Virus record (IMG/VR): IMGVR_UViG_3300027973_000078
Coordinates: 1-47,443 of that record
Direction: 5' to 3' (one strand)
Origin: a virus
DNA length: 47,443 nucleotides
Numbering within the stretch: position 1 is the first letter of the stretch; every line of letters starts with the position of its first letter. The translations under genes were made by a program, and so were the position numbers. This document shows, piece after piece, positions 1 through 47,443 of this stretch. The notes under the pieces were generated by a model. It was not told the origin of the DNA and did no database searches. It saw only the letters and a program-made list of their open reading frames with translations.

Positions 1-13
1 ATAAATGCGAAGC
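1..13. repeat. 13-bp terminal direct repeat, left copy
   Basis: The first 13 bases, ATAAATGCGAAGC, are repeated exactly as the last 13 bases (47431-47443). Either the assembly closes into a circle of 47,430 bp, or these are filled-in cohesive ends of a cos-type genome. The nearby terminase is of the lambda GpA type, which cuts at cos sites, so the second reading is reasonable. Position 14 (C) completes the right arm of a dyad that spans the junction. Confidence 0.85.
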
Positions 14-76
14 CCCAAAAAGCCCCATTAGTGTCATTTTTTATATTCTTGTTTACTATTTAAATAAAAAAATCCG

Positions 77-84
77 TATTTTTG
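77..84 (+). promoter_or_regulatory. Candidate promoter (-7 box TATTTTTG) for the leftmost gene
   Basis: TATTTTTG fits the Bacteroidota -7 consensus TAnnTTTG and lies 41 bases before the first ATG. It is overlapped by ATCCGTAT (72-79), a weak relative of the ATTCCGTAAT element found at two late divergent promoters. No clear -33 TTTG is visible, so this is a moderate candidate for transcription into the terminase genes. Confidence 0.4.
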
Positions 85-125
85 ACAAAATCAGAATCAA
101 CAACCCAATAAAACCAACATTAAAC

Positions 126-452
126 ATGAATTCTAAAAACATTTTTTTTGCCATCAAATTTTATGGAACAATTGGAAGTATTTATATTTTTCAGTTTTCA
201 TTTATGGTTGCATTCATTCTTGAAGTGATTGAATACAATAAAACAGGGCGTGGAATTGAATTGATTTGTGGATTTTTGTGTCTTTTCATGTCCATGAAAT
301 CATTTAAAATGAAGATTTCATATAAAGAAAGTTTTGTAAAAGCTGTTGAATCATCAATTAATAAATTAAATAATTCTGGATTCAACAGAAATGAACGAAG
401 AATTTTTGAAAGAAAATTAATCAAGATGAAATCACAAAATAAAACCATCTAA
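126..452 (+). CDS. Small membrane protein of unknown function
   Basis: A 108-residue protein that I do not recognise. Two hydrophobic stretches, about residues 5-35 and 43-58, suggest two membrane segments. They are followed by a basic, Lys/Arg-rich and probably helical tail facing the cytoplasm. The gene is the first after the genome end and its stop lies 2 bases before the small terminase ATG, so the two are probably co-transcribed. The ATG follows an A-rich leader (aacattaaac), as usual in Bacteroidota. It could be an accessory (moron) gene or an early membrane effector; nothing in the sequence links it to packaging. Confidence 0.65.
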   Translation: MNSKNIFFAIKFYGTIGSIYIFQFSFMVAFILEVIEYNKTGRGIELICGFLCLFMSMKSFKMKISYKESFVKAVESSINKLNNSGFNRNERRIFERKLIKMKSQNKTI

Positions 453-454
453 AA

Positions 455-1099
455 ATGTCAACAATAATGAAAAAAGGTGCATTTGCCAAGATGATTGGCG
501 TTGTTGCATCGTATGTTGATACATATGTGAAACGTGGGCGCATTGTTGTGCTTGCTAATGATCACACACTGGTTGATATAACTGATCCAACTAATGCTGC
601 GTTTGCAAAATGGGTGCGTGAAAACAAAAAAACAAAATCTGAAGTTCCTATTGAAAAAACAAAATCTGAAATTCCAAAAATAAATATTGAAAGAAAAATA
701 TCTGAACCGGTAACATCTGAAGCTGAAAAAACAGTCAACAAGATAATGATCCGCAAAAATGAAGCTGATTTAGAAAAGAAGCTGGTTGATATTGAAGAAA
801 AAAAGCTGAAGAATTCAAAATTAAGAGGTGAAACCATACCTACAAAGATGGTAAAGGACTTGATTTCACAGCTTTCAAAGTCAATGATTTCATCATATAA
901 GGATGCAGCGCAATTATTGCTGGTTGAATTTTCACATAGAAAAAAATTAAGTGCATCAGAAGAATCAGAAATGAATGGTGAATTGATTAAAATCATTAAT
1001 ATATCACATGATAGGGCAATTTCTGAAACAAAAAAACAGTTAGAAGTTATCATCTCAACTGTATCTGATCAGGTTGCACAAGAAATTGATTCAGAATAA
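455..1099 (+). CDS. Terminase small subunit (Nu1-like)
   Basis: A 214-residue protein placed directly before the large terminase gene, as lambda Nu1 is before A. The N-terminus (about residues 6-35) reads like a winged helix-turn-helix of the Nu1 type, with an alanine-rich helix, then SYVDTYVKRGRIV as recognition helix and turn. The centre (60-135) is highly charged and probably coiled coil, suited to oligomer formation. It would bind the packaging site on DNA and recruit the large subunit. The start at 455 is used; a second ATG four codons on (467) is possible. Assignment rests on position plus the HTH and length, since small terminases diverge fast. Confidence 0.75.
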   Translation: MSTIMKKGAFAKMIGVVASYVDTYVKRGRIVVLANDHTLVDITDPTNAAFAKWVRENKKTKSEVPIEKTKSEIPKINIERKISEPVTSEAEKTVNKIMIRKNEADLEKKLVDIEEKKLKNSKLRGETIPTKMVKDLISQLSKSMISSYKDAAQLLLVEFSHRKKLSASEESEMNGELIKIINISHDRAISETKKQLEVIISTVSDQVAQEIDSE

Positions 1100-1124
1100 C
1101 ACCCAAAGTATTCAACAGAATGAC

Positions 1125-3146
1125 ATGAAAAAAAATACTGACATCATAAAATTGAATAATGATTATTTAAATGTTTTTAGTGATATACTTGAAAACGCCA
1201 GGATAAAAATATCAAATATAAAACCTTCAGATTGGGTTGAAGAAAATAGATATATGACACCAGATGTTTCGCCAATACCAGGAATGTTTTCTTATAAAAA
1301 TTCACCATACACAAAGGAAATAATTGATTGTTTATCACCTGATAATCCAGCAAGGACCATTGCAGTGATGAAGGGCGCACAAATTGGGTTTTCAGTTGGT
1401 GTAATTGAAGGTGGAATTGGTTGGATTATATCACAGAATCCAGGGAACATTTTGTTTTTGGTAGGTCACGAAGAATTAGTCAAGGATGCTGGAAACAAAG
1501 TGGATCGAATGATTGATAATTCAGGCATCAGATCAATGATAAAATCAACATCAATGCGTGCCAGGAATACAAAGTCAGGTGATACAGATTCAATGAAAGA
1601 ATTTCCATCAGGATATTTGAAGCTAGGAATTGCAAATCACAAATCATTAAGAAATATTTCCATGCAGTATGGGTTCATTGATGATTTTGAATCAATGAAA
1701 TCTGACACCAAACAATCAGGGTCCACAAAAGAAATGATTGAACAGCGTTTTTCAGCATATGCAAAAAAAATGAAACTGTTTTATATTTCAACACCTGAAC
1801 TTGAGGAAACGTCCAACATTGAACCAGTTTATTTATTAGGGGACCAAAGAAAATACCACATACCATGCCCATGTTGTAATGAGTTTATTATTATTGATTG
1901 GGTTGTAAAATCTGAATTAAATGAAAATGAAAATGCTGGTATGTCATGGCAACTGGATGAATCAAATCAATTAATTGAAGATTCAGTTGGTTTTATTTGC
2001 TATAAATGCGGAAATTTCTTTGATGATAGTGACAAAACATCATTAATCAGAAAAGGAAAATGGATTCCAACAGCAAAACCATCACAACCAAATTACAGAA
2101 GTTATCATATTTCTTCATTATATGCACCAACATATATGTTTTCGTGGACACATTATGTTAGAAAATACCTTGAAGCAAATCCAATTGGAGGGAAAAGGGA
2201 TGAGGAAAAGTGGAAAACGTTTCAGAATCTTGTGCTTGGTTATACGTATAAACGAACAGGTGAATCAGCAAAAGCATCACAGCTTCAGGAAAATATCAGG
2301 CCATATGAAATTGGAACTATTCCTGAAAAACTTTCAATTGCTGATGGCAATGGTAAAATTGTAATGATCACACTTGGAAGTGATATGAATGGCCTTGAAG
2401 ATGATGCAAGGCTTGATTATGAAATTGTGGCTTATAGTGAATCTGGCGCATCCTATTCAATTAGACATGGATCGATTGGAACATTCTTCAATAAAGATTC
2501 AGGAATAAGGGACCGTGAAAAATTCACATACAAACATGGATCACCAAAAAGCGTATGGAATGAATTCAAGAACATATTGGAAACTGAATTTGTAACTGAT
2601 ACAGGACGAAGGATGATGATATTCATGTCTGGACTCGATTGCGGTTATCAAAAAAACCATGCATTTCAATTCTTGGATTCAACCAGCATTCCAATTGTTG
2701 GATTAAAAGGTAAAGGAGAAAACAAATATCAGAATCTTGAAATTGACAAAAGAACATTTAAAAAATCACTTGAAAGATCAAAGGATTTATATATGGTTGA
2801 AACAAACTATACCAAAGATGTTTTATCAACGTATATGGGGTTAATTTGGGATCCAAATTGGCAGGAATCACAGCCAGCAAACTTTATGAATTTTCCAACA
2901 CCATCAGGTGGTTTATATTTATTGAAAAATTACTTTGCACATTTTGAAGCTGAAGAAAAAAGAATTGATAAACTAGGTAATTTCATTTGGGAAAAGAAAT
3001 CACCAAACCACCAAAATCACTTATTTGACTGTCGATTATATGCAAATGTTGTAAAAGATATTTTCCTTGAAAACATATTTCAGGAACTGAAAATCAAGAA
3101 CGGAACTTGGAAGGATTATGTTGATATTGTTGTTCGTAAAAAATAA
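1125..3146 (+). CDS. Terminase large subunit, GpA family
   Basis: A 673-residue packaging ATPase/nuclease of the lambda GpA family. Visible marks are a Walker A-like VMKGAQIGFS (about 82-91), an acidic FIDDFE Walker B candidate (about 185), a zinc-ribbon pair CPCC...CYKC in the middle typical of GpA proteins, and late nuclease aspartates in GLDCGYQ and FDCRLY. The open frame extends upstream to a TTG at 1074 inside the small terminase gene. I prefer ATG 1125, 25 bases after that gene ends, because it leaves a normal A-rich leader. A terminator follows at 3145. The family cuts at cos sites, which bears on the 13-bp terminal repeat. Confidence 0.93.
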   Translation: MKKNTDIIKLNNDYLNVFSDILENARIKISNIKPSDWVEENRYMTPDVSPIPGMFSYKNSPYTKEIIDCLSPDNPARTIAVMKGAQIGFSVGVIEGGIGWIISQNPGNILFLVGHEELVKDAGNKVDRMIDNSGIRSMIKSTSMRARNTKSGDTDSMKEFPSGYLKLGIANHKSLRNISMQYGFIDDFESMKSDTKQSGSTKEMIEQRFSAYAKKMKLFYISTPELEETSNIEPVYLLGDQRKYHIPCPCCNEFIIIDWVVKSELNENENAGMSWQLDESNQLIEDSVGFICYKCGNFFDDSDKTSLIRKGKWIPTAKPSQPNYRSYHISSLYAPTYMFSWTHYVRKYLEANPIGGKRDEEKWKTFQNLVLGYTYKRTGESAKASQLQENIRPYEIGTIPEKLSIADGNGKIVMITLGSDMNGLEDDARLDYEIVAYSESGASYSIRHGSIGTFFNKDSGIRDREKFTYKHGSPKSVWNEFKNILETEFVTDTGRRMMIFMSGLDCGYQKNHAFQFLDSTSIPIVGLKGKGENKYQNLEIDKRTFKKSLERSKDLYMVETNYTKDVLSTYMGLIWDPNWQESQPANFMNFPTPSGGLYLLKNYFAHFEAEEKRIDKLGNFIWEKKSPNHQNHLFDCRLYANVVKDIFLENIFQELKIKNGTWKDYVDIVVRKK

Positions 3147-3178
3147 AAAACCACCCATGGAAGTGGATGGTTTTTTTT
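3145..3178. terminator. Bidirectional intrinsic terminator
   Basis: CCACCCATGGAAGTGGATGG forms a stem with one mismatch, extended by flanking A6 and T8 runs. It overlaps the large terminase stop codon and lies 64 bases beyond the end of the converging glycosyltransferase operon, so it can serve both strands. Confidence 0.8.
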
Positions 3179-3241
3179 ACTTACAGAAATCACAGAAACC
3201 ACATCAGATGATTAAGGCTTCAAATATAAAATTTAATTTTG

Positions 3242-3991
3242 TTATATGCAAACAAGTGTTCTATTTTGAAAATATTTTATTTTATCACCAGGTTTTGCAC
3301 TATTATATTCTTCAATAAATTCTTGAATTTGATTTTCATTCCATCTGATTGAAGCAGCTGCATTTCTAAATTTATTTTCAATGTTAATTCTAATCATTGA
3401 ATAATGGTACATCAACCAATTGTCACCCATAACAAAAACATGTGTTGATGTGTTTACCTTAACAGATGGATCAACAAGTACTGGATATTTTACAGATGAT
3501 GAAATGCTGGTTAATGGGTACATCTTATGTATGAATGGCATATAATATGATTCAATTGGTTCTAGAATCCAATTTTTATATTTGTAATACGTGCGCATTC
3601 TGGACACAATCAAATCAAATTCGCCTGTATTGATTATTTTTTTTCCTTCCAGGATCATTTCAGGTGAATAGAAATGATCAGCAGCAGCCATAATGAAGTG
3701 TGTTGAACCTTCTGATTTTGCATATTGAATCATTATATCGTGTTTTACGCGTTCATTTTCCTTGGTTGATAGGTTTAAATTTGGTGTAAATTCGTGAACT
3801 TCAAATTTTAATTGCTGTTTTATGTTGTGATCAATCAACCTTCCATCAATTAAATGATGATTTCCTTTATTTGATATGGTTTGAATGAAAACTGATATTT
3901 GATCAACATAATGTTTATGATGTTCAATTGAATCAAGCAACATGTCTGTATCATCACCAGTCCAGAACGTGTACAGTAAGTGTAATTTCAT
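3242..3991 (-). CDS. Putative glycosyltransferase (GT-A-like)
   Basis: A 249-residue protein resembling nucleotide-sugar glycosyltransferases of the GT-A fold. The N-terminus MKLHLLYTFWTGDD followed by helices and strands fits a Rossmann-like half. HFIMAAADHFYSPE (about 98-111) sits where the metal-binding DxD motif would be, but has D-H rather than D-D, so activity is uncertain. It is the last gene of a minus-strand sugar operon, 74 bases after the acyltransferase, and ends near a shared terminator. It may transfer a sugar to a host surface glycan or a virion protein. An alternative is a non-catalytic glycosyltransferase-like protein. Confidence 0.55.
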   Translation of the reverse strand: MKLHLLYTFWTGDDTDMLLDSIEHHKHYVDQISVFIQTISNKGNHHLIDGRLIDHNIKQQLKFEVHEFTPNLNLSTKENERVKHDIMIQYAKSEGSTHFIMAAADHFYSPEMILEGKKIINTGEFDLIVSRMRTYYKYKNWILEPIESYYMPFIHKMYPLTSISSSVKYPVLVDPSVKVNTSTHVFVMGDNWLMYHYSMIRINIENKFRNAAASIRWNENQIQEFIEEYNSAKPGDKIKYFQNRTLVCI

Positions 3992-4065
3992 GATTTAAAT
4001 TATTAATTAAAAATATATTTAAATGTATTTTAATGTATTTGTTTTTTATTTAAAAACCAACAAAA

Positions 4066-4578
4066 TCAACACTTTAGCTTTGCAGGGTTTCCGTAAACAA
4101 TTTTATTTTCATCAACATTTTTGACAACAACAGATCCTAAGCCAATAAGTGAATTTTCACCAATAGAAACTCTATTTCTAACAGTAACACCCAGTTTTAT
4201 TTTGGATTTTTTGCCAATGATAGCATATCCACCAATGATTGTTCCTGTACATATCTCACAACCATCACCAATAAATACATCATGTCCAATGTGTGAATGT
4301 GCCATTATTATATTATCATTTCCAATCAATGTGATTTTGTTTTTATCAAAAGGACGTTGGATTGAAACGAATTCAGAAATCACATTATTATTTCCAATCT
4401 GAACATGGCCTTTGAAATCCTTTTGTGACACACCACGCATCTCACCATTAGATCCAATGACACAATATGCACCAATTGTATTTCCTGTTCCAAGAACAAC
4501 GTTTGGATGAATTATGGCTGTTTTATGAATATCATTTCCATCAATATTTATCCAATCATGGTTGTATAAATCGTTCAT
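4066..4578 (-). CDS. Left-handed beta-helix acyl/acetyltransferase
   Basis: A 170-residue protein made almost wholly of hexapeptide repeats ([LIV]-G-x4), for example HPNVVLGTGNTIGAYCVIG near residues 24-42 and a run of IG turns to about residue 160. This is the LpxA/sugar O- or N-acyltransferase fold, which acts as a trimer. HSHIGHDVFIGDGCEI (about 94-109) carries the conserved histidine region of LpxA-like enzymes. It lacks the C-terminal helical domain of true LpxA, so a sugar acetyl- or acyltransferase is more likely. Its start overlaps the AsnB-like stop by 4 bases, indicating translational coupling. Confidence 0.85.
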   Translation of the reverse strand: MNDLYNHDWINIDGNDIHKTAIIHPNVVLGTGNTIGAYCVIGSNGEMRGVSQKDFKGHVQIGNNNVISEFVSIQRPFDKNKITLIGNDNIIMAHSHIGHDVFIGDGCEICTGTIIGGYAIIGKKSKIKLGVTVRNRVSIGENSLIGLGSVVVKNVDENKIVYGNPAKLKC

Positions 4579-5924
4579 TTTTTAGTTATTTGATTAATTA
4601 TAAATTCAACCCACTGATCATTTGTCATATATGGATTTGAAAAACCTTTTTTGCTTCCATTGATAACTTCTGGATGTAATCCTGAAATGTCTTTCAAGAT
4701 ACGTTTATTTTTTAAATATTCATCTGGAAGTGATAATGCAAAATCAACAAGATCATTATCCAATAATGGGTATCTTGTTTCCATTGTGTGAAATCCAGCA
4801 ATTGCATCTTCAATGTTCAGAACACCATTTAAGAATTTCAAATCATAGTCAAAATGTGAAACATCATATTTTGGACCATCATTTAATGTTCTTTTGATTA
4901 CTTCATTTATTGGTTTATTAATTCTATGTGGATAACCACCAAAAAATTCATCACCACCAGCACCCGAATAAATAACAGTACAAAATTTTGAAGCAAATTC
5001 AGTCAATGCAAAATTTGTGTAACTTGATCCAACTTTTGGATCTTGAATGCATCCAATTAATTTATGTGAATATTCATTGAACATTTCCTTATTACAAATC
5101 AATGAATAATGTTTACCAGTTGAATTTAATTTGATGTTTTCAATTTCTGAATACTTTGAATCAACGTAATCCATTGAAAAACTATATTCAGGTTTCATGA
5201 ATTTTGCAATTATTCCAGAATCAATTCCACCAGACAAGAAAACACAATCATTTAATTCTGTTTTGTTCCTGGAACATGATTGAATAAATAATATTGTTAA
5301 ACGAACCTTTGCTTCATTGTAGGTAATGTTTATTTTTTCAGGAATAACAAGTGCCAATTTTCTTGTTCTGGTGATTCCTTTATAAATTGAATTTGGATTC
5401 ATTACACCAAGATCATACTTGAATTGGTCTGCTTTTATTTGATCAATTTCAATTTCAGGACATGCAGCAAGAATTGATTTTATTTCTGAAGCAATAAATA
5501 TCTTGTTTTCTTTTCTGTATTCATACAATTTTTTTATTCCAAATTTATCAGTGAATGTTGTCCATTCAAATCCATTGAAATATAATACAGCAAAAAAACC
5601 GTTCAATTCATTTAGTTTTTTTCCTTTGAATTTATCCAGGAACTTTGCCAATAGTTCTGTATCACATTTTGATTCTAATTTTATGTTGTAATGTTCAGCT
5701 AGTTCATCATAATTTGAAATGAATCCATTCATCCATACTGTATAATTATTTGAAGTGAATGGTTGCATTTTGGCTGTTGAATCAGTTATTGGAAGCCAAT
5801 TGAAATGCACAAATGAATTTGCAATTTTTGTTACACCTTGAAAAACACCACGTTTTGATGAATTATCAATCATTGATTGAATATCCTTAAGCGATCCATT
5901 AATGACTGCATTTATTCCACACAT
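4575..5924 (-). CDS. AsnB-type asparagine synthetase / amidotransferase
   Basis: A 449-residue glutamine amidotransferase of the AsnB family, shorter than the usual ~550-630. The Ntn glutaminase domain starts MCGI with the nucleophile Cys2. The synthetase PP-loop SGGIDS (231-236), SGAGGDEFFGGY and ETRYPLLD are intact. Against E. coli AsnB, the Arg49 position reads Trp43 and the NGE triad reads NGF (66-68), while the SDxE aspartate is kept (CDTE, D88). The synthetase half thus looks functional and glutamine binding altered. Related enzymes in surface-sugar loci amidate uronic acids, and the sugar-gene neighbours here suggest such a role rather than free asparagine synthesis. It overlaps the next upstream gene by 13 bases. 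Confidence 0.88.
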   Translation of the reverse strand: MCGINAVINGSLKDIQSMIDNSSKRGVFQGVTKIANSFVHFNWLPITDSTAKMQPFTSNNYTVWMNGFISNYDELAEHYNIKLESKCDTELLAKFLDKFKGKKLNELNGFFAVLYFNGFEWTTFTDKFGIKKLYEYRKENKIFIASEIKSILAACPEIEIDQIKADQFKYDLGVMNPNSIYKGITRTRKLALVIPEKINITYNEAKVRLTILFIQSCSRNKTELNDCVFLSGGIDSGIIAKFMKPEYSFSMDYVDSKYSEIENIKLNSTGKHYSLICNKEMFNEYSHKLIGCIQDPKVGSSYTNFALTEFASKFCTVIYSGAGGDEFFGGYPHRINKPINEVIKRTLNDGPKYDVSHFDYDLKFLNGVLNIEDAIAGFHTMETRYPLLDNDLVDFALSLPDEYLKNKRILKDISGLHPEVINGSKKGFSNPYMTNDQWVEFIINQITKK

Positions 5925-6841
5925 GTAATTTGTTTTAGGGTTTTTTCAGCGTTGGAATCTTTGATATATGATGTATTTTCCCACAATGCAAACGGTGTCA
6001 TGTTTGTGTTTGATTTAATGTCAAATGCATACAGGTTAAATTGCTTTAATGAAAAAATAAATGATGTATGTGGCGTTGTTCTCAACTTATCCTGCATTGA
6101 ATTATCAAGAATCTTTGAATGTTTTATTTGCCACGGTTGCCACTTCCATTCATTCATTAATCTTGCAGAAATTAACCTACCAGCACCACATGTGTGTCCA
6201 ATTCTTCGTGAATCAGTATAACCGCCCCAATATGACATTTTCTTTGATATGGTATCATAAAAATACCAATCCAAAACAGCAACATAATCAACTTGTAGGT
6301 TTATTTGCTTGGTATAAACACAAAGAAGTTCATTTGTTATAAGATCATCAGAACCAACACAAAGAACATAATCACATGATAGTTGATTTGCAACAATTGT
6401 TGTGGCGTTCATTTTTGTTGCAAGTGGATCATTGTCAATTTCAATATAAATGAATCCATGTTTTTCAACCATCTGTTTTGATTTCGTGCCTTCAGAACCT
6501 GAAACAATCACAATTATTTCCAAATCAGGATGCTTCAATTTCTTGGTTGCAATAGCAAACATTTCAAAAATTTCAGGACGTTTCCAACATGCGGTGACAA
6601 TTGCCAATCTTTTTTTCCATTTTGGAAGATTATTTAAAGATGAATTATTTATTACAATGGTTTGTTCTATTTCATCTTCAATGATTAATTCTACTGAATC
6701 TGATTCAGCAATAAATCCATTTAGAATTAAAGATGGAATGTTTGCACGTAGAAAAAATGTTTCTGGATATATTTCACCACGCTTCAAGATTTTACCACCT
6801 CTTGAACTAACTGTTTCGTGTTTTATGATGTATGATTTCAT
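5912..6841 (-). CDS. Glycosyltransferase (GT2-like) with a capsid-neighbour N-terminal domain
   Basis: A 309-residue protein of two parts. Residues about 78-300 resemble a family 2 glycosyltransferase: LAIVTACWKRPE opens the Rossmann half and VLCVGSDDLIT (159-169) holds the SDD metal motif. Residues 1-50 are a separate small domain with GGKILKRGEIYPETFF and NIPSLILNGFI. It matches the N-terminus of the head protein at 28355-28696 (GKKIFNAGDIVTEENF and NIPGLISSGFL) with the same spacing. A linker (50-77) joins the parts. It lies in the middle of the minus-strand sugar operon and overlaps both neighbours (ATGA upstream, 13 bases downstream). The extra domain may tether the enzyme to the virion. 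Confidence 0.85.
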   Translation of the reverse strand: MKSYIIKHETVSSRGGKILKRGEIYPETFFLRANIPSLILNGFIAESDSVELIIEDEIEQTIVINNSSLNNLPKWKKRLAIVTACWKRPEIFEMFAIATKKLKHPDLEIIVIVSGSEGTKSKQMVEKHGFIYIEIDNDPLATKMNATTIVANQLSCDYVLCVGSDDLITNELLCVYTKQINLQVDYVAVLDWYFYDTISKKMSYWGGYTDSRRIGHTCGAGRLISARLMNEWKWQPWQIKHSKILDNSMQDKLRTTPHTSFIFSLKQFNLYAFDIKSNTNMTPFALWENTSYIKDSNAEKTLKQITCVE

Positions 6842-7476
6842 TTTAAAACGGTTGTATAAAAATTAAATGATTCTTGGTCCATGTGTTTTTTTAGAAATAA
6901 CAATTCAGAATCATCATTCACATATCTATGAAGGTAATCAATGTGATTTCGTCCACCACACAATCCAACACCGTGTTTGATTCCAATTGAAATTATTTCT
7001 TCAGGTTTAAAAAGTATTCCTTTTAAAGTTTTCCATAAATGTAAATCTGTATATGGTTCATGATCCACGCACCATGTAAAATCTAAATCAGCTTTTAGAA
7101 GTGTATTCATTGCTGATGCACGTCTTGAATGATTCATCATCAGGTGTGCATTTATTCCAATATGATAATAAATTGTGTAATTGGTCCCCAATATATCAGG
7201 TTTACCAGATTCAATCCATTTATTCACCATTATTTCAATGTAGGTTGGTGAATAGTAATCATCATTTTCAATTAATAGAATACAATCAAAATTTTTGTTT
7301 CTGAAAAATTCATATCCTATTCTGTAACGTTGTGTAATATCCACATTATGATTCAATGGTTCGTAACCCACAACATGAATGACTGCCTTCATTGTTTGGT
7401 TTTCCATCATTCTTTTACAGTTGTTCAAGAATTTTGGGCGGTCATTTCTATCTGGTATTAAAATTCCTATTTTCAT
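6838..7476 (-). CDS. Glycosyltransferase family 2-like protein
   Basis: A 212-residue compact glycosyltransferase of the GT-A fold. MKIGILIPDRNDRPKFL opens the nucleotide-binding half, and CILLIENDDYYSPTYIE (65-81) carries the ENDD (DxD-type) metal-binding motif followed by the expected helix. DFTWCVDHEPYTDLHLW may form the acceptor side. It is the first gene of the five-gene minus-strand sugar operon and overlaps the next gene by an ATGA junction. A -7 box (7482-7489) ends only 5 bases before its ATG, so its message may be nearly leaderless. Substrate unknown. Confidence 0.85.
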   Translation of the reverse strand: MKIGILIPDRNDRPKFLNNCKRMMENQTMKAVIHVVGYEPLNHNVDITQRYRIGYEFFRNKNFDCILLIENDDYYSPTYIEIMVNKWIESGKPDILGTNYTIYYHIGINAHLMMNHSRRASAMNTLLKADLDFTWCVDHEPYTDLHLWKTLKGILFKPEEIISIGIKHGVGLCGGRNHIDYLHRYVNDDSELLFLKKHMDQESFNFYTTVLK

Positions 7477-7481
7477 AAAAA

Positions 7482-7489
7482 CAAAAATA
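7482..7489 (-). promoter_or_regulatory. Minus-strand promoter candidate for the sugar operon
   Basis: Read on the minus strand this is TATTTTTG, a TAnnTTTG -7 box. It lies 5 bases before the first glycosyltransferase ATG and 14 bases from the shared ATTCCGTAAT element. The same arrangement, with equal spacing, occurs before the ribbon-helix-helix gene at 25506-25513. Confidence 0.6.
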
Positions 7490-7495
7490 TAAAAA

Positions 7496-7505
7496 ATTCC
7501 GTAAT
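7496..7505. promoter_or_regulatory. Shared operator-like element ATTCCGTAAT (site A)
   Basis: An imperfect palindrome (8 of 10 positions symmetric) between the divergent sugar and tail promoters. It is identical to site B at 25520-25529, with the same distance to the -7 boxes on both sides (14 bases to the minus box start, 39 to the plus TTTG). It sits about 40 bases before the plus transcription start, where an activator would bind. Confidence 0.65.
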
Positions 7506-7530
7506 TAAAAAGAAATATGTGAATATCATA

Positions 7531-7538
7531 TATTTTTG
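7531..7538 (+). promoter_or_regulatory. Late tail operon promoter candidate
   Basis: TATTTTTG followed by CTTCA. The string TTTGCTTCA is also found at the head operon promoter (25559-25567), at the same distance from the ATTCCGTAAT element. The tail sheath ATG is 23 bases further on. No clear -33 TTTG is visible, consistent with a promoter that needs an activator. Confidence 0.6.
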
Positions 7539-7561
7539 CTTCAAATAAAATTCAAATAGAT

Positions 7562-9070
7562 ATGGCTAGTGATGCAGTAGGACAAGAAAGAATTTCACAA
7601 GTAGTTGGTTATAAAATTACAAAAGGAAATTTTAACGAAAACACACCTAATCTTCCGCAAAGGGTGGTGATTATTGGTGAAGCCAATGATGCAAATCAAG
7701 CTGGCTTGGTTCTTGAAGAAACTGAAATATTATCGGCACAACAAGCTGGTCAATTATATGGTTTTGGTTCACCGTTATATCTTGCAATGCGAATTTTACG
7801 CCCTTTAAATGGTGGCGGTTTGGGTGGAATTCCAACATTTGTTATTCCTCAAGAAGCTGCGGTTGGTGCTGTTGCAAAAGTTCTTGAATTAACACCAACA
7901 GGTGTTGCAACAGGAAACGGAACGCACACTGTTATTTTGAATGGTAGATCTGGACTTGATTCTGTATTCTACAATTTCAGCATTATATCTGGTGATACAA
8001 CAGCAGATATTACAGCTAAAATCGGAAACGCAATAAACAATGTTCTTGGTGCGCCTGTTACAGCATCAGCAACAGATTATGAAGTTACATTAACTTCAAA
8101 ATGGAAGGGTTTAACATCAAATGATTTAAATATTTCTATTGAAACAAACGGAAATGATCTTGGAATTACATACACAACAAATGTAAATGCTGCTGGTTCT
8201 GGAACACCAACAATTCCTTCTGATTTACTTGGTTCTGAATGGACAACAATTGTTTTAAATACATACGGAACTGTTACAGCGGTTATGAATTCACTTGAAT
8301 CAATCAATGGTATTCCTGATCCAACAAATCCAACTGGAAGATTTGCAGCATTAGTGATGAAACCATTTATTGCATTAACTGGAAGTGTTTCAGCTGATCC
8401 ATCAGCAATAACAGATGCACGTCTTGATGATGTAACAATTGCGTTATGTCCAGCGTTTGGATCAACTGGTTTTCCTTTTGAGGCTGCTGCAAATATGTGT
8501 TCATTGTTTGCACGTCAAGCAAATGACAATCCACATTTGGATGTGTCTGGTATGTCATATCCTGATATGCCTGTTCCAACATCACTTGGGACTTCTGGAA
8601 CATATGATTTTAGAGATTCAATTGTAAAAAAAGGATGTTCAACTGTTGATTTGGTTGCTGGTAAATTCAAAGTAATGGATTTTGTCACAACGTATCATCC
8701 AATTGGTGAAACACCACCACAATTCAGATATTGCCGTTCATTGTCAATTGATTTCAATGTTCGTTTTGGATATTACCTATTGGAACAAATAAATGTTGTT
8801 GATCATGCAATTGCTGGTAATAGCGACATTACATTTGCTTCAAAAGTTGTTAAGCCTAATCAATGGAAATCAATCTTATTTGGTTATGCTGATAATCTTG
8901 CAGGGCGCTCATTAATTGCTGATACTGCATTCATGAAGGAATCAATTGTTGTTAATTTATCAACTGTGAATCCTGATAGATTTGAAACATTATTTAAATA
9001 TAAAAGATCAGGTTTCATTAGAATTGCATCAACAACTGCTGAAGCTGGTTTCAATTTCGGTTCAAATTAA
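7562..9070 (+). CDS. Tail sheath protein (Mu gpL-like)
   Basis: A 502-residue contractile tail sheath protein. The N-terminal region LPQRVVIIGEANDANQAG then EILSAQQAGQLYGFGSPLYLAMRI (about 33-85) follows the Mu-type sheath pattern of an IIG strand, an 'A..lfG.GS' loop and a helix. A middle insertion (about 110-220), rich in Thr and Gly, is probably a surface domain. The C-terminal part, ending RSGFIRIASTTAEAGFNFGSN, carries the strand that links sheath subunits. It opens the long plus-strand late operon and is followed within 30 bases by the tube gene, the standard sheath-tube order. Confidence 0.92.
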   Translation: MASDAVGQERISQVVGYKITKGNFNENTPNLPQRVVIIGEANDANQAGLVLEETEILSAQQAGQLYGFGSPLYLAMRILRPLNGGGLGGIPTFVIPQEAAVGAVAKVLELTPTGVATGNGTHTVILNGRSGLDSVFYNFSIISGDTTADITAKIGNAINNVLGAPVTASATDYEVTLTSKWKGLTSNDLNISIETNGNDLGITYTTNVNAAGSGTPTIPSDLLGSEWTTIVLNTYGTVTAVMNSLESINGIPDPTNPTGRFAALVMKPFIALTGSVSADPSAITDARLDDVTIALCPAFGSTGFPFEAAANMCSLFARQANDNPHLDVSGMSYPDMPVPTSLGTSGTYDFRDSIVKKGCSTVDLVAGKFKVMDFVTTYHPIGETPPQFRYCRSLSIDFNVRFGYYLLEQINVVDHAIAGNSDITFASKVVKPNQWKSILFGYADNLAGRSLIADTAFMKESIVVNLSTVNPDRFETLFKYKRSGFIRIASTTAEAGFNFGSN

Positions 9071-9096
9071 TTTTAAAACAACAATAAAAAATAATT

Positions 9097-9501
9097 ATGG
9101 CTAGTCACGGTGATATTATAGAAATAAGATTTAACCATCCATCAGTTGGATCAGGTGTTTTTTATCCAAAATCAAATGAAGGAAACAAATTTGATCCAGG
9201 AGGAATAAGAAACAATGATGATGCAAATGGGATTACTGCCGCTGGTTCTATTATGTATCAAAAGAACCGTGTTATTGGTTCAATTGAAGCTATGATTGAA
9301 AATGACAATCAAGTAAGATTGGATGCTGAAAAGGTTGCGGAACTTCAAAAAGAAAGTTTAGAAGCTGTTTGGACTGTTACCATGATAAACGGAACTGTTT
9401 GGAAGGGAACAGGCGCACCAGTTGGTGATGTTTCTGTTGATGTAAACGCTGGAACATTTACTTTGAAGATTGTTTCAGGTGGCTTTGAAAAAATAGCATA
9501 A
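9097..9501 (+). CDS. Tail tube protein (Mu gpM-like)
   Basis: A 134-residue protein directly after the sheath gene, in the place and size range of the Mu gpM tail tube. The sequence is rich in beta strands (IIEIRFNHPSVGSGVFYPKS; WTVTMINGTVWKGTGAP; TFTLKIVSGGFEKIA), as expected for the tube beta-barrel that polymerises as hexamer rings inside the sheath. A 7-bp hairpin lies in the leader just after the stop, which may set the ratio of abundant tube to scarce downstream products. Confidence 0.85.
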   Translation: MASHGDIIEIRFNHPSVGSGVFYPKSNEGNKFDPGGIRNNDDANGITAAGSIMYQKNRVIGSIEAMIENDNQVRLDAEKVAELQKESLEAVWTVTMINGTVWKGTGAPVGDVSVDVNAGTFTLKIVSGGFEKIA

Positions 9502-9509
9502 AACGCACC

Positions 9510-9531
9510 ATAATACACAACAACGTATTAT
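9510..9531 (+). promoter_or_regulatory. Intergenic hairpin between tube and chaperone genes
   Basis: ATAATAC, an 8-base loop, then GTATTAT: a perfect 7-bp stem with no following T-run. It lies in an A/C-rich leader of 78 bases. It may be an attenuator or an RNA-stabilising hairpin. Confidence 0.4.
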
Positions 9532-9579
9532 AACACACCACAACAAAACCAAATAATAAACCAAATAAACCAAAACAAA

Positions 9580-9975
9580 ATGGGATCAGTAAGCAAGGAA
9601 ATTGCAATTCAGGACATCACAAGATGGTTGGATGCTAAAAAAGTACGTGACACAAAGAAAATTGAATTTAAACAGCACATTGATTCATTGATTTCAGCTG
9701 TTGAAGATGGTTTGATTTCTGTGAATGAAGATGGGACAATTACACAAGATTTATTGTGGCCAATTGGTGAAAAGGAAATTTCAGAATTGAAATACAAAAT
9801 GCGTTTGAATTATGAAATGGTTAAACCATATCTAAAAAACATTCAAGCTGATAATGGAAGTGAACGTTTAATTGCGTATGCATGTGCATTAACTGGTGAA
9901 TCAATTGGAATATTGAATAAACTTGATTCTGAAGATAGTGTCATAATGCAATCAATAGCGGTTTTTTTTCTCTAG
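9580..9975 (+). CDS. Tail assembly chaperone, short form (G-like)
   Basis: A 131-residue protein between tail tube and tape measure, the standard place of the tail assembly chaperone (lambda G; Mu gp41). It is largely helical and charged (ITRWLDAKKVRDTKKIEFKQHIDSL). The reading frame ends with a T-run and then TAG (9973-9975). A slippery T_TTT_TTT sits at 9963-9969, just before the stop, and a second frame stays open beyond it. The short form should be the main product. Confidence 0.85.
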   Translation: MGSVSKEIAIQDITRWLDAKKVRDTKKIEFKQHIDSLISAVEDGLISVNEDGTITQDLLWPIGEKEISELKYKMRLNYEMVKPYLKNIQADNGSERLIAYACALTGESIGILNKLDSEDSVIMQSIAVFFL

Positions 9976-10133
9976 ATATTGATATTGATGTAATGGTTAA
10001 AACGGTGGTAAGATATCACCATTGGACACCAGAAACAATTTTAAATCTGTATCTTGATGATGCAGATTTTTTTGGTTTGGAATATTGGCACAATGACGTT
10101 GTTGCGGTGCTTAATGAATTAGAACAAAACTAA
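9580..10133 (+). CDS. Tail assembly chaperone, -1 frameshift fusion (GT-like)
   Basis: If ribosomes slip back one base at T_TTT_TTT (9963-9969), the first 130 residues continue as SLDIDIDVMVKTVVRYHHWTP and on to the stop at 10131-10133, giving 184 residues. The added 54-residue tail has a coherent sequence (LYLDDADFFGLEYWHNDVVAVLNELEQN) and no good start of its own except ATG 9993. This matches the conserved G/GT arrangement of long-tailed phages, in which the T part binds the tape measure and the G part the tube. Confidence 0.85.
9963..9969 (+). other. Programmed -1 ribosomal frameshift site
   Basis: T_TTT_TTT in the zero frame, inside an 8-T run, two codons before the zero-frame stop TAG. 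The downstream -1 frame is open from this point to 10133. Confidence 0.85.
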
Positions 10134-10148
10134 AATAACATTCAAAAA

Positions 10149-12182
10149 ATGAAGTTTGTAATTCCTTCAATATTTACTGCTGTTGATAAATTCACTGGAC
10201 CATTGTCAAAAATGTCTGGTAGTGCTTCGCAATTTGCAAGTAAACTTGATAGGGACTTCAGAAAGGCAGGACAAACAGCATTTTCAATTGGAAAAAGTGC
10301 AGGAATGGTCGGATTGGCTATTGCAGCACCATTAGGATTGGCGGTTAAACAAGCTGTTGATTTTGAAGATGCAATGTCTGATGTTGGAAAAACCACTGGA
10401 TTAAGCGGAAAAAAACTTGAAGATCTCGGAAGCTCCATTTTATCAATTTCAGGAAAAACAAGAACTTCAATTGATGATCTTGTGAAGATTGGTGAAATTG
10501 GTGGACAACTTGGTATTGCTTCAAAAGACATGGTTTCATTCATTGCATCAGCTGATAAATTCAATATTGCATTGGGTGCTGATTTTGCTGGTGGTGTTGA
10601 AGAAGCCGTATCATCTGTTGGAAAAATAAAAGCATTATTTGGTGATACTAGAAATTTAAATATTTCTGATGCTATCATGAAAACAGGATCAGCAATCAAT
10701 GAACTTGGTGCTGTTGGTGCTGGAACATCAGCAAACATAACTGATTTTACATTAAGATTAGGTGCGCTTCCAGATGCATTGAAACCATCCATTTCAAATA
10801 CATTAGCATTAGGAACGTTCCTGGAAGAATTAGGAATAAACGCCCAAATTGGTTCGGGTGGTATGACAAATTTTCTTTTAGTTGCAGGTCAAAACATTGG
10901 TGGATTTGCAGCACAAATGAAGATTTCATCTGTTCAAGCAAAAGCATTATTAAAACAAGATCCAACAGAATTTGCAAAGAAGTTTGCAACAACGTTCAAA
11001 GGAATGGCCCCTGAATTAATGGCAAAGAAACTTCAGGATTTAAAACTTGGATCACAAGAAACAATCAAAGTAATTGGTGCACTTGGATCATCAACTGAAA
11101 GATTAACAAAACTACAAAAAGTTGCAGCAGGATCATTTGGAAAAGGGACAAGTTTGCAAACTGAAGCCGCAAAGAAAAATGAAACAATGGCTGCTAAAAT
11201 GGCTATTTTAAGAAACAATGTAAAATCATTATCCATAACAATGGGTAATGCATTGTTGCCTGTGATTAATTCTGTTGTTGAATCTGTTATGCCATTTGTA
11301 AAAAGCATTGCTGATTGGATTGGTAGAAACAAATCATTATCAGCAACAATAATCAAAGTTGTTGCAGGGGTTGGAGTATTAGCACTTGGAATTTCAGGTG
11401 TTGCATTTGCTGTTGGAATATATCAAAAAGCTGTTGTCATTGCACAAGCTGTTCAATGGGCATGGAATGCGGCAATGGCAGCAAATCCAATTGGACTTCT
11501 TGTGCTTGGAATTACAGCGGCTGTTGGTGCTGTTTATTTGCTTACAAAAGCATTCAGCGCAATGAGTACAGCAGAATCAATTGGAAATGAAGTAAGGGAG
11601 CGTGCATTGGATAAAACTATTGATCAACGTGTTGAAATAGTTCAATTATTTGGTGCATTAAGAAATGCAAAAGCTGGAACAGATGCATACAATGAAACGT
11701 TAAAGAAAATTGATGCAATTCAACCAGGTATAACAAACAAATATAATCTTCAGGCTGGTGCATTAAGAAACATAAATGCAGCCGAAAAGGAATTAACAGC
11801 CAGCATCATGAAACGTGCTGAAGCTGAAGTTCGTGCAGAAATGCTGAAAGAATCCATCAAGGAAAAAATGCGTTTGCAACAGGAAGGACCAGGATGGGTA
11901 AATCAATTATTAGGAAGTGGAATTGCTGGTGGCGCACAATTTTTGCAATCACGTGACATTGCAGAACAGCAACAAAGAATTAATGTTTTAAGCACTGGTG
12001 TTGCAAAGGACCAAATGCAAGCTGCCAATCCTGAAAAGGCAAAACAGAATGGAATCATAAACAGATCTGAATCTGTTGAAAAACAAAAGATACAATTTGA
12101 ATTCTTAGGAATGCCAGATTGGATGCAACCAACAGTTAGAAGTTCAGCAAAAGCATTGCCAAAATTATCAACAACATCATAA
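10149..12182 (+). CDS. Tail tape measure protein
   Basis: A 677-residue protein that sets tail length and is threaded inside the tail tube. The N-terminal half follows the TP901-type tape measure pattern, with AVDFEDAMSDVGKTTGLSGKKLEDL and the repeated 'IGGQLGIA', 'AVSSVGKIKALFGD' and 'MAPELMAKKLQDL' blocks. A strongly hydrophobic region lies at about 396-470 (IIKVVAGVGVLALGISGVAF and neighbours). The C-terminal third is helical and charged. By the rule of about 0.15 nm per residue, the tail would be about 100 nm (inference). It starts 15 bases after the chaperone fusion stop, and its own stop overlaps the next ATG (TAATG). Confidence 0.93.
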   Translation: MKFVIPSIFTAVDKFTGPLSKMSGSASQFASKLDRDFRKAGQTAFSIGKSAGMVGLAIAAPLGLAVKQAVDFEDAMSDVGKTTGLSGKKLEDLGSSILSISGKTRTSIDDLVKIGEIGGQLGIASKDMVSFIASADKFNIALGADFAGGVEEAVSSVGKIKALFGDTRNLNISDAIMKTGSAINELGAVGAGTSANITDFTLRLGALPDALKPSISNTLALGTFLEELGINAQIGSGGMTNFLLVAGQNIGGFAAQMKISSVQAKALLKQDPTEFAKKFATTFKGMAPELMAKKLQDLKLGSQETIKVIGALGSSTERLTKLQKVAAGSFGKGTSLQTEAAKKNETMAAKMAILRNNVKSLSITMGNALLPVINSVVESVMPFVKSIADWIGRNKSLSATIIKVVAGVGVLALGISGVAFAVGIYQKAVVIAQAVQWAWNAAMAANPIGLLVLGITAAVGAVYLLTKAFSAMSTAESIGNEVRERALDKTIDQRVEIVQLFGALRNAKAGTDAYNETLKKIDAIQPGITNKYNLQAGALRNINAAEKELTASIMKRAEAEVRAEMLKESIKEKMRLQQEGPGWVNQLLGSGIAGGAQFLQSRDIAEQQQRINVLSTGVAKDQMQAANPEKAKQNGIINRSESVEKQKIQFEFLGMPDWMQPTVRSSAKALPKLSTTS

Positions 12183-12712
12183 TGGATTTATTAGTAATTG
12201 AAACAGGAAATGGCGGTGATATTGTTCTAAATGGAAATGATTTGGTGACAATAAATGGTTTTGAAAATATGCCATATATTGGAATGTTTGGTGGTAACGT
12301 TGAACAATCCACAACCCAGAACCAAACTATCATTGCAGGCGAACAACAGTTTGATTGGTGGGGCAATTCGTTGTTGATGTTTAATAATCCAATCATTCAA
12401 TATAATTCAACACTTGAAAGAATTTTAAAAACTATTTCAATCACATCATCAGCACGTGAAACAATAAAGCGTGCTGTCATGGAAGATTTAAGATTTTTTC
12501 AATCAATTGGAAGATTAACTGTTGATGTTTCAATAACTGGAATTGATAGAATACATATTTTAATCCGTATTCAACAACCAAATAATGTGACATTAAATGA
12601 ATTTTTATATATTTGGAATTCAACAAACGAAGAATTATCAATGCCTGAAATTCAAGGAATTGAAAACGGAAATGGTGTTGCATTAAATGACATTATAAAT
12701 TTTGAACTATAA
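12182..12712 (+). CDS. Baseplate wedge protein (Mu gp46 / gp25-like)
   Basis: A 176-residue protein. The N-terminal GDIVLNGNDLVTINGFENMPYIGMFGG and FDWWGNSLLMF (about 58-68) follow the Mu gp46 layout, where a D-x2-x GDL strand and a WWG motif lie on the wedge. The later part SSARETIKRAVMEDLRFFQSIGR is the helical core of gp25/gpW wedge proteins. It overlaps the tape measure stop by one base and the next gene start by one base. It is separated from the J- and I-like wedge genes by the inserted fibre genes. Confidence 0.75.
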   Translation: MDLLVIETGNGGDIVLNGNDLVTINGFENMPYIGMFGGNVEQSTTQNQTIIAGEQQFDWWGNSLLMFNNPIIQYNSTLERILKTISITSSARETIKRAVMEDLRFFQSIGRLTVDVSITGIDRIHILIRIQQPNNVTLNEFLYIWNSTNEELSMPEIQGIENGNGVALNDIINFEL

Positions 12713-12777
12713 TGGCTAGAGTAACATTTGAAGATAAAGAATCAACTAGATCATCTAGTTTGCCAGCAAAGAATCAA
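12712..12777 (+). repeat. 66-bp direct repeat, copy 1 (fibre N-terminus)
   Basis: 63 of 66 bases equal those at 14885-14950; both begin at the fibre ATG. Such DNA-level identity permits recombination that would swap or delete fibre cargo. Confidence 0.9.
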
Positions 12778-14112
12778 ATCAATGCTGTTGATATAAATGA
12801 AATCAAAACATCTATCAATACATTATATGATGATGTTGATGGACTTAATACTGATGTTGATGCAATTCTTGGTTACGCAATGTCTGTTCAAGCTGAATTG
12901 GATAATAAGGTAAATAAAAATGCAACAATAACACCAGGAACAAAAACAAAATTCGTTTATGATTCAAAAGGTTTAATTCTTGCTGGATATGATGCAACGC
13001 TTGCTGATTTTAATGGTGATTCAACACACAGGGTTGTAACAGATGCGCAAATTTCAGCATGGAATGCATTAGTTGGTGGATCTGTTTTTCAAACAGTATG
13101 GAATGCAAACACCAATATACCTACATTATCAAGTAGTGTTGGAACAAAAGGATTTTATTATATTATTGATACTATTGGATCAACAAATTTAAATGGAATT
13201 ACTGATTGGAAAATTGGTGATTGGGCTATATTTGACGGCACTGTTTGGCGTAAAGTTGACAATACAGATGCAGTTTCTTCAGTTAATGGATTGTCTGGTG
13301 CTGTTAATTTAGACACGTCCAATGTTCCAGATACGTTAAACAAAAGATATGTTTCAGATGCTGATGTTATTGTTCTAGGAAATACAAGTGGAACAAATAG
13401 TGGTGATAATGCAACAAATACACAATACAGTGGACTTGCAGCAAGCAAAGAAAACACATCAAATAAATCAACATCAACTAGTGATTTTGCAAGTAATACA
13501 AAATTTCCAGTTTGGAATGCAATTGTTTCATATTTTTCAGATGTTCAGATAAGATCAATTCTTGGAATTAGCACATTGTCTGGATTAAACACTGGTGATG
13601 AAACAGCAGCTTCAATTGGTGTTATTGTTAATGGATCAAGTGCTGCAACACCAAATAATTCAGATTTAGTTGCAACAGTTGAAAGTTCTGTTGTAAAGAA
13701 AATCACATGGACAAATGTTAAAGCGTTTTTAAAAACATATTTTGATACTTTATATCAAACAATCATGGTTTCAGGTGTTGATATTAAAACGCTTGATGGT
13801 GTTTCATTATTGGGCGCTGGAAACATTAGTACAGGAACTTTAATTTCAGGACAAACAACAATCACTTTTGGTACAATAAACACTGTTGCAGTTGGTACAA
13901 TAGCAAGTTTATTAATAACAAATTCAAATATTAAATCAATTTCTTTCATACCTTTTGAGACAGCAGAAACAAGTCTGGATGATTTTATTCTGAATGATAT
14001 TTCAATTAATTTGCAAAATATCATTGATAATGTTAGTTTTGATATTCAATTAAAGACACCAACTGATGCTGTTGGTAATTATACAGTAAATTATTATATT
14101 CAAATTTTATAA
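12712..14112 (+). CDS. Tail fibre / receptor-binding protein 1
   Basis: A 466-residue tail fibre candidate. Its first 22 residues, and partly the next 25, equal those of the protein encoded at 14885 (MARVTFEDKESTRSSSLPAK). The shared part probably anchors both fibres to the baseplate. IGDWAIFDGTVWRKVDNTD (about 167-185) is a motif often seen in phage fibres and carbohydrate-binding modules. Repeated Thr/Ser/Asn/Gly stretches (GTNSGDNATNTQYSGLAASK) suggest a beta-helical shaft, and the C-terminal 100 residues look like a globular beta tip. It belongs to a fibre block inserted among the wedge genes. Confidence 0.8.
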   Translation: MARVTFEDKESTRSSSLPAKNQINAVDINEIKTSINTLYDDVDGLNTDVDAILGYAMSVQAELDNKVNKNATITPGTKTKFVYDSKGLILAGYDATLADFNGDSTHRVVTDAQISAWNALVGGSVFQTVWNANTNIPTLSSSVGTKGFYYIIDTIGSTNLNGITDWKIGDWAIFDGTVWRKVDNTDAVSSVNGLSGAVNLDTSNVPDTLNKRYVSDADVIVLGNTSGTNSGDNATNTQYSGLAASKENTSNKSTSTSDFASNTKFPVWNAIVSYFSDVQIRSILGISTLSGLNTGDETAASIGVIVNGSSAATPNNSDLVATVESSVVKKITWTNVKAFLKTYFDTLYQTIMVSGVDIKTLDGVSLLGAGNISTGTLISGQTTITFGTINTVAVGTIASLLITNSNIKSISFIPFETAETSLDDFILNDISINLQNIIDNVSFDIQLKTPTDAVGNYTVNYYIQIL

Positions 14113-14114
14113 AT

Positions 14115-14885
14115 ATGTCAACACAGATCAAGGATGCACAAGGTAATATTATTGACACCTTAAATAAAATAGGCGGTGAAACAATAACTGATGCGAGAGC
14201 AAACACAGTTGTTTTGGGTGCTTTAAATGCTGAAACAACAATTGATCTTGATGGGCAAACAATGGCTAATTTTGATGTTCGTGGAACGTTGTCATTGACA
14301 TTAACACCGTCATATTCAGTTGATGGATCAAATTATATTGATTTACCTGTTTTTAATAGAGCAATAGAAGCATTCGCATTGAATGTTACAGTAATTGGAA
14401 CATATCAATTTGAAATTCCTATTGGAGCAAAGAAAATCAGAATTAGATGTACAGCATATACATCAGGAAGTGCAACGGTTGCTTTAACTGCAAATATGGG
14501 CGCACAGTTGGTTTATACAAAAGATATTCCATTGACATCACATGTTACTGCAACAGGTGTTTCAGGTGCAGCGGTCACATTAACTTTGCCATCTGTAACA
14601 GGGTTAAGACACTACATAAGAAATATAAAAATCGAAAAATTTGCAGTTGCATTATTGGTGGCTGGTGCTACTCCTGTTATTGGGACAACAACAAATCTTG
14701 CTGGTTCTCGTGCTTATTCTTTTGATGCATCAGCACAATTAGCTGGTGTTATAATAAAAGAACGCGAAACATTTGATGGTTCACCATTAATGTCAGTAGC
14801 CGTTACAACTGCAACAACAATTGTTCTTCCAGCAACAACAAATGTTATCTGGAGGGTTTCATGTGATTATTATCTTGGATTATAA
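14115..14885 (+). CDS. Tail/baseplate structural protein, beta-rich
   Basis: A 256-residue protein lying between two fibre genes that share their N-termini. Residues about 1-130 read as a beta-sandwich (TTIDLDGQTMANFDVRGTLSLTLTPSYSVDG; FEIPIGAKKIRIRCTAY), as in phage receptor-binding or upper-baseplate proteins. Residues 130-256 form a second beta domain ending in RVSCDYYLGL. I cannot name a precise family. The gene lies 2 bases after fibre 1 and overlaps the start of fibre 2 by one base. It is likely a fibre-associated adhesin or a spacer protein. Confidence 0.6.
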   Translation: MSTQIKDAQGNIIDTLNKIGGETITDARANTVVLGALNAETTIDLDGQTMANFDVRGTLSLTLTPSYSVDGSNYIDLPVFNRAIEAFALNVTVIGTYQFEIPIGAKKIRIRCTAYTSGSATVALTANMGAQLVYTKDIPLTSHVTATGVSGAAVTLTLPSVTGLRHYIRNIKIEKFAVALLVAGATPVIGTTTNLAGSRAYSFDASAQLAGVIIKERETFDGSPLMSVAVTTATTIVLPATTNVIWRVSCDYYLGL

Positions 14886-14950
14886 TGGCTAGAGTAACAT
14901 TTGAAAATAAAGAATCAACTAGATCATCTAGTTTGCCAGCTAAAAATCAA
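14885..14950 (+). repeat. 66-bp direct repeat, copy 2 (fibre N-terminus)
   Basis: Second copy of the repeat described at 12712-12777, with three differences. It starts at the ATG of fibre 2. Confidence 0.9.
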
Positions 14951-16429
14951 GTTAAAGATGCTGATTTAAATGAAATGAAAGCATCCATCAATGCATTGTA
15001 TGATGAAATTGAACAGGATGACATTGACATTACTGGAAAAGAAGATAAGATAAACAAGGATGCAACAGGGGGTTATGTTGGTTTAACGCTGTTTAAAATA
15101 AATTTCAAGAACGCATTAAATACCATTACAAGTTTTTTTACTAACTCCAACACAGTTGCAAGGACGTACACTTTTCAAGATAGAAATGGAACAATTGCTG
15201 ATGATACTGATTTGGCAGCAAAAGAAAATTCTTTACCAACTATGGCTGGTCAATCTTTAAAAGTTCTTCGAGTAAATGCATTAGAAACAGCTAAGGAATG
15301 GCACACAATTGAAAGTGGCTTAACAATAGGCACAACTCCAATAACTTCAGGTACAACAAAGCGTGTATTATTTCAAGATGGCTCTGTTGTTTCTCAAAGT
15401 GCTAATTTCGTATTTGATGCTTCTAATCAGTTAGTAATCGGAGGGCATACGGGAGGTTCTAGAATTGACGTAAAAGCAGGAGGAGCTTTGAGTACTGATT
15501 TAGGCTTTAGAGTTAGGAATAGTGCTGATACCGCTAATATATTAATGGTAAATGGAGTCGGTCAAGTTTGGTCGAATGGTAAAGGGGCACAAACACAAAA
15601 TACGGGTTTCGGGCAATTATCTTTGAACAGTTGTACTACGGGAAACAATAACACTGCATACGGTTACAATGCACTTGCAACGGTCACAACTGGCACAGCA
15701 AATACAGCGATAGGATGTGCAGCATTACAACTTACAACGGGAGCAGAAAATACAGCTGTGGGATTTGCAGCTGGTCAACTAAATGCTGGAGGCTATTATA
15801 ATACTTACTTGGGCGTTTCGGCTGGGCAATATGGAAGTACTGCTAGTGGTTGTACTTTTATAGGTTATGCAGCTGGTCAAAGTTCAAATGCCCAATACGG
15901 TGTATTTATAGGTTATACAGCAAGTATAACTGGTGGAAACGGAACGGTAGCAATAGGATATCTTGCAGGAGCAGGAACGGGGGCTCATAATCTTTCATTA
16001 GGGCAACAGTCAGGTTCAGGAATGACAACTGGTAGTTTTAACACGCATTTAGGATATAGAAGTGTAGCTAGTGGTATTACTACGGGCAATTATAATAATT
16101 TATTAGGCTCTGACATAGTTGTTGGTGCTGTTTCTAATACGGCAGTACTTGCCGATAATCAGGGCAATATTGCAATACGAAAAGATGCTAATCACTTTGT
16201 CGGAGTAGGTTACTCAGGAACTGCAACATTAGGAGCAAAACTAGACGTGAAAGCACAAGGTGCATTAGTTACTAATTTAGCTCTAAGAGTTAGAAACTCG
16301 GCAGATACGGATAATCTATTTGTAGTAAAAGGTAACGGAGTATTAAATGCTGCAAATCTACCGACGTCCGCAACGGGACTTGTAACGGGAGATATATGGA
16401 ATAATTTAGGAATTTTAACAATAGTATAA
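14885..16429 (+). CDS. Tail fibre / receptor-binding protein 2 with NTAxG repeats
   Basis: A 514-residue fibre. Residues 1-45 match fibre 1. Residues about 238-410 are an imperfect repeat array around 'G..NTA.G..A' (NNNTAYGYNA, ANTAIGCAA, ENTAVGFAAGQ, CTFIGYAAGQ, GTVAIGYLAG), like the trimeric beta-solenoid heads of YadA-type adhesins. A module, DVKAGGALSTDLGFRVRNSA (about 195-214), recurs near 457-476, bracketing the array. From about base 15300 the codon choice changes (more agt/tct, gga, acg, cgg and fewer tca/aca), and this persists into the next gene, so the distal fibre looks recently imported. Likely host-range determinant. Confidence 0.82.
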   Translation: MARVTFENKESTRSSSLPAKNQVKDADLNEMKASINALYDEIEQDDIDITGKEDKINKDATGGYVGLTLFKINFKNALNTITSFFTNSNTVARTYTFQDRNGTIADDTDLAAKENSLPTMAGQSLKVLRVNALETAKEWHTIESGLTIGTTPITSGTTKRVLFQDGSVVSQSANFVFDASNQLVIGGHTGGSRIDVKAGGALSTDLGFRVRNSADTANILMVNGVGQVWSNGKGAQTQNTGFGQLSLNSCTTGNNNTAYGYNALATVTTGTANTAIGCAALQLTTGAENTAVGFAAGQLNAGGYYNTYLGVSAGQYGSTASGCTFIGYAAGQSSNAQYGVFIGYTASITGGNGTVAIGYLAGAGTGAHNLSLGQQSGSGMTTGSFNTHLGYRSVASGITTGNYNNLLGSDIVVGAVSNTAVLADNQGNIAIRKDANHFVGVGYSGTATLGAKLDVKAQGALVTNLALRVRNSADTDNLFVVKGNGVLNAANLPTSATGLVTGDIWNNLGILTIV

Positions 16430-16435
16430 AAAACA

Positions 16436-16750
16436 ATGGGATTAATTATTAAATCAACAGAAACAAAAAAAATCCAAAGTCAGGGGTACGATGGACAAAT
16501 AACAGAAATTGAAAGTGTGTACGCACGTTTAGAATTTGCTTGTAGACCGAATGGAACAACTATCGAGAGTGCATTTCCTTATATCTTTTTGAGTAAAGAA
16601 GCATTTAAATTGAACGCACCAACTATTCCAACGGATATTCCAACAAGTGCAAGTGGTGAAGTATTAGAACAATCTATGGTTACGGCTCACGAGGTTGCAA
16701 GAGATATGCTAGTGAAAGAAGGTTACGAAGTTATAATTGATTTGGTTTAA
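16436..16750 (+). CDS. Small protein coupled to the fibre gene, unknown function
   Basis: A 104-residue protein, 6 bases after fibre 2, that I do not recognise. It is a compact alpha/beta sequence (VYARLEFACRPNGTTIESAFPYIFLSKEAF), with a helix (VTAHEVARDMLVKEGYEV) near the end and no signal or membrane segment. It shares the foreign codon style of the distal fibre and not that of the next gene, so the two probably arrived together. A fibre chaperone or tip protein is possible, by position only. Confidence 0.6.
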   Translation: MGLIIKSTETKKIQSQGYDGQITEIESVYARLEFACRPNGTTIESAFPYIFLSKEAFKLNAPTIPTDIPTSASGEVLEQSMVTAHEVARDMLVKEGYEVIIDLV

Positions 16751-16777
16751 TAACCGAATAACCTAAATATGAAATAA

Positions 16778-17935
16778 ATGACAACAATTCCAACGCTTCA
16801 ACAGCTTTATTCAAATGTTCTTGCTGATCTTGAATCTGAATTCAATGTTACTATTCCAGTAATAGGCAAATCATTTTTGCGTGGTTTGGCTGCTGTTCAG
16901 GCTGCTAAATTATGGTTGTCATATAAAGCGCTTGGAAATGTTCAGAAAAACACATTTGCTGATACTGCTGATTCTGAATCTTTGGGTGGTACACTTGAAC
17001 GTTGGGGGCGTGTTAAACTTGGAAGAAATCCATTTCCAGCAATTTCAGGACAATATACAATTCTTGTTTCAGGAACAACAGGTGCTATTATTCCAGCACA
17101 AAGAACATTCAAATCTGATGACAGTTCTTTGAATCCTGGCAAATTGTTTGTGCTTGATGCTGATTTTACACTTGATGGAATCAATCTTATTGTTGTAAGG
17201 GCGCTTGAATCTGGTATTGATTCAAAACTTTCAATTTCGGACACATTAACATTAACAGCACCAATTGCATTGGTTGATCAAGTGGCTACTGTTACAGAAG
17301 AAACGATTCAACCACAAGCGCCAGAAGATTTGGAAGAATACCGACAAAAGATACTTGAATCATTCAGGCTTGAAGCACAGGGTGGTGCTGGTGCTGATTA
17401 TCGTTTGTGGTCCGGTGAAGTTCAAGGTGTGAATCAATCATATCCATATGCAGTAAGTGGATTCTATGGTGAAGTAAATTTATACATTGAAGCAACACTT
17501 GCTGATTCATCTGATGGATTTGGAACACCAACACAACTATTGCTTGATGCTGTTCAAGAAAACATTGAAGTTCCAACAGTTGATTTGCCAGCAAGAAAAC
17601 CACTTGGAACAAAAGTAAATTATCTTGCAGTCACACCACTTGAAATCACAATCAACATTTCTTCATTTGTAGGTTCAACACCAACCATTGAATCCACAAT
17701 TGAAAATGCAATTATTGCAGCGCTCGAACTGATTAGGCCATTTGTTGATTCAATAGATGTTTTATCTGAAAAAAATGATATTTTTGATGTGAACAATATC
17801 ATCAGTATTATTTTAGCAGCACAACCAGGTTCTATTTTTGGTGCTGTTACATTAACAGTTGATGGAAATGTTGTTAATACATTTACTTTTTTAAATGGAA
17901 ATATTCCTTATCTTGGCTCAATTACTTACATTTAA
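16778..17935 (+). CDS. Baseplate J-like protein (Mu gp47 / P2 gpJ)
   Basis: A 385-residue baseplate wedge protein. FADTADSESLGGTLERWGRVKLGRNPFPAISGQ (about 60-92) is the typical J signature, in which a long acid-rich helix is followed by 'RLA..G..R..a..A.G'. It continues with VSGTTGAIIPAQRTFKS, and with EEYRQKILESFRLEAQGGAGADYRLWSGEVQGV (about 187-219), matching 'R.R...........gG.....Y..wa..v.gV'. It precedes the I-like protein, as in Mu (47-48) and P2 (J-I). Start at ATG 16778 after an AT-rich leader. Confidence 0.92.
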   Translation: MTTIPTLQQLYSNVLADLESEFNVTIPVIGKSFLRGLAAVQAAKLWLSYKALGNVQKNTFADTADSESLGGTLERWGRVKLGRNPFPAISGQYTILVSGTTGAIIPAQRTFKSDDSSLNPGKLFVLDADFTLDGINLIVVRALESGIDSKLSISDTLTLTAPIALVDQVATVTEETIQPQAPEDLEEYRQKILESFRLEAQGGAGADYRLWSGEVQGVNQSYPYAVSGFYGEVNLYIEATLADSSDGFGTPTQLLLDAVQENIEVPTVDLPARKPLGTKVNYLAVTPLEITINISSFVGSTPTIESTIENAIIAALELIRPFVDSIDVLSEKNDIFDVNNIISIILAAQPGSIFGAVTLTVDGNVVNTFTFLNGNIPYLGSITYI

Positions 17936-18699
17936 TGGGTTTAACTGCTAATAAATTAAAGGCATTAACAAAACAGCTTTATCCAACAGGACGTGTTTTT
18001 AAAATGCAAGAAGGATCAATATTTGATCGTTTGCATGATGCGTTGATACGTTCTGAAGAAAGATGTTTTGATGATATTGTTTCAACACTTGATTCAACAC
18101 TTGCTGATAATGACAATTTTACGGTTGAAGATGCTTTAATTTGGGAAAATAGGCTTGGATTAATATCAAATGATTTAGTTCCTTTGGTTGATAGGAAACT
18201 GGCAATTATTAGAAAACTGAATCATCCTGGTTTAATTCATGCAAGGCAAAATTATTCATACTTGCAACAACAATTGCAATTGGCTGGTTTTGATGTTTAT
18301 GTTTATGAAAATTTGTCGTTGGTTTCAATTGAATCAATACTTGCATTAAATGATTTAGCAATAAACGTTGGACAAAACAATATTGGTTCGTTCAATATTG
18401 GTGATACATACAGTATTTATGATGAATATTTTACGCAATTCAATGTTGGTTCATTCAATATTGGAAGTGCAAATGTGAATCAACAGGTGTTTAATAACAA
18501 AGTTGTGAATAGAATTAATTCTGATTTTGATTTATTATTCAATATTGGTTCAAGTTTACGTTCAACATTTTTCATTGGTGGAAATCCACTTGGATCATTT
18601 GCAAGTGTTGATCAGAATAGAGAAGATGAATTCAGGCAATTAATACTAAAAATAAAACCAGTTCAAACGGTTGGTTATTTACTAATAAATTATATTTAA
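17935..18699 (+). CDS. Baseplate protein, Mu gp48 / P2 gpI-like
   Basis: A 254-residue protein directly after the J-like gene (one-base overlap), as Mu gp48 follows gp47. LTKQLYPTGRVFKMQEGSIFDRLHDALIRSEERCFDDIVSTLDSTLADN fits the DUF2313 start ('LLP.G..w....gs.l..ll.a.A.e..r...ra..Ll.e..P.ta'). 'FTVEDALIWENRLGL' continues it. Odd features are two eight-residue repeats, NIGSFNIG (149-156) and NVGSFNIG (170-177), in an inserted region that is probably a surface beta loop. The C-terminus, PVQTVGYLLINY, fits the family end. Confidence 0.82.
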   Translation: MGLTANKLKALTKQLYPTGRVFKMQEGSIFDRLHDALIRSEERCFDDIVSTLDSTLADNDNFTVEDALIWENRLGLISNDLVPLVDRKLAIIRKLNHPGLIHARQNYSYLQQQLQLAGFDVYVYENLSLVSIESILALNDLAINVGQNNIGSFNIGDTYSIYDEYFTQFNVGSFNIGSANVNQQVFNNKVVNRINSDFDLLFNIGSSLRSTFFIGGNPLGSFASVDQNREDEFRQLILKIKPVQTVGYLLINYI

Positions 18700-18700
18700 A

Positions 18701-19255
18701 ATGAAATTATTACAAGACAAATTAAGGGTTGCAGCACCAACAGCAGAATTTCCATATGGTGACATAATTGATGAAACGGGCGTTAATGATGGAACGGCTG
18801 CAAATAGATTATTTTTTTCTGATGGAATGCAGTTTTTCGAAAAGCTGATGGATGAAGCTGGAATTGTTCCAAATGGTGTTGCTGATAATGAATATGATGG
18901 ATGGCAATTATTCCAAGCGTTTCAATCTGCAACCACAAAGAAATACACCAAAGAAATCACCACAGCATTTGATGGTGATGTTATTTCAATCACATGTGCT
19001 GAAATTGAAGCTGCATTTCAAGATGTAAACCCATTTTATGTTGGTGGAATTGGAACAGGAACTGCAACAAATTCATTTGCTGATTTTCATATTCAAATTA
19101 GATTCTTGGTAACTGGTGTTTGGTATGATTTACCAGTAACAAGTGGAACAGGTGGTGCAAATATTGAAACAAACAATACAACTGGGGACATTCAAATAAC
19201 GTTTGATTTAGCTCCAATTGCACCTTCATTGTGTAGAATAGTTTTAATTGGTTAA
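18701..19255 (+). CDS. Tail-associated protein with PNGVADN motif
   Basis: A 184-residue protein, 1 base after the gp48-like gene. VPNGVADNEYDGWQLFQAF (56-74) matches a short helical motif found in many phage fibre and baseplate-attachment proteins ('PNG.aDN...sQl.qAl'). The C-terminal half (about 85-184) is beta-rich (FHIQIRFLVTGVWYDLPV), like a fibre knob. It is therefore likely a small fibre, or the adaptor that anchors a fibre to the gp48-like protein. Precise role unknown. Confidence 0.6.
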   Translation: MKLLQDKLRVAAPTAEFPYGDIIDETGVNDGTAANRLFFSDGMQFFEKLMDEAGIVPNGVADNEYDGWQLFQAFQSATTKKYTKEITTAFDGDVISITCAEIEAAFQDVNPFYVGGIGTGTATNSFADFHIQIRFLVTGVWYDLPVTSGTGGANIETNNTTGDIQITFDLAPIAPSLCRIVLIG

Positions 19256-19261
19256 TTTTTA

Positions 19262-19294
19262 TTTGTATTTATTAAAAATAAATACATATATTTG
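19262..19294 (+). promoter_or_regulatory. Autonomous Bacteroidota-type promoter before the lipoprotein
   Basis: TTTG (19262-19265), a 21-base spacer and TATATTTG (19287-19294) together match the host consensus TTTG-N19-21-TAnnTTTG closely. The -7 box overlaps a possible upstream ATG at 19292, which excludes that start and supports ATG 19319. It lies inside the tail operon, so the next gene can be expressed without late activation. Confidence 0.75.
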
Positions 19295-19318
19295 TGTAAA
19301 CAATTAAAAATTTATATC

Positions 19319-19648
19319 ATGAAAAAGTTATTATTATCATTATTAATCGTATTGCCATTATTTATTTCCTGCAAAAAAGAAGTTTATAAACCAGAAATTT
19401 ATGTTCTTGAAAAAACTTCTTATTTTGATTCTGAAATAATTAAAATTGAAAGTGAATCATTTGATGGTTCAAGTAATGAATTCACAACTGAAGTTTGGTT
19501 TTACTTGGAATCAAAGTGGAATTTAATGGAATTAACACACTCGGTTGGTGGGGCAAATGTATCAACATTAGGAGGTGATGTGTTTGTTGTTATCAATATG
19601 CCACCATCAGAAAACGCAATACCAATAAAAATTATTCTAAAAAAATAA
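19319..19648 (+). CDS. Phage-encoded lipoprotein (moron)
   Basis: A 109-residue lipoprotein counted from ATG 19319. MKKLLLSLLIVLPLFISC is a type II signal peptide, with the lipobox ending at Cys18 followed by KKE. The mature part (about 90 residues) looks like a single Ig-like beta-sandwich (YVLEKTSYFDSEIIKIESES; TTEVWFYLESKWNLM). It has its own host-type promoter although it sits among tail genes. Known phage lipoproteins of this kind, such as T5 Llp, block receptors and exclude superinfecting phage; that role is inferred here. The start lies 9 codons inside the longer open frame because the promoter covers the earlier ATG. Confidence 0.82.
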   Translation: MKKLLLSLLIVLPLFISCKKEVYKPEIYVLEKTSYFDSEIIKIESESFDGSSNEFTTEVWFYLESKWNLMELTHSVGGANVSTLGGDVFVVINMPPSENAIPIKIILKK

Positions 19649-20358
19649 TGCAATTAAATGTCAATGCTGATAATGTGATTATTTTCACAAACAAGCTAGA
19701 GAAAATGCACCGTTCTGCATTTCCTGTTGCTGTTCGTGGTGCATTAAATTCAACAGCATTTGACGTTAAAAAAAGAACAATTGCAAAATATGCCAATGAA
19801 TCATTTACACAAAGGCAAAAGAATTTCTTCAAAGCAAATTCACGTGTTGAAATGGCACGTGGATTTGATGTTGATTCAATGGAAGCATCTGTTGGATTCA
19901 TCCCTTTGAAGGGGACAAACAAGGCTGTTGATGATCTTGAACAACAAGAACATGGTGGAACAATACATGGAAGATCATTTATTGCAATGAACGCTGCCAG
20001 AACTTCAAATTCACCAAATAAAACAGTTAGAAGAAATGCACGTATTTCACAAATAAACAATATTACAAAACAAAGAAACGCAAAAGGTAAAACCAGCAAA
20101 CAAAGATTCATTCAATCAGTTATTCAAGCTGGAAAAGGTGGACATGTTTTATCTGAAAATAATATTTTATTTAGGGTTGATTCAGAACGCAATTCTGTTG
20201 GGCGTTGGAAAATGACACCATTATATTCATTTAAAAAGAAACGTTCTGTAAAAGTTAATGCAACGCATTTCATGGAACGTGCATCAACTAATTCAGCAAA
20301 ACACATTGATAGATTCTTCAAGATTGAAGCAATAAAACAATTTAGAAAATACACATAA
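19648..20358 (+). CDS. Minor tail / virion morphogenesis protein (gpZ-like candidate)
   Basis: A 236-residue basic protein. VAVRGALNSTAFDVKKRTIAKYANESFTQRQKNFFKANSRVEMA (about 27-70) recalls lambda tail protein Z and related tail-completion proteins, which start with an alanine-rich helix, then 'A....v.r.......k' and paired basic helices. The C-terminal half is rich in Lys/Arg (SFKKKRSVKVNATHFMERA). It starts at the last base of the lipoprotein stop codon and is followed 3 bases later by the gpN-like gene, so it belongs to the tail operon. Confidence in the exact function is low. Confidence 0.5.
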   Translation: MQLNVNADNVIIFTNKLEKMHRSAFPVAVRGALNSTAFDVKKRTIAKYANESFTQRQKNFFKANSRVEMARGFDVDSMEASVGFIPLKGTNKAVDDLEQQEHGGTIHGRSFIAMNAARTSNSPNKTVRRNARISQINNITKQRNAKGKTSKQRFIQSVIQAGKGGHVLSENNILFRVDSERNSVGRWKMTPLYSFKKKRSVKVNATHFMERASTNSAKHIDRFFKIEAIKQFRKYT

Positions 20359-20361
20359 ATA

Positions 20362-21588
20362 ATGGCTTGGATAGATCAGATTGATAACGGTATTGCAATT
20401 AAAACTGGTGATGGTAAAATTTATTATCCTGAATATTTTTTAACATCATTTGATGAAGATTTCAATATTGCAGAATTTAATTTTCCAAACATCAAAGGAA
20501 CTTTAGTTGATAGGCGTGAACCTATTGGAAGAAAATATTCACTTGAAATTTTATTTCAGGGAACTGATCATTTAGATACTGCTGAAGAATTCAGAATTTC
20601 AACACATAATAAAAAATATTGGGAGGTTGCACACCCAATGTATGGAACAATATTTTGCCATCCAGCAACATTGAAGTATGATTCAACAGGCTTGAATACT
20701 ACAAGAATAACCGGTGCAATGATTGAAACAATCATAACTGATGCACCAAGAACAACAATTGATCCTGTTGAAAAAACAAAAATTGATGTTGAAAATGTGA
20801 ACCAAACATACACACCTAAATTTGAAGGTACAAGTATGTTTCCAAAGCATACTAAACAAATGACTGCTTCAGCAGAAAAGGTTTATTCAAAAGGATCTGA
20901 AAGTATAAAATCAGGTGATGAATCAAATAATTATTTCAATTTATTCAATAAAGCAAATTCAGCAATAGCAAAAGCCACAAATTATCCAGCAACAGCAATT
21001 GAAATAATGAAATCATTGATGATGTATCCATCATTATTTTCAGAATCAGTTCAATTCAGAATCAAGTTATTTGTTTCTCAAATCACATCGCTTCAGGCGC
21101 AAATCACAACGCTAACTGATAAGCAGTCTAAAATGATTTTTGAGAATGATTTAACAACTTTAATGCTCGGTTTGGTTCAATCATCTGTTACACCATTAAA
21201 TTCAACTGATTATTCAAGTATGAATGATGTATTGGCCATTATTTCACAAATCACAACAACATACAATAGCATTATTGAAAGTTTGGATTCAATCCAATCA
21301 TCCAATGGTGCTGAACCTGATTCATACATTAGTGATTATGAAAACATCACTGGAATTGATTCTGTTGTAAATTATGCTGTTTCACAATTGATGTTGATTG
21401 CACTTAATTCATCACAAGAACGCACATATATTTGCGATACTGATACAAATGTTTTAGTTTTGACACACCGTTTTTATGGAATATCAGAAGATCAGTCAAC
21501 AGTTGATACATTAATCAGCAACAATAACATTGGATTGAATGAAATTTTACAGATTAAAAAAGGGCGTTCAATTAAATATTATGTATGA
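20362..21588 (+). CDS. Tail/DNA circularization-like protein (Mu gpN-like)
   Basis: A 408-residue protein. DFNIAEFNFPNIKGTLVDRREPIGRKYSLEILFQG (about 33-67) fits the N-terminal fold of Mu gpN, the 'DNA circularization' family, which is in fact a baseplate/tail hub adaptor. A long middle part is helical (FVSQITSLQAQITTLTDKQSKM). The last about 45 residues (HRFYGISEDQSTVDTLISNNNIGLNEILQIKKGRSIKYYV) look like a LysM-type cap as on T4 gp53 and its relatives. It is followed by a gpP-like hub gene with a 4-base overlap, as N-P in Mu. Confidence 0.75.
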   Translation: MAWIDQIDNGIAIKTGDGKIYYPEYFLTSFDEDFNIAEFNFPNIKGTLVDRREPIGRKYSLEILFQGTDHLDTAEEFRISTHNKKYWEVAHPMYGTIFCHPATLKYDSTGLNTTRITGAMIETIITDAPRTTIDPVEKTKIDVENVNQTYTPKFEGTSMFPKHTKQMTASAEKVYSKGSESIKSGDESNNYFNLFNKANSAIAKATNYPATAIEIMKSLMMYPSLFSESVQFRIKLFVSQITSLQAQITTLTDKQSKMIFENDLTTLMLGLVQSSVTPLNSTDYSSMNDVLAIISQITTTYNSIIESLDSIQSSNGAEPDSYISDYENITGIDSVVNYAVSQLMLIALNSSQERTYICDTDTNVLVLTHRFYGISEDQSTVDTLISNNNIGLNEILQIKKGRSIKYYV

Positions 21589-22667
21589 TCCTAAAAATAA
21601 ATGATAGAATACAAAACAGAACGGTTGATTTTTTCAATAGTTTTAGTTTAAACCTAGTTCATGATGCCATTGGTAGTTCATTTGGTTTTTCATTTTATTT
21701 TGATCCATACAATAAAGAACACAAAGAACTTGCATGTGTTTCACACTTCCATGAAGTGACATTGGAACATAACGGTGAATTATTGCTTACTGGCATTTTA
21801 TTGATGCAAGGATTCAAACATTCATCAGTAAAAGAATTATGTTCATTTAGTGGGTATTCATTGCCGGGTGTTCTTGAAGATTGTGAAATTCCAACATCTT
21901 TATATCCATTGCAATCTGATAATTTGACATTAAAAGAAATTGCAGAAAAACTGATCAAGCCATTTGGATTGAAAATGGAAATTGATTCATCTGTTTTAGA
22001 TAGGATGAACAAAAAATTTGACACATCAAATGCAAGTGAAACATCCACAATCAAATCATATTTAACAGAACTTGCAACACAAAAGAAAATTGTTATTTCA
22101 CACAATGAAAAAGGTGAATTATTATTCACTGAATCAAAAACCAAAATAACGCCATTAATAAATTTTGATGGAAGGATTGGGAATGCAAATGGTGAAACAA
22201 TACCAGCAACATCAATTGAAATGTCATTTGATGGACAAGGAATGCATTCACATATTACTTTGCAAAAACAAGCATCACAAGATGGTGGAAATGCTGGTGA
22301 AGCTGATATAAGGAATCCATATGTTATTGGATCTGTATTCAGGCCAACAGTAAAAACACAATCATCTGGTGATGATATTGACACAAGTCTTGCATGCAGA
22401 CAAGAATTATCAAGGGAGTTAAAAGGATTGAAATTGACAATTACACTTGATAGATGGGAAGTTGGTGGAAAAATAATAAAACCAAACAACATTATCACAA
22501 TAATAGATCCTGAAGTTTACATTTACAAAAAAACAGACTTCTTCATTGAATCAGTTACATTTGATGGTGATGAAAAAAAGAACACATGCACGTTGAATTG
22601 TGTATTACCAGAAGTTTATTCACAGCAAGTTCCTGTTTCAATTTTTTCAGGAATAAACCTACATTAA
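21585..22667 (+). CDS. Baseplate hub protein (Mu gpP / P2 gpD-like)
   Basis: A 360-residue hub protein. SFGFSFYFDPYNKEHKELACVSHFHEVTLEHNGELLLTGILLMQGFK (about 32-80) gives the first beta-barrel of the gp27/gpP hub. ELCSFSGYSLPGVLEDCEIPTSLYPLQSDNLTLKEIAEKLIKPFGLKM (about 86-133) is the typical 'G....ll.dc......l....tl.ei...l...fg' segment. FTESKTKITPLINFDGRIGN and the late 'VGGKIIKPNNIITIIDPEVYIYKKTDFFIESVTF' complete the family pattern. It is followed by the spike gene, as expected. Confidence 0.88.
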   Translation: MILKINDRIQNRTVDFFNSFSLNLVHDAIGSSFGFSFYFDPYNKEHKELACVSHFHEVTLEHNGELLLTGILLMQGFKHSSVKELCSFSGYSLPGVLEDCEIPTSLYPLQSDNLTLKEIAEKLIKPFGLKMEIDSSVLDRMNKKFDTSNASETSTIKSYLTELATQKKIVISHNEKGELLFTESKTKITPLINFDGRIGNANGETIPATSIEMSFDGQGMHSHITLQKQASQDGGNAGEADIRNPYVIGSVFRPTVKTQSSGDDIDTSLACRQELSRELKGLKLTITLDRWEVGGKIIKPNNIITIIDPEVYIYKKTDFFIESVTFDGDEKKNTCTLNCVLPEVYSQQVPVSIFSGINLH

Positions 22668-22670
22668 CAC

Positions 22671-23207
22671 ATGAATTTAGTCACCATCATATCATCATCC
22701 TTTGATTCCTTCAATCGTTTGAAGGTGAAATTCCTTAGAATGGGAAAATCAGATGTGCGTGAATGTTTAGAAGTGTCACCATATGGAATTGATTCAAATC
22801 CAATCAAAGACATGATTGCATTGTATGGTCCAACTGGTGAAAATGGAAAAGACACAATTATTGGATATTTAAATAAAAACAGAATTGCTGAACCTGGTGA
22901 AAGTAGAATTTTTTCAACTGATGCTGAAGGTGTGTTGCAAACATATATCTTGTTAAAAAATGCTGATGGAATAATGGAAATTGGTGGAAATACTGATTTT
23001 ATGGTTCGTTATTCTGAATTAGCAAGTGCATTTAATGAACTTAAATCAGATCATAACTCATTAGTAACTGCATTCAATGCACACATGCATCCAACAGCTG
23101 GTTCTGGACCACCATCACCACCAACACCAATTCCATCATCTATTCCAGCAACACCATCAAGTGCTGATATTTCAGGTGCTAAAATAGAAGAAATCAAAAC
23201 ATTATAA
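22671..23207 (+). CDS. Baseplate central spike (Mu gp45-like)
   Basis: A 178-residue spike protein. The N-terminal OB-fold part (about 18-70) includes LEVSPYGIDSNPIKDMIALYGPTGENGKDTIIGYLNKN. A beta-helix section follows (RIFSTDAEGVLQTYILLKNADGIMEIGG). NAHMHPT (136-142) carries the HxH motif (His138, His140), which in Mu gp45 and P2 gpV binds iron at the membrane-piercing tip. The Pro/Ser-rich stretch after it (SGPPSPPTPIPSSIPATP) is longer than in P2. It follows the hub gene by 3 bases. Confidence 0.88.
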   Translation: MNLVTIISSSFDSFNRLKVKFLRMGKSDVRECLEVSPYGIDSNPIKDMIALYGPTGENGKDTIIGYLNKNRIAEPGESRIFSTDAEGVLQTYILLKNADGIMEIGGNTDFMVRYSELASAFNELKSDHNSLVTAFNAHMHPTAGSGPPSPPTPIPSSIPATPSSADISGAKIEEIKTL

Positions 23208-23215
23208 TATATTTG
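23208..23215 (+). promoter_or_regulatory. Possible promoter box just before the gpW-like gene
   Basis: TATATTTG fits TAnnTTTG but ends only 4 bases before the ATG, and there is no -33 element. If used, the message would be leaderless; it may be chance in AT-rich DNA. Confidence 0.3.
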
Positions 23216-23219
23216 CATT

Positions 23220-23528
23220 ATGGCTGAAGTAATTTTCATTAAATTAACAAATTCAAATCTAATTTCATCAACAAAGATTGAAGAACGCATCATTGCAATT
23301 GATGAAATAATTGATGCATTATTAACAACGGCATTAACAACTGTTAATCAAGGCAATATTGCAGAATATGAACTTGATACAGGACAAACACGCAACAGGG
23401 TTAAATACAATTCTAGTGAGTCTGTAATGTCTGCAATTAACATGTATGAAAATTTAAGACAAAGATATGTCAATAAAATTTCACCAAGAATGGTGCGTTT
23501 AATGGATCAAAAAAACTTTAGAAGATAA
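23220..23528 (+). CDS. Head-tail joining protein (gpW-like)
   Basis: A 102-residue helical protein immediately before the portal gene, as lambda W precedes B. ISSTKIEERIIAIDEIIDALLTTAL forms the first helix. AEYELDTGQTRNRVKYNSSESVMSAINMYENLRQRYVN (about 48-85) matches the gpW pattern of a beta hairpin with 'dG....y.s...l...i..l...'. The end is basic (MVRLMDQKNFRR). It plugs the portal after DNA packaging in lambda-like phages. The stop codon's last base is the first base of the portal ATG. Confidence 0.78.
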   Translation: MAEVIFIKLTNSNLISSTKIEERIIAIDEIIDALLTTALTTVNQGNIAEYELDTGQTRNRVKYNSSESVMSAINMYENLRQRYVNKISPRMVRLMDQKNFRR

Positions 23529-25204
23529 TGAACATAATTCAAAAAGGATTGCTTTTTTTAAGCAACATCACGGATGCAGAATTAATTGATAATTCACCAC
23601 TTTACAAATCAAAGATTGAAGAAATTGAATCTAAAGCTGATGAATTTGAAAACAAATTTGATGAAGTTGTTCAAAAAATATCAGCAAATAGAAGTGGCGG
23701 TTCGTGGGGGCAATCATATTCTGTTTCATTTAATGGTGAAAAAAACATTGGTGAAATTGGTCCCATCATAAATTATCAACTTGATCACTTAAGATTAGCA
23801 CAACGATCTTGGCAATCATTCCTTGAAAATGATATTTCAAAAACTGTATTAAAAAAATTCACACTTTGGATCATTGACAAGGGTTTGAAATTACAAGCAA
23901 ATCCACTTCAGGTTGTATTGAAATCTGAAGGAATAAACATCAATGTTGAATCATTTAATGAAATTGCTGAAGCAAGATGGCTTGTGTGGTCCAAATCAAA
24001 AAATTCATCATACAGTAAAAACACTAATTTAAATGAATTAGCAAAAGAAGCATTCAAGCATGCTAAAATTGGCGGTGATGTTTTGGTGTTGCTTCGTTAT
24101 GATGTTGAATCAAAATCTGTAACAGTTCAGTTAATTGATACATGCCATTTATTGTCACCATTAGTTGGTGATACAATTAGTGATGGAAATAAAATTGTTG
24201 ATGGCGTTGAAATTGACAAGAATACAGGTGAACATATTGCATTCCATGTTAGAAAAAAAGGAACGTTTGAAACAGAACGCATTCCTGCAATGAGTGAAAC
24301 ACTAGGAATCAAAACTGCATTCTTGGTATATGGTGATAAATACAGAATGGACAACCAACGTGGAACACCAATCATTGCAACATCACTTGAAACACTTAAA
24401 AAAATTGAACGTTACAAAGAAGCAGCGGTTGGATCAGCTGAAGAACGACAAAAAGTTGTTTTTCAAATTGTTCATGATATAGGTTCGTCAGGTGAATCAC
24501 CACTTGTTGATCAATTAGCACGTGCATTTGATCTTGATTCAAACGGTTCAAGCATTCCAGTTGACGCAACCGGACAACAAATGGCAAATACTGTTGCCAC
24601 AACAACAGGAAAACAAACATACAACATGCCACAAGGATCTGAATTAAAATCTTTGGAATCAAGAAATGAAATGTTTTTTAGTGAATTTTACAGCACTAAT
24701 GCAAACATTATTTGTGCTGCAATAGGAATTCCACCAAATGTTGCGTTTTCGCTTTACAATGATTCATTCAGTGCATCAAGAGCGGCAACAAAAGATTGGG
24801 AACATACAATTGAAGTTGAAAGAGATTATTTTAATTCACAATTCTACGTTCCAATTTATGCGTTTTGGTTGTTTATTGAAGTTTACAATAATAAAATTTC
24901 AGCACCTGGATATTTAGATGCCTGGTATAAAAAGAACTGGATGGTAAATGAATCATATAATAATGCACGCTTTACTGGTCCAATGTTCCCACATATAGAT
25001 CCATTAAAAGAAGTTAATGCAGAACGTGCCAAATTGGGTGCATTGGCAGTCAATATTCCTTTAACTACGGTTGAACAATCAACTGAAGTTTTGAATGGTG
25101 GTGATTCTGATAGTAATGCATTGCAGTTTTCTGAAGAATTAAAAACAGCTGAACAATTAGGTTTGAAGGTAGTTCCAGTTGTGGTTCCTGGTTCAACAGT
25201 TTAA
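23528..25204 (+). CDS. Portal protein (lambda gpB family)
   Basis: A 558-residue portal of the lambda type. IINYQLDHLRLAQRSWQSFLENDISKTVLKKFTLWIIDKGLKLQANP opens the wing domain. AKIGGDVLVLL with VQLIDTCHLLSP follows. The signature stretch YRMDNQRGTPIIATSLETLKKIERYKEAAVGSAEERQKVVFQIVHD (about 277-322) is that of the lambda portal family, with the RG-P and 'l..l..y..a....a......f.i' spacing. NANIICAAIGIPPNVAFSLYNDSFSASRAA (about 396-425) is the tunnel/clip part. The last 4 bases overlap the end of the minus-strand regulator gene. Confidence 0.93.
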   Translation: MNIIQKGLLFLSNITDAELIDNSPLYKSKIEEIESKADEFENKFDEVVQKISANRSGGSWGQSYSVSFNGEKNIGEIGPIINYQLDHLRLAQRSWQSFLENDISKTVLKKFTLWIIDKGLKLQANPLQVVLKSEGININVESFNEIAEARWLVWSKSKNSSYSKNTNLNELAKEAFKHAKIGGDVLVLLRYDVESKSVTVQLIDTCHLLSPLVGDTISDGNKIVDGVEIDKNTGEHIAFHVRKKGTFETERIPAMSETLGIKTAFLVYGDKYRMDNQRGTPIIATSLETLKKIERYKEAAVGSAEERQKVVFQIVHDIGSSGESPLVDQLARAFDLDSNGSSIPVDATGQQMANTVATTTGKQTYNMPQGSELKSLESRNEMFFSEFYSTNANIICAAIGIPPNVAFSLYNDSFSASRAATKDWEHTIEVERDYFNSQFYVPIYAFWLFIEVYNNKISAPGYLDAWYKKNWMVNESYNNARFTGPMFPHIDPLKEVNAERAKLGALAVNIPLTTVEQSTEVLNGGDSDSNALQFSEELKTAEQLGLKVVPVVVPGSTV

Positions 25205-25491
25205 ATTATTTTGTGTAAATTGTTTTTGACATATGAAGCAACTGTTTCACCTTCCTTCCATGCCTTGTTTTCTAGCTTAGAAATAATTGATTGATCGACA
25301 TCTAATAATGAAATGTTTTTATTCTGAAGTTTAGGTTTTCCATTTTCTGAAATTGTCCTTAAATGTTTTTTCAAGAAAACACACAATACCATTCCATTTT
25401 CTTTTGCAAGGGTTTTCAATGAATCCTTCAGGTTTGCGTCAATGTTTGTGATTCTTATTTCTTGACCTGCATGATGGTTTTTTGTTGCCAT
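25201..25491 (-). CDS. Tandem ribbon-helix-helix regulator
   Basis: A 96-residue protein built of two similar halves. EIRITNIDANLKDSLKTLAKENGMVLCVFLKKHLRTI (about 11-47) and KNISLLDVDQSIISKLENKAWKEGETVASYVKNNLHKI (about 58-95) each have a beta strand, helix, turn and helix, the Arc/MetJ ribbon-helix-helix plan. A single chain would thus hold the equivalent of a dimer. It is the only minus-strand gene in the late block and is divergent from the head operon. Its own promoter region contains the ATTCCGTAAT element. I infer that it is the regulator that reads this element, but that is untested. Confidence 0.7.
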   Translation of the reverse strand: MATKNHHAGQEIRITNIDANLKDSLKTLAKENGMVLCVFLKKHLRTISENGKPKLQNKNISLLDVDQSIISKLENKAWKEGETVASYVKNNLHKII

Positions 25492-25505
25492 TTATCTTTT
25501 TTCTT

Positions 25506-25513
25506 CAAATTTA
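25506..25513 (-). promoter_or_regulatory. Minus-strand promoter candidate for the ribbon-helix-helix gene
   Basis: Minus strand TAAATTTG, a TAnnTTTG -7 box, 14 bases from the ATTCCGTAAT element and 14 bases before the ATG. It matches the sugar-operon promoter at 7482-7489; across the 24-bp block (25506-25529 against 7482-7505), 22 positions are identical. Confidence 0.6.
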
Positions 25514-25519
25514 TAAAAA

Positions 25520-25529
25520 ATTCCGTAAT
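25520..25529. promoter_or_regulatory. Shared operator-like element ATTCCGTAAT (site B)
   Basis: Identical to site A (7496-7505), with identical distances to both flanking -7 boxes. It lies between the ribbon-helix-helix gene and the head operon. Confidence 0.65.
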
Positions 25530-25554
25530 ATGAAAAGGGTTTTATTTTAAAATA

Positions 25555-25562
25555 TAATTTTG
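25555..25562 (+). promoter_or_regulatory. Late head operon promoter candidate
   Basis: TAATTTTG followed by CTTCA, sharing TTTGCTTCA with the tail operon promoter. It ends 6 bases before ATG 25569, so a near-leaderless message is predicted. Confidence 0.55.
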
Positions 25563-25568
25563 CTTCAT

Positions 25569-26573
25569 ATGAAAGAAATTTTATTATACGGTCCAATCTG
25601 GTCTGAATCATCATCAATCTTCATTAACGCTGTTAATGAATTAGAAGGTGATAATTTAACTGTTCGTATAAATAGCGGTGGCGGTGAACCAACTTATGGA
25701 TGGGGAATGGTTGCTAAATTTGCTGAATTTTCAGGAACAAAAAAAGTAAAAGTTGATGGTTCTGCATATTCAATGGCAGCGTTTTTCTGTTGTTATGCTG
25801 AAGATATTGAATGTTTAGATGTATCACAATTCTTGATTCACCGTGCTGCAATGTCGCAATGGTATGAACAAGAATACATGAGTGATTCAGAGCGTGACAA
25901 TTTAATAAACATTAATGTATCACTTGAAAAGGCATTCAGAAGCAAAATTGATGTTGCTAAATTTGAGCAAATAAAAGGTGTGAAAGTTAAAGACATTTTT
26001 TCTATGGAAAATAGAATTGATGTGTTTTTAACTGCAAGTGAAGCAAAGCAAATTGGATTAATTTCTAAAATCACAACAATCACACCAAAGAAAAAAACTG
26101 AAATAAATGCATCAATGAATCTTATTGCTGCATCTTATGGTTTTGACATCATGTCAATGAATAAACCAGCAATTGATTCTGCTGAAGAAAAAAAGGAATC
26201 CATAAAAAGCAATTCTAAAACCCAAATAAAAATGACAATTGAACAATTAAAAGCTGATCATCCTGAACTTTTTGTTCAAGTCACTGCATCAGCAATTAAA
26301 GAAGAAAAGGACCGTGTTGGTGCTTGGATGAAATTCATTGGTGCTGATGCTGATGCTGTTGTAAAAGGTATTGAATCAGGTGAAAACCTTGGACAAACTG
26401 CAATGGCTGATTTTACAGTTAAGATGATCACTAATGCTGGAACGGTTGAAAAAATCGGTGCTGAAGGTGCAGCAGTAGTAATTGAAACAAAAAAACCAGA
26501 AGGTGTTGAAAAAACGGCTGCTGAATTGTTTCAAGACAAAGTAAATGCTAGTTTAAACCCTGAAATTAAATAA
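25569..26573 (+). CDS. Prohead protease (ClpP/S49-like) with scaffold tail
   Basis: A 334-residue protein counted from ATG 25569; the frame opens with TTG 25560, but that lies inside the promoter box. Residues 1-160 form a ClpP-fold protease: INSGGGEPTYGWGM, the nucleophile Ser68 in GSAYSMAAF, His91 in FLIHRAAM, and a closing 'DVFLTASEAKQIGLI'. Residues about 165-334 are charged and probably helical, like a scaffold. An in-frame ATG at 26232 (TIEQLKADHPEL) after an A-rich stretch could produce the scaffold alone, as lambda C/Nu3 does. The decoration protein gene follows by 2 bases. Confidence 0.88.
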   Translation: MKEILLYGPIWSESSSIFINAVNELEGDNLTVRINSGGGEPTYGWGMVAKFAEFSGTKKVKVDGSAYSMAAFFCCYAEDIECLDVSQFLIHRAAMSQWYEQEYMSDSERDNLININVSLEKAFRSKIDVAKFEQIKGVKVKDIFSMENRIDVFLTASEAKQIGLISKITTITPKKKTEINASMNLIAASYGFDIMSMNKPAIDSAEEKKESIKSNSKTQIKMTIEQLKADHPELFVQVTASAIKEEKDRVGAWMKFIGADADAVVKGIESGENLGQTAMADFTVKMITNAGTVEKIGAEGAAVVIETKKPEGVEKTAAELFQDKVNASLNPEIK

Positions 26574-26575
26574 TT

Positions 26576-27010
26576 ATGTCAACAGGAACGAATGTTTTAG
26601 CGACTGCAAATCAGTCAATAACAAATTATGATTCATCAAAAATTTTCCTTTGGGAAAATGAATTTATCAATGCTACTGTTGAAGCTGGTCAATATGATGA
26701 TATATTACCAGGAACTTTAATGGGACGTGTTGCTGCAACAGGTATTGTTGTTCCTTTAGAATCAAATGCATCAGATGGTAGTCAATTTCCTTTAGGTATC
26801 TTGAATGGAACTGTTGTTGCAGGTGATTCAAAGATTGCTTCAATTTGTGTTTGTGGTGATGTTGATGAAGCATCAGTATTGTTCACAAAAGTTGGTGACA
26901 CATTGAATACAATTGTTTCTTCAAGAATTTTGCGTGATAGAATCCTTGGTGATACAAAAGGAATCAATTTGATTGCTGCTGTTCAATTGTCAAAATTGGA
27001 TAACCAATAA
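26576..27010 (+). CDS. Capsid decoration protein (lambda gpD-like)
   Basis: A 144-residue protein between protease/scaffold and major capsid genes, as lambda D lies between Nu3 and E. The sequence EAGQYDDILPGTLMGRVAATGIVVPLESNASDGSQFPLGILNGTVVAGD has the gpD plan of an 'aG..l..G.vla......y......dG...a.Gil' strand set. CGDVDEASVLF matches 'G.v....l'. It would trim threefold sites of the expanded capsid. Confidence 0.87.
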   Translation: MSTGTNVLATANQSITNYDSSKIFLWENEFINATVEAGQYDDILPGTLMGRVAATGIVVPLESNASDGSQFPLGILNGTVVAGDSKIASICVCGDVDEASVLFTKVGDTLNTIVSSRILRDRILGDTKGINLIAAVQLSKLDNQ

Positions 27011-27049
27011 TTAAATATTAATCAAAACAAAAATTTAAAAATTTAAAAG

Positions 27050-28237
27050 ATGAAAAGTATTTTCACAATTTTAATGACATTCATTGCATCCTTGGTAATT
27101 TCAAGCGCATTGTTTGCAGGTCAAAATTTAGGCCTTACATTCGCTGGAATGGTTGGTGTTTCAGTTTTAGCACCACAAAGCATGACAGGATTTGCATTTG
27201 AAACAATTTCACCGCTTCAAGCACGTGGAATCTATACAGATACAATGATTGCAATTTTCCGTGAAAGAATTCCAGTAATGAGTTTTTTACGTTCGTTCTT
27301 CCCTGCAAGAACAACAATGACTAAATATGTTAGTATTGAAGTTCAACGTGGAACAGAACGTGTTGCTGTTGATGTTATGCGTGGAACAAATGGTAATAGA
27401 AACAAAAGTACATTGTCAACAATGAAAACGTTTTTACCTCCATATTTCAACGAATTCTTTTTAGCTAATGAACTTGATGTTTATGACCGTGCAATTGGTT
27501 CAACAGATCCACAAGCAATGGTTGATTTTTCACGTGAATCAGCACAAGAATTGGCAAAACTTAGAGATAAGATTGATAGAGCAGTTGAATTGATGTGTGC
27601 GCAAATCTTTGAATTTGGAATCATTACACTTGTGAATGGTGATAATGTTGATTTCAAAAGAAAAGCGGCTTCATTAGTTGCAAACGTTGCTGGAAATACT
27701 TGGGCAACTGGTACTGTTTCACCTTATGACACATTAAAAGCTGGTGCAAAGTTCTTGCGTGAAACTGGGAAAGTAATGGGTGCAAACTTCAATGTGATTT
27801 TGGGTGCAACAGCACTTGACAATTTCTTAAGCAACGCAATTGTTCTTGGAAGAAATGACATTAAGAACTTGACATTGGATCAGATTTCATCACCTGTTAA
27901 AAATGCAGTTGGTGCATCATATCACGGACGTGTAACTGCTGGTGCATACACATTTGATTTGTGGACATATCCTGAAGTATATGAAGATGTAAATGGTGCT
28001 GTTCAACCATATGTTAATCCAAAAAAAGTTGTAATTCTTCCAGAAACAACAAACTTTGAATTGGCTTATGGATTGATTCCACAATTAATGAATGGTGGTG
28101 CGCCTCAAACAGGACAATTCTTGATTAAAGATTTTGTTGATGAACGTGCAATGGCACATGAAGTTCATATCATGTCAGCACCAATTCCAATTCCAGTTGC
28201 AATTGATCAGATGTACACTGTTCAAGTGGTTGCATAA
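27050..28237 (+). CDS. Major capsid protein (lambda gpE family)
   Basis: A 395-residue capsid protein. After residue 50 it follows the gpE family: FLRSFFPARTTMTKYVSIEVQRGTERVAVDVMRGTNGN, then LPPYFNEFFLANELDVYDRAIG, and the E-type helix FSRESAQELAKLRDKIDRAVELMCAQIFEFGIITL. FNVILGATALDNFLSN and GAYTFDLWTYPEVYED follow in order. Odd point: residues 1-24 (MKSIFTILMTFIASLVISSA and on) look like a signal peptide. That segment would normally not be on a capsid protein; the prohead protease may remove it, or the start may be later (ATG at residue 34). Confidence 0.9.
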   Translation: MKSIFTILMTFIASLVISSALFAGQNLGLTFAGMVGVSVLAPQSMTGFAFETISPLQARGIYTDTMIAIFRERIPVMSFLRSFFPARTTMTKYVSIEVQRGTERVAVDVMRGTNGNRNKSTLSTMKTFLPPYFNEFFLANELDVYDRAIGSTDPQAMVDFSRESAQELAKLRDKIDRAVELMCAQIFEFGIITLVNGDNVDFKRKAASLVANVAGNTWATGTVSPYDTLKAGAKFLRETGKVMGANFNVILGATALDNFLSNAIVLGRNDIKNLTLDQISSPVKNAVGASYHGRVTAGAYTFDLWTYPEVYEDVNGAVQPYVNPKKVVILPETTNFELAYGLIPQLMNGGAPQTGQFLIKDFVDERAMAHEVHIMSAPIPIPVAIDQMYTVQVVA

Positions 28238-28262
28238 TCTGAATTGAAATAATTAAATATTG

Positions 28263-28295
28263 AAAACCACCATTTTAAAATGGTGGTTTTTTTTT
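28263..28295 (+). terminator. Intrinsic terminator after the capsid gene
   Basis: AAAACCACCATTTT and its exact complement AAAATGGTGGTTTT form a 14-bp perfect palindrome (28263-28290), followed by five more Ts. It separates the abundant capsid message from the next genes. Confidence 0.85.
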
Positions 28296-28313
28296 ATTGT
28301 ATTCAAAAATCAT

Positions 28314-28321
28314 TATATTTG
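28314..28321 (+). promoter_or_regulatory. Promoter candidate for connector genes
   Basis: TATATTTG, a good -7 box, 33 bases before ATG 28355 and just after the capsid terminator. TTG at 28297-28299 is nearer than the usual -33 spacing. Confidence 0.5.
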
Positions 28322-28354
28322 AGTTCAAAATATTATTAATTAATAAATCAAGTT

Positions 28355-28696
28355 ATGAAATACACCGTTATTGCATTGTCAGTTCAAGGAAAAGGAAAAA
28401 AGATTTTCAACGCTGGTGACATTGTTACAGAAGAAAATTTTCCAGAAGGAAATATTCCTGGTTTAATTTCTAGTGGATTCTTGTCTGAAGGTTTTTTAGA
28501 TGAATCTGAAGAATTGGAATCTGAAGAATTGGAATCCGAAGAATTGGAAGATGCAGTAATTCTAAAAACGGATGTGTTAAATAAAAAACAAATCATTGCC
28601 AAATTAAAAGAATTGAGATCAGAAGATGATTCAGTTGTTTTTGATGCAAATGATGATAAACAAACGTTGCTTGACTATTTAAACACATTAGTTTAA
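28355..28696 (+). CDS. Head protein with GT-shared N-terminal domain and HeH end
   Basis: A 113-residue protein directly after the major capsid gene. Residues 1-46 form a small domain (GKKIFNAGDIVTEENF...NIPGLISSGFLSEG) also present at the start of the glycosyltransferase at 5912-6841. Residues 50-65 are a repeat of SEELE (three 15-bp units). Residues about 75-112 (LNKKQIIAKLKEL...FDANDDKQTLLDYL) fit an HeH/LEM-like helix-extended-helix motif, common in phage head-completion proteins. It probably joins head and tail or decorates the capsid. The stop overlaps the next gene's ATG by one base. Confidence 0.72.
   Translation: MKYTVIALSVQGKGKKIFNAGDIVTEENFPEGNIPGLISSGFLSEGFLDESEELESEELESEELEDAVILKTDVLNKKQIIAKLKELRSEDDSVVFDANDDKQTLLDYLNTLV
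28502..28546 (+). repeat. Three tandem 15-bp repeats in a head protein
   Basis: The unit GAATCTGAAGAATTG occurs twice exactly and a third time with one change (T to C). It encodes ESEEL each time. Being in-frame, copy number can change by slippage and only alters an acidic linker. Confidence 0.9.
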
Positions 28697-29055
28697 TGAA
28701 TCTAGTTGATAGAGCAAAACAGGACATTCAAACAATCACATCAAATTCTTCGGAATTTGGTGTGCCTGTTGTGTTTTTAGCACCTACAAGTGAAACGGTG
28801 ACAATCAACTGTCTTGAATCAACACACCACACTTCATTTGATTCTACTGGTGAAAAAATAAACTCAAAGCAAGCGCAAATTGCTGTTTCTGAATTATTGC
28901 TGATTTCATCAAATTATCCATATATTGATTCAAATGATGAAGTTTCATTCAAAGATCATTTATTAACCTTTGGAGGTAAAACAATGATTGTCAATCAATG
29001 GTTTCCTGATAGAACTGCATCGTTAATTGTTTTAATACTTGGTGAATATGAGTAA
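28696..29055 (+). CDS. Head-tail connector protein, candidate
   Basis: A 119-residue protein located between the HeH head protein and the tail terminator candidate. It has a beta-rich centre (VPVVFLAPTSETVTINCLES; SELLLISSNYPYIDSNDEVSFKDHLLTFGGKTMIVNQWFPD), which fits the small beta-barrel of gpFII-like head-tail stoppers. FKDHLLTFGGKTMIV resembles 'v....y.v..v..d' strands of that family. Its stop overlaps the next start by 8 bases. Function inferred from size, order and fold type. Confidence 0.65.
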   Translation: MNLVDRAKQDIQTITSNSSEFGVPVVFLAPTSETVTINCLESTHHTSFDSTGEKINSKQAQIAVSELLLISSNYPYIDSNDEVSFKDHLLTFGGKTMIVNQWFPDRTASLIVLILGEYE

Positions 29056-29653
29056 AATTAACGCCATAATTCCACAATTTAATTTTGATTTAATTGCTGA
29101 TAGGCTTGCAAGTATTATTGCTATTGAATTGAATTATCAAGTTGCTGTTGATTATGATGATAAAATTGATGCAAAGGTATTCATTGAACGTTCAATTCCA
29201 ATTGATGCTTCAGAACTTCCAATGGTGAATGTTGCCTTTGCTGGTGCTGATTATGACAATAAAAAGCAAACATCAAAGGATGGTTCATACACGTTTGAAA
29301 TTGATGCTTACACAAAATCAAAAACTGATGCTTCTGAAATGTCAGATAAAAAAGCCACAAAAACACTTCAAAGAATTCTTGGAATAATAAATTATGTGCT
29401 TGAACATCCAGCATATAAAACGCTTGATTTTGCACCAGGCTTTATTGCAACAACACTTGTTCAATCAATAAAGATTCAAGATCCAAAAGGTGCAAAAGAT
29501 GTTGATTCTGTAAAAATGGGACGAATTTCTTTTGCTGTTCGTGTTTGGGAATCAACAACAGATGAACCAGTTACAAATGTTTTACAATATAATACACAAG
29601 TTCAAATTGAAGAATCTGAACAAGGATATTACTATCAGGTGTTAAATACTTGA
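29048..29653 (+). CDS. Tail terminator / completion protein, candidate
   Basis: A 201-residue protein from ATG 29048, which overlaps the previous stop (ATGAGTAA); a TTG frame start at 29039 is less likely. ADRLASIIAIELNYQ is an initial helix. 'LPMVNVAFAGADYDNKKQTSKDGSYTFEIDAYTKSKTD' (about 54-92) is a beta hairpin of the kind seen in gpU-like tail terminators, and DKKATKTLQRILGIINYVLEHP a following helix. This is the last head/tail gene of the late block. It would close the tube end and bind the head connector. Confidence 0.62.
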   Translation: MSKINAIIPQFNFDLIADRLASIIAIELNYQVAVDYDDKIDAKVFIERSIPIDASELPMVNVAFAGADYDNKKQTSKDGSYTFEIDAYTKSKTDASEMSDKKATKTLQRILGIINYVLEHPAYKTLDFAPGFIATTLVQSIKIQDPKGAKDVDSVKMGRISFAVRVWESTTDEPVTNVLQYNTQVQIEESEQGYYYQVLNT

Positions 29654-29711
29654 TTTTTTTATTAATTTAGCAAAAAAAAATCTACTTTATGACAACACTA
29701 AAAATTAATTG

Positions 29712-29999
29712 ATGCAGTATTTGGATATTATTTTTGCAAGCATACTTGCTATTATAGGCTATTTTTTAAAGGACATTCATTCATCATTTAAAGAACACAA
29801 AAAATGTTCTGATCAACAACATTTGCAGTTCAGTGAAGAAGTTGGAAAATTGAAGGGTAAAATTGAAATGGTTCAACAACAAGCAACAAATGACATTAGC
29901 AGAATTGAACAATTAACGCAATTGAAATTAGATCAAATATCAAAGGATGTTTCAGAATTAAGTAAATTTTTGCACCAATTCATAAACGCTAAGCCATGA
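29712..29999 (+). CDS. Membrane-anchored coiled-coil protein, lysis region
   Basis: A 95-residue protein from ATG 29712. Residues about 4-20 (LDIIFASILAIIGYFL) form one membrane helix. Residues 30-90 are a charged coiled coil (EEVGKLKGKIEMVQQQ and on). The layout is that of small holin-associated or spanin-like proteins. It starts right after a seven-codon mini-frame (29689-29712, TGATG), and its end overlaps the next ATG (ATGA). The neighbour is a two-helix holin candidate. Confidence 0.55.
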   Translation: MQYLDIIFASILAIIGYFLKDIHSSFKEHKKCSDQQHLQFSEEVGKLKGKIEMVQQQATNDISRIEQLTQLKLDQISKDVSELSKFLHQFINAKP

Positions 30000-30226
30000 G
30001 TTTTATCACCAACATAATTCATGATACTTTAAAAAAAGAAGTAAACGGAACTGTTCAGTGGAATAGCCTTCGAATCATGCGTTTTGTAGGTTTCAATTTG
30101 TGCATGTTCATTTTTATGGGTGATTATTTCATGCATGGTTTCAGACTTGAATCTTGGCTTACTGTAATTGGATTTGCATTTGGAACTAGACTTATTGATG
30201 CTGGTTCAAAGAAATTAGAAAAATAA
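29996..30226 (+). CDS. Holin candidate
   Basis: A 76-residue protein with two probable membrane helices, about residues 27-45 (IMRFVGFNLCMFIFMGDYF) and 50-66 (LESWLTVIGFAFGTRLI), separated by a short loop, with a positively charged C-terminus (DAGSKKLEK). This is the class II holin plan. It overlaps the coiled-coil gene by 4 bases and lies before the spanin and endolysin candidates, although a 0.7 kb segment separates them. Confidence 0.6.
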   Translation: MSFITNIIHDTLKKEVNGTVQWNSLRIMRFVGFNLCMFIFMGDYFMHGFRLESWLTVIGFAFGTRLIDAGSKKLEK

Positions 30227-30248
30227 ATTATTCACCTCATCAGTTAAA

Positions 30249-30447
30249 GCATTTTAACCCCTACGGGTCGAAAGAAAATTTATTTTCTGAAATAGAAAAC
30301 AATCATTTTTCTTTCTTTTAAAATGCGAAGACCGACAAATTTAAACAAAAAAACCAAAGCTAAGTTACATAATATGCGTTATAAAACTGAAAAAGCCTTA
30401 TAACGAAATTTTATGTAAAATAGCCACACTCGAATTATACTAATTCG
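30249..30447 (+). ncRNA. Structured RNA candidate
   Basis: A dense set of perfect stems. GCATTTTAA/TTAAAATGC (30249-30257 with 30318-30326) encloses a hairpin AGAAAA/TTTTCT (30273-30288). TTACATAA/TTATGTAA (30365-30372 with 30411-30418) encloses CGTTATAA/TTATAACG (30377-30384 with 30398-30405). CGAATTA/TAATTCG (30431-30447) is closed by a three-base loop. No protein frame fits this stretch. The order of stems suggests a folded RNA or recombination site, not an mRNA leader. Type unknown. Confidence 0.4.
30328..30340 (+). repeat. 13-bp inverted repeat, left arm
   Basis: AAGACCGACAAAT is the exact reverse complement of 30848-30860. The arms enclose about 0.5 kb with hairpins and one small gene. 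Confidence 0.7.
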
Positions 30448-30538
30448 TTTCTTATTGATTAAACTTTTAAAAAAAAAAATATGATAATTTATAGAATTAT
30501 AAGAAGGTTTTTTTGTGTAATTTTTTGGAGTATTGTAT

Positions 30539-30760
30539 TTAAACGATTTTTAGATTTTCGAACATTTGCGGTATATCATAAAGGTCGTCATTATATGTTT
30601 CCAATAAATCTTCATTACCTAGAAGAGTAACTAAAATACAACTTGTTCTTGCTATATAATCAATTTCTATATTTGAATATTCAGGATTTGTTTTCTTTAA
30701 TTGATTAACTGCTTGTTTAAATTGCTTAAAAAATTTTATATTTAATTCGTAATGCTTCAT
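30539..30760 (-). CDS. Small protein of unknown function in the hairpin segment
   Basis: A 73-residue protein that I do not recognise. It is a soluble, mostly helical sequence (FFKQFKQAVNQLKKTNPEYSNIEIDYIARTSCILVTLLG), with an acidic end (EDLLETYNDDLYDI). It lies alone on the minus strand, inside a 13-bp inverted repeat, in a segment unlike its surroundings. A competing plus-strand frame of 49 codons (30481-30630) overlaps it; the minus frame has the more protein-like composition. It may be cargo of an acquired segment. Confidence 0.45.
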   Translation of the reverse strand: MKHYELNIKFFKQFKQAVNQLKKTNPEYSNIEIDYIARTSCILVTLLGNEDLLETYNDDLYDIPQMFENLKIV

Positions 30761-30847
30761 TGTTAATTTACTTACACATTTTTCGTTTATCTACCTTATA
30801 AATCTACTTTTTTCTCATGCTTCGAAAACAGATTTATGCAGTAGAGC

Positions 30848-30860
30848 ATTTGTCGGTCTT
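30848..30860 (+). repeat. 13-bp inverted repeat, right arm
   Basis: ATTTGTCGGTCTT, exact reverse complement of 30328-30340. Confidence 0.7.
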
Positions 30861-30902
30861 TTGACGTACATATTTAAAAAACCATATTTAAAATATTTTT
30901 TG

Positions 30903-30910
30903 TAAGTTTG
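30903..30910 (+). promoter_or_regulatory. Promoter candidate for the spanin gene
   Basis: TAAGTTTG matches TAnnTTTG and lies 26 bases before ATG 30937. No clear -33 TTTG; the region before it is AT-rich. Confidence 0.45.
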
Positions 30911-30936
30911 AAATATGAAACTAAAAATCTGATTAA

Positions 30937-31551
30937 ATGAAATCACCATTCAAATTCAAATTAAAAAATGGAATGATCCTTGATTTGAGGGTTATAATAA
31001 CTTTTGTTCTTAGCGCTGTTTTAACTGGGTTTCTTTTTGCATGCCTTATAAGTTGTTCAAGTCAACAATACCACTATGATAAATTCATTCAGAAGGGTGG
31101 AAAAATCAATTGTGACAATGATACGATATGGAAAAAAGATACAACCTATCTTGAAGGCAAAATGATAATTGATTCATTTCCTATTCCATGTGATTGTTCA
31201 AAAGCAGAAATCAAACCTTCAAATAGAGAGGTGCGAAGAATGGACAAACAAGAACGTGCATATTGGAAAACAATTGAACGCCAATTAAAAATAAAAGGCA
31301 AAAATACTGAAGATTCATTGAAACAGATTGTTAAAATTGAAAGACAAAATGTAAAAAATGAACGCCAAAAAACAAAACAGATTAAAAGTGACAATCATCA
31401 AGCATCCGTTCAAATAAGACAATTAACAAAACAAATTAGATCAGAAAACAAAAACGGATGGATTAATTTAATAAAATGGATTTTAATCCTGGCAATTATT
31501 TTATTTGTCATGTATGTGATTTATAGAATCATCCGTGTAATTCCTAAATAG
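30937..31551 (+). CDS. Unimolecular spanin candidate (lipoprotein plus C-terminal TM)
   Basis: A 204-residue protein with a lipobox near the start (hydrophobic 19-37, then LISC40) and a C-terminal membrane helix (about 176-198, NLIKWILILAIILFVMYVIYR). Between them is a charged, helical region (about 95-170). This is the layout of u-spanins, such as phage T1 gp11, which bridge outer and inner membrane and fuse them in lysis. The region just after the lipobox includes WKKDTTYLEGKMIIDSF. The 19-residue segment before the hydrophobic core is longer than usual. It lies just before the endolysin candidate. Confidence 0.7.
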   Translation: MKSPFKFKLKNGMILDLRVIITFVLSAVLTGFLFACLISCSSQQYHYDKFIQKGGKINCDNDTIWKKDTTYLEGKMIIDSFPIPCDCSKAEIKPSNREVRRMDKQERAYWKTIERQLKIKGKNTEDSLKQIVKIERQNVKNERQKTKQIKSDNHQASVQIRQLTKQIRSENKNGWINLIKWILILAIILFVMYVIYRIIRVIPK

Positions 31552-31593
31552 TAACTAATAAATAAACCATATAAAACGAAAAAAATAAACCAT

Positions 31594-32202
31594 ATGAAAC
31601 AACCAACGTTACAAGAAATCAAAGATTCTTTACTGAAAAACAGAATGACTGTTTTCAACCAGCCTTATTCTGTGAATTTAGGTGGAATTAGAACTGTTGA
31701 CAATGCGGCAAACACATTCAATGATTGGCTATTTGCTTTTTATTATGATTCAAATCAAGTAATTCAAGGTATTGTTGTTCCTGGAACAACTGATGCTGGT
31801 GTTTATTACCGTGAACACCCAATGAACAAACAAGGTGTTGCAATTATTCAACACAATGTTCAACATTTTGGTGCGTATCAATTGCAAGATCCGATAAAGC
31901 ATAAAGGGCAATTAGGACACAATAAAAGAAAAGCATTCAGGCAAGTGAAATCAATGCTTTATTGGCGTGATAACGATCTTGATAGAACACTTGATTTTGA
32001 AGGTAAAACATATAATGAAATTGCATACACCAATGGACATTACATGGGGACTGTTGGAAATCAAGTCAACAATTGGTCTGCTGGATGTTGGGGTGCAACT
32101 GAAGCAAACATGAATAAATTATTTGCAATTGGTGATATTCAGATAAGCAAATTAAAATCTGATTATTTTTCATTCTCATTGATCCATGAAAACAATTTTT
32201 AA
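31594..32202 (+). CDS. Endolysin candidate (YkuD-like Cys signature)
   Basis: A 202-residue soluble protein in the place of the endolysin, after holin and spanin candidates and before a terminator. NNWSAGCWGA (159-168) with His149 upstream resembles the H-x(n)-S-x-G-C signature of L,D-transpeptidase-like enzymes. 'VAIIQHNVQHFGAYQLQD' and 'HKGQLGHNKRKAFRQVK' follow a pattern I have seen in Bacteroidota phage lysins. No signal peptide. The substrate would be peptidoglycan peptide stems, but a precise family cannot be named. Confidence 0.6.
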   Translation: MKQPTLQEIKDSLLKNRMTVFNQPYSVNLGGIRTVDNAANTFNDWLFAFYYDSNQVIQGIVVPGTTDAGVYYREHPMNKQGVAIIQHNVQHFGAYQLQDPIKHKGQLGHNKRKAFRQVKSMLYWRDNDLDRTLDFEGKTYNEIAYTNGHYMGTVGNQVNNWSAGCWGATEANMNKLFAIGDIQISKLKSDYFSFSLIHENNF

Positions 32203-32240
32203 AACAATAAAATAATCATTCTACCCAAATGTTATTTTTT

Positions 32241-32275
32241 AAACCAGCACCATTGATTTGAATGCTGGTTTTTTT
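32241..32275 (+). terminator. Terminator after the lysis genes
   Basis: AAACCAGCA and TGCTGGTTT form a 9-bp stem with a 13-base loop and a T-run. It ends the plus-strand late/lysis unit. Confidence 0.85.
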
Positions 32276-32281
32276 ATACAT

Positions 32282-32316
32282 AAAAAAAACCATTCATTTC
32301 TGAATGGTTCTTTTTT
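32282..32316. terminator. Terminator for the minus-strand recombination operon
   Basis: ACCATTCA/TGAATGGT (32289-32296 with 32301-32308), loop TTTC, with an A-run before and a T-run after. On the minus strand the stem is followed by seven Ts, just past the RecT gene; it can act on both strands. Confidence 0.8.
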
Positions 32317-32377
32317 ACGTCTGGCAAACATAAATTGTAACGACAAAATTACAATCAAATATAATTATTTAAATTGA

Positions 32378-33175
32378 TTATTCTATTTCTTCATTCATAA
32401 TTGTTGCATTCACTTCAATTATTGAATCAGGTGCATTGTTAGCATTGTCAGGATATTGAATTGAACCATCATCAGAAATCACACCTTGATCAGCTTCAAT
32501 TGATTTTTGCATTTCAAGTGACATTGGCCCATATTTTGAAATCAATCTTTTGATAACGGTCTTTGAACACATGCCATTGAAGTTGGTTTGCCATGTTCCG
32601 TTTGCATTATCAAATGTTTTTGAGAACTTTTTACCATGCACTTTCAGTTCATCTGTTGACATGAATATTGTTTTTTCAAATCCATTCTTCAATTTGAAGT
32701 ATGCAGCAAAACCAACTATTTCACCATTTGATGGTTTGTCAAAATCAAATACATATCCAGTCAATGGATTATTTGACACTAATTGTCCATTGTATATTGG
32801 TGATTCACCAATTGTTGTGTATTCACCAGATCTAATTGCAAGCTGAATCAATCCTTTGGCGCTAACTTGAAATTGTGCAACTGTTTTTTTTACCCATTGT
32901 CCATTAACATTTGTTGATTGATTGTAAGGAACAATCCATGCATGGCCAATATTATTATTGATTGGTAAATTCAAAACGGCTGCCATTGCAGCAGCTTGAA
33001 ACACGCTTGATGGTTCTGCATTAACCAACATTGGATTTGAACTGACAACTTGCATTACTGATGTAATGTAGTTAGTTGAATTTTGTCCTAATAGTTCATT
33101 GAATTTTTCCAATACTTTTGGTGAATTCATAAAATCTTTGATTGGATTTTTTGATACTTCTAAATTTGTACTCAT
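32378..33175 (-). CDS. recT: RecT-type single-strand annealing protein
   Basis: A 265-residue protein of the RecT family. LNLPINNNIGHAWIVPYNQ (about 69-87) and TVAQFQVSAKGLIQLAIRSGEYTTI (about 98-122) are the standard core blocks. GFAAYFKLKNGFEKTIFMSTDELKVHGKKFSKTF (about 155-188) and SKTVIKRLISKYGPMS (about 204-219) follow in the family order. It anneals complementary single strands resected by the partner nuclease encoded directly upstream. The acidic, disordered C-terminus probably binds SSB or other partners. Confidence 0.93.
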   Translation of the reverse strand: MSTNLEVSKNPIKDFMNSPKVLEKFNELLGQNSTNYITSVMQVVSSNPMLVNAEPSSVFQAAAMAAVLNLPINNNIGHAWIVPYNQSTNVNGQWVKKTVAQFQVSAKGLIQLAIRSGEYTTIGESPIYNGQLVSNNPLTGYVFDFDKPSNGEIVGFAAYFKLKNGFEKTIFMSTDELKVHGKKFSKTFDNANGTWQTNFNGMCSKTVIKRLISKYGPMSLEMQKSIEADQGVISDDGSIQYPDNANNAPDSIIEVNATIMNEEIE

Positions 33176-33197
33176 GGTTTATTTATTTTGGTTGTTA

Positions 33198-33986
33198 TTA
33201 AAAAATATTTAAGGGTTTCACGTCATTGCCATATCCATTCCAGATACCTGTTTTTTTCGCTTCTGAATAACTTTGAAGGTCCTGAATGTATATTTCCCTT
33301 CCAGCGGCCATTGTGTCATTGTCAGCGTAAAACAAGTTGATCAAATATGGTGGATTTTTTTCAACAGCCACAAACATAAATGAATCAGGATTCATTCCAT
33401 TGTGCAACAAGCCTTCAAAATAGAATGGTGCTTGAATGTTGTATCTGAATTTTCTTGCATCTTTTCTGAATGCTTCAGTTGATGCATCTTCTGTTGATTT
33501 AAGGTCAATCACTATTCTTTTGAAGGTATTATATACATCTGGCTTTATTTTGCATTTAACGCCTGTTTCTGGATTAACCCAATAAAAAGGATGTTCAATC
33601 AAACAATTGTATGGATTCAATAATTCTTGCAACAATGGATTGTTCTTAATTGAATTTGCCATTCCTTCAATCTTGATGTAATTTTCAAGTGATAACGGAA
33701 ATTTTCCTTTATTACTTTCAAGAAACATTTTTTTTGCCATTCTTGAACCAATACCACTGAATTTTGGTGAAATAATAAATTGATCAGCAAACAAATGATT
33801 TTCCAATACAAATGTGTGAAATGCACTACCAAAAATTAATGCATCTGACTTTTCTTCATCATATTCGTTTGATTGTTTTACATTCAAGTATTTATATTCA
33901 TAATGTGCTGGTGCTTTATGAACCAGTTTTAATCCTGAATTTGAAATTTCTTCAATGGATTGGTGGTATAATCTGTTTTCATCCAT
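33198..33986 (-). CDS. RecE-like PD-(D/E)XK exonuclease
   Basis: A 262-residue nuclease of the RecE C-terminal type. FGSAFHTFVLE (52-62) holds the conserved His. KCKIKPDVY (144-152) with IVIDLKSTEDAS (158-169) gives the catalytic Asp150, Asp161 and Lys163. FRYNIQAPFYFEGL supplies the conserved Gln. In phage pairs it digests double-stranded ends 5'-3' and loads RecT. The gene is directly before recT on the minus strand. Its ATG overlaps the stop of a 46-residue upstream gene (TAATG). Confidence 0.88.
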   Translation of the reverse strand: MDENRLYHQSIEEISNSGLKLVHKAPAHYEYKYLNVKQSNEYDEEKSDALIFGSAFHTFVLENHLFADQFIISPKFSGIGSRMAKKMFLESNKGKFPLSLENYIKIEGMANSIKNNPLLQELLNPYNCLIEHPFYWVNPETGVKCKIKPDVYNTFKRIVIDLKSTEDASTEAFRKDARKFRYNIQAPFYFEGLLHNGMNPDSFMFVAVEKNPPYLINLFYADNDTMAAGREIYIQDLQSYSEAKKTGIWNGYGNDVKPLNIF

Positions 33987-34126
33987 TACTTGGTGTTTTT
34001 ATGTTTAAACAAACTGAATAATGAACGCTTGAATTGCTCAAGCCTAAAATCATACATTACAAACGCACCTTGTAATGTGTTTTTTAATTCGTGTCTATAC
34101 TTAAATTCAATAAATGGTTTTTTCAT
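33986..34126 (-). CDS. Small 46-residue protein leading the recombination operon
   Basis: A short gene running ATG 34126 to TAA 33986-33988, whose stop codon overlaps the exonuclease ATG by one base (TAATG), which argues strongly that it is real. The product begins MKKPFIEFKYRHELKNTLQ and is basic, with a helical second half (RLEQFKRSLFSLFKHK). It is the first gene after the minus-strand promoter at 34145-34152. Its function is unknown; a nuclease partner or inhibitor of host repair is conceivable from the position alone. Confidence 0.7.
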   Translation of the reverse strand: MKKPFIEFKYRHELKNTLQGAFVMYDFRLEQFKRSLFSLFKHKNTK

Positions 34127-34144
34127 ATCTGTAAATATTTTTCA

Positions 34145-34152
34145 CAAACATA
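34145..34152 (-). promoter_or_regulatory. Minus-strand early promoter (recombination operon)
   Basis: Minus strand TATGTTTG, preceded by TG. The ten bases TGTATGTTTG (34145-34154 on the minus strand) are repeated in inverted orientation at 34199-34208. It lies 18 bases before ATG 34126. Confidence 0.65.
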
Positions 34153-34200
34153 CATAAAAAATAATTAAAAATAAATACACAAATAAAAATAATTTATGTG

Positions 34201-34208
34201 TATGTTTG
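34201..34208 (+). promoter_or_regulatory. Plus-strand early promoter (regulator/replication operon)
   Basis: TATGTTTG -7 box, mirror of the minus-strand one. It overlaps the codons after an ATG at 34198, which therefore cannot be used as a start; ATG 34228 is preferred. Confidence 0.65.
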
Positions 34209-34227
34209 CAGAAACAATTTTAAAAAC

Positions 34228-34416
34228 ATGACAGCATACGAAGAAATAAAAGAAAAGTGTGAACAACTAGATATTTCAATTTCTAGTGTTTGCAAAGAAG
34301 CATCAGTTGATAGACAGCTGGTTGAACGCTGGAAAAAACAAGATCCAAAATCAATTGTTATTTACAACAAGTTAATTGGAATCTTGAATGATAAACAACA
34401 AGAAATAAACCAATAA
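34228..34416 (+). CDS. Small HTH regulator
   Basis: A 62-residue protein from ATG 34228; the longer frame beginning at 34198 would start inside the promoter. Sequence MTAYEEIKEKCEQLDISISSVCKEASVDRQLVERWKKQDPKS has a helix-turn-helix of the Cro/XRE kind (about 14-40), with QLDISISSVCKEASVDRQLVERW as the two-helix core. It is the first gene of the plus-strand early operon and lies beside the divergent -7 boxes of both early operons. An early autoregulator that sets both promoters is likely, by inference. Confidence 0.72.
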   Translation: MTAYEEIKEKCEQLDISISSVCKEASVDRQLVERWKKQDPKSIVIYNKLIGILNDKQQEINQ

Positions 34417-34425
34417 ATAAATCAT

Positions 34426-34887
34426 ATGTATAAAACAACCCTAACAGGCAACATTGGAAATGATGCTGAAGTAAAATCATTTGAAAATGGACAGTCGGTC
34501 ATTACATTTTCAGTTGCACACACCGAAAAATGGAAAGACAAACAAGGTGTTCAACAAGAAAAAACAGAATGGATCAGATGCCAAATGTGGAAACCATCAG
34601 ATAAATTGACTATTGCGCAATATCTGAAAAAAGGCACTAAGTTATTAATTGAAGGACGTGTTTCTGCTAGTTCGTGGATTGATAATTCAACAGGAACGCC
34701 AATTGCAAAATCACAAGTGGAATTGAATGTTTCAAATCTCGAATTTATGTCAACACCACAAGCTGCAACAGCACCAGTTCAAACACAACAGGCTGTTGCA
34801 CAACCAGTACAAGCACAACCAGCACAAACGATTGCACAACCAGCTGTTGCGGATGTGAACAACCCTAATATGGATTTACCCTTTTAA
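34426..34887 (+). CDS. ssb: Single-stranded DNA-binding protein
   Basis: A 153-residue SSB. The OB-fold core spans about residues 1-108: KTTLTGNIGNDAEVKSF, VITFSVAHTEKWKDKQG, TEWIRCQMW, YLKKGTKLLIEGRVSASSW. A flexible Gln/Ala/Pro-rich linker follows (about 110-143). The end, NMDLPF, is the acidic tip that binds partner proteins. It precedes the RadD-like helicase by 13 bases. Confidence 0.95.
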   Translation: MYKTTLTGNIGNDAEVKSFENGQSVITFSVAHTEKWKDKQGVQQEKTEWIRCQMWKPSDKLTIAQYLKKGTKLLIEGRVSASSWIDNSTGTPIAKSQVELNVSNLEFMSTPQAATAPVQTQQAVAQPVQAQPAQTIAQPAVADVNNPNMDLPF

Positions 34888-34900
34888 TTCAAAATAAACA

Positions 34901-36340
34901 ATGCTAAGAGATTACCAAGAAACCACAGTTAATGAAGTTCGTAATGCATACATTGAAAAACACAACACGCCACTTGTTGTGCTTCCAACAGGCGCTGGAA
35001 AAACGGTGGTTTTTTGCCATATAGCACAAACATCTGTTGGGCGTGGAAAACGTGTTTTAATTCTTGTTCACCGTGTTGAATTATTGCGCCAAACATCAGC
35101 AAAATTAAATGAAAATGGTGTGAATCATGGATTGATAAATCCAAGGTTTACACCAAATTTAAATGCTTCAGTTCAGGTTGCATCAGTTCAAACATTAGTA
35201 AATAGATTAAGTAAAATAAATGCACCTGATCTGATAATAATTGACGAAGCACATCATTCAACAGCTGGAAGCTGGAATAAAATAATTAATTTTTTCCCAA
35301 ACGCAAAGATTCTTGGAGTGACTGCAACACCATGTAGATCTGATGGAACTGGACTTGGAAACATTTTTGATAAATTAATCATTGGACCACAAATTGCAGA
35401 ATTGATTAGGCGTGGATTCCTTGTTAAACCAATCGTTTATGCACCAGCAACACGTGTTGATTTGAAAAGTATTAAAATCACACGTGGTGATTATGACAAA
35501 GATCAAATTGCACAATTGATTGATAAACCTAGAATCACTGGTGATGCTGTTTCGCACTACATACGCATTGCTGATGGAATGCCTGCTGTTGTATTCTGTA
35601 TTTCAGTGATGCATGCACAACATGTTGCTGAAGAATTTCGTTCACGTGGATATAAGGCGTTTTCAGTTGATGGCGCAATGGATGATGCTATTCGTGAAAA
35701 ACTATTATCAGGACTTGGTGATGGATCTGTTGATATTATCACATCATGTGATTTGATTTCTGAAGGAACTGACATTCCTGCAATTGGGTGTGCCATTTTA
35801 TTACGTCCAACAATGTCCACTGGTTTATATTTACAACAAGTTGGACGTGCTTTGAGGTTGTCAGAAGGAAAAACCAAGGCAATCATATTGGATCATGTTG
35901 GAAATACACTAATACATGGAATGCCAGACATGGTTCGTGAATGGTCACTTGAAGGTTCAAAGAAAACAAAAAAATCAATTTCTGAAACTGGAATAAGGGT
36001 TTTACAATGTTCTTCATGTTTTGCAATGTTTGAACCAAACCAAGGAAATACATGTGATGTTTGCGGTGAACCAATGAAACTTTCAGCACGTGAAATTGAG
36101 CAAATTGAAGGTGAATTGATTAAGTTATCTGATGAAGAAATTGTCATTCAGAAAAAAGAAAAACAGGATCAAGTCCGAAAAGCAAGAACGCTTGAGGAAT
36201 TATTGAAAATTCAAAAGGAAAATGGATATAAATATGGGTGGGCACAACACATGTTTAATGCTAGAAACAAGAAAATGTTGCAAATTGAAACGCCTGCCAG
36301 AAAAGAAGAACTGATTGATTTAAACGAAGAAATTTTATAA
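34901..36340 (+). CDS. SF2 helicase, RadD-like
   Basis: A 479-residue SF2 helicase. The Q-motif LRDYQ (2-6), Walker A PTGAGKT (29-35), DEAH (115-118), motif III TATPCR, and late motifs SEGTDIPAIGCAILLRPTMSTGLYLQQVGRALR (about 280-315) are all in place. A zinc ribbon, CSSC...CDVC (about 369-388), follows, as in E. coli RadD. RadD acts with SSB in repair of stalled or branched DNA, and the gene lies next to ssb here. A general DNA remodelling role in replication is likely. Confidence 0.9.
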   Translation: MLRDYQETTVNEVRNAYIEKHNTPLVVLPTGAGKTVVFCHIAQTSVGRGKRVLILVHRVELLRQTSAKLNENGVNHGLINPRFTPNLNASVQVASVQTLVNRLSKINAPDLIIIDEAHHSTAGSWNKIINFFPNAKILGVTATPCRSDGTGLGNIFDKLIIGPQIAELIRRGFLVKPIVYAPATRVDLKSIKITRGDYDKDQIAQLIDKPRITGDAVSHYIRIADGMPAVVFCISVMHAQHVAEEFRSRGYKAFSVDGAMDDAIREKLLSGLGDGSVDIITSCDLISEGTDIPAIGCAILLRPTMSTGLYLQQVGRALRLSEGKTKAIILDHVGNTLIHGMPDMVREWSLEGSKKTKKSISETGIRVLQCSSCFAMFEPNQGNTCDVCGEPMKLSAREIEQIEGELIKLSDEEIVIQKKEKQDQVRKARTLEELLKIQKENGYKYGWAQHMFNARNKKMLQIETPARKEELIDLNEEIL

Positions 36341-36378
36341 ATCTTAACACACAATTATAAACTAAAAACAACGACAAA

Positions 36379-36969
36379 ATGTACTTATTTTGTGATACTG
36401 AAACAAATGGATTGCCTAAAAATTGGAATGCATCAGCAACAGATGTTGATAATTGGCCACGAATAATACAAATTGCATTCATTGTTTGTGATGCAAATAT
36501 GAATGTGATTGAAGAATATAAACAATTGATAAAACCTGATAACTGGGTTATTCCAGTTGATAAATTTTGGATTGATAATGGCTATTTAACAGCCACAAAT
36601 CAATTGCTTGGAATGCCTGCTGCTGATGTTCTGAATAATAAATTTTTAACTGCTATATCAAATTGCAAATACATGATTGCGCACAACATGGCATTTGATA
36701 AACCTGTTATTAGTGCTGAATTAATCAGATACGGTTTAAAATCAGAACACAAGCCAATTCCAATTTGCACAATGAAATCAGCTAATTCATGGGTTGGTGC
36801 TAAAAATGCACGTGGTGGCGCAAAATGGCCAAAATTATCCGAATTACACATTAAATGTTTTGGTTTTGATTTTGATGGGGCGCATGATGCACTTGCTGAT
36901 GTACGTGCAACAATGAGGTGTTTTAAATATATGTTGGAAAATAATATTATTGATGAATGGAAATCATAA
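36379..36969 (+). CDS. DnaQ-like 3'-5' exonuclease (DEDDh)
   Basis: A 196-residue exonuclease. Asp6 and Glu8 (FCDTETNGLP), Asp107 (AHNMAFDKP), His169 and Asp174 (GAHDALADVRA) form the DEDDh set. It lacks the polymerase-binding tail of DnaQ, so it may act as a stand-alone proof-reader or trimming nuclease. It is co-directional with the helicase and primase genes, 38 bases after the helicase. Confidence 0.9.
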   Translation: MYLFCDTETNGLPKNWNASATDVDNWPRIIQIAFIVCDANMNVIEEYKQLIKPDNWVIPVDKFWIDNGYLTATNQLLGMPAADVLNNKFLTAISNCKYMIAHNMAFDKPVISAELIRYGLKSEHKPIPICTMKSANSWVGAKNARGGAKWPKLSELHIKCFGFDFDGAHDALADVRATMRCFKYMLENNIIDEWKS

Positions 36970-37009
36970 ATTAAATACTATATTCACACCCCACAAAAAC
37001 CACAACAAA

Positions 37010-37477
37010 ATGAATAAAATTTCAATAAACACTTCAGAAACAAATATTCTCAAAATTTTAATGCTGAAACTTTCTAAATGTGGCGTTGTCATATTTCGAA
37101 ACAATGTTGGAACAGGATGGATTGGAAAAGTTCACCGTGTTACAAAACCAGTGCTTGTTCATATTAATAACGCACCAATTTATTTAAGTCCTGGTGATAT
37201 TGTCATAAAAGATCCACGCCCATTGAATGCTGGATTGTTTAATGGTTCATCTGATTTAATTGGATGGAAAACAATTGAAGTGACACCAGAAATGGTTGGT
37301 AAAAAATTAGCTGTGTTTACTTCAATTGAAGGTAAAAAACACAATGGAAGAATTTCACCAACACAAGCTGTTTGGATTCAAAATGTTAGAAATGCTGGTG
37401 GAATTGCTGGTGTTGCAAGAACTGATGATGAAGCTGAAATGCTGGTGAATAAATTCTTAACTGATGTAAAATCATAA
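37010..37477 (+). CDS. VRR-NUC domain nuclease
   Basis: A 155-residue protein from ATG 37010; the longer frame at 36950 would overlap the exonuclease end and lacks a leader. VVIFRNNVGTGWIGK (about 25-39), PRPLNAGLFNGSSDLIGWKTIEVTPEMVGKKLAVFTSIEGKKHNG (about 65-109) and a 'GRISPTQAVWIQNVRNAGG' end form the VRR-NUC (PD-(D/E)XK) core. Asp in GSSDLIG and the E-x-K of SIEGKK are the catalytic candidates. This family acts as a junction or flap nuclease beside phage helicase and primase genes. Confidence 0.87.
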   Translation: MNKISINTSETNILKILMLKLSKCGVVIFRNNVGTGWIGKVHRVTKPVLVHINNAPIYLSPGDIVIKDPRPLNAGLFNGSSDLIGWKTIEVTPEMVGKKLAVFTSIEGKKHNGRISPTQAVWIQNVRNAGGIAGVARTDDEAEMLVNKFLTDVKS

Positions 37478-37480
37478 ATC

Positions 37481-40204
37481 ATGAATGACATCAAACGCTT
37501 AAAAGATGATTCATCAATTGTTGATGTAATTTCAAACTATGTTCATCTTGAAAAACAAGGAATCCATCACAAGGGATTGTGTCCTTTTCATGAAGATACA
37601 AAACCAACATTGACTGTTACAGAATCAAAAAAGAAATATAAATGTTTTGCATGCGGATCAGGTGGTGATCAGTTTGATTTTCTTGCTGCAATGGGACGCA
37701 CAATGCCTGAAGCAATTGAAGAAATAAAACTTGGAATGGGCGTTTTGGATATTAATCCAATAAAAATAAATGTTCCAAAGAAAACAGAAACAATCTGGAC
37801 TGTGAAATATCCATTTCCTGAATTGAATGATTTTAAGCATTACAAATACGGTTCACCAACCAACGTATGGACGTATAATGATACTGAAGGAAATGCACTT
37901 CAGCACGTTTGTAGATTTGATTTTGAAGATGGCTCAAAACAGGTGCTTCCATTGATTTGGGCGCAAAATGAAACAACGTGTGATTGGCGCTGGATGGCAC
38001 TTGAAAAACCAAGGCCAATATATAATTTGGATTTATTAAATAAATTTCCATATGCTTCAATACTTGTTGTTGAAGGTGAAAAAACAGCACAACATGGACA
38101 AGAACATATTGATCCATCCAAAGTGATTGTTACAACGTGGATTGGTGGTGCAAATGGAATAAAGAATGTTGATTGGTCCCCTTTAAAAGATAGAAGAATC
38201 ATTTATTGTCCAGATCATGATACAAAACAACGTTATGGTGATTCACACAAATCAGCTGGTAAATTAAAACCGTGGTATGAACAACCAGGAAACCATGCAA
38301 TGCTTGAAATCAACAAATTAATTTCAACTGAATATAGTATAAATGATTCCAGATGGGTTAATGTTCCAAATACATTTGATGATAAATGGGACATTGCAGA
38401 TAAGAATTGGAATAATGAAGAATTGCTTCAATTCATTTATGGAAATATTTCTGATGTTCCTGTGATAAATATTGAAGATCAGCAATCAGATGATAATTTA
38501 AAACCATTTGTTGCACCAATTATCATTTCTGAACATCATGATGAAACACCTACAAAAATTCACGGAACTGATAATGATGGAAAAATTAATGTTTTTGAAA
38601 ATGATCATTTCAGATTCCTTGGATATGATAAGGATGAAAATGGAAAATTAACTTATTTCTTCTTTTCGTTTGATGCAAAAACAGTCATTAAATTAGCACC
38701 ATCATCAATGACAAAATCAAATCTGATGATGCTTGGTCCAATTAATTGGTGGGAAAATTTTTTCCCTGGAAGAACTGGATTAAATATTGATGCAGCACAA
38801 CAGTATTTAATTTCATATTCACATACGTGTGGAATCTTCAAGGAAAAATCTATTCGTGGACGTGGTGCTTGGATTGATAATAAACGTTTTGTTGTGCATA
38901 CAGGAAACACACTTATTGTTGATGGTGAATTCATACCATTAAGAAAATTTGAATCAAAGTATGTATATGAAATAAATGATCAGTTAGATTTTTCTATTGG
39001 ACAAAAAATGTCCAAATCAAATGGAAGAAAAGTTATTGATATGATTTCATCTTTACGATGGGAACGTGAAGTAAACGCATATTTATTGGCAGGCTGGTGT
39101 GTTATTTCACCATTCTGTGGTGTTTTACCTTGGCGGCCACATATTTGGGTTACTGGCCCAGCTGGATCAGGAAAATCATGGACAATGGAACATGTTGTAA
39201 AAAAATTAGTTGGTGAAATTGGTGTTGTGATGCAAGGAAAAACAACTGAAGCATATGTTCGTGGAAAACTTCAAAATGATGCATTACCAGTTCTATTTGA
39301 TGAATCTGATGTTGATTCACACAATGACAAGGAGCGTGTTCAATCTGTTTTATCATTGGCTAGATCTTCTAGTTATGGAAATGGTGGTGTTGTTGGTAAA
39401 GGAACACAATCTGGTGGTTCAAAGGAATATCAAATTAGATCATGTTTTGCATTTTCATCAATTGGTGTACAGTTGAATCAGCAATCTGATAGATCAAGAT
39501 TCACAATGCTTGGATTACGTTCATTTGAAGGTTTTAAAAGTGATTCAGATTTTGCAGCGTTTCATGATCAATGGAATTCAATTGTAACTGATGATTTGGT
39601 TAAATCACTTCATTCAAGAACAATGTTTTTGCTTCCAACTATATTAAAGAACATGAAAACATTTACTGATGCAGTAACACAAGTAATTGGAAATAGAAGA
39701 ATTGGTGATCAAGTTGGTGGAATGCTTGCTGGTGCTTACAGTTTGATTTCAAATAGTGAAATAACATTATCAGATGCCATTGAATGGGTTAAACAACGTG
39801 ATTGGAATGAAGAACAGTCACTAGAACAAACCAAAGATGAATATCAATTGTTTGGGCGTATAATGTCACAAGTAACGTTTGTTGATTCACAATTTGGGCG
39901 TGTTGATAGAACAATTGGTGAACTTGTTTCACTTGCAGCCAATAGATCTTCAGAAGTTGGAATATCATTTGATACAGCCAATGCAAGACTTAGAAGATTT
40001 GGACTTATAATCACAAATGAAAAAATAATTATTTCCAATTCATCACCCGAAATATTAAACATCATTAAGGATTCTTCATGGTCCCGAAATTATAACAAGA
40101 TTCTTGAAAGATTACCTTCAAGTGAAAAGATGGAATCAAGGACATTCACACCAGGATTAAAATCAAGGGGTGTTGCACTTCCAATTTCGTTAATATTTGA
40201 TTAA
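37481..40204 (+). CDS. Primase-helicase
   Basis: A 907-residue two-part replication protein. Residues 30-62 (GLCPFHEDTKPTL, YKCFACGSGGDQ) form the CHC2 zinc finger of DnaG primases. A TOPRIM-like VVEGEKTAQHG (about 197) follows, with the second acidic motif in YCPDHDTKQRYGD. The C-terminal half has a helicase core with Walker A TGPAGSGKS (about 557-565) and Walker B LFDE (about 605). The type is DUF927-like, as used by phages that lack DnaB. It would prime and unwind DNA for a host polymerase, since the phage has none. A terminator follows. Confidence 0.92.
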   Translation: MNDIKRLKDDSSIVDVISNYVHLEKQGIHHKGLCPFHEDTKPTLTVTESKKKYKCFACGSGGDQFDFLAAMGRTMPEAIEEIKLGMGVLDINPIKINVPKKTETIWTVKYPFPELNDFKHYKYGSPTNVWTYNDTEGNALQHVCRFDFEDGSKQVLPLIWAQNETTCDWRWMALEKPRPIYNLDLLNKFPYASILVVEGEKTAQHGQEHIDPSKVIVTTWIGGANGIKNVDWSPLKDRRIIYCPDHDTKQRYGDSHKSAGKLKPWYEQPGNHAMLEINKLISTEYSINDSRWVNVPNTFDDKWDIADKNWNNEELLQFIYGNISDVPVINIEDQQSDDNLKPFVAPIIISEHHDETPTKIHGTDNDGKINVFENDHFRFLGYDKDENGKLTYFFFSFDAKTVIKLAPSSMTKSNLMMLGPINWWENFFPGRTGLNIDAAQQYLISYSHTCGIFKEKSIRGRGAWIDNKRFVVHTGNTLIVDGEFIPLRKFESKYVYEINDQLDFSIGQKMSKSNGRKVIDMISSLRWEREVNAYLLAGWCVISPFCGVLPWRPHIWVTGPAGSGKSWTMEHVVKKLVGEIGVVMQGKTTEAYVRGKLQNDALPVLFDESDVDSHNDKERVQSVLSLARSSSYGNGGVVGKGTQSGGSKEYQIRSCFAFSSIGVQLNQQSDRSRFTMLGLRSFEGFKSDSDFAAFHDQWNSIVTDDLVKSLHSRTMFLLPTILKNMKTFTDAVTQVIGNRRIGDQVGGMLAGAYSLISNSEITLSDAIEWVKQRDWNEEQSLEQTKDEYQLFGRIMSQVTFVDSQFGRVDRTIGELVSLAANRSSEVGISFDTANARLRRFGLIITNEKIIISNSSPEILNIIKDSSWSRNYNKILERLPSSEKMESRTFTPGLKSRGVALPISLIFD

Positions 40205-40279
40205 ATCCGTAAATAAAAACAACCTAATGAAATAAATTTTAATTTTCAAACGGTTTATTTTGTGTGGTTGATTCCAAAG

Positions 40280-40318
40280 AAGATGTGCGCCTGTTATGGG
40301 TGTGCATCTTTTTTTTTG
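40280..40318 (+). terminator. Terminator after the primase gene
   Basis: AAGATGTGCGCC, loop TGTTAT, then GGTGTGCATCTT form a 12-bp stem if G-U pairs are allowed, followed by eight Ts. Confidence 0.82.
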
Positions 40319-40358
40319 CGTAAAAAATATATTTTTTAATATTTTTTAGTATTAATGT

Positions 40359-40388
40359 TTTGTTTATTCTTTTTTATGTATATATTTG
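40359..40388 (+). promoter_or_regulatory. Promoter for the small-gene operon
   Basis: TTTG (40359-40362), an 18-base spacer and TATATTTG (40381-40388): a strong host-type promoter. It starts 32 bases before ATG 40420, so it drives the small genes. Confidence 0.75.
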
Positions 40389-40419
40389 TCAAACAGAAAC
40401 CAATTAAAAAATAGATGTC

Positions 40420-40596
40420 ATGCAGGAAAACACATTTCAATCATTTTCAAAAAACACATCAAGACTTAAAAAATGGTGGATCACCAAGGTTCTTGATGAT
40501 AAAAAAAACATCATTGAATCAGGTTCATTCAACCAAGATTTATATGATAAGTTCAAACAAATAGTAAATACACCTGTTTGTTATGTCAAAAAATGA
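40420..40596 (+). CDS. Small 58-residue protein, unknown
   Basis: A gene running ATG 40420 to TGA 40594-40596, first after the promoter at 40359-40388. Its stop overlaps the next ATG (40583) by 14 bases. The product is basic (MQENTFQSFSKNTSRLKKWW and onward) with the repeat-free sequence expected of a small early phage protein. No family recognised. Many early phage proteins of this size bind host factors, but there is no direct evidence here. Confidence 0.65.
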   Translation: MQENTFQSFSKNTSRLKKWWITKVLDDKKNIIESGSFNQDLYDKFKQIVNTPVCYVKK

Positions 40597-40831
40597 AAAC
40601 AGATTCAAAAGAAAATCAATTACCATTGAAATTGAATTCAACTATTTAAAGGATTTAACCATTGTATTTGATGAAATAAAAAAACAATTGAAATATGGTG
40701 AAAATTACGGAAGATTAAAAATTGAAGAATCATTTACTGAATACAATCTTCAATACAATAAGATTCCAGACTATACAGAAGAAAAAATAAACGGTGCATG
40801 GTGCATGGTTATAAAATCAAAAATCAAATAA
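40583..40831 (+). CDS. Small protein, unknown
   Basis: An 82-residue alpha/beta protein that I do not recognise: ITIEIEFNYLKDLTIVFDEIKKQLKYGENYGRLKIEESFTEY, ending in GAWCMVIKSKIK. It overlaps the upstream 58-residue gene by 14 bases and is followed by the next gene after one base. Probably part of an early accessory operon. Confidence 0.65.
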   Translation: MSKNENRFKRKSITIEIEFNYLKDLTIVFDEIKKQLKYGENYGRLKIEESFTEYNLQYNKIPDYTEEKINGAWCMVIKSKIK

Positions 40832-40832
40832 A

Positions 40833-41144
40833 ATGAACTTACAGAAAAAAAAGAAACAAATGCTTGATGCAATTGAATTAATTGATAGAGCGGTTCAATA
40901 TTCAGAAGATATTGAAAATAATACACGTGTGAAGCAACTTGAAAAAAGTGCAATTATTCTGATTGAAGAAATTGGAAAAAATGAATTCTTTGAAAGTGAT
41001 TATCAAACAATCATTAATCAGTTGAATGAATTTGTAAAAGCAATTGAAACTGGAAACAATGAACAAGTTCTTGCAAAAATTGGATTGCTATGTAATGAAT
41101 CAAAAGTTATTTTAGGTGAAATAAATCGAAGAAACGGAAATTAA
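40833..41144 (+). CDS. Small helical protein, unknown
   Basis: A 103-residue, almost wholly helical and acidic protein (MLDAIELIDRAVQYSEDIENN; QLNEFVKAIETGNNEQVLAKIGLLC). It has a basic N-terminus (NLQKKKKQ). One base separates it from the gene before and the gene after, so the three are one operon. No family recognised. Confidence 0.65.
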   Translation: MNLQKKKKQMLDAIELIDRAVQYSEDIENNTRVKQLEKSAIILIEEIGKNEFFESDYQTIINQLNEFVKAIETGNNEQVLAKIGLLCNESKVILGEINRRNGN

Positions 41145-41145
41145 T

Positions 41146-41517
41146 ATGAATCATTTAAAAGAACTATTTGATCAAAACTTCAAAAAAGCAATGATTGTCA
41201 ATAATCCTGAAAGATTCAAAAGACGTTATAAAACACTGTATTATGATGTGATCATTCCAACGCTTGAATTTGCATACAATGAAACCCAAAATAATAAAGG
41301 GCAACTAATTGAAGTTGTAAGGAATTCAAGAACATTGGCTGCTGATATTGCATCAACTGAAAAGGCACTTGAAATTTGGAAACATGAATTCCTTCAGAGA
41401 TTTGGAACTGACAATATTTCAGAAGTAATGAAAAAAATTGATAACCTTCAAGAAAACAATGAATCTTACAGGAAACTAGCAAGGCGATATTTATCAGAAC
41501 AATCAAATAATAAGTAA
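41146..41517 (+). CDS. Small coiled-coil protein, unknown
   Basis: A 123-residue, mostly helical, basic protein (ELFDQNFKKAMIVNNPERFKRRYKTLYYDVIIPTLEF; ISEVMKKIDNLQENNESYRKLARRYL). Likely coiled coil. It belongs to the same operon as its neighbours. No family recognised. Confidence 0.65.
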   Translation: MNHLKELFDQNFKKAMIVNNPERFKRRYKTLYYDVIIPTLEFAYNETQNNKGQLIEVVRNSRTLAADIASTEKALEIWKHEFLQRFGTDNISEVMKKIDNLQENNESYRKLARRYLSEQSNNK

Positions 41518-41532
41518 ATAATAAAATAAACC

Positions 41533-42663
41533 ATGGCAAAAACAACCATCGCAGAACCAGTTGTGAAAACAACAGAAAAAACACCAGTTATCATAACTAC
41601 TGAAACATTTGAAGATCCAGCATTGAATCAGCTGAATGACTATTTACTGACAACAGATCAAGTGATTGATCAAGCAAAGAATTCAATGGTAATGGATTCA
41701 ATTGGATCTGATGAAAAACTGAATCAGTTCATTGAATCATATTCATCATTGATTATTTCAGGAATTGAGGACATGACAACGTATAAAGTTGTTTCATCTG
41801 CAATTTCAGAAGTTAAAAAAATGCGCACAAATCTTGAAAAGAAACGAAAAGAATTAACAGCACCAGCACTTAGATTTCAAAAGGCCTTAATTGATGTTGA
41901 AAATTCATATTCACCAAGGTTGAAGGAACTAGAAGAAAAATTGAAAGCTGAAAAAACACGCATTGATGATGCAAAAGAAGCAGCCAAAAAAGTTCTTTAC
42001 AATGAACGGGTTAATAAATTGGTTGCAGCTGGTTATGAACTTGCAAGCGGATTTTTCATCTGTGGTGCATTTCAAGTTCCAACAACTGAAATAACAGAAT
42101 TTACAGATGATGAAATTCAATTCTATATCCTTGAAGGTACAAAAGAACTTGAAAGAAGAAAAGCAGAACAATTGCGAAAAGATGAACAGGAACGTTTCTT
42201 GAAAGAACAACGTGAAGCAATTGAAAATGAAAAACGTGAACTTGCAGAATTGAAAGCTGAAATGATTCAGATGAAATCTGATATATTGAAGGAACGTGAA
42301 GAAATCCAGGCGCAAAAAACAGCACTTGAACACACATATGAAAAAACTGCTGAACAACCAGTTGAAACAGTTGCAGAACAACCAGCAATGAATCCAAATC
42401 CAATTGAAGGTGTTTCACCAACGATTGAACAACCAATTAAAATGTTCGAACAACCAAAACCACCAATTCAAAGCACATCAGAAAAGATTGCTGCATTAAA
42501 TATTCAACCTGTTGTTATTCCAACTGATGTTCCAATTACTGTTTCAGAAGAATTCAAGCGTGGGTTTGATTACTGTAAAACTGAAGTATGTAATATCTTG
42601 AAAACTAGATCTGATTTAAAATCTAGAGCAGAATTTATTGAAGCAATCAACATGTTGGGTTAA
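41533..42663 (+). CDS. Large coiled-coil protein, unknown
   Basis: A 376-residue protein. Residues about 85-155 (SEVKKMRTNLEKKRKELTAPALRFQKALIDVENSYSPRLKELEEKLKAE) and 205-275 (ERRKAEQLRKDEQERFLKEQREAIENEKRELAELKAEM) are coiled coils, separated by a small folded part around 165-200. A proline-rich linker (about 280-325) leads to a helical end (EEFKRGFDYCKTEVCNILKTRSD). The first block resembles phage recombination-associated coiled-coil proteins (DUF1351 and kin). It is the largest gene of the accessory operon. No catalytic motif seen. Confidence 0.6.
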   Translation: MAKTTIAEPVVKTTEKTPVIITTETFEDPALNQLNDYLLTTDQVIDQAKNSMVMDSIGSDEKLNQFIESYSSLIISGIEDMTTYKVVSSAISEVKKMRTNLEKKRKELTAPALRFQKALIDVENSYSPRLKELEEKLKAEKTRIDDAKEAAKKVLYNERVNKLVAAGYELASGFFICGAFQVPTTEITEFTDDEIQFYILEGTKELERRKAEQLRKDEQERFLKEQREAIENEKRELAELKAEMIQMKSDILKEREEIQAQKTALEHTYEKTAEQPVETVAEQPAMNPNPIEGVSPTIEQPIKMFEQPKPPIQSTSEKIAALNIQPVVIPTDVPITVSEEFKRGFDYCKTEVCNILKTRSDLKSRAEFIEAINMLG

Positions 42664-42914
42664 TGAAAGCAACAACAAAAATCATCATAATATTGACATA
42701 TGCCTTGTATGTGTCAATATTTGTTTTCTTCATATTTATGTGTATAACATACGGAAATAGAAAACAATCAAAAATTCAAACACCTGAAACATTTTATTAT
42801 GTAAAACCAGTTACAATAACTGATTCAAACAGGATTGATTATGATTGGGTTAATGATAATGAATTGCATGTGAATAAACGTAGTGTTTATGATTATATGA
42901 TTAATTGCCACTAA
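42663..42914 (+). CDS. Small membrane protein, unknown
   Basis: An 83-residue protein whose ATG starts on the last base of the preceding stop codon. One N-terminal membrane helix (about 5-30, KIIIILTYALYVSIFVFFIFMCITYG) is followed by a short periplasmic or cytoplasmic part with many Asn and Asp. No family recognised. A small hydrophobic product next to early genes may act on the host membrane or block other phages. Confidence 0.55.
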   Translation: MKATTKIIIILTYALYVSIFVFFIFMCITYGNRKQSKIQTPETFYYVKPVTITDSNRIDYDWVNDNELHVNKRSVYDYMINCH

Positions 42915-42965
42915 CGGATGGTGCTATGAGAAGTAGCGGATTGATAAAAACTAAACTTTAAGTTT

Positions 42966-43868
42966 ATGACTGATTTTAAAAATACACCTGAACTTTCAGA
43001 AAACACCGAAACCGCTATTTCTTATAGCACGTGTTATGCCTCGTTTTTATACGTTGTTTTGTTTTCTGGGGGTCGTACTTCCGCATTTTTAGCAAAGTAT
43101 ATGAAAGAACACCCACATTATAAAAACTGCATTTTTGTTTTTATGAATACTGGAAAAGAACGTGAAGAAACTTTGCAATTTGCTGATAAATGCGATAAAG
43201 AATTTGGATTGAATTTAGTTTATTTAGAGGCATTAGTAAATAATGAAAAAGGGAAAGGAACAACTTATACAATAGTTGACTTTGAAACTGCATCAAGAAA
43301 TGGAGAACCATTTGAATCTATGTTAAAAAAATATCCTTTACCTAATAATATGGCTTCTAATTGCACAAGAGAATTGAAACAAAGACCTATTGATGCTTAT
43401 TTGCGTGATAATTACAAAGATTTTGATATTATTAAAGTAGTAGGAATTAGAGCAGATGAAGCACATCGAAAAAGCGTAAATGCTGAAATTGAAAAAGTGA
43501 TTTATCCTTTATGTGATGAAGTGAAAATTGATAGTCGATTTATTTGTAATTGGTGGGAAAAGCAAAGTTTTGATTTAGGATTAAAAGACTATCAAGGTAA
43601 TTGTGATTTATGCTTTAAAAAGTCATTAAAAAAAAGATTGACAATTATAAAAGAAAATCCTGAAAGTGCTAAATGGTGGCTTGAAATGGAACAAAAATAT
43701 AGTTCCGAAGAAATACCAAGATTTGATTTAAGAACGAATAAAAGCATTGAAGAATTAGTAGAAATGGCACAAAGACCATTTACTAAAGCACAAGATTTAC
43801 ACGAACTTTCACAACAACAATGTGATTTATTTGAATTTGAAACGGATTGTTTCTGCAAGGCTTCTTAA
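42966..43868 (+). CDS. PAPS-reductase-like PP-loop protein, probably imported
   Basis: A 300-residue protein of the phosphoadenosine phosphosulfate reductase family. The PP-loop SGGRTSAFLAKYM starts at about residue 34, with VFMNTGKEREETLQFADKC after it and 'DFDIIKVVGIRADEAHRKS' and CDLCFKKSLKKR in the late part. The latter Cys pair and the C-terminal CDLFEFETDCFC may bind metal. The first 25 residues do not belong to the family. An inverted repeat, GTTATGCCTC/GAGGCATAAC, brackets the family part (43033-43042, 43872-43881), and codon choice differs from neighbours. I infer an inserted cassette. Phage relatives may modify nucleotides or thiolate RNA, but the function is not known. Confidence 0.75.
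   Translation: MTDFKNTPELSENTETAISYSTCYASFLYVVLFSGGRTSAFLAKYMKEHPHYKNCIFVFMNTGKEREETLQFADKCDKEFGLNLVYLEALVNNEKGKGTTYTIVDFETASRNGEPFESMLKKYPLPNNMASNCTRELKQRPIDAYLRDNYKDFDIIKVVGIRADEAHRKSVNAEIEKVIYPLCDEVKIDSRFICNWWEKQSFDLGLKDYQGNCDLCFKKSLKKRLTIIKENPESAKWWLEMEQKYSSEEIPRFDLRTNKSIEELVEMAQRPFTKAQDLHELSQQQCDLFEFETDCFCKAS
43033..43042 (+). repeat. 10-bp inverted repeat, left arm
   Basis: GTTATGCCTC, the reverse complement of 43872-43881. It lies in codons about 23-26 of the PAPS-reductase-like gene, just before the family domain. Confidence 0.6.
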
Positions 43869-43871
43869 AAT

Positions 43872-43881
43872 GAGGCATAAC
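43872..43881 (+). repeat. 10-bp inverted repeat, right arm
   Basis: GAGGCATAAC, 3 bases after the PAPS-reductase-like stop. Confidence 0.6.
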
Positions 43882-43915
43882 TACTTGCTAACAGAACATT
43901 TAATAACACGAAACC

Positions 43916-44143
43916 ATGCGTATTACCTTAGATTTATATTGCAAATACCGATTAAATTTTGCTACTAATTATGTTTTCACAACAGAACCAAAATTATTAA
44001 TAAACACAAAGTCAGGTAGGGTTATAAAGCAAATAATGAAAGGCAGTACAATAGGCTATATTGTTAATAGTAAATTCTATTCGTTAACCAAGTTGCGTGA
44101 ACACTTGGAATTGATACCAATCAAAGAAAATTTACCTTTTTAA
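43916..44143 (+). CDS. Small protein, unknown
   Basis: A 75-residue beta-rich protein that I do not recognise (MRITLDLYCKYRLNFATNYVF; VIKQIMKGSTIGYIVNSKFYSLTKLREHL). It follows the imported segment by 47 bases, is preceded by an A-rich leader, and precedes a 92-residue protein by 11 bases. It ends ENLPF, an SSB-tail-like tip, which is probably chance. Confidence 0.55.
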   Translation: MRITLDLYCKYRLNFATNYVFTTEPKLLINTKSGRVIKQIMKGSTIGYIVNSKFYSLTKLREHLELIPIKENLPF

Positions 44144-44154
44144 AATAATTTAAT

Positions 44155-44433
44155 ATGAATATTCCAACACAACACCCAAACGCATTAACACAGCAGGATT
44201 TCGAGCCTACTGAAAAACCGTATTCAGTACGAAGAAAAAAAACACATAAAGGTAAAGTTGCACCAATAAATACGGTTTATTTAACCGTTTCATTTAAACG
44301 TTTCTTTGGCACTCAAACAACCAAATATGAAAGCACACAACACATCAAAGGTGGACTTTCTAAGGAACAAGAAACAATGATTGGTGAAATGATGTACAAT
44401 TCATTATTAACCAAATACAAATTATCAAGATAG
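44155..44433 (+). CDS. Small protein, unknown
   Basis: A 92-residue basic protein. The first 40 residues have little predicted structure (TEKPYSVRRKKTHKGKVAP), followed by a beta strand (TVYLTVSFKRFFGTQ) and a closing helix (SKEQETMIGEMMYNSLLTKY). A nucleic-acid-binding role is suggested only by charge. Two bases separate it from the next gene. Confidence 0.55.
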   Translation: MNIPTQHPNALTQQDFEPTEKPYSVRRKKTHKGKVAPINTVYLTVSFKRFFGTQTTKYESTQHIKGGLSKEQETMIGEMMYNSLLTKYKLSR

Positions 44434-44435
44434 TT

Positions 44436-44636
44436 ATGGTAAAAAGAACATATTTCACCAAACAAGATATGATTGATTTTGGAAAATTTATTGTTTCAGA
44501 TGCCAGGCGTGGAATAAAGCAACGTGAAGCACGCAAATCATTTGATGAAGGAATAATCAATTCACTTGGTTGGGCTGCTGCTGAAAGGTTTGTTTGTGAA
44601 AAGGATCTGGAACTATGGAAACAACAGAAGCAATGA
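44436..44636 (+). CDS. Small helical protein upstream of the HNH gene
   Basis: A 66-residue helical protein: KQDMIDFGKFIVSDARRGIKQREARKSFDEGIINSLGWAAAERFV. No family recognised. Its stop TGA overlaps an ATG of the HNH gene (ATGA at 44633-44636), which suggests that the HNH protein can start at 44633. Confidence 0.55.
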   Translation: MVKRTYFTKQDMIDFGKFIVSDARRGIKQREARKSFDEGIINSLGWAAAERFVCEKDLELWKQQKQ

Positions 44637-45229
44637 GTAGATACTGGACCACGCAAGAAGATGGCTTCATTAAGGACAATTTCCAAACAATGAATTGCAC
44701 TGATATTTCTATTTCAATTAACAGAACCAAAAGTGCTGTTAAAAATAGAGTGCATATATTAGGGTTGTATATTGATAGAACAAATTTGACACCTGAAAGA
44801 TTAGGACAATATCCAAAAGGAAATGTTCCATTAAACAAAGGTGTTAAAATGTCACCTGAATTATATGAAAAGGCAAAACGTACAATGTTCAAAAAAGGAA
44901 ATAAACCACACAACACAAGAATCAAAGGTGAATTTTCTGATCGTCTAGATAATACAGGAAAATTATACAGGTATATCAAAATAAAAGATTCACACTGGCA
45001 ATTATACCACCGTTATGTTTGGGAACAGATTAACGGCAAAGTACCAAAAGGACATGTTGTTGCATTCTTTGATGGTAACACGCTAAATTGTGTTATTGAA
45101 AATTTAAAACTGATTACACGTGCTGATAATGCAATTAGAAATTCAATTTATCAATATCCAAAAGAAGTTCAAGAATTAATAAAATTAAAAAACAAACTAA
45201 AAAAACAATGCGATGCACATCAACCATAA
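44615..45229 (+). CDS. HNH homing-type endonuclease
   Basis: A 204-residue protein. Residues about 9-50 (RYWTTQEDGFIKDNF...INRTKSAVKNRVHILGL) form a SANT/Myb-like helix-turn-helix. Residues about 130-170 carry the HNH core: YHRYVWEQINGK, then PKGHVVAFFDGNTLNC and IENLKLITR, with His132, His147, Asp153, Asn155 and Asn163. This is the free-standing HNH type often found in phages. The start is 44615 or, at the ATGA overlap with the preceding gene, 44633; both are in frame. The stop overlaps the next gene by 17 bases. Confidence 0.88.
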   Translation: METTEAMSRYWTTQEDGFIKDNFQTMNCTDISISINRTKSAVKNRVHILGLYIDRTNLTPERLGQYPKGNVPLNKGVKMSPELYEKAKRTMFKKGNKPHNTRIKGEFSDRLDNTGKLYRYIKIKDSHWQLYHRYVWEQINGKVPKGHVVAFFDGNTLNCVIENLKLITRADNAIRNSIYQYPKEVQELIKLKNKLKKQCDAHQP

Positions 45230-45671
45230 TTTACCACCACTAAAAACGCCAATCAAGCGTATTTCAGATGGAAAAACAATAATCATTAATTCAATGGTTC
45301 ATTATCCAGGAACAGAACAATATGCAGTTGAAGTGATTGAAGGATTTGGGGCGTTTGCCAAAACCGAAAGATTCACAATCAGTGAACATGCGCTGGATGA
45401 TTTTAATTCACAATTTAATATAAACGTAAAAAAACAACAAATTATTATGGAAACAAATAACACTGAAGTGCTGGAACAGAATAAAGATAATTTCAATGAA
45501 GTTAGATCAATCCTATTTGATACAATGCGAGGACTGAAAGATGGATCAGTTAAACCGGATGTTGCAAAACAAATATCAGAAACAGCACAAACAATTATAA
45601 ATACCGTGAAAGTTGAACTTGATTTTGTGAAAATGTCTGGTGGACGTGACAAACCAAGAATGCTGTCTTGA
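45213..45671 (+). CDS. Small protein, unknown, two-part
   Basis: A 152-residue protein of two different parts. Residues 1-70 are beta-rich (TPIKRISDGKTIIINSMVHYPGTEQYAVEVIEGFG). Residues 77-152, starting with an internal Met (ETNNTEVLEQNKDNF), are helical, with DTMRGLKDGSVKPDVAKQISETAQTIINTVKVELDFVK, a pattern found in many small phage proteins. An internal start at 45447 would give the second part alone. Function unknown. It overlaps the HNH gene by 17 bases. Confidence 0.55.
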   Translation: MHINHNLPPLKTPIKRISDGKTIIINSMVHYPGTEQYAVEVIEGFGAFAKTERFTISEHALDDFNSQFNINVKKQQIIMETNNTEVLEQNKDNFNEVRSILFDTMRGLKDGSVKPDVAKQISETAQTIINTVKVELDFVKMSGGRDKPRMLS

Positions 45672-45742
45672 TGCGCTGCTGGTCCATGCTTGGAAAATGT
45701 ATTATAGCAATCATTTTTCTAATTATTTACAGTCTTATGTAA
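45671..45742 (+). CDS. Possible 23-residue membrane peptide
   Basis: A very short frame (ATG 45671 to TAA 45740-45742), whose start overlaps the preceding stop (TGATG). The product MRCWSMLGKCIIAIIFLIIY... is a single hydrophobic helix. The overlap is typical of translated neighbours, but a frame this short can be chance. It is followed at once by a terminator. Confidence 0.35.
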   Translation: MRCWSMLGKCIIAIIFLIIYSLM

Positions 45743-45746
45743 CAAA

Positions 45747-45776
45747 AAAAATCCTGACTATCAATCAGGATTTTTT
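45747..45776. terminator. Bidirectional terminator between early operon and acidic gene
   Basis: AAAAATCCTGA and TCAGGATTTTT (45747-45757 with 45765-45775), with an A-run before and T-run after. It separates two converging transcripts. Confidence 0.85.
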
Positions 45777-45779
45777 TAT

Positions 45780-46439
45780 TTAATCAATTATCTGGTCCAT
45801 CATATCAATTTCATAATAATCTTCTGAAATATCATCATCATCATCATCATTATCATCAAACAAAACTGGTGATCCATCAAAATCTTCTGGATCATCTTCC
45901 ATTGTAGGTTCATCATCAACCTGATATTCTGGTACTTCATGTTTTAAATCCTTTTCATGCGAAACAGGAATAATTTCACGCCTTACAACCTTATCCATCA
46001 TTATTTTGTTTTCATCAAGCCTTTGAAGGTTATACAATGTGTATTCATCTTCAGTGATTGATTCCTTTGCAATGATTTTCTTTACATCCTTAAACAGTGT
46101 AATTCCATTTTCAGTTTTAACAACACGGAACACATCATTGTTCATTTTATTGAATTTTGATACAACACATCTTATTGTTGATTCTTTACCATTTATGATT
46201 GGTTGCTTTCCTGTATGTTGGTTGTAACCACTCCAATCATTTATTTGCTTTAAAATTGATTCAGTTGTGTTCATGTATTTTCTGTTATTTGTTTTGGTAA
46301 CTTTTGTGAATTCATTAGTTAATTTTTCAAAACTGAATTGCCCTTCAATTTTTTCCAATTCTTGTTTTGCACTATAAATGTCTTTATTGACAATTATTGA
46401 TGATCCTTTTTTCATTATTTTAATTAGTTCTATTTCCAT
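45780..46439 (-). CDS. Protein with very acidic C-terminus, unknown
   Basis: A 219-residue protein that I do not recognise. Residues 1-150 are mixed alpha/beta and rather basic (IVNKDIYSAKQELEKIEGQF; STIRCVVSKFNKMNN; FKDVKKIIAKESI). Residues about 155-219 are highly acidic, including a run of six Asp (DDNDDDDDD) and EDDPEDFDGS. Such tails occur in DNA-mimic anti-restriction proteins and in SSB-like or histone-binding proteins, but the type here is unknown. It is transcribed alone, from a promoter facing the non-coding region, as an early gene would be. A start at Met9 (46415) is also possible. Confidence 0.65.
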   Translation of the reverse strand: MEIELIKIMKKGSSIIVNKDIYSAKQELEKIEGQFSFEKLTNEFTKVTKTNNRKYMNTTESILKQINDWSGYNQHTGKQPIINGKESTIRCVVSKFNKMNNDVFRVVKTENGITLFKDVKKIIAKESITEDEYTLYNLQRLDENKIMMDKVVRREIIPVSHEKDLKHEVPEYQVDDEPTMEDDPEDFDGSPVLFDDNDDDDDDISEDYYEIDMMDQIID

Positions 46440-46476
46440 AATAAGTAAATTAAATTATAATTTTATTATTTTTCAT

Positions 46477-46484
46477 CAAATATA
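46477..46484 (-). promoter_or_regulatory. Promoter candidate for the acidic-tail gene
   Basis: Minus strand TATATTTG, a consensus -7 box, 37 bases before ATG 46439. The upstream TTTG is nearer than usual (11 bases). Confidence 0.55.
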
Positions 46485-46748
46485 ACTATAATTATCAAAC
46501 CCTAGATATTGTTTTCAAAATAAAATAAATATGAACTGTAAATATTTACAAAAAATACATAGCTTTTGTATAAAACAGATTAATTAATTATTTACAATAC
46601 AACAAAAACTACTTATTTATACCAATATTCTACACAATAAACCATAAAAACCACTTAAAAACACTAAAATATTATACTACATACCCTAAAAACTACTTAT
46701 TTATTATAAATATTTATTACTCTAGATTTACAAAACGACTAAAAAACA

Positions 46749-46802
46749 GGGTTTACAACAAAATTTTGTTGCTAAGCAACGGTTGTTGCAACACGGAAAC
46801 CC
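46749..46802. other. Nested hairpin / cruciform-prone element
   Basis: GGGTTT (46749-46754) pairs with AAACCC (46797-46802). Inside are two palindromes, CAACAAAATTTTGTTG (46756-46771, perfect 8+8) and GTTGCTAAGCAAC (46768-46780), and a third possible one, TTGTTGCAACA. It resembles an origin hairpin or a folded RNA. Confidence 0.5.
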
Positions 46803-47361
46803 TTGCTATCACTCGATTGCAACAAAACAACACAAATTCCAACATATAGCTATATATATAGAGAGTATAATAAAAATAATCATCAACAAAAATACACCTC
46901 TCTTATATTATATATATTTATATTTATATGTAGTAATGTAGTAATTAAGACGTGAACGCCCATTTTTAAAGGGCTGGAGGGTTGCAACAAAATCAAAATA
47001 AAATGTAGTAATTACAACAAAACGACTTAATGTATTGATAATCAGCATGTAAAAATGTTGCAACTGTTGTTGTGATGATGTAGTACATGAATGAATGATG
47101 ATGTGTGTGTCTATGTGTGGATGTATGGATGATGATGTGACACACTGATGATGATGTATGTGTTAAGCCTTCAATTACACACAGTGAAAGATTGGTTTGA
47201 ATGATTGAATGGTGACACGTAACGAATGATAATGATACTTAATGTGTAATGTGATGTAATAAAGTATTTGAGTGCCTTAAATCGAGCGAATGAATGGTAA
47301 GCACATGAGGTGTCAATAATATTTATTCTTATTTATGTACACACGGCTGTTTATTTAATGT

Positions 47362-47407
47362 TTATCCATAAGGTGTTAAACATAAGGTGTTAAACATAAG
47401 GTACTAC
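47362..47407 (+). repeat. Tandem 14-bp repeats with DnaA-box-like site
   Basis: CATAAGGTGTTAAA occurs at 47367-47380 and 47381-47394, and its first 8 bases again at 47395-47402. TTATCCATA (47362-47370) differs by one base from the DnaA box TTATCCACA and overlaps the first repeat. The layout resembles iterons. Confidence 0.6.
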
Positions 47408-47419
47408 CAGCGTTTTCAA

Positions 47420-47443
47420 GGCTTTGCGCAATAAATGCGAAGC
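47420..47443. other. Junction dyad and right copy of the terminal repeat (cos candidate)
   Basis: GGCTTTGCGCA (47420-47430) is followed by ATAAA and TGCGAAGC(C), the last C being position 14 on the circle. The arms pair with a two-base bulge around the ATAAA loop. The 13-bp terminal repeat (47431-47443) covers loop and right arm. Dyad symmetry near the cut is known for lambda cosN. Confidence 0.5.

Follow-up and report, generated by a model that had tools for sequence, protein, structure and literature searches.

Virion glycosylation involving phage glycosyltransferases has been reported for the mycobacteriophages Che8 and Rita (Freeman 2023, cited in PMC11256854), and, as far as that citing account goes, the phage analysed here resembles them in encoding such enzymes; capsid sugar is reported for Che8 and Rita (cited in PMC11256854). 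Within the literature searched, where the Che8 and Rita work is represented by that citation, we found no mention of a head-type domain on their enzymes. The head side of the comparison is provided by gpFI (PF14000), the DNA-packaging chaperone of phage lambda. Attachment to the gpE lattice and assistance to terminase in meeting the prohead have been described for it (PMC4856287; PMC7889075), and non-specific DNA binding has been put forward as its mode of action (PMC4856287). The protein in the corresponding position of our phage shares with gpFI both the slot between E and FII and a two-part build with a linker, but the helical part lies at the C terminus in alignments of our protein and its relatives and at the N terminus, as a SAP/helical part, in lambda FI. 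On the enzyme side, the GT2-like glycosyltransferases 6p61, TarP and WrtF have the GT-A fold and an acidic DD motif in common with the glycosyltransferase (GT) examined here, which differs from them by an additional N-terminal phage domain.

The window, that is, the whole stretch of DNA analysed, is a 47,443-base IMG/VR record of a contractile-tailed phage with recognised genes for terminase, sheath, tube, tape measure, baseplate, portal, protease, a D-like decoration protein and an E-type capsid protein (Table 1). Its head genes follow the lambda order C-D-E-FI-FII-Z-U, as do those of its relatives, which were collected by scanning viral contigs with the GT alignment, the capsid and the domain; in every relative examined, the head-region protein lies between capsid and Hc1, the FI slot of lambda. 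The GT occupies second place in a cassette of five genes (GT212, GT, amidotransferase, acyltransferase, GT249) encoded on the strand opposite to the structural genes, with a terminator-like site at its end. The cassette showed no excess of promoter-like sites over shuffled sequences. Separately, a PAPS-reductase-like gene (42966-43868, plus strand) lies downstream of the replication genes.

Table 1 Features of the window and of related contigs (positions refer to the window unless a contig is named)
Feature	Position	Strand	Basis or remark
GT249, cassette gene without Pfam match	3242..3991	-	kept in relatives' cassettes
Hexapeptide acyltransferase, NeuD-like	4066..4578	-	PF00132; TIGR03570 3e-28, below its cut-off
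Asparagine-synthase-like amidotransferase	4575..5924	-	PF00733 7.6e-26, PF13537 3.2e-18
GT carrying the shared domain, 309 aa	5912-6841	-	
GT, GT-A fold, putative catalytic core, residues 73-309	5912..6625	-	Foldseek; motifs
GT, flexible linker, residues 48-72	6626..6700	-	residues 51-64 pLDDT below 50
GT, shared domain, residues 1-47	6701..6841	-	alignment, profiles, model
GT212, putative GT	6838..7476	-	weak PF00535 (0.022, below cut-off)
Head gene block: protease, D-like, E-type capsid, FI-slot protein, Hc1, U-like	25560..29653	+	gene order
Head-region (post-capsid, FI-slot) protein, 113 aa	28355-28696	+	
FI-slot protein, shared domain, residues 1-46	28355..28492	+	alignment, profiles, model
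FI-slot protein, acidic linker, ESEEL repeats	28493..28579	+	residues 51-68 pLDDT below 50
FI-slot protein, helix-extension-helix-like C-terminal domain	28580..28696	+	helices 77-90, 102-112; relatives' alignment
Domain + protein X, after GT212, beside portal gene	L101:772-1647	-	
Domain + protein X, after GT212, beside portal gene	L121:3001-3864	+	
Domain-less GT + amidotransferase + acyltransferase	L127:5947-8617		Candidatus Peregrinibacteria MAG contig

A preliminary description of this DNA had proposed that the GT begins with the same domain as the protein that follows the capsid gene, and the comparison bears this out. An ungapped alignment pairs GT residues 4-46 with head-region protein residues 3-45 at a local score of 85, a value reached by 0 of 5,000 shuffles (mean 23.6, s.d. 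4.5, maximum 50). The two proteins are each other's best match among the open reading frames of the window (next best 41-42), and a tblastn search of the whole record with the GT returned only the GT itself and the head-region protein. A head-only profile built from eight head-region proteins recovered the GT N termini of relatives (E = 2e-13, 5e-13, 1e-9 and 7e-7) and, weakly (0.01), that of the window GT, which ranks among the more diverged copies; conversely, a GT-only profile recovered head proteins (best E = 4e-14), and hhalign of the head profile against the GT profile gave a probability of 98.9% over 50 columns (E = 1.2e-17). On this sequence evidence, homology of the N-terminal ~46 residues is beyond doubt. 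As had also been claimed, the two proteins are otherwise unrelated, a GT-A enzyme core following the domain in one and an acidic linker with a helix-extension-helix-like end in the other. All contigs in which we saw the domain were phage contigs, which speaks against a general motif of non-phage proteins. Neither Pfam nor NCBIfam has a model that names the domain, and the annotated phage records searched held no meaningful relatives of the GT, the head protein or the L027 GT. PHROG 6286, a family without assigned function, matches the head protein (7.3e-5) and, in all, 9 of 19 head and GT-domain proteins (best 1.4e-11); the window GT gave no match to it.

AlphaFold predicts four strands (residues 3-6, 10-12, 18-20 and 24-26), a helix (32-40) and a closing strand (44-47) for the GT domain, with pLDDT of about 90, and strands 2-5, 9-11, 17-19 and 23-25 with a helix at 34-39 for the head protein domain. 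The models show the same beta4-alpha-beta fold, with a disordered linker after it in each protein. As short GT fragments were part of the alignment behind the head model, full independence of the two predictions is not claimed. The GT linker is 38% identical between the window and L004. The acidic linker ends the head-region proteins of relatives, many of which add the helix-extension-helix-like domain; the number of ESEEL pentapeptide repeats in it differs between the window and L007, being larger in L007.

Beyond the linker, the GT core matches 6p61, TarP and WrtF at a Foldseek probability of 1.0 and retains the GSDD, GAGR and DIKS motifs; its match to PF00535 (19.4 bits) falls below the gathering score of 23.3. 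We read it as a putative GT2-like glycosyltransferase of GT-A fold. In most relatives, the amidotransferase and acyltransferase come after the GT, and natural fusions join GT212 to a domain-less GT core (L011:9359-10726 and L012:9359-10726) and a GT core to the acyltransferase (L024:3290-4492), which supports a common pathway for the cassette members. All cassette members are predicted to be soluble, and we saw no gene for sugar transfer at the membrane among them. In the group of phages with E-type capsids, the cassette is located within the virion gene block.

Two further features of the virion genes are recorded here in their own right. The major capsid open reading frame (27050-28237, plus strand) opens with a hydrophobic, signal-peptide-like stretch of ~28 residues, its Pfam domain beginning at residue 65; L045, L047, L049 and L052 share this start from residue 1 onwards, and more distant relatives lack it, their match beginning at residue 53 or 57. 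Two tail proteins (12712-14112 and 14885-16429, both plus strand) have near-identical N-terminal ~45 residues (MARVTFE.KESTRSSSLPAKNQ) and different bodies, and constitute a second shared N-terminal module in the window genome.

The ~46-residue domain, which folds independently, forms the N-terminal half of the FI-slot protein and the tethered start of cassette proteins. Our leading reading, which we hold tentatively, is that it is a docking module bringing cassette enzymes to the assembling head. The FI-slot copy would attach to the head under construction, probably to its capsid lattice; the tethered copy of the GT would carry the catalytic core to that same assembly, so that the cassette would glycosylate virion proteins while they are being built, with the amidotransferase and acyltransferase tailoring the sugar. 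The homology, the same predicted fold and the disordered linker in both proteins support such docking, as does, by analogy, the constant position of the head protein in the slot of a lambda protein described as lattice-bound. A more specific form, in which the capsid-docking half of a packaging-chaperone-slot protein serves as an exchangeable address label and the enzymes glycosylate the head on the procapsid, appears to us unlikely.

Searches by sequence, HMM and hhalign found no homology to lambda FI or PF14000, and 2lsm, the PDB entry for the lambda FI C-terminal domain, was absent from the 50 fold matches listed, of 53, for the head model. A profile of the helix-extension-helix-like domain ranked FI first among lambda open reading frames, with an E value of only 0.027; as the match consisted of two fragments of about 10 residues, we did not accept the head protein as an FI homologue. 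Because FI remained unmatched, we use 'FI slot' as a statement of position, from which the function of the head-region protein is inferred. The preliminary description had spoken of a virion module fused to a sugar enzyme: a shared domain is indeed present on a head-region protein and a cassette enzyme, recurrently and in conserved form, but the FI slot is the position of an assembly chaperone in lambda, and the head-region protein may therefore not remain in the particle.

The alignment scan yielded 41 viral GT loci; in 14 of them the domain precedes the GT, most others beginning at the catalytic core, and whole-record searches added further examples (G020, G038/G039 and G036). In two phages of the E-capsid group (G028 and G046), the gene after GT212 instead encodes the domain ahead of a different protein of ~240 residues, protein X. 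Searches of Pfam, PHROG, NCBIfam and the PDB gave no match for protein X. We considered it as a diverged GT core and rejected this on an hhalign probability of 0.2%, a test of little power with two protein X sequences only; its place in the cassette suggests an enzyme. Among records with both the head protein and the cassette, seven of eight (the window, G001, G020, G039, G036, G028 and G046; the exception being G018, with L034) have the domain on a protein of the cassette as well. This presence on two unrelated cassette proteins supports docking on the head.

The same survey also feeds the explanation that follows close behind, for which we see appreciable though lesser probability: that the domain is a generic adaptor, a common small interaction fold of phages, whose cassette copy binds something unrelated to the head, for instance another cassette enzyme, an acceptor or a regulator, the likeness to the head protein reflecting common descent only. 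A fold search indeed matched the domain to many small phage proteins. In phages lacking a head copy, the domain occurs only on the GT, where it is diverged (G002, G003, G006, G011, G012 and G016); several of these six or more records are fragments, but some exceed 40 kb. Together with the lack of FI homology and a weak association of GT domain and head protein (Fisher P = 0.06-0.09, uncorrected for relatedness), such GT-only records count against docking. On the other side, the domain is most frequent where a head copy exists, and its presence does not track that of a neighbouring GT212: domain-bearing GTs lack an adjoining GT212 at seven loci (L072, L008, L009, L016, L026, L027 and L032), and GT212 lies beside domain-less GTs at L014, L024 and L034, so we rejected GT212 as the docking partner. 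The domain is too short for a tree with firm splits, and we put no figure on how often fusion occurred.

Residue patterns favour the adaptor. The positions common to head and cassette copies are mainly core hydrophobics and glycines, whereas residues typical of the head copies are mostly lost on the enzymes: in the E-capsid group, 16 of 17 head copies but 3 of 9 cassette copies have Leu at position 8, and Pro 30, present in 14 of 17 head copies, is not among the commonest residues on cassette proteins. Enzyme and head domains from the same genome are no closer than those from different phages (P = 0.47, six genomes), and we rejected co-evolution of the two within a genome. Common ancestry is therefore firm; a simple common partner, such as the capsid partner suggested in the preliminary description for both proteins, is disfavoured by these patterns and by the phages with GT-only domains.

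Substitution patterns indicate that the domain is maintained. Omega values for three pairs (0.11, 0.02 and 0.14; 0.11 for the window and L004) point to purifying selection on the domain, which, with the predicted solubility of the cassette and its lack of a membrane sugar-transfer gene, supports docking on the head. Synonymous divergence is higher in the domain than in the core for the window and L004 (dS 1.70 vs 0.55) and for L008 and L040 (1.36 vs 0.13 in the adjoining core), figures that come from short stretches and are rough where dS nears saturation. In these two pairs, DNA identity drops across the domain and linker, the immediate flanks being about 80-98% identical; in the third pair, L071 and L109, the dip lies in the core and not in the domain. 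The simplest reading suggested by these data is that the domain segment has been exchanged as a unit by recombination with its function kept, the alternative being locally fast silent change.

The remaining explanations fare less well. The cassette might alter a sugar of the host surface, for example excluding other phages, with the domain merely stabilising or regulating the enzyme. Its opposite strand and terminator-like end recall morons, and relatives of the acyltransferase work in polysaccharide synthesis, but no membrane or polymerase/flippase-type gene was seen in the cassette and a head-protein domain would be an odd choice for such a role; we consider this improbable. Far less credible still is a DNA-binding domain on a GT that sugar-modifies phage DNA: the non-specific DNA binding proposed for lambda FI (PMC4856287) would fit, but FI homology was not found, and the base-hydroxymethylating partner of phage DNA glucosyltransferases, or anything similar, has no counterpart among the annotated genes of the window. 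Equally slight is the chance that illegitimate recombination placed the start of a head gene before the GT gene without any role: the GT core is complete without the domain in most relatives (the single GT relative in bacterial genomes, at 48% identity, also lacks it) and phage genomes recombine freely, but purifying selection in all three pairs, an intact predicted fold and recurrence in 14 of 41 loci and in a second protein family stand against neutral accretion.

The sharing of the domain between head-region and cassette proteins is real and recurrent and, as far as the literature and annotated phage records searched show, undescribed, in keeping with the preliminary description, whose author knew of no such phage system. 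A small, transferable domain common to a head-assembly slot and two families of cassette proteins would be a targeting signal open to direct testing, and bears on how sugar enzymes of phages select the proteins they modify. The domain also offers a way into the unnamed FI-slot proteins of these phages, and it can serve to recognise further enzymes with a possible action on virions.
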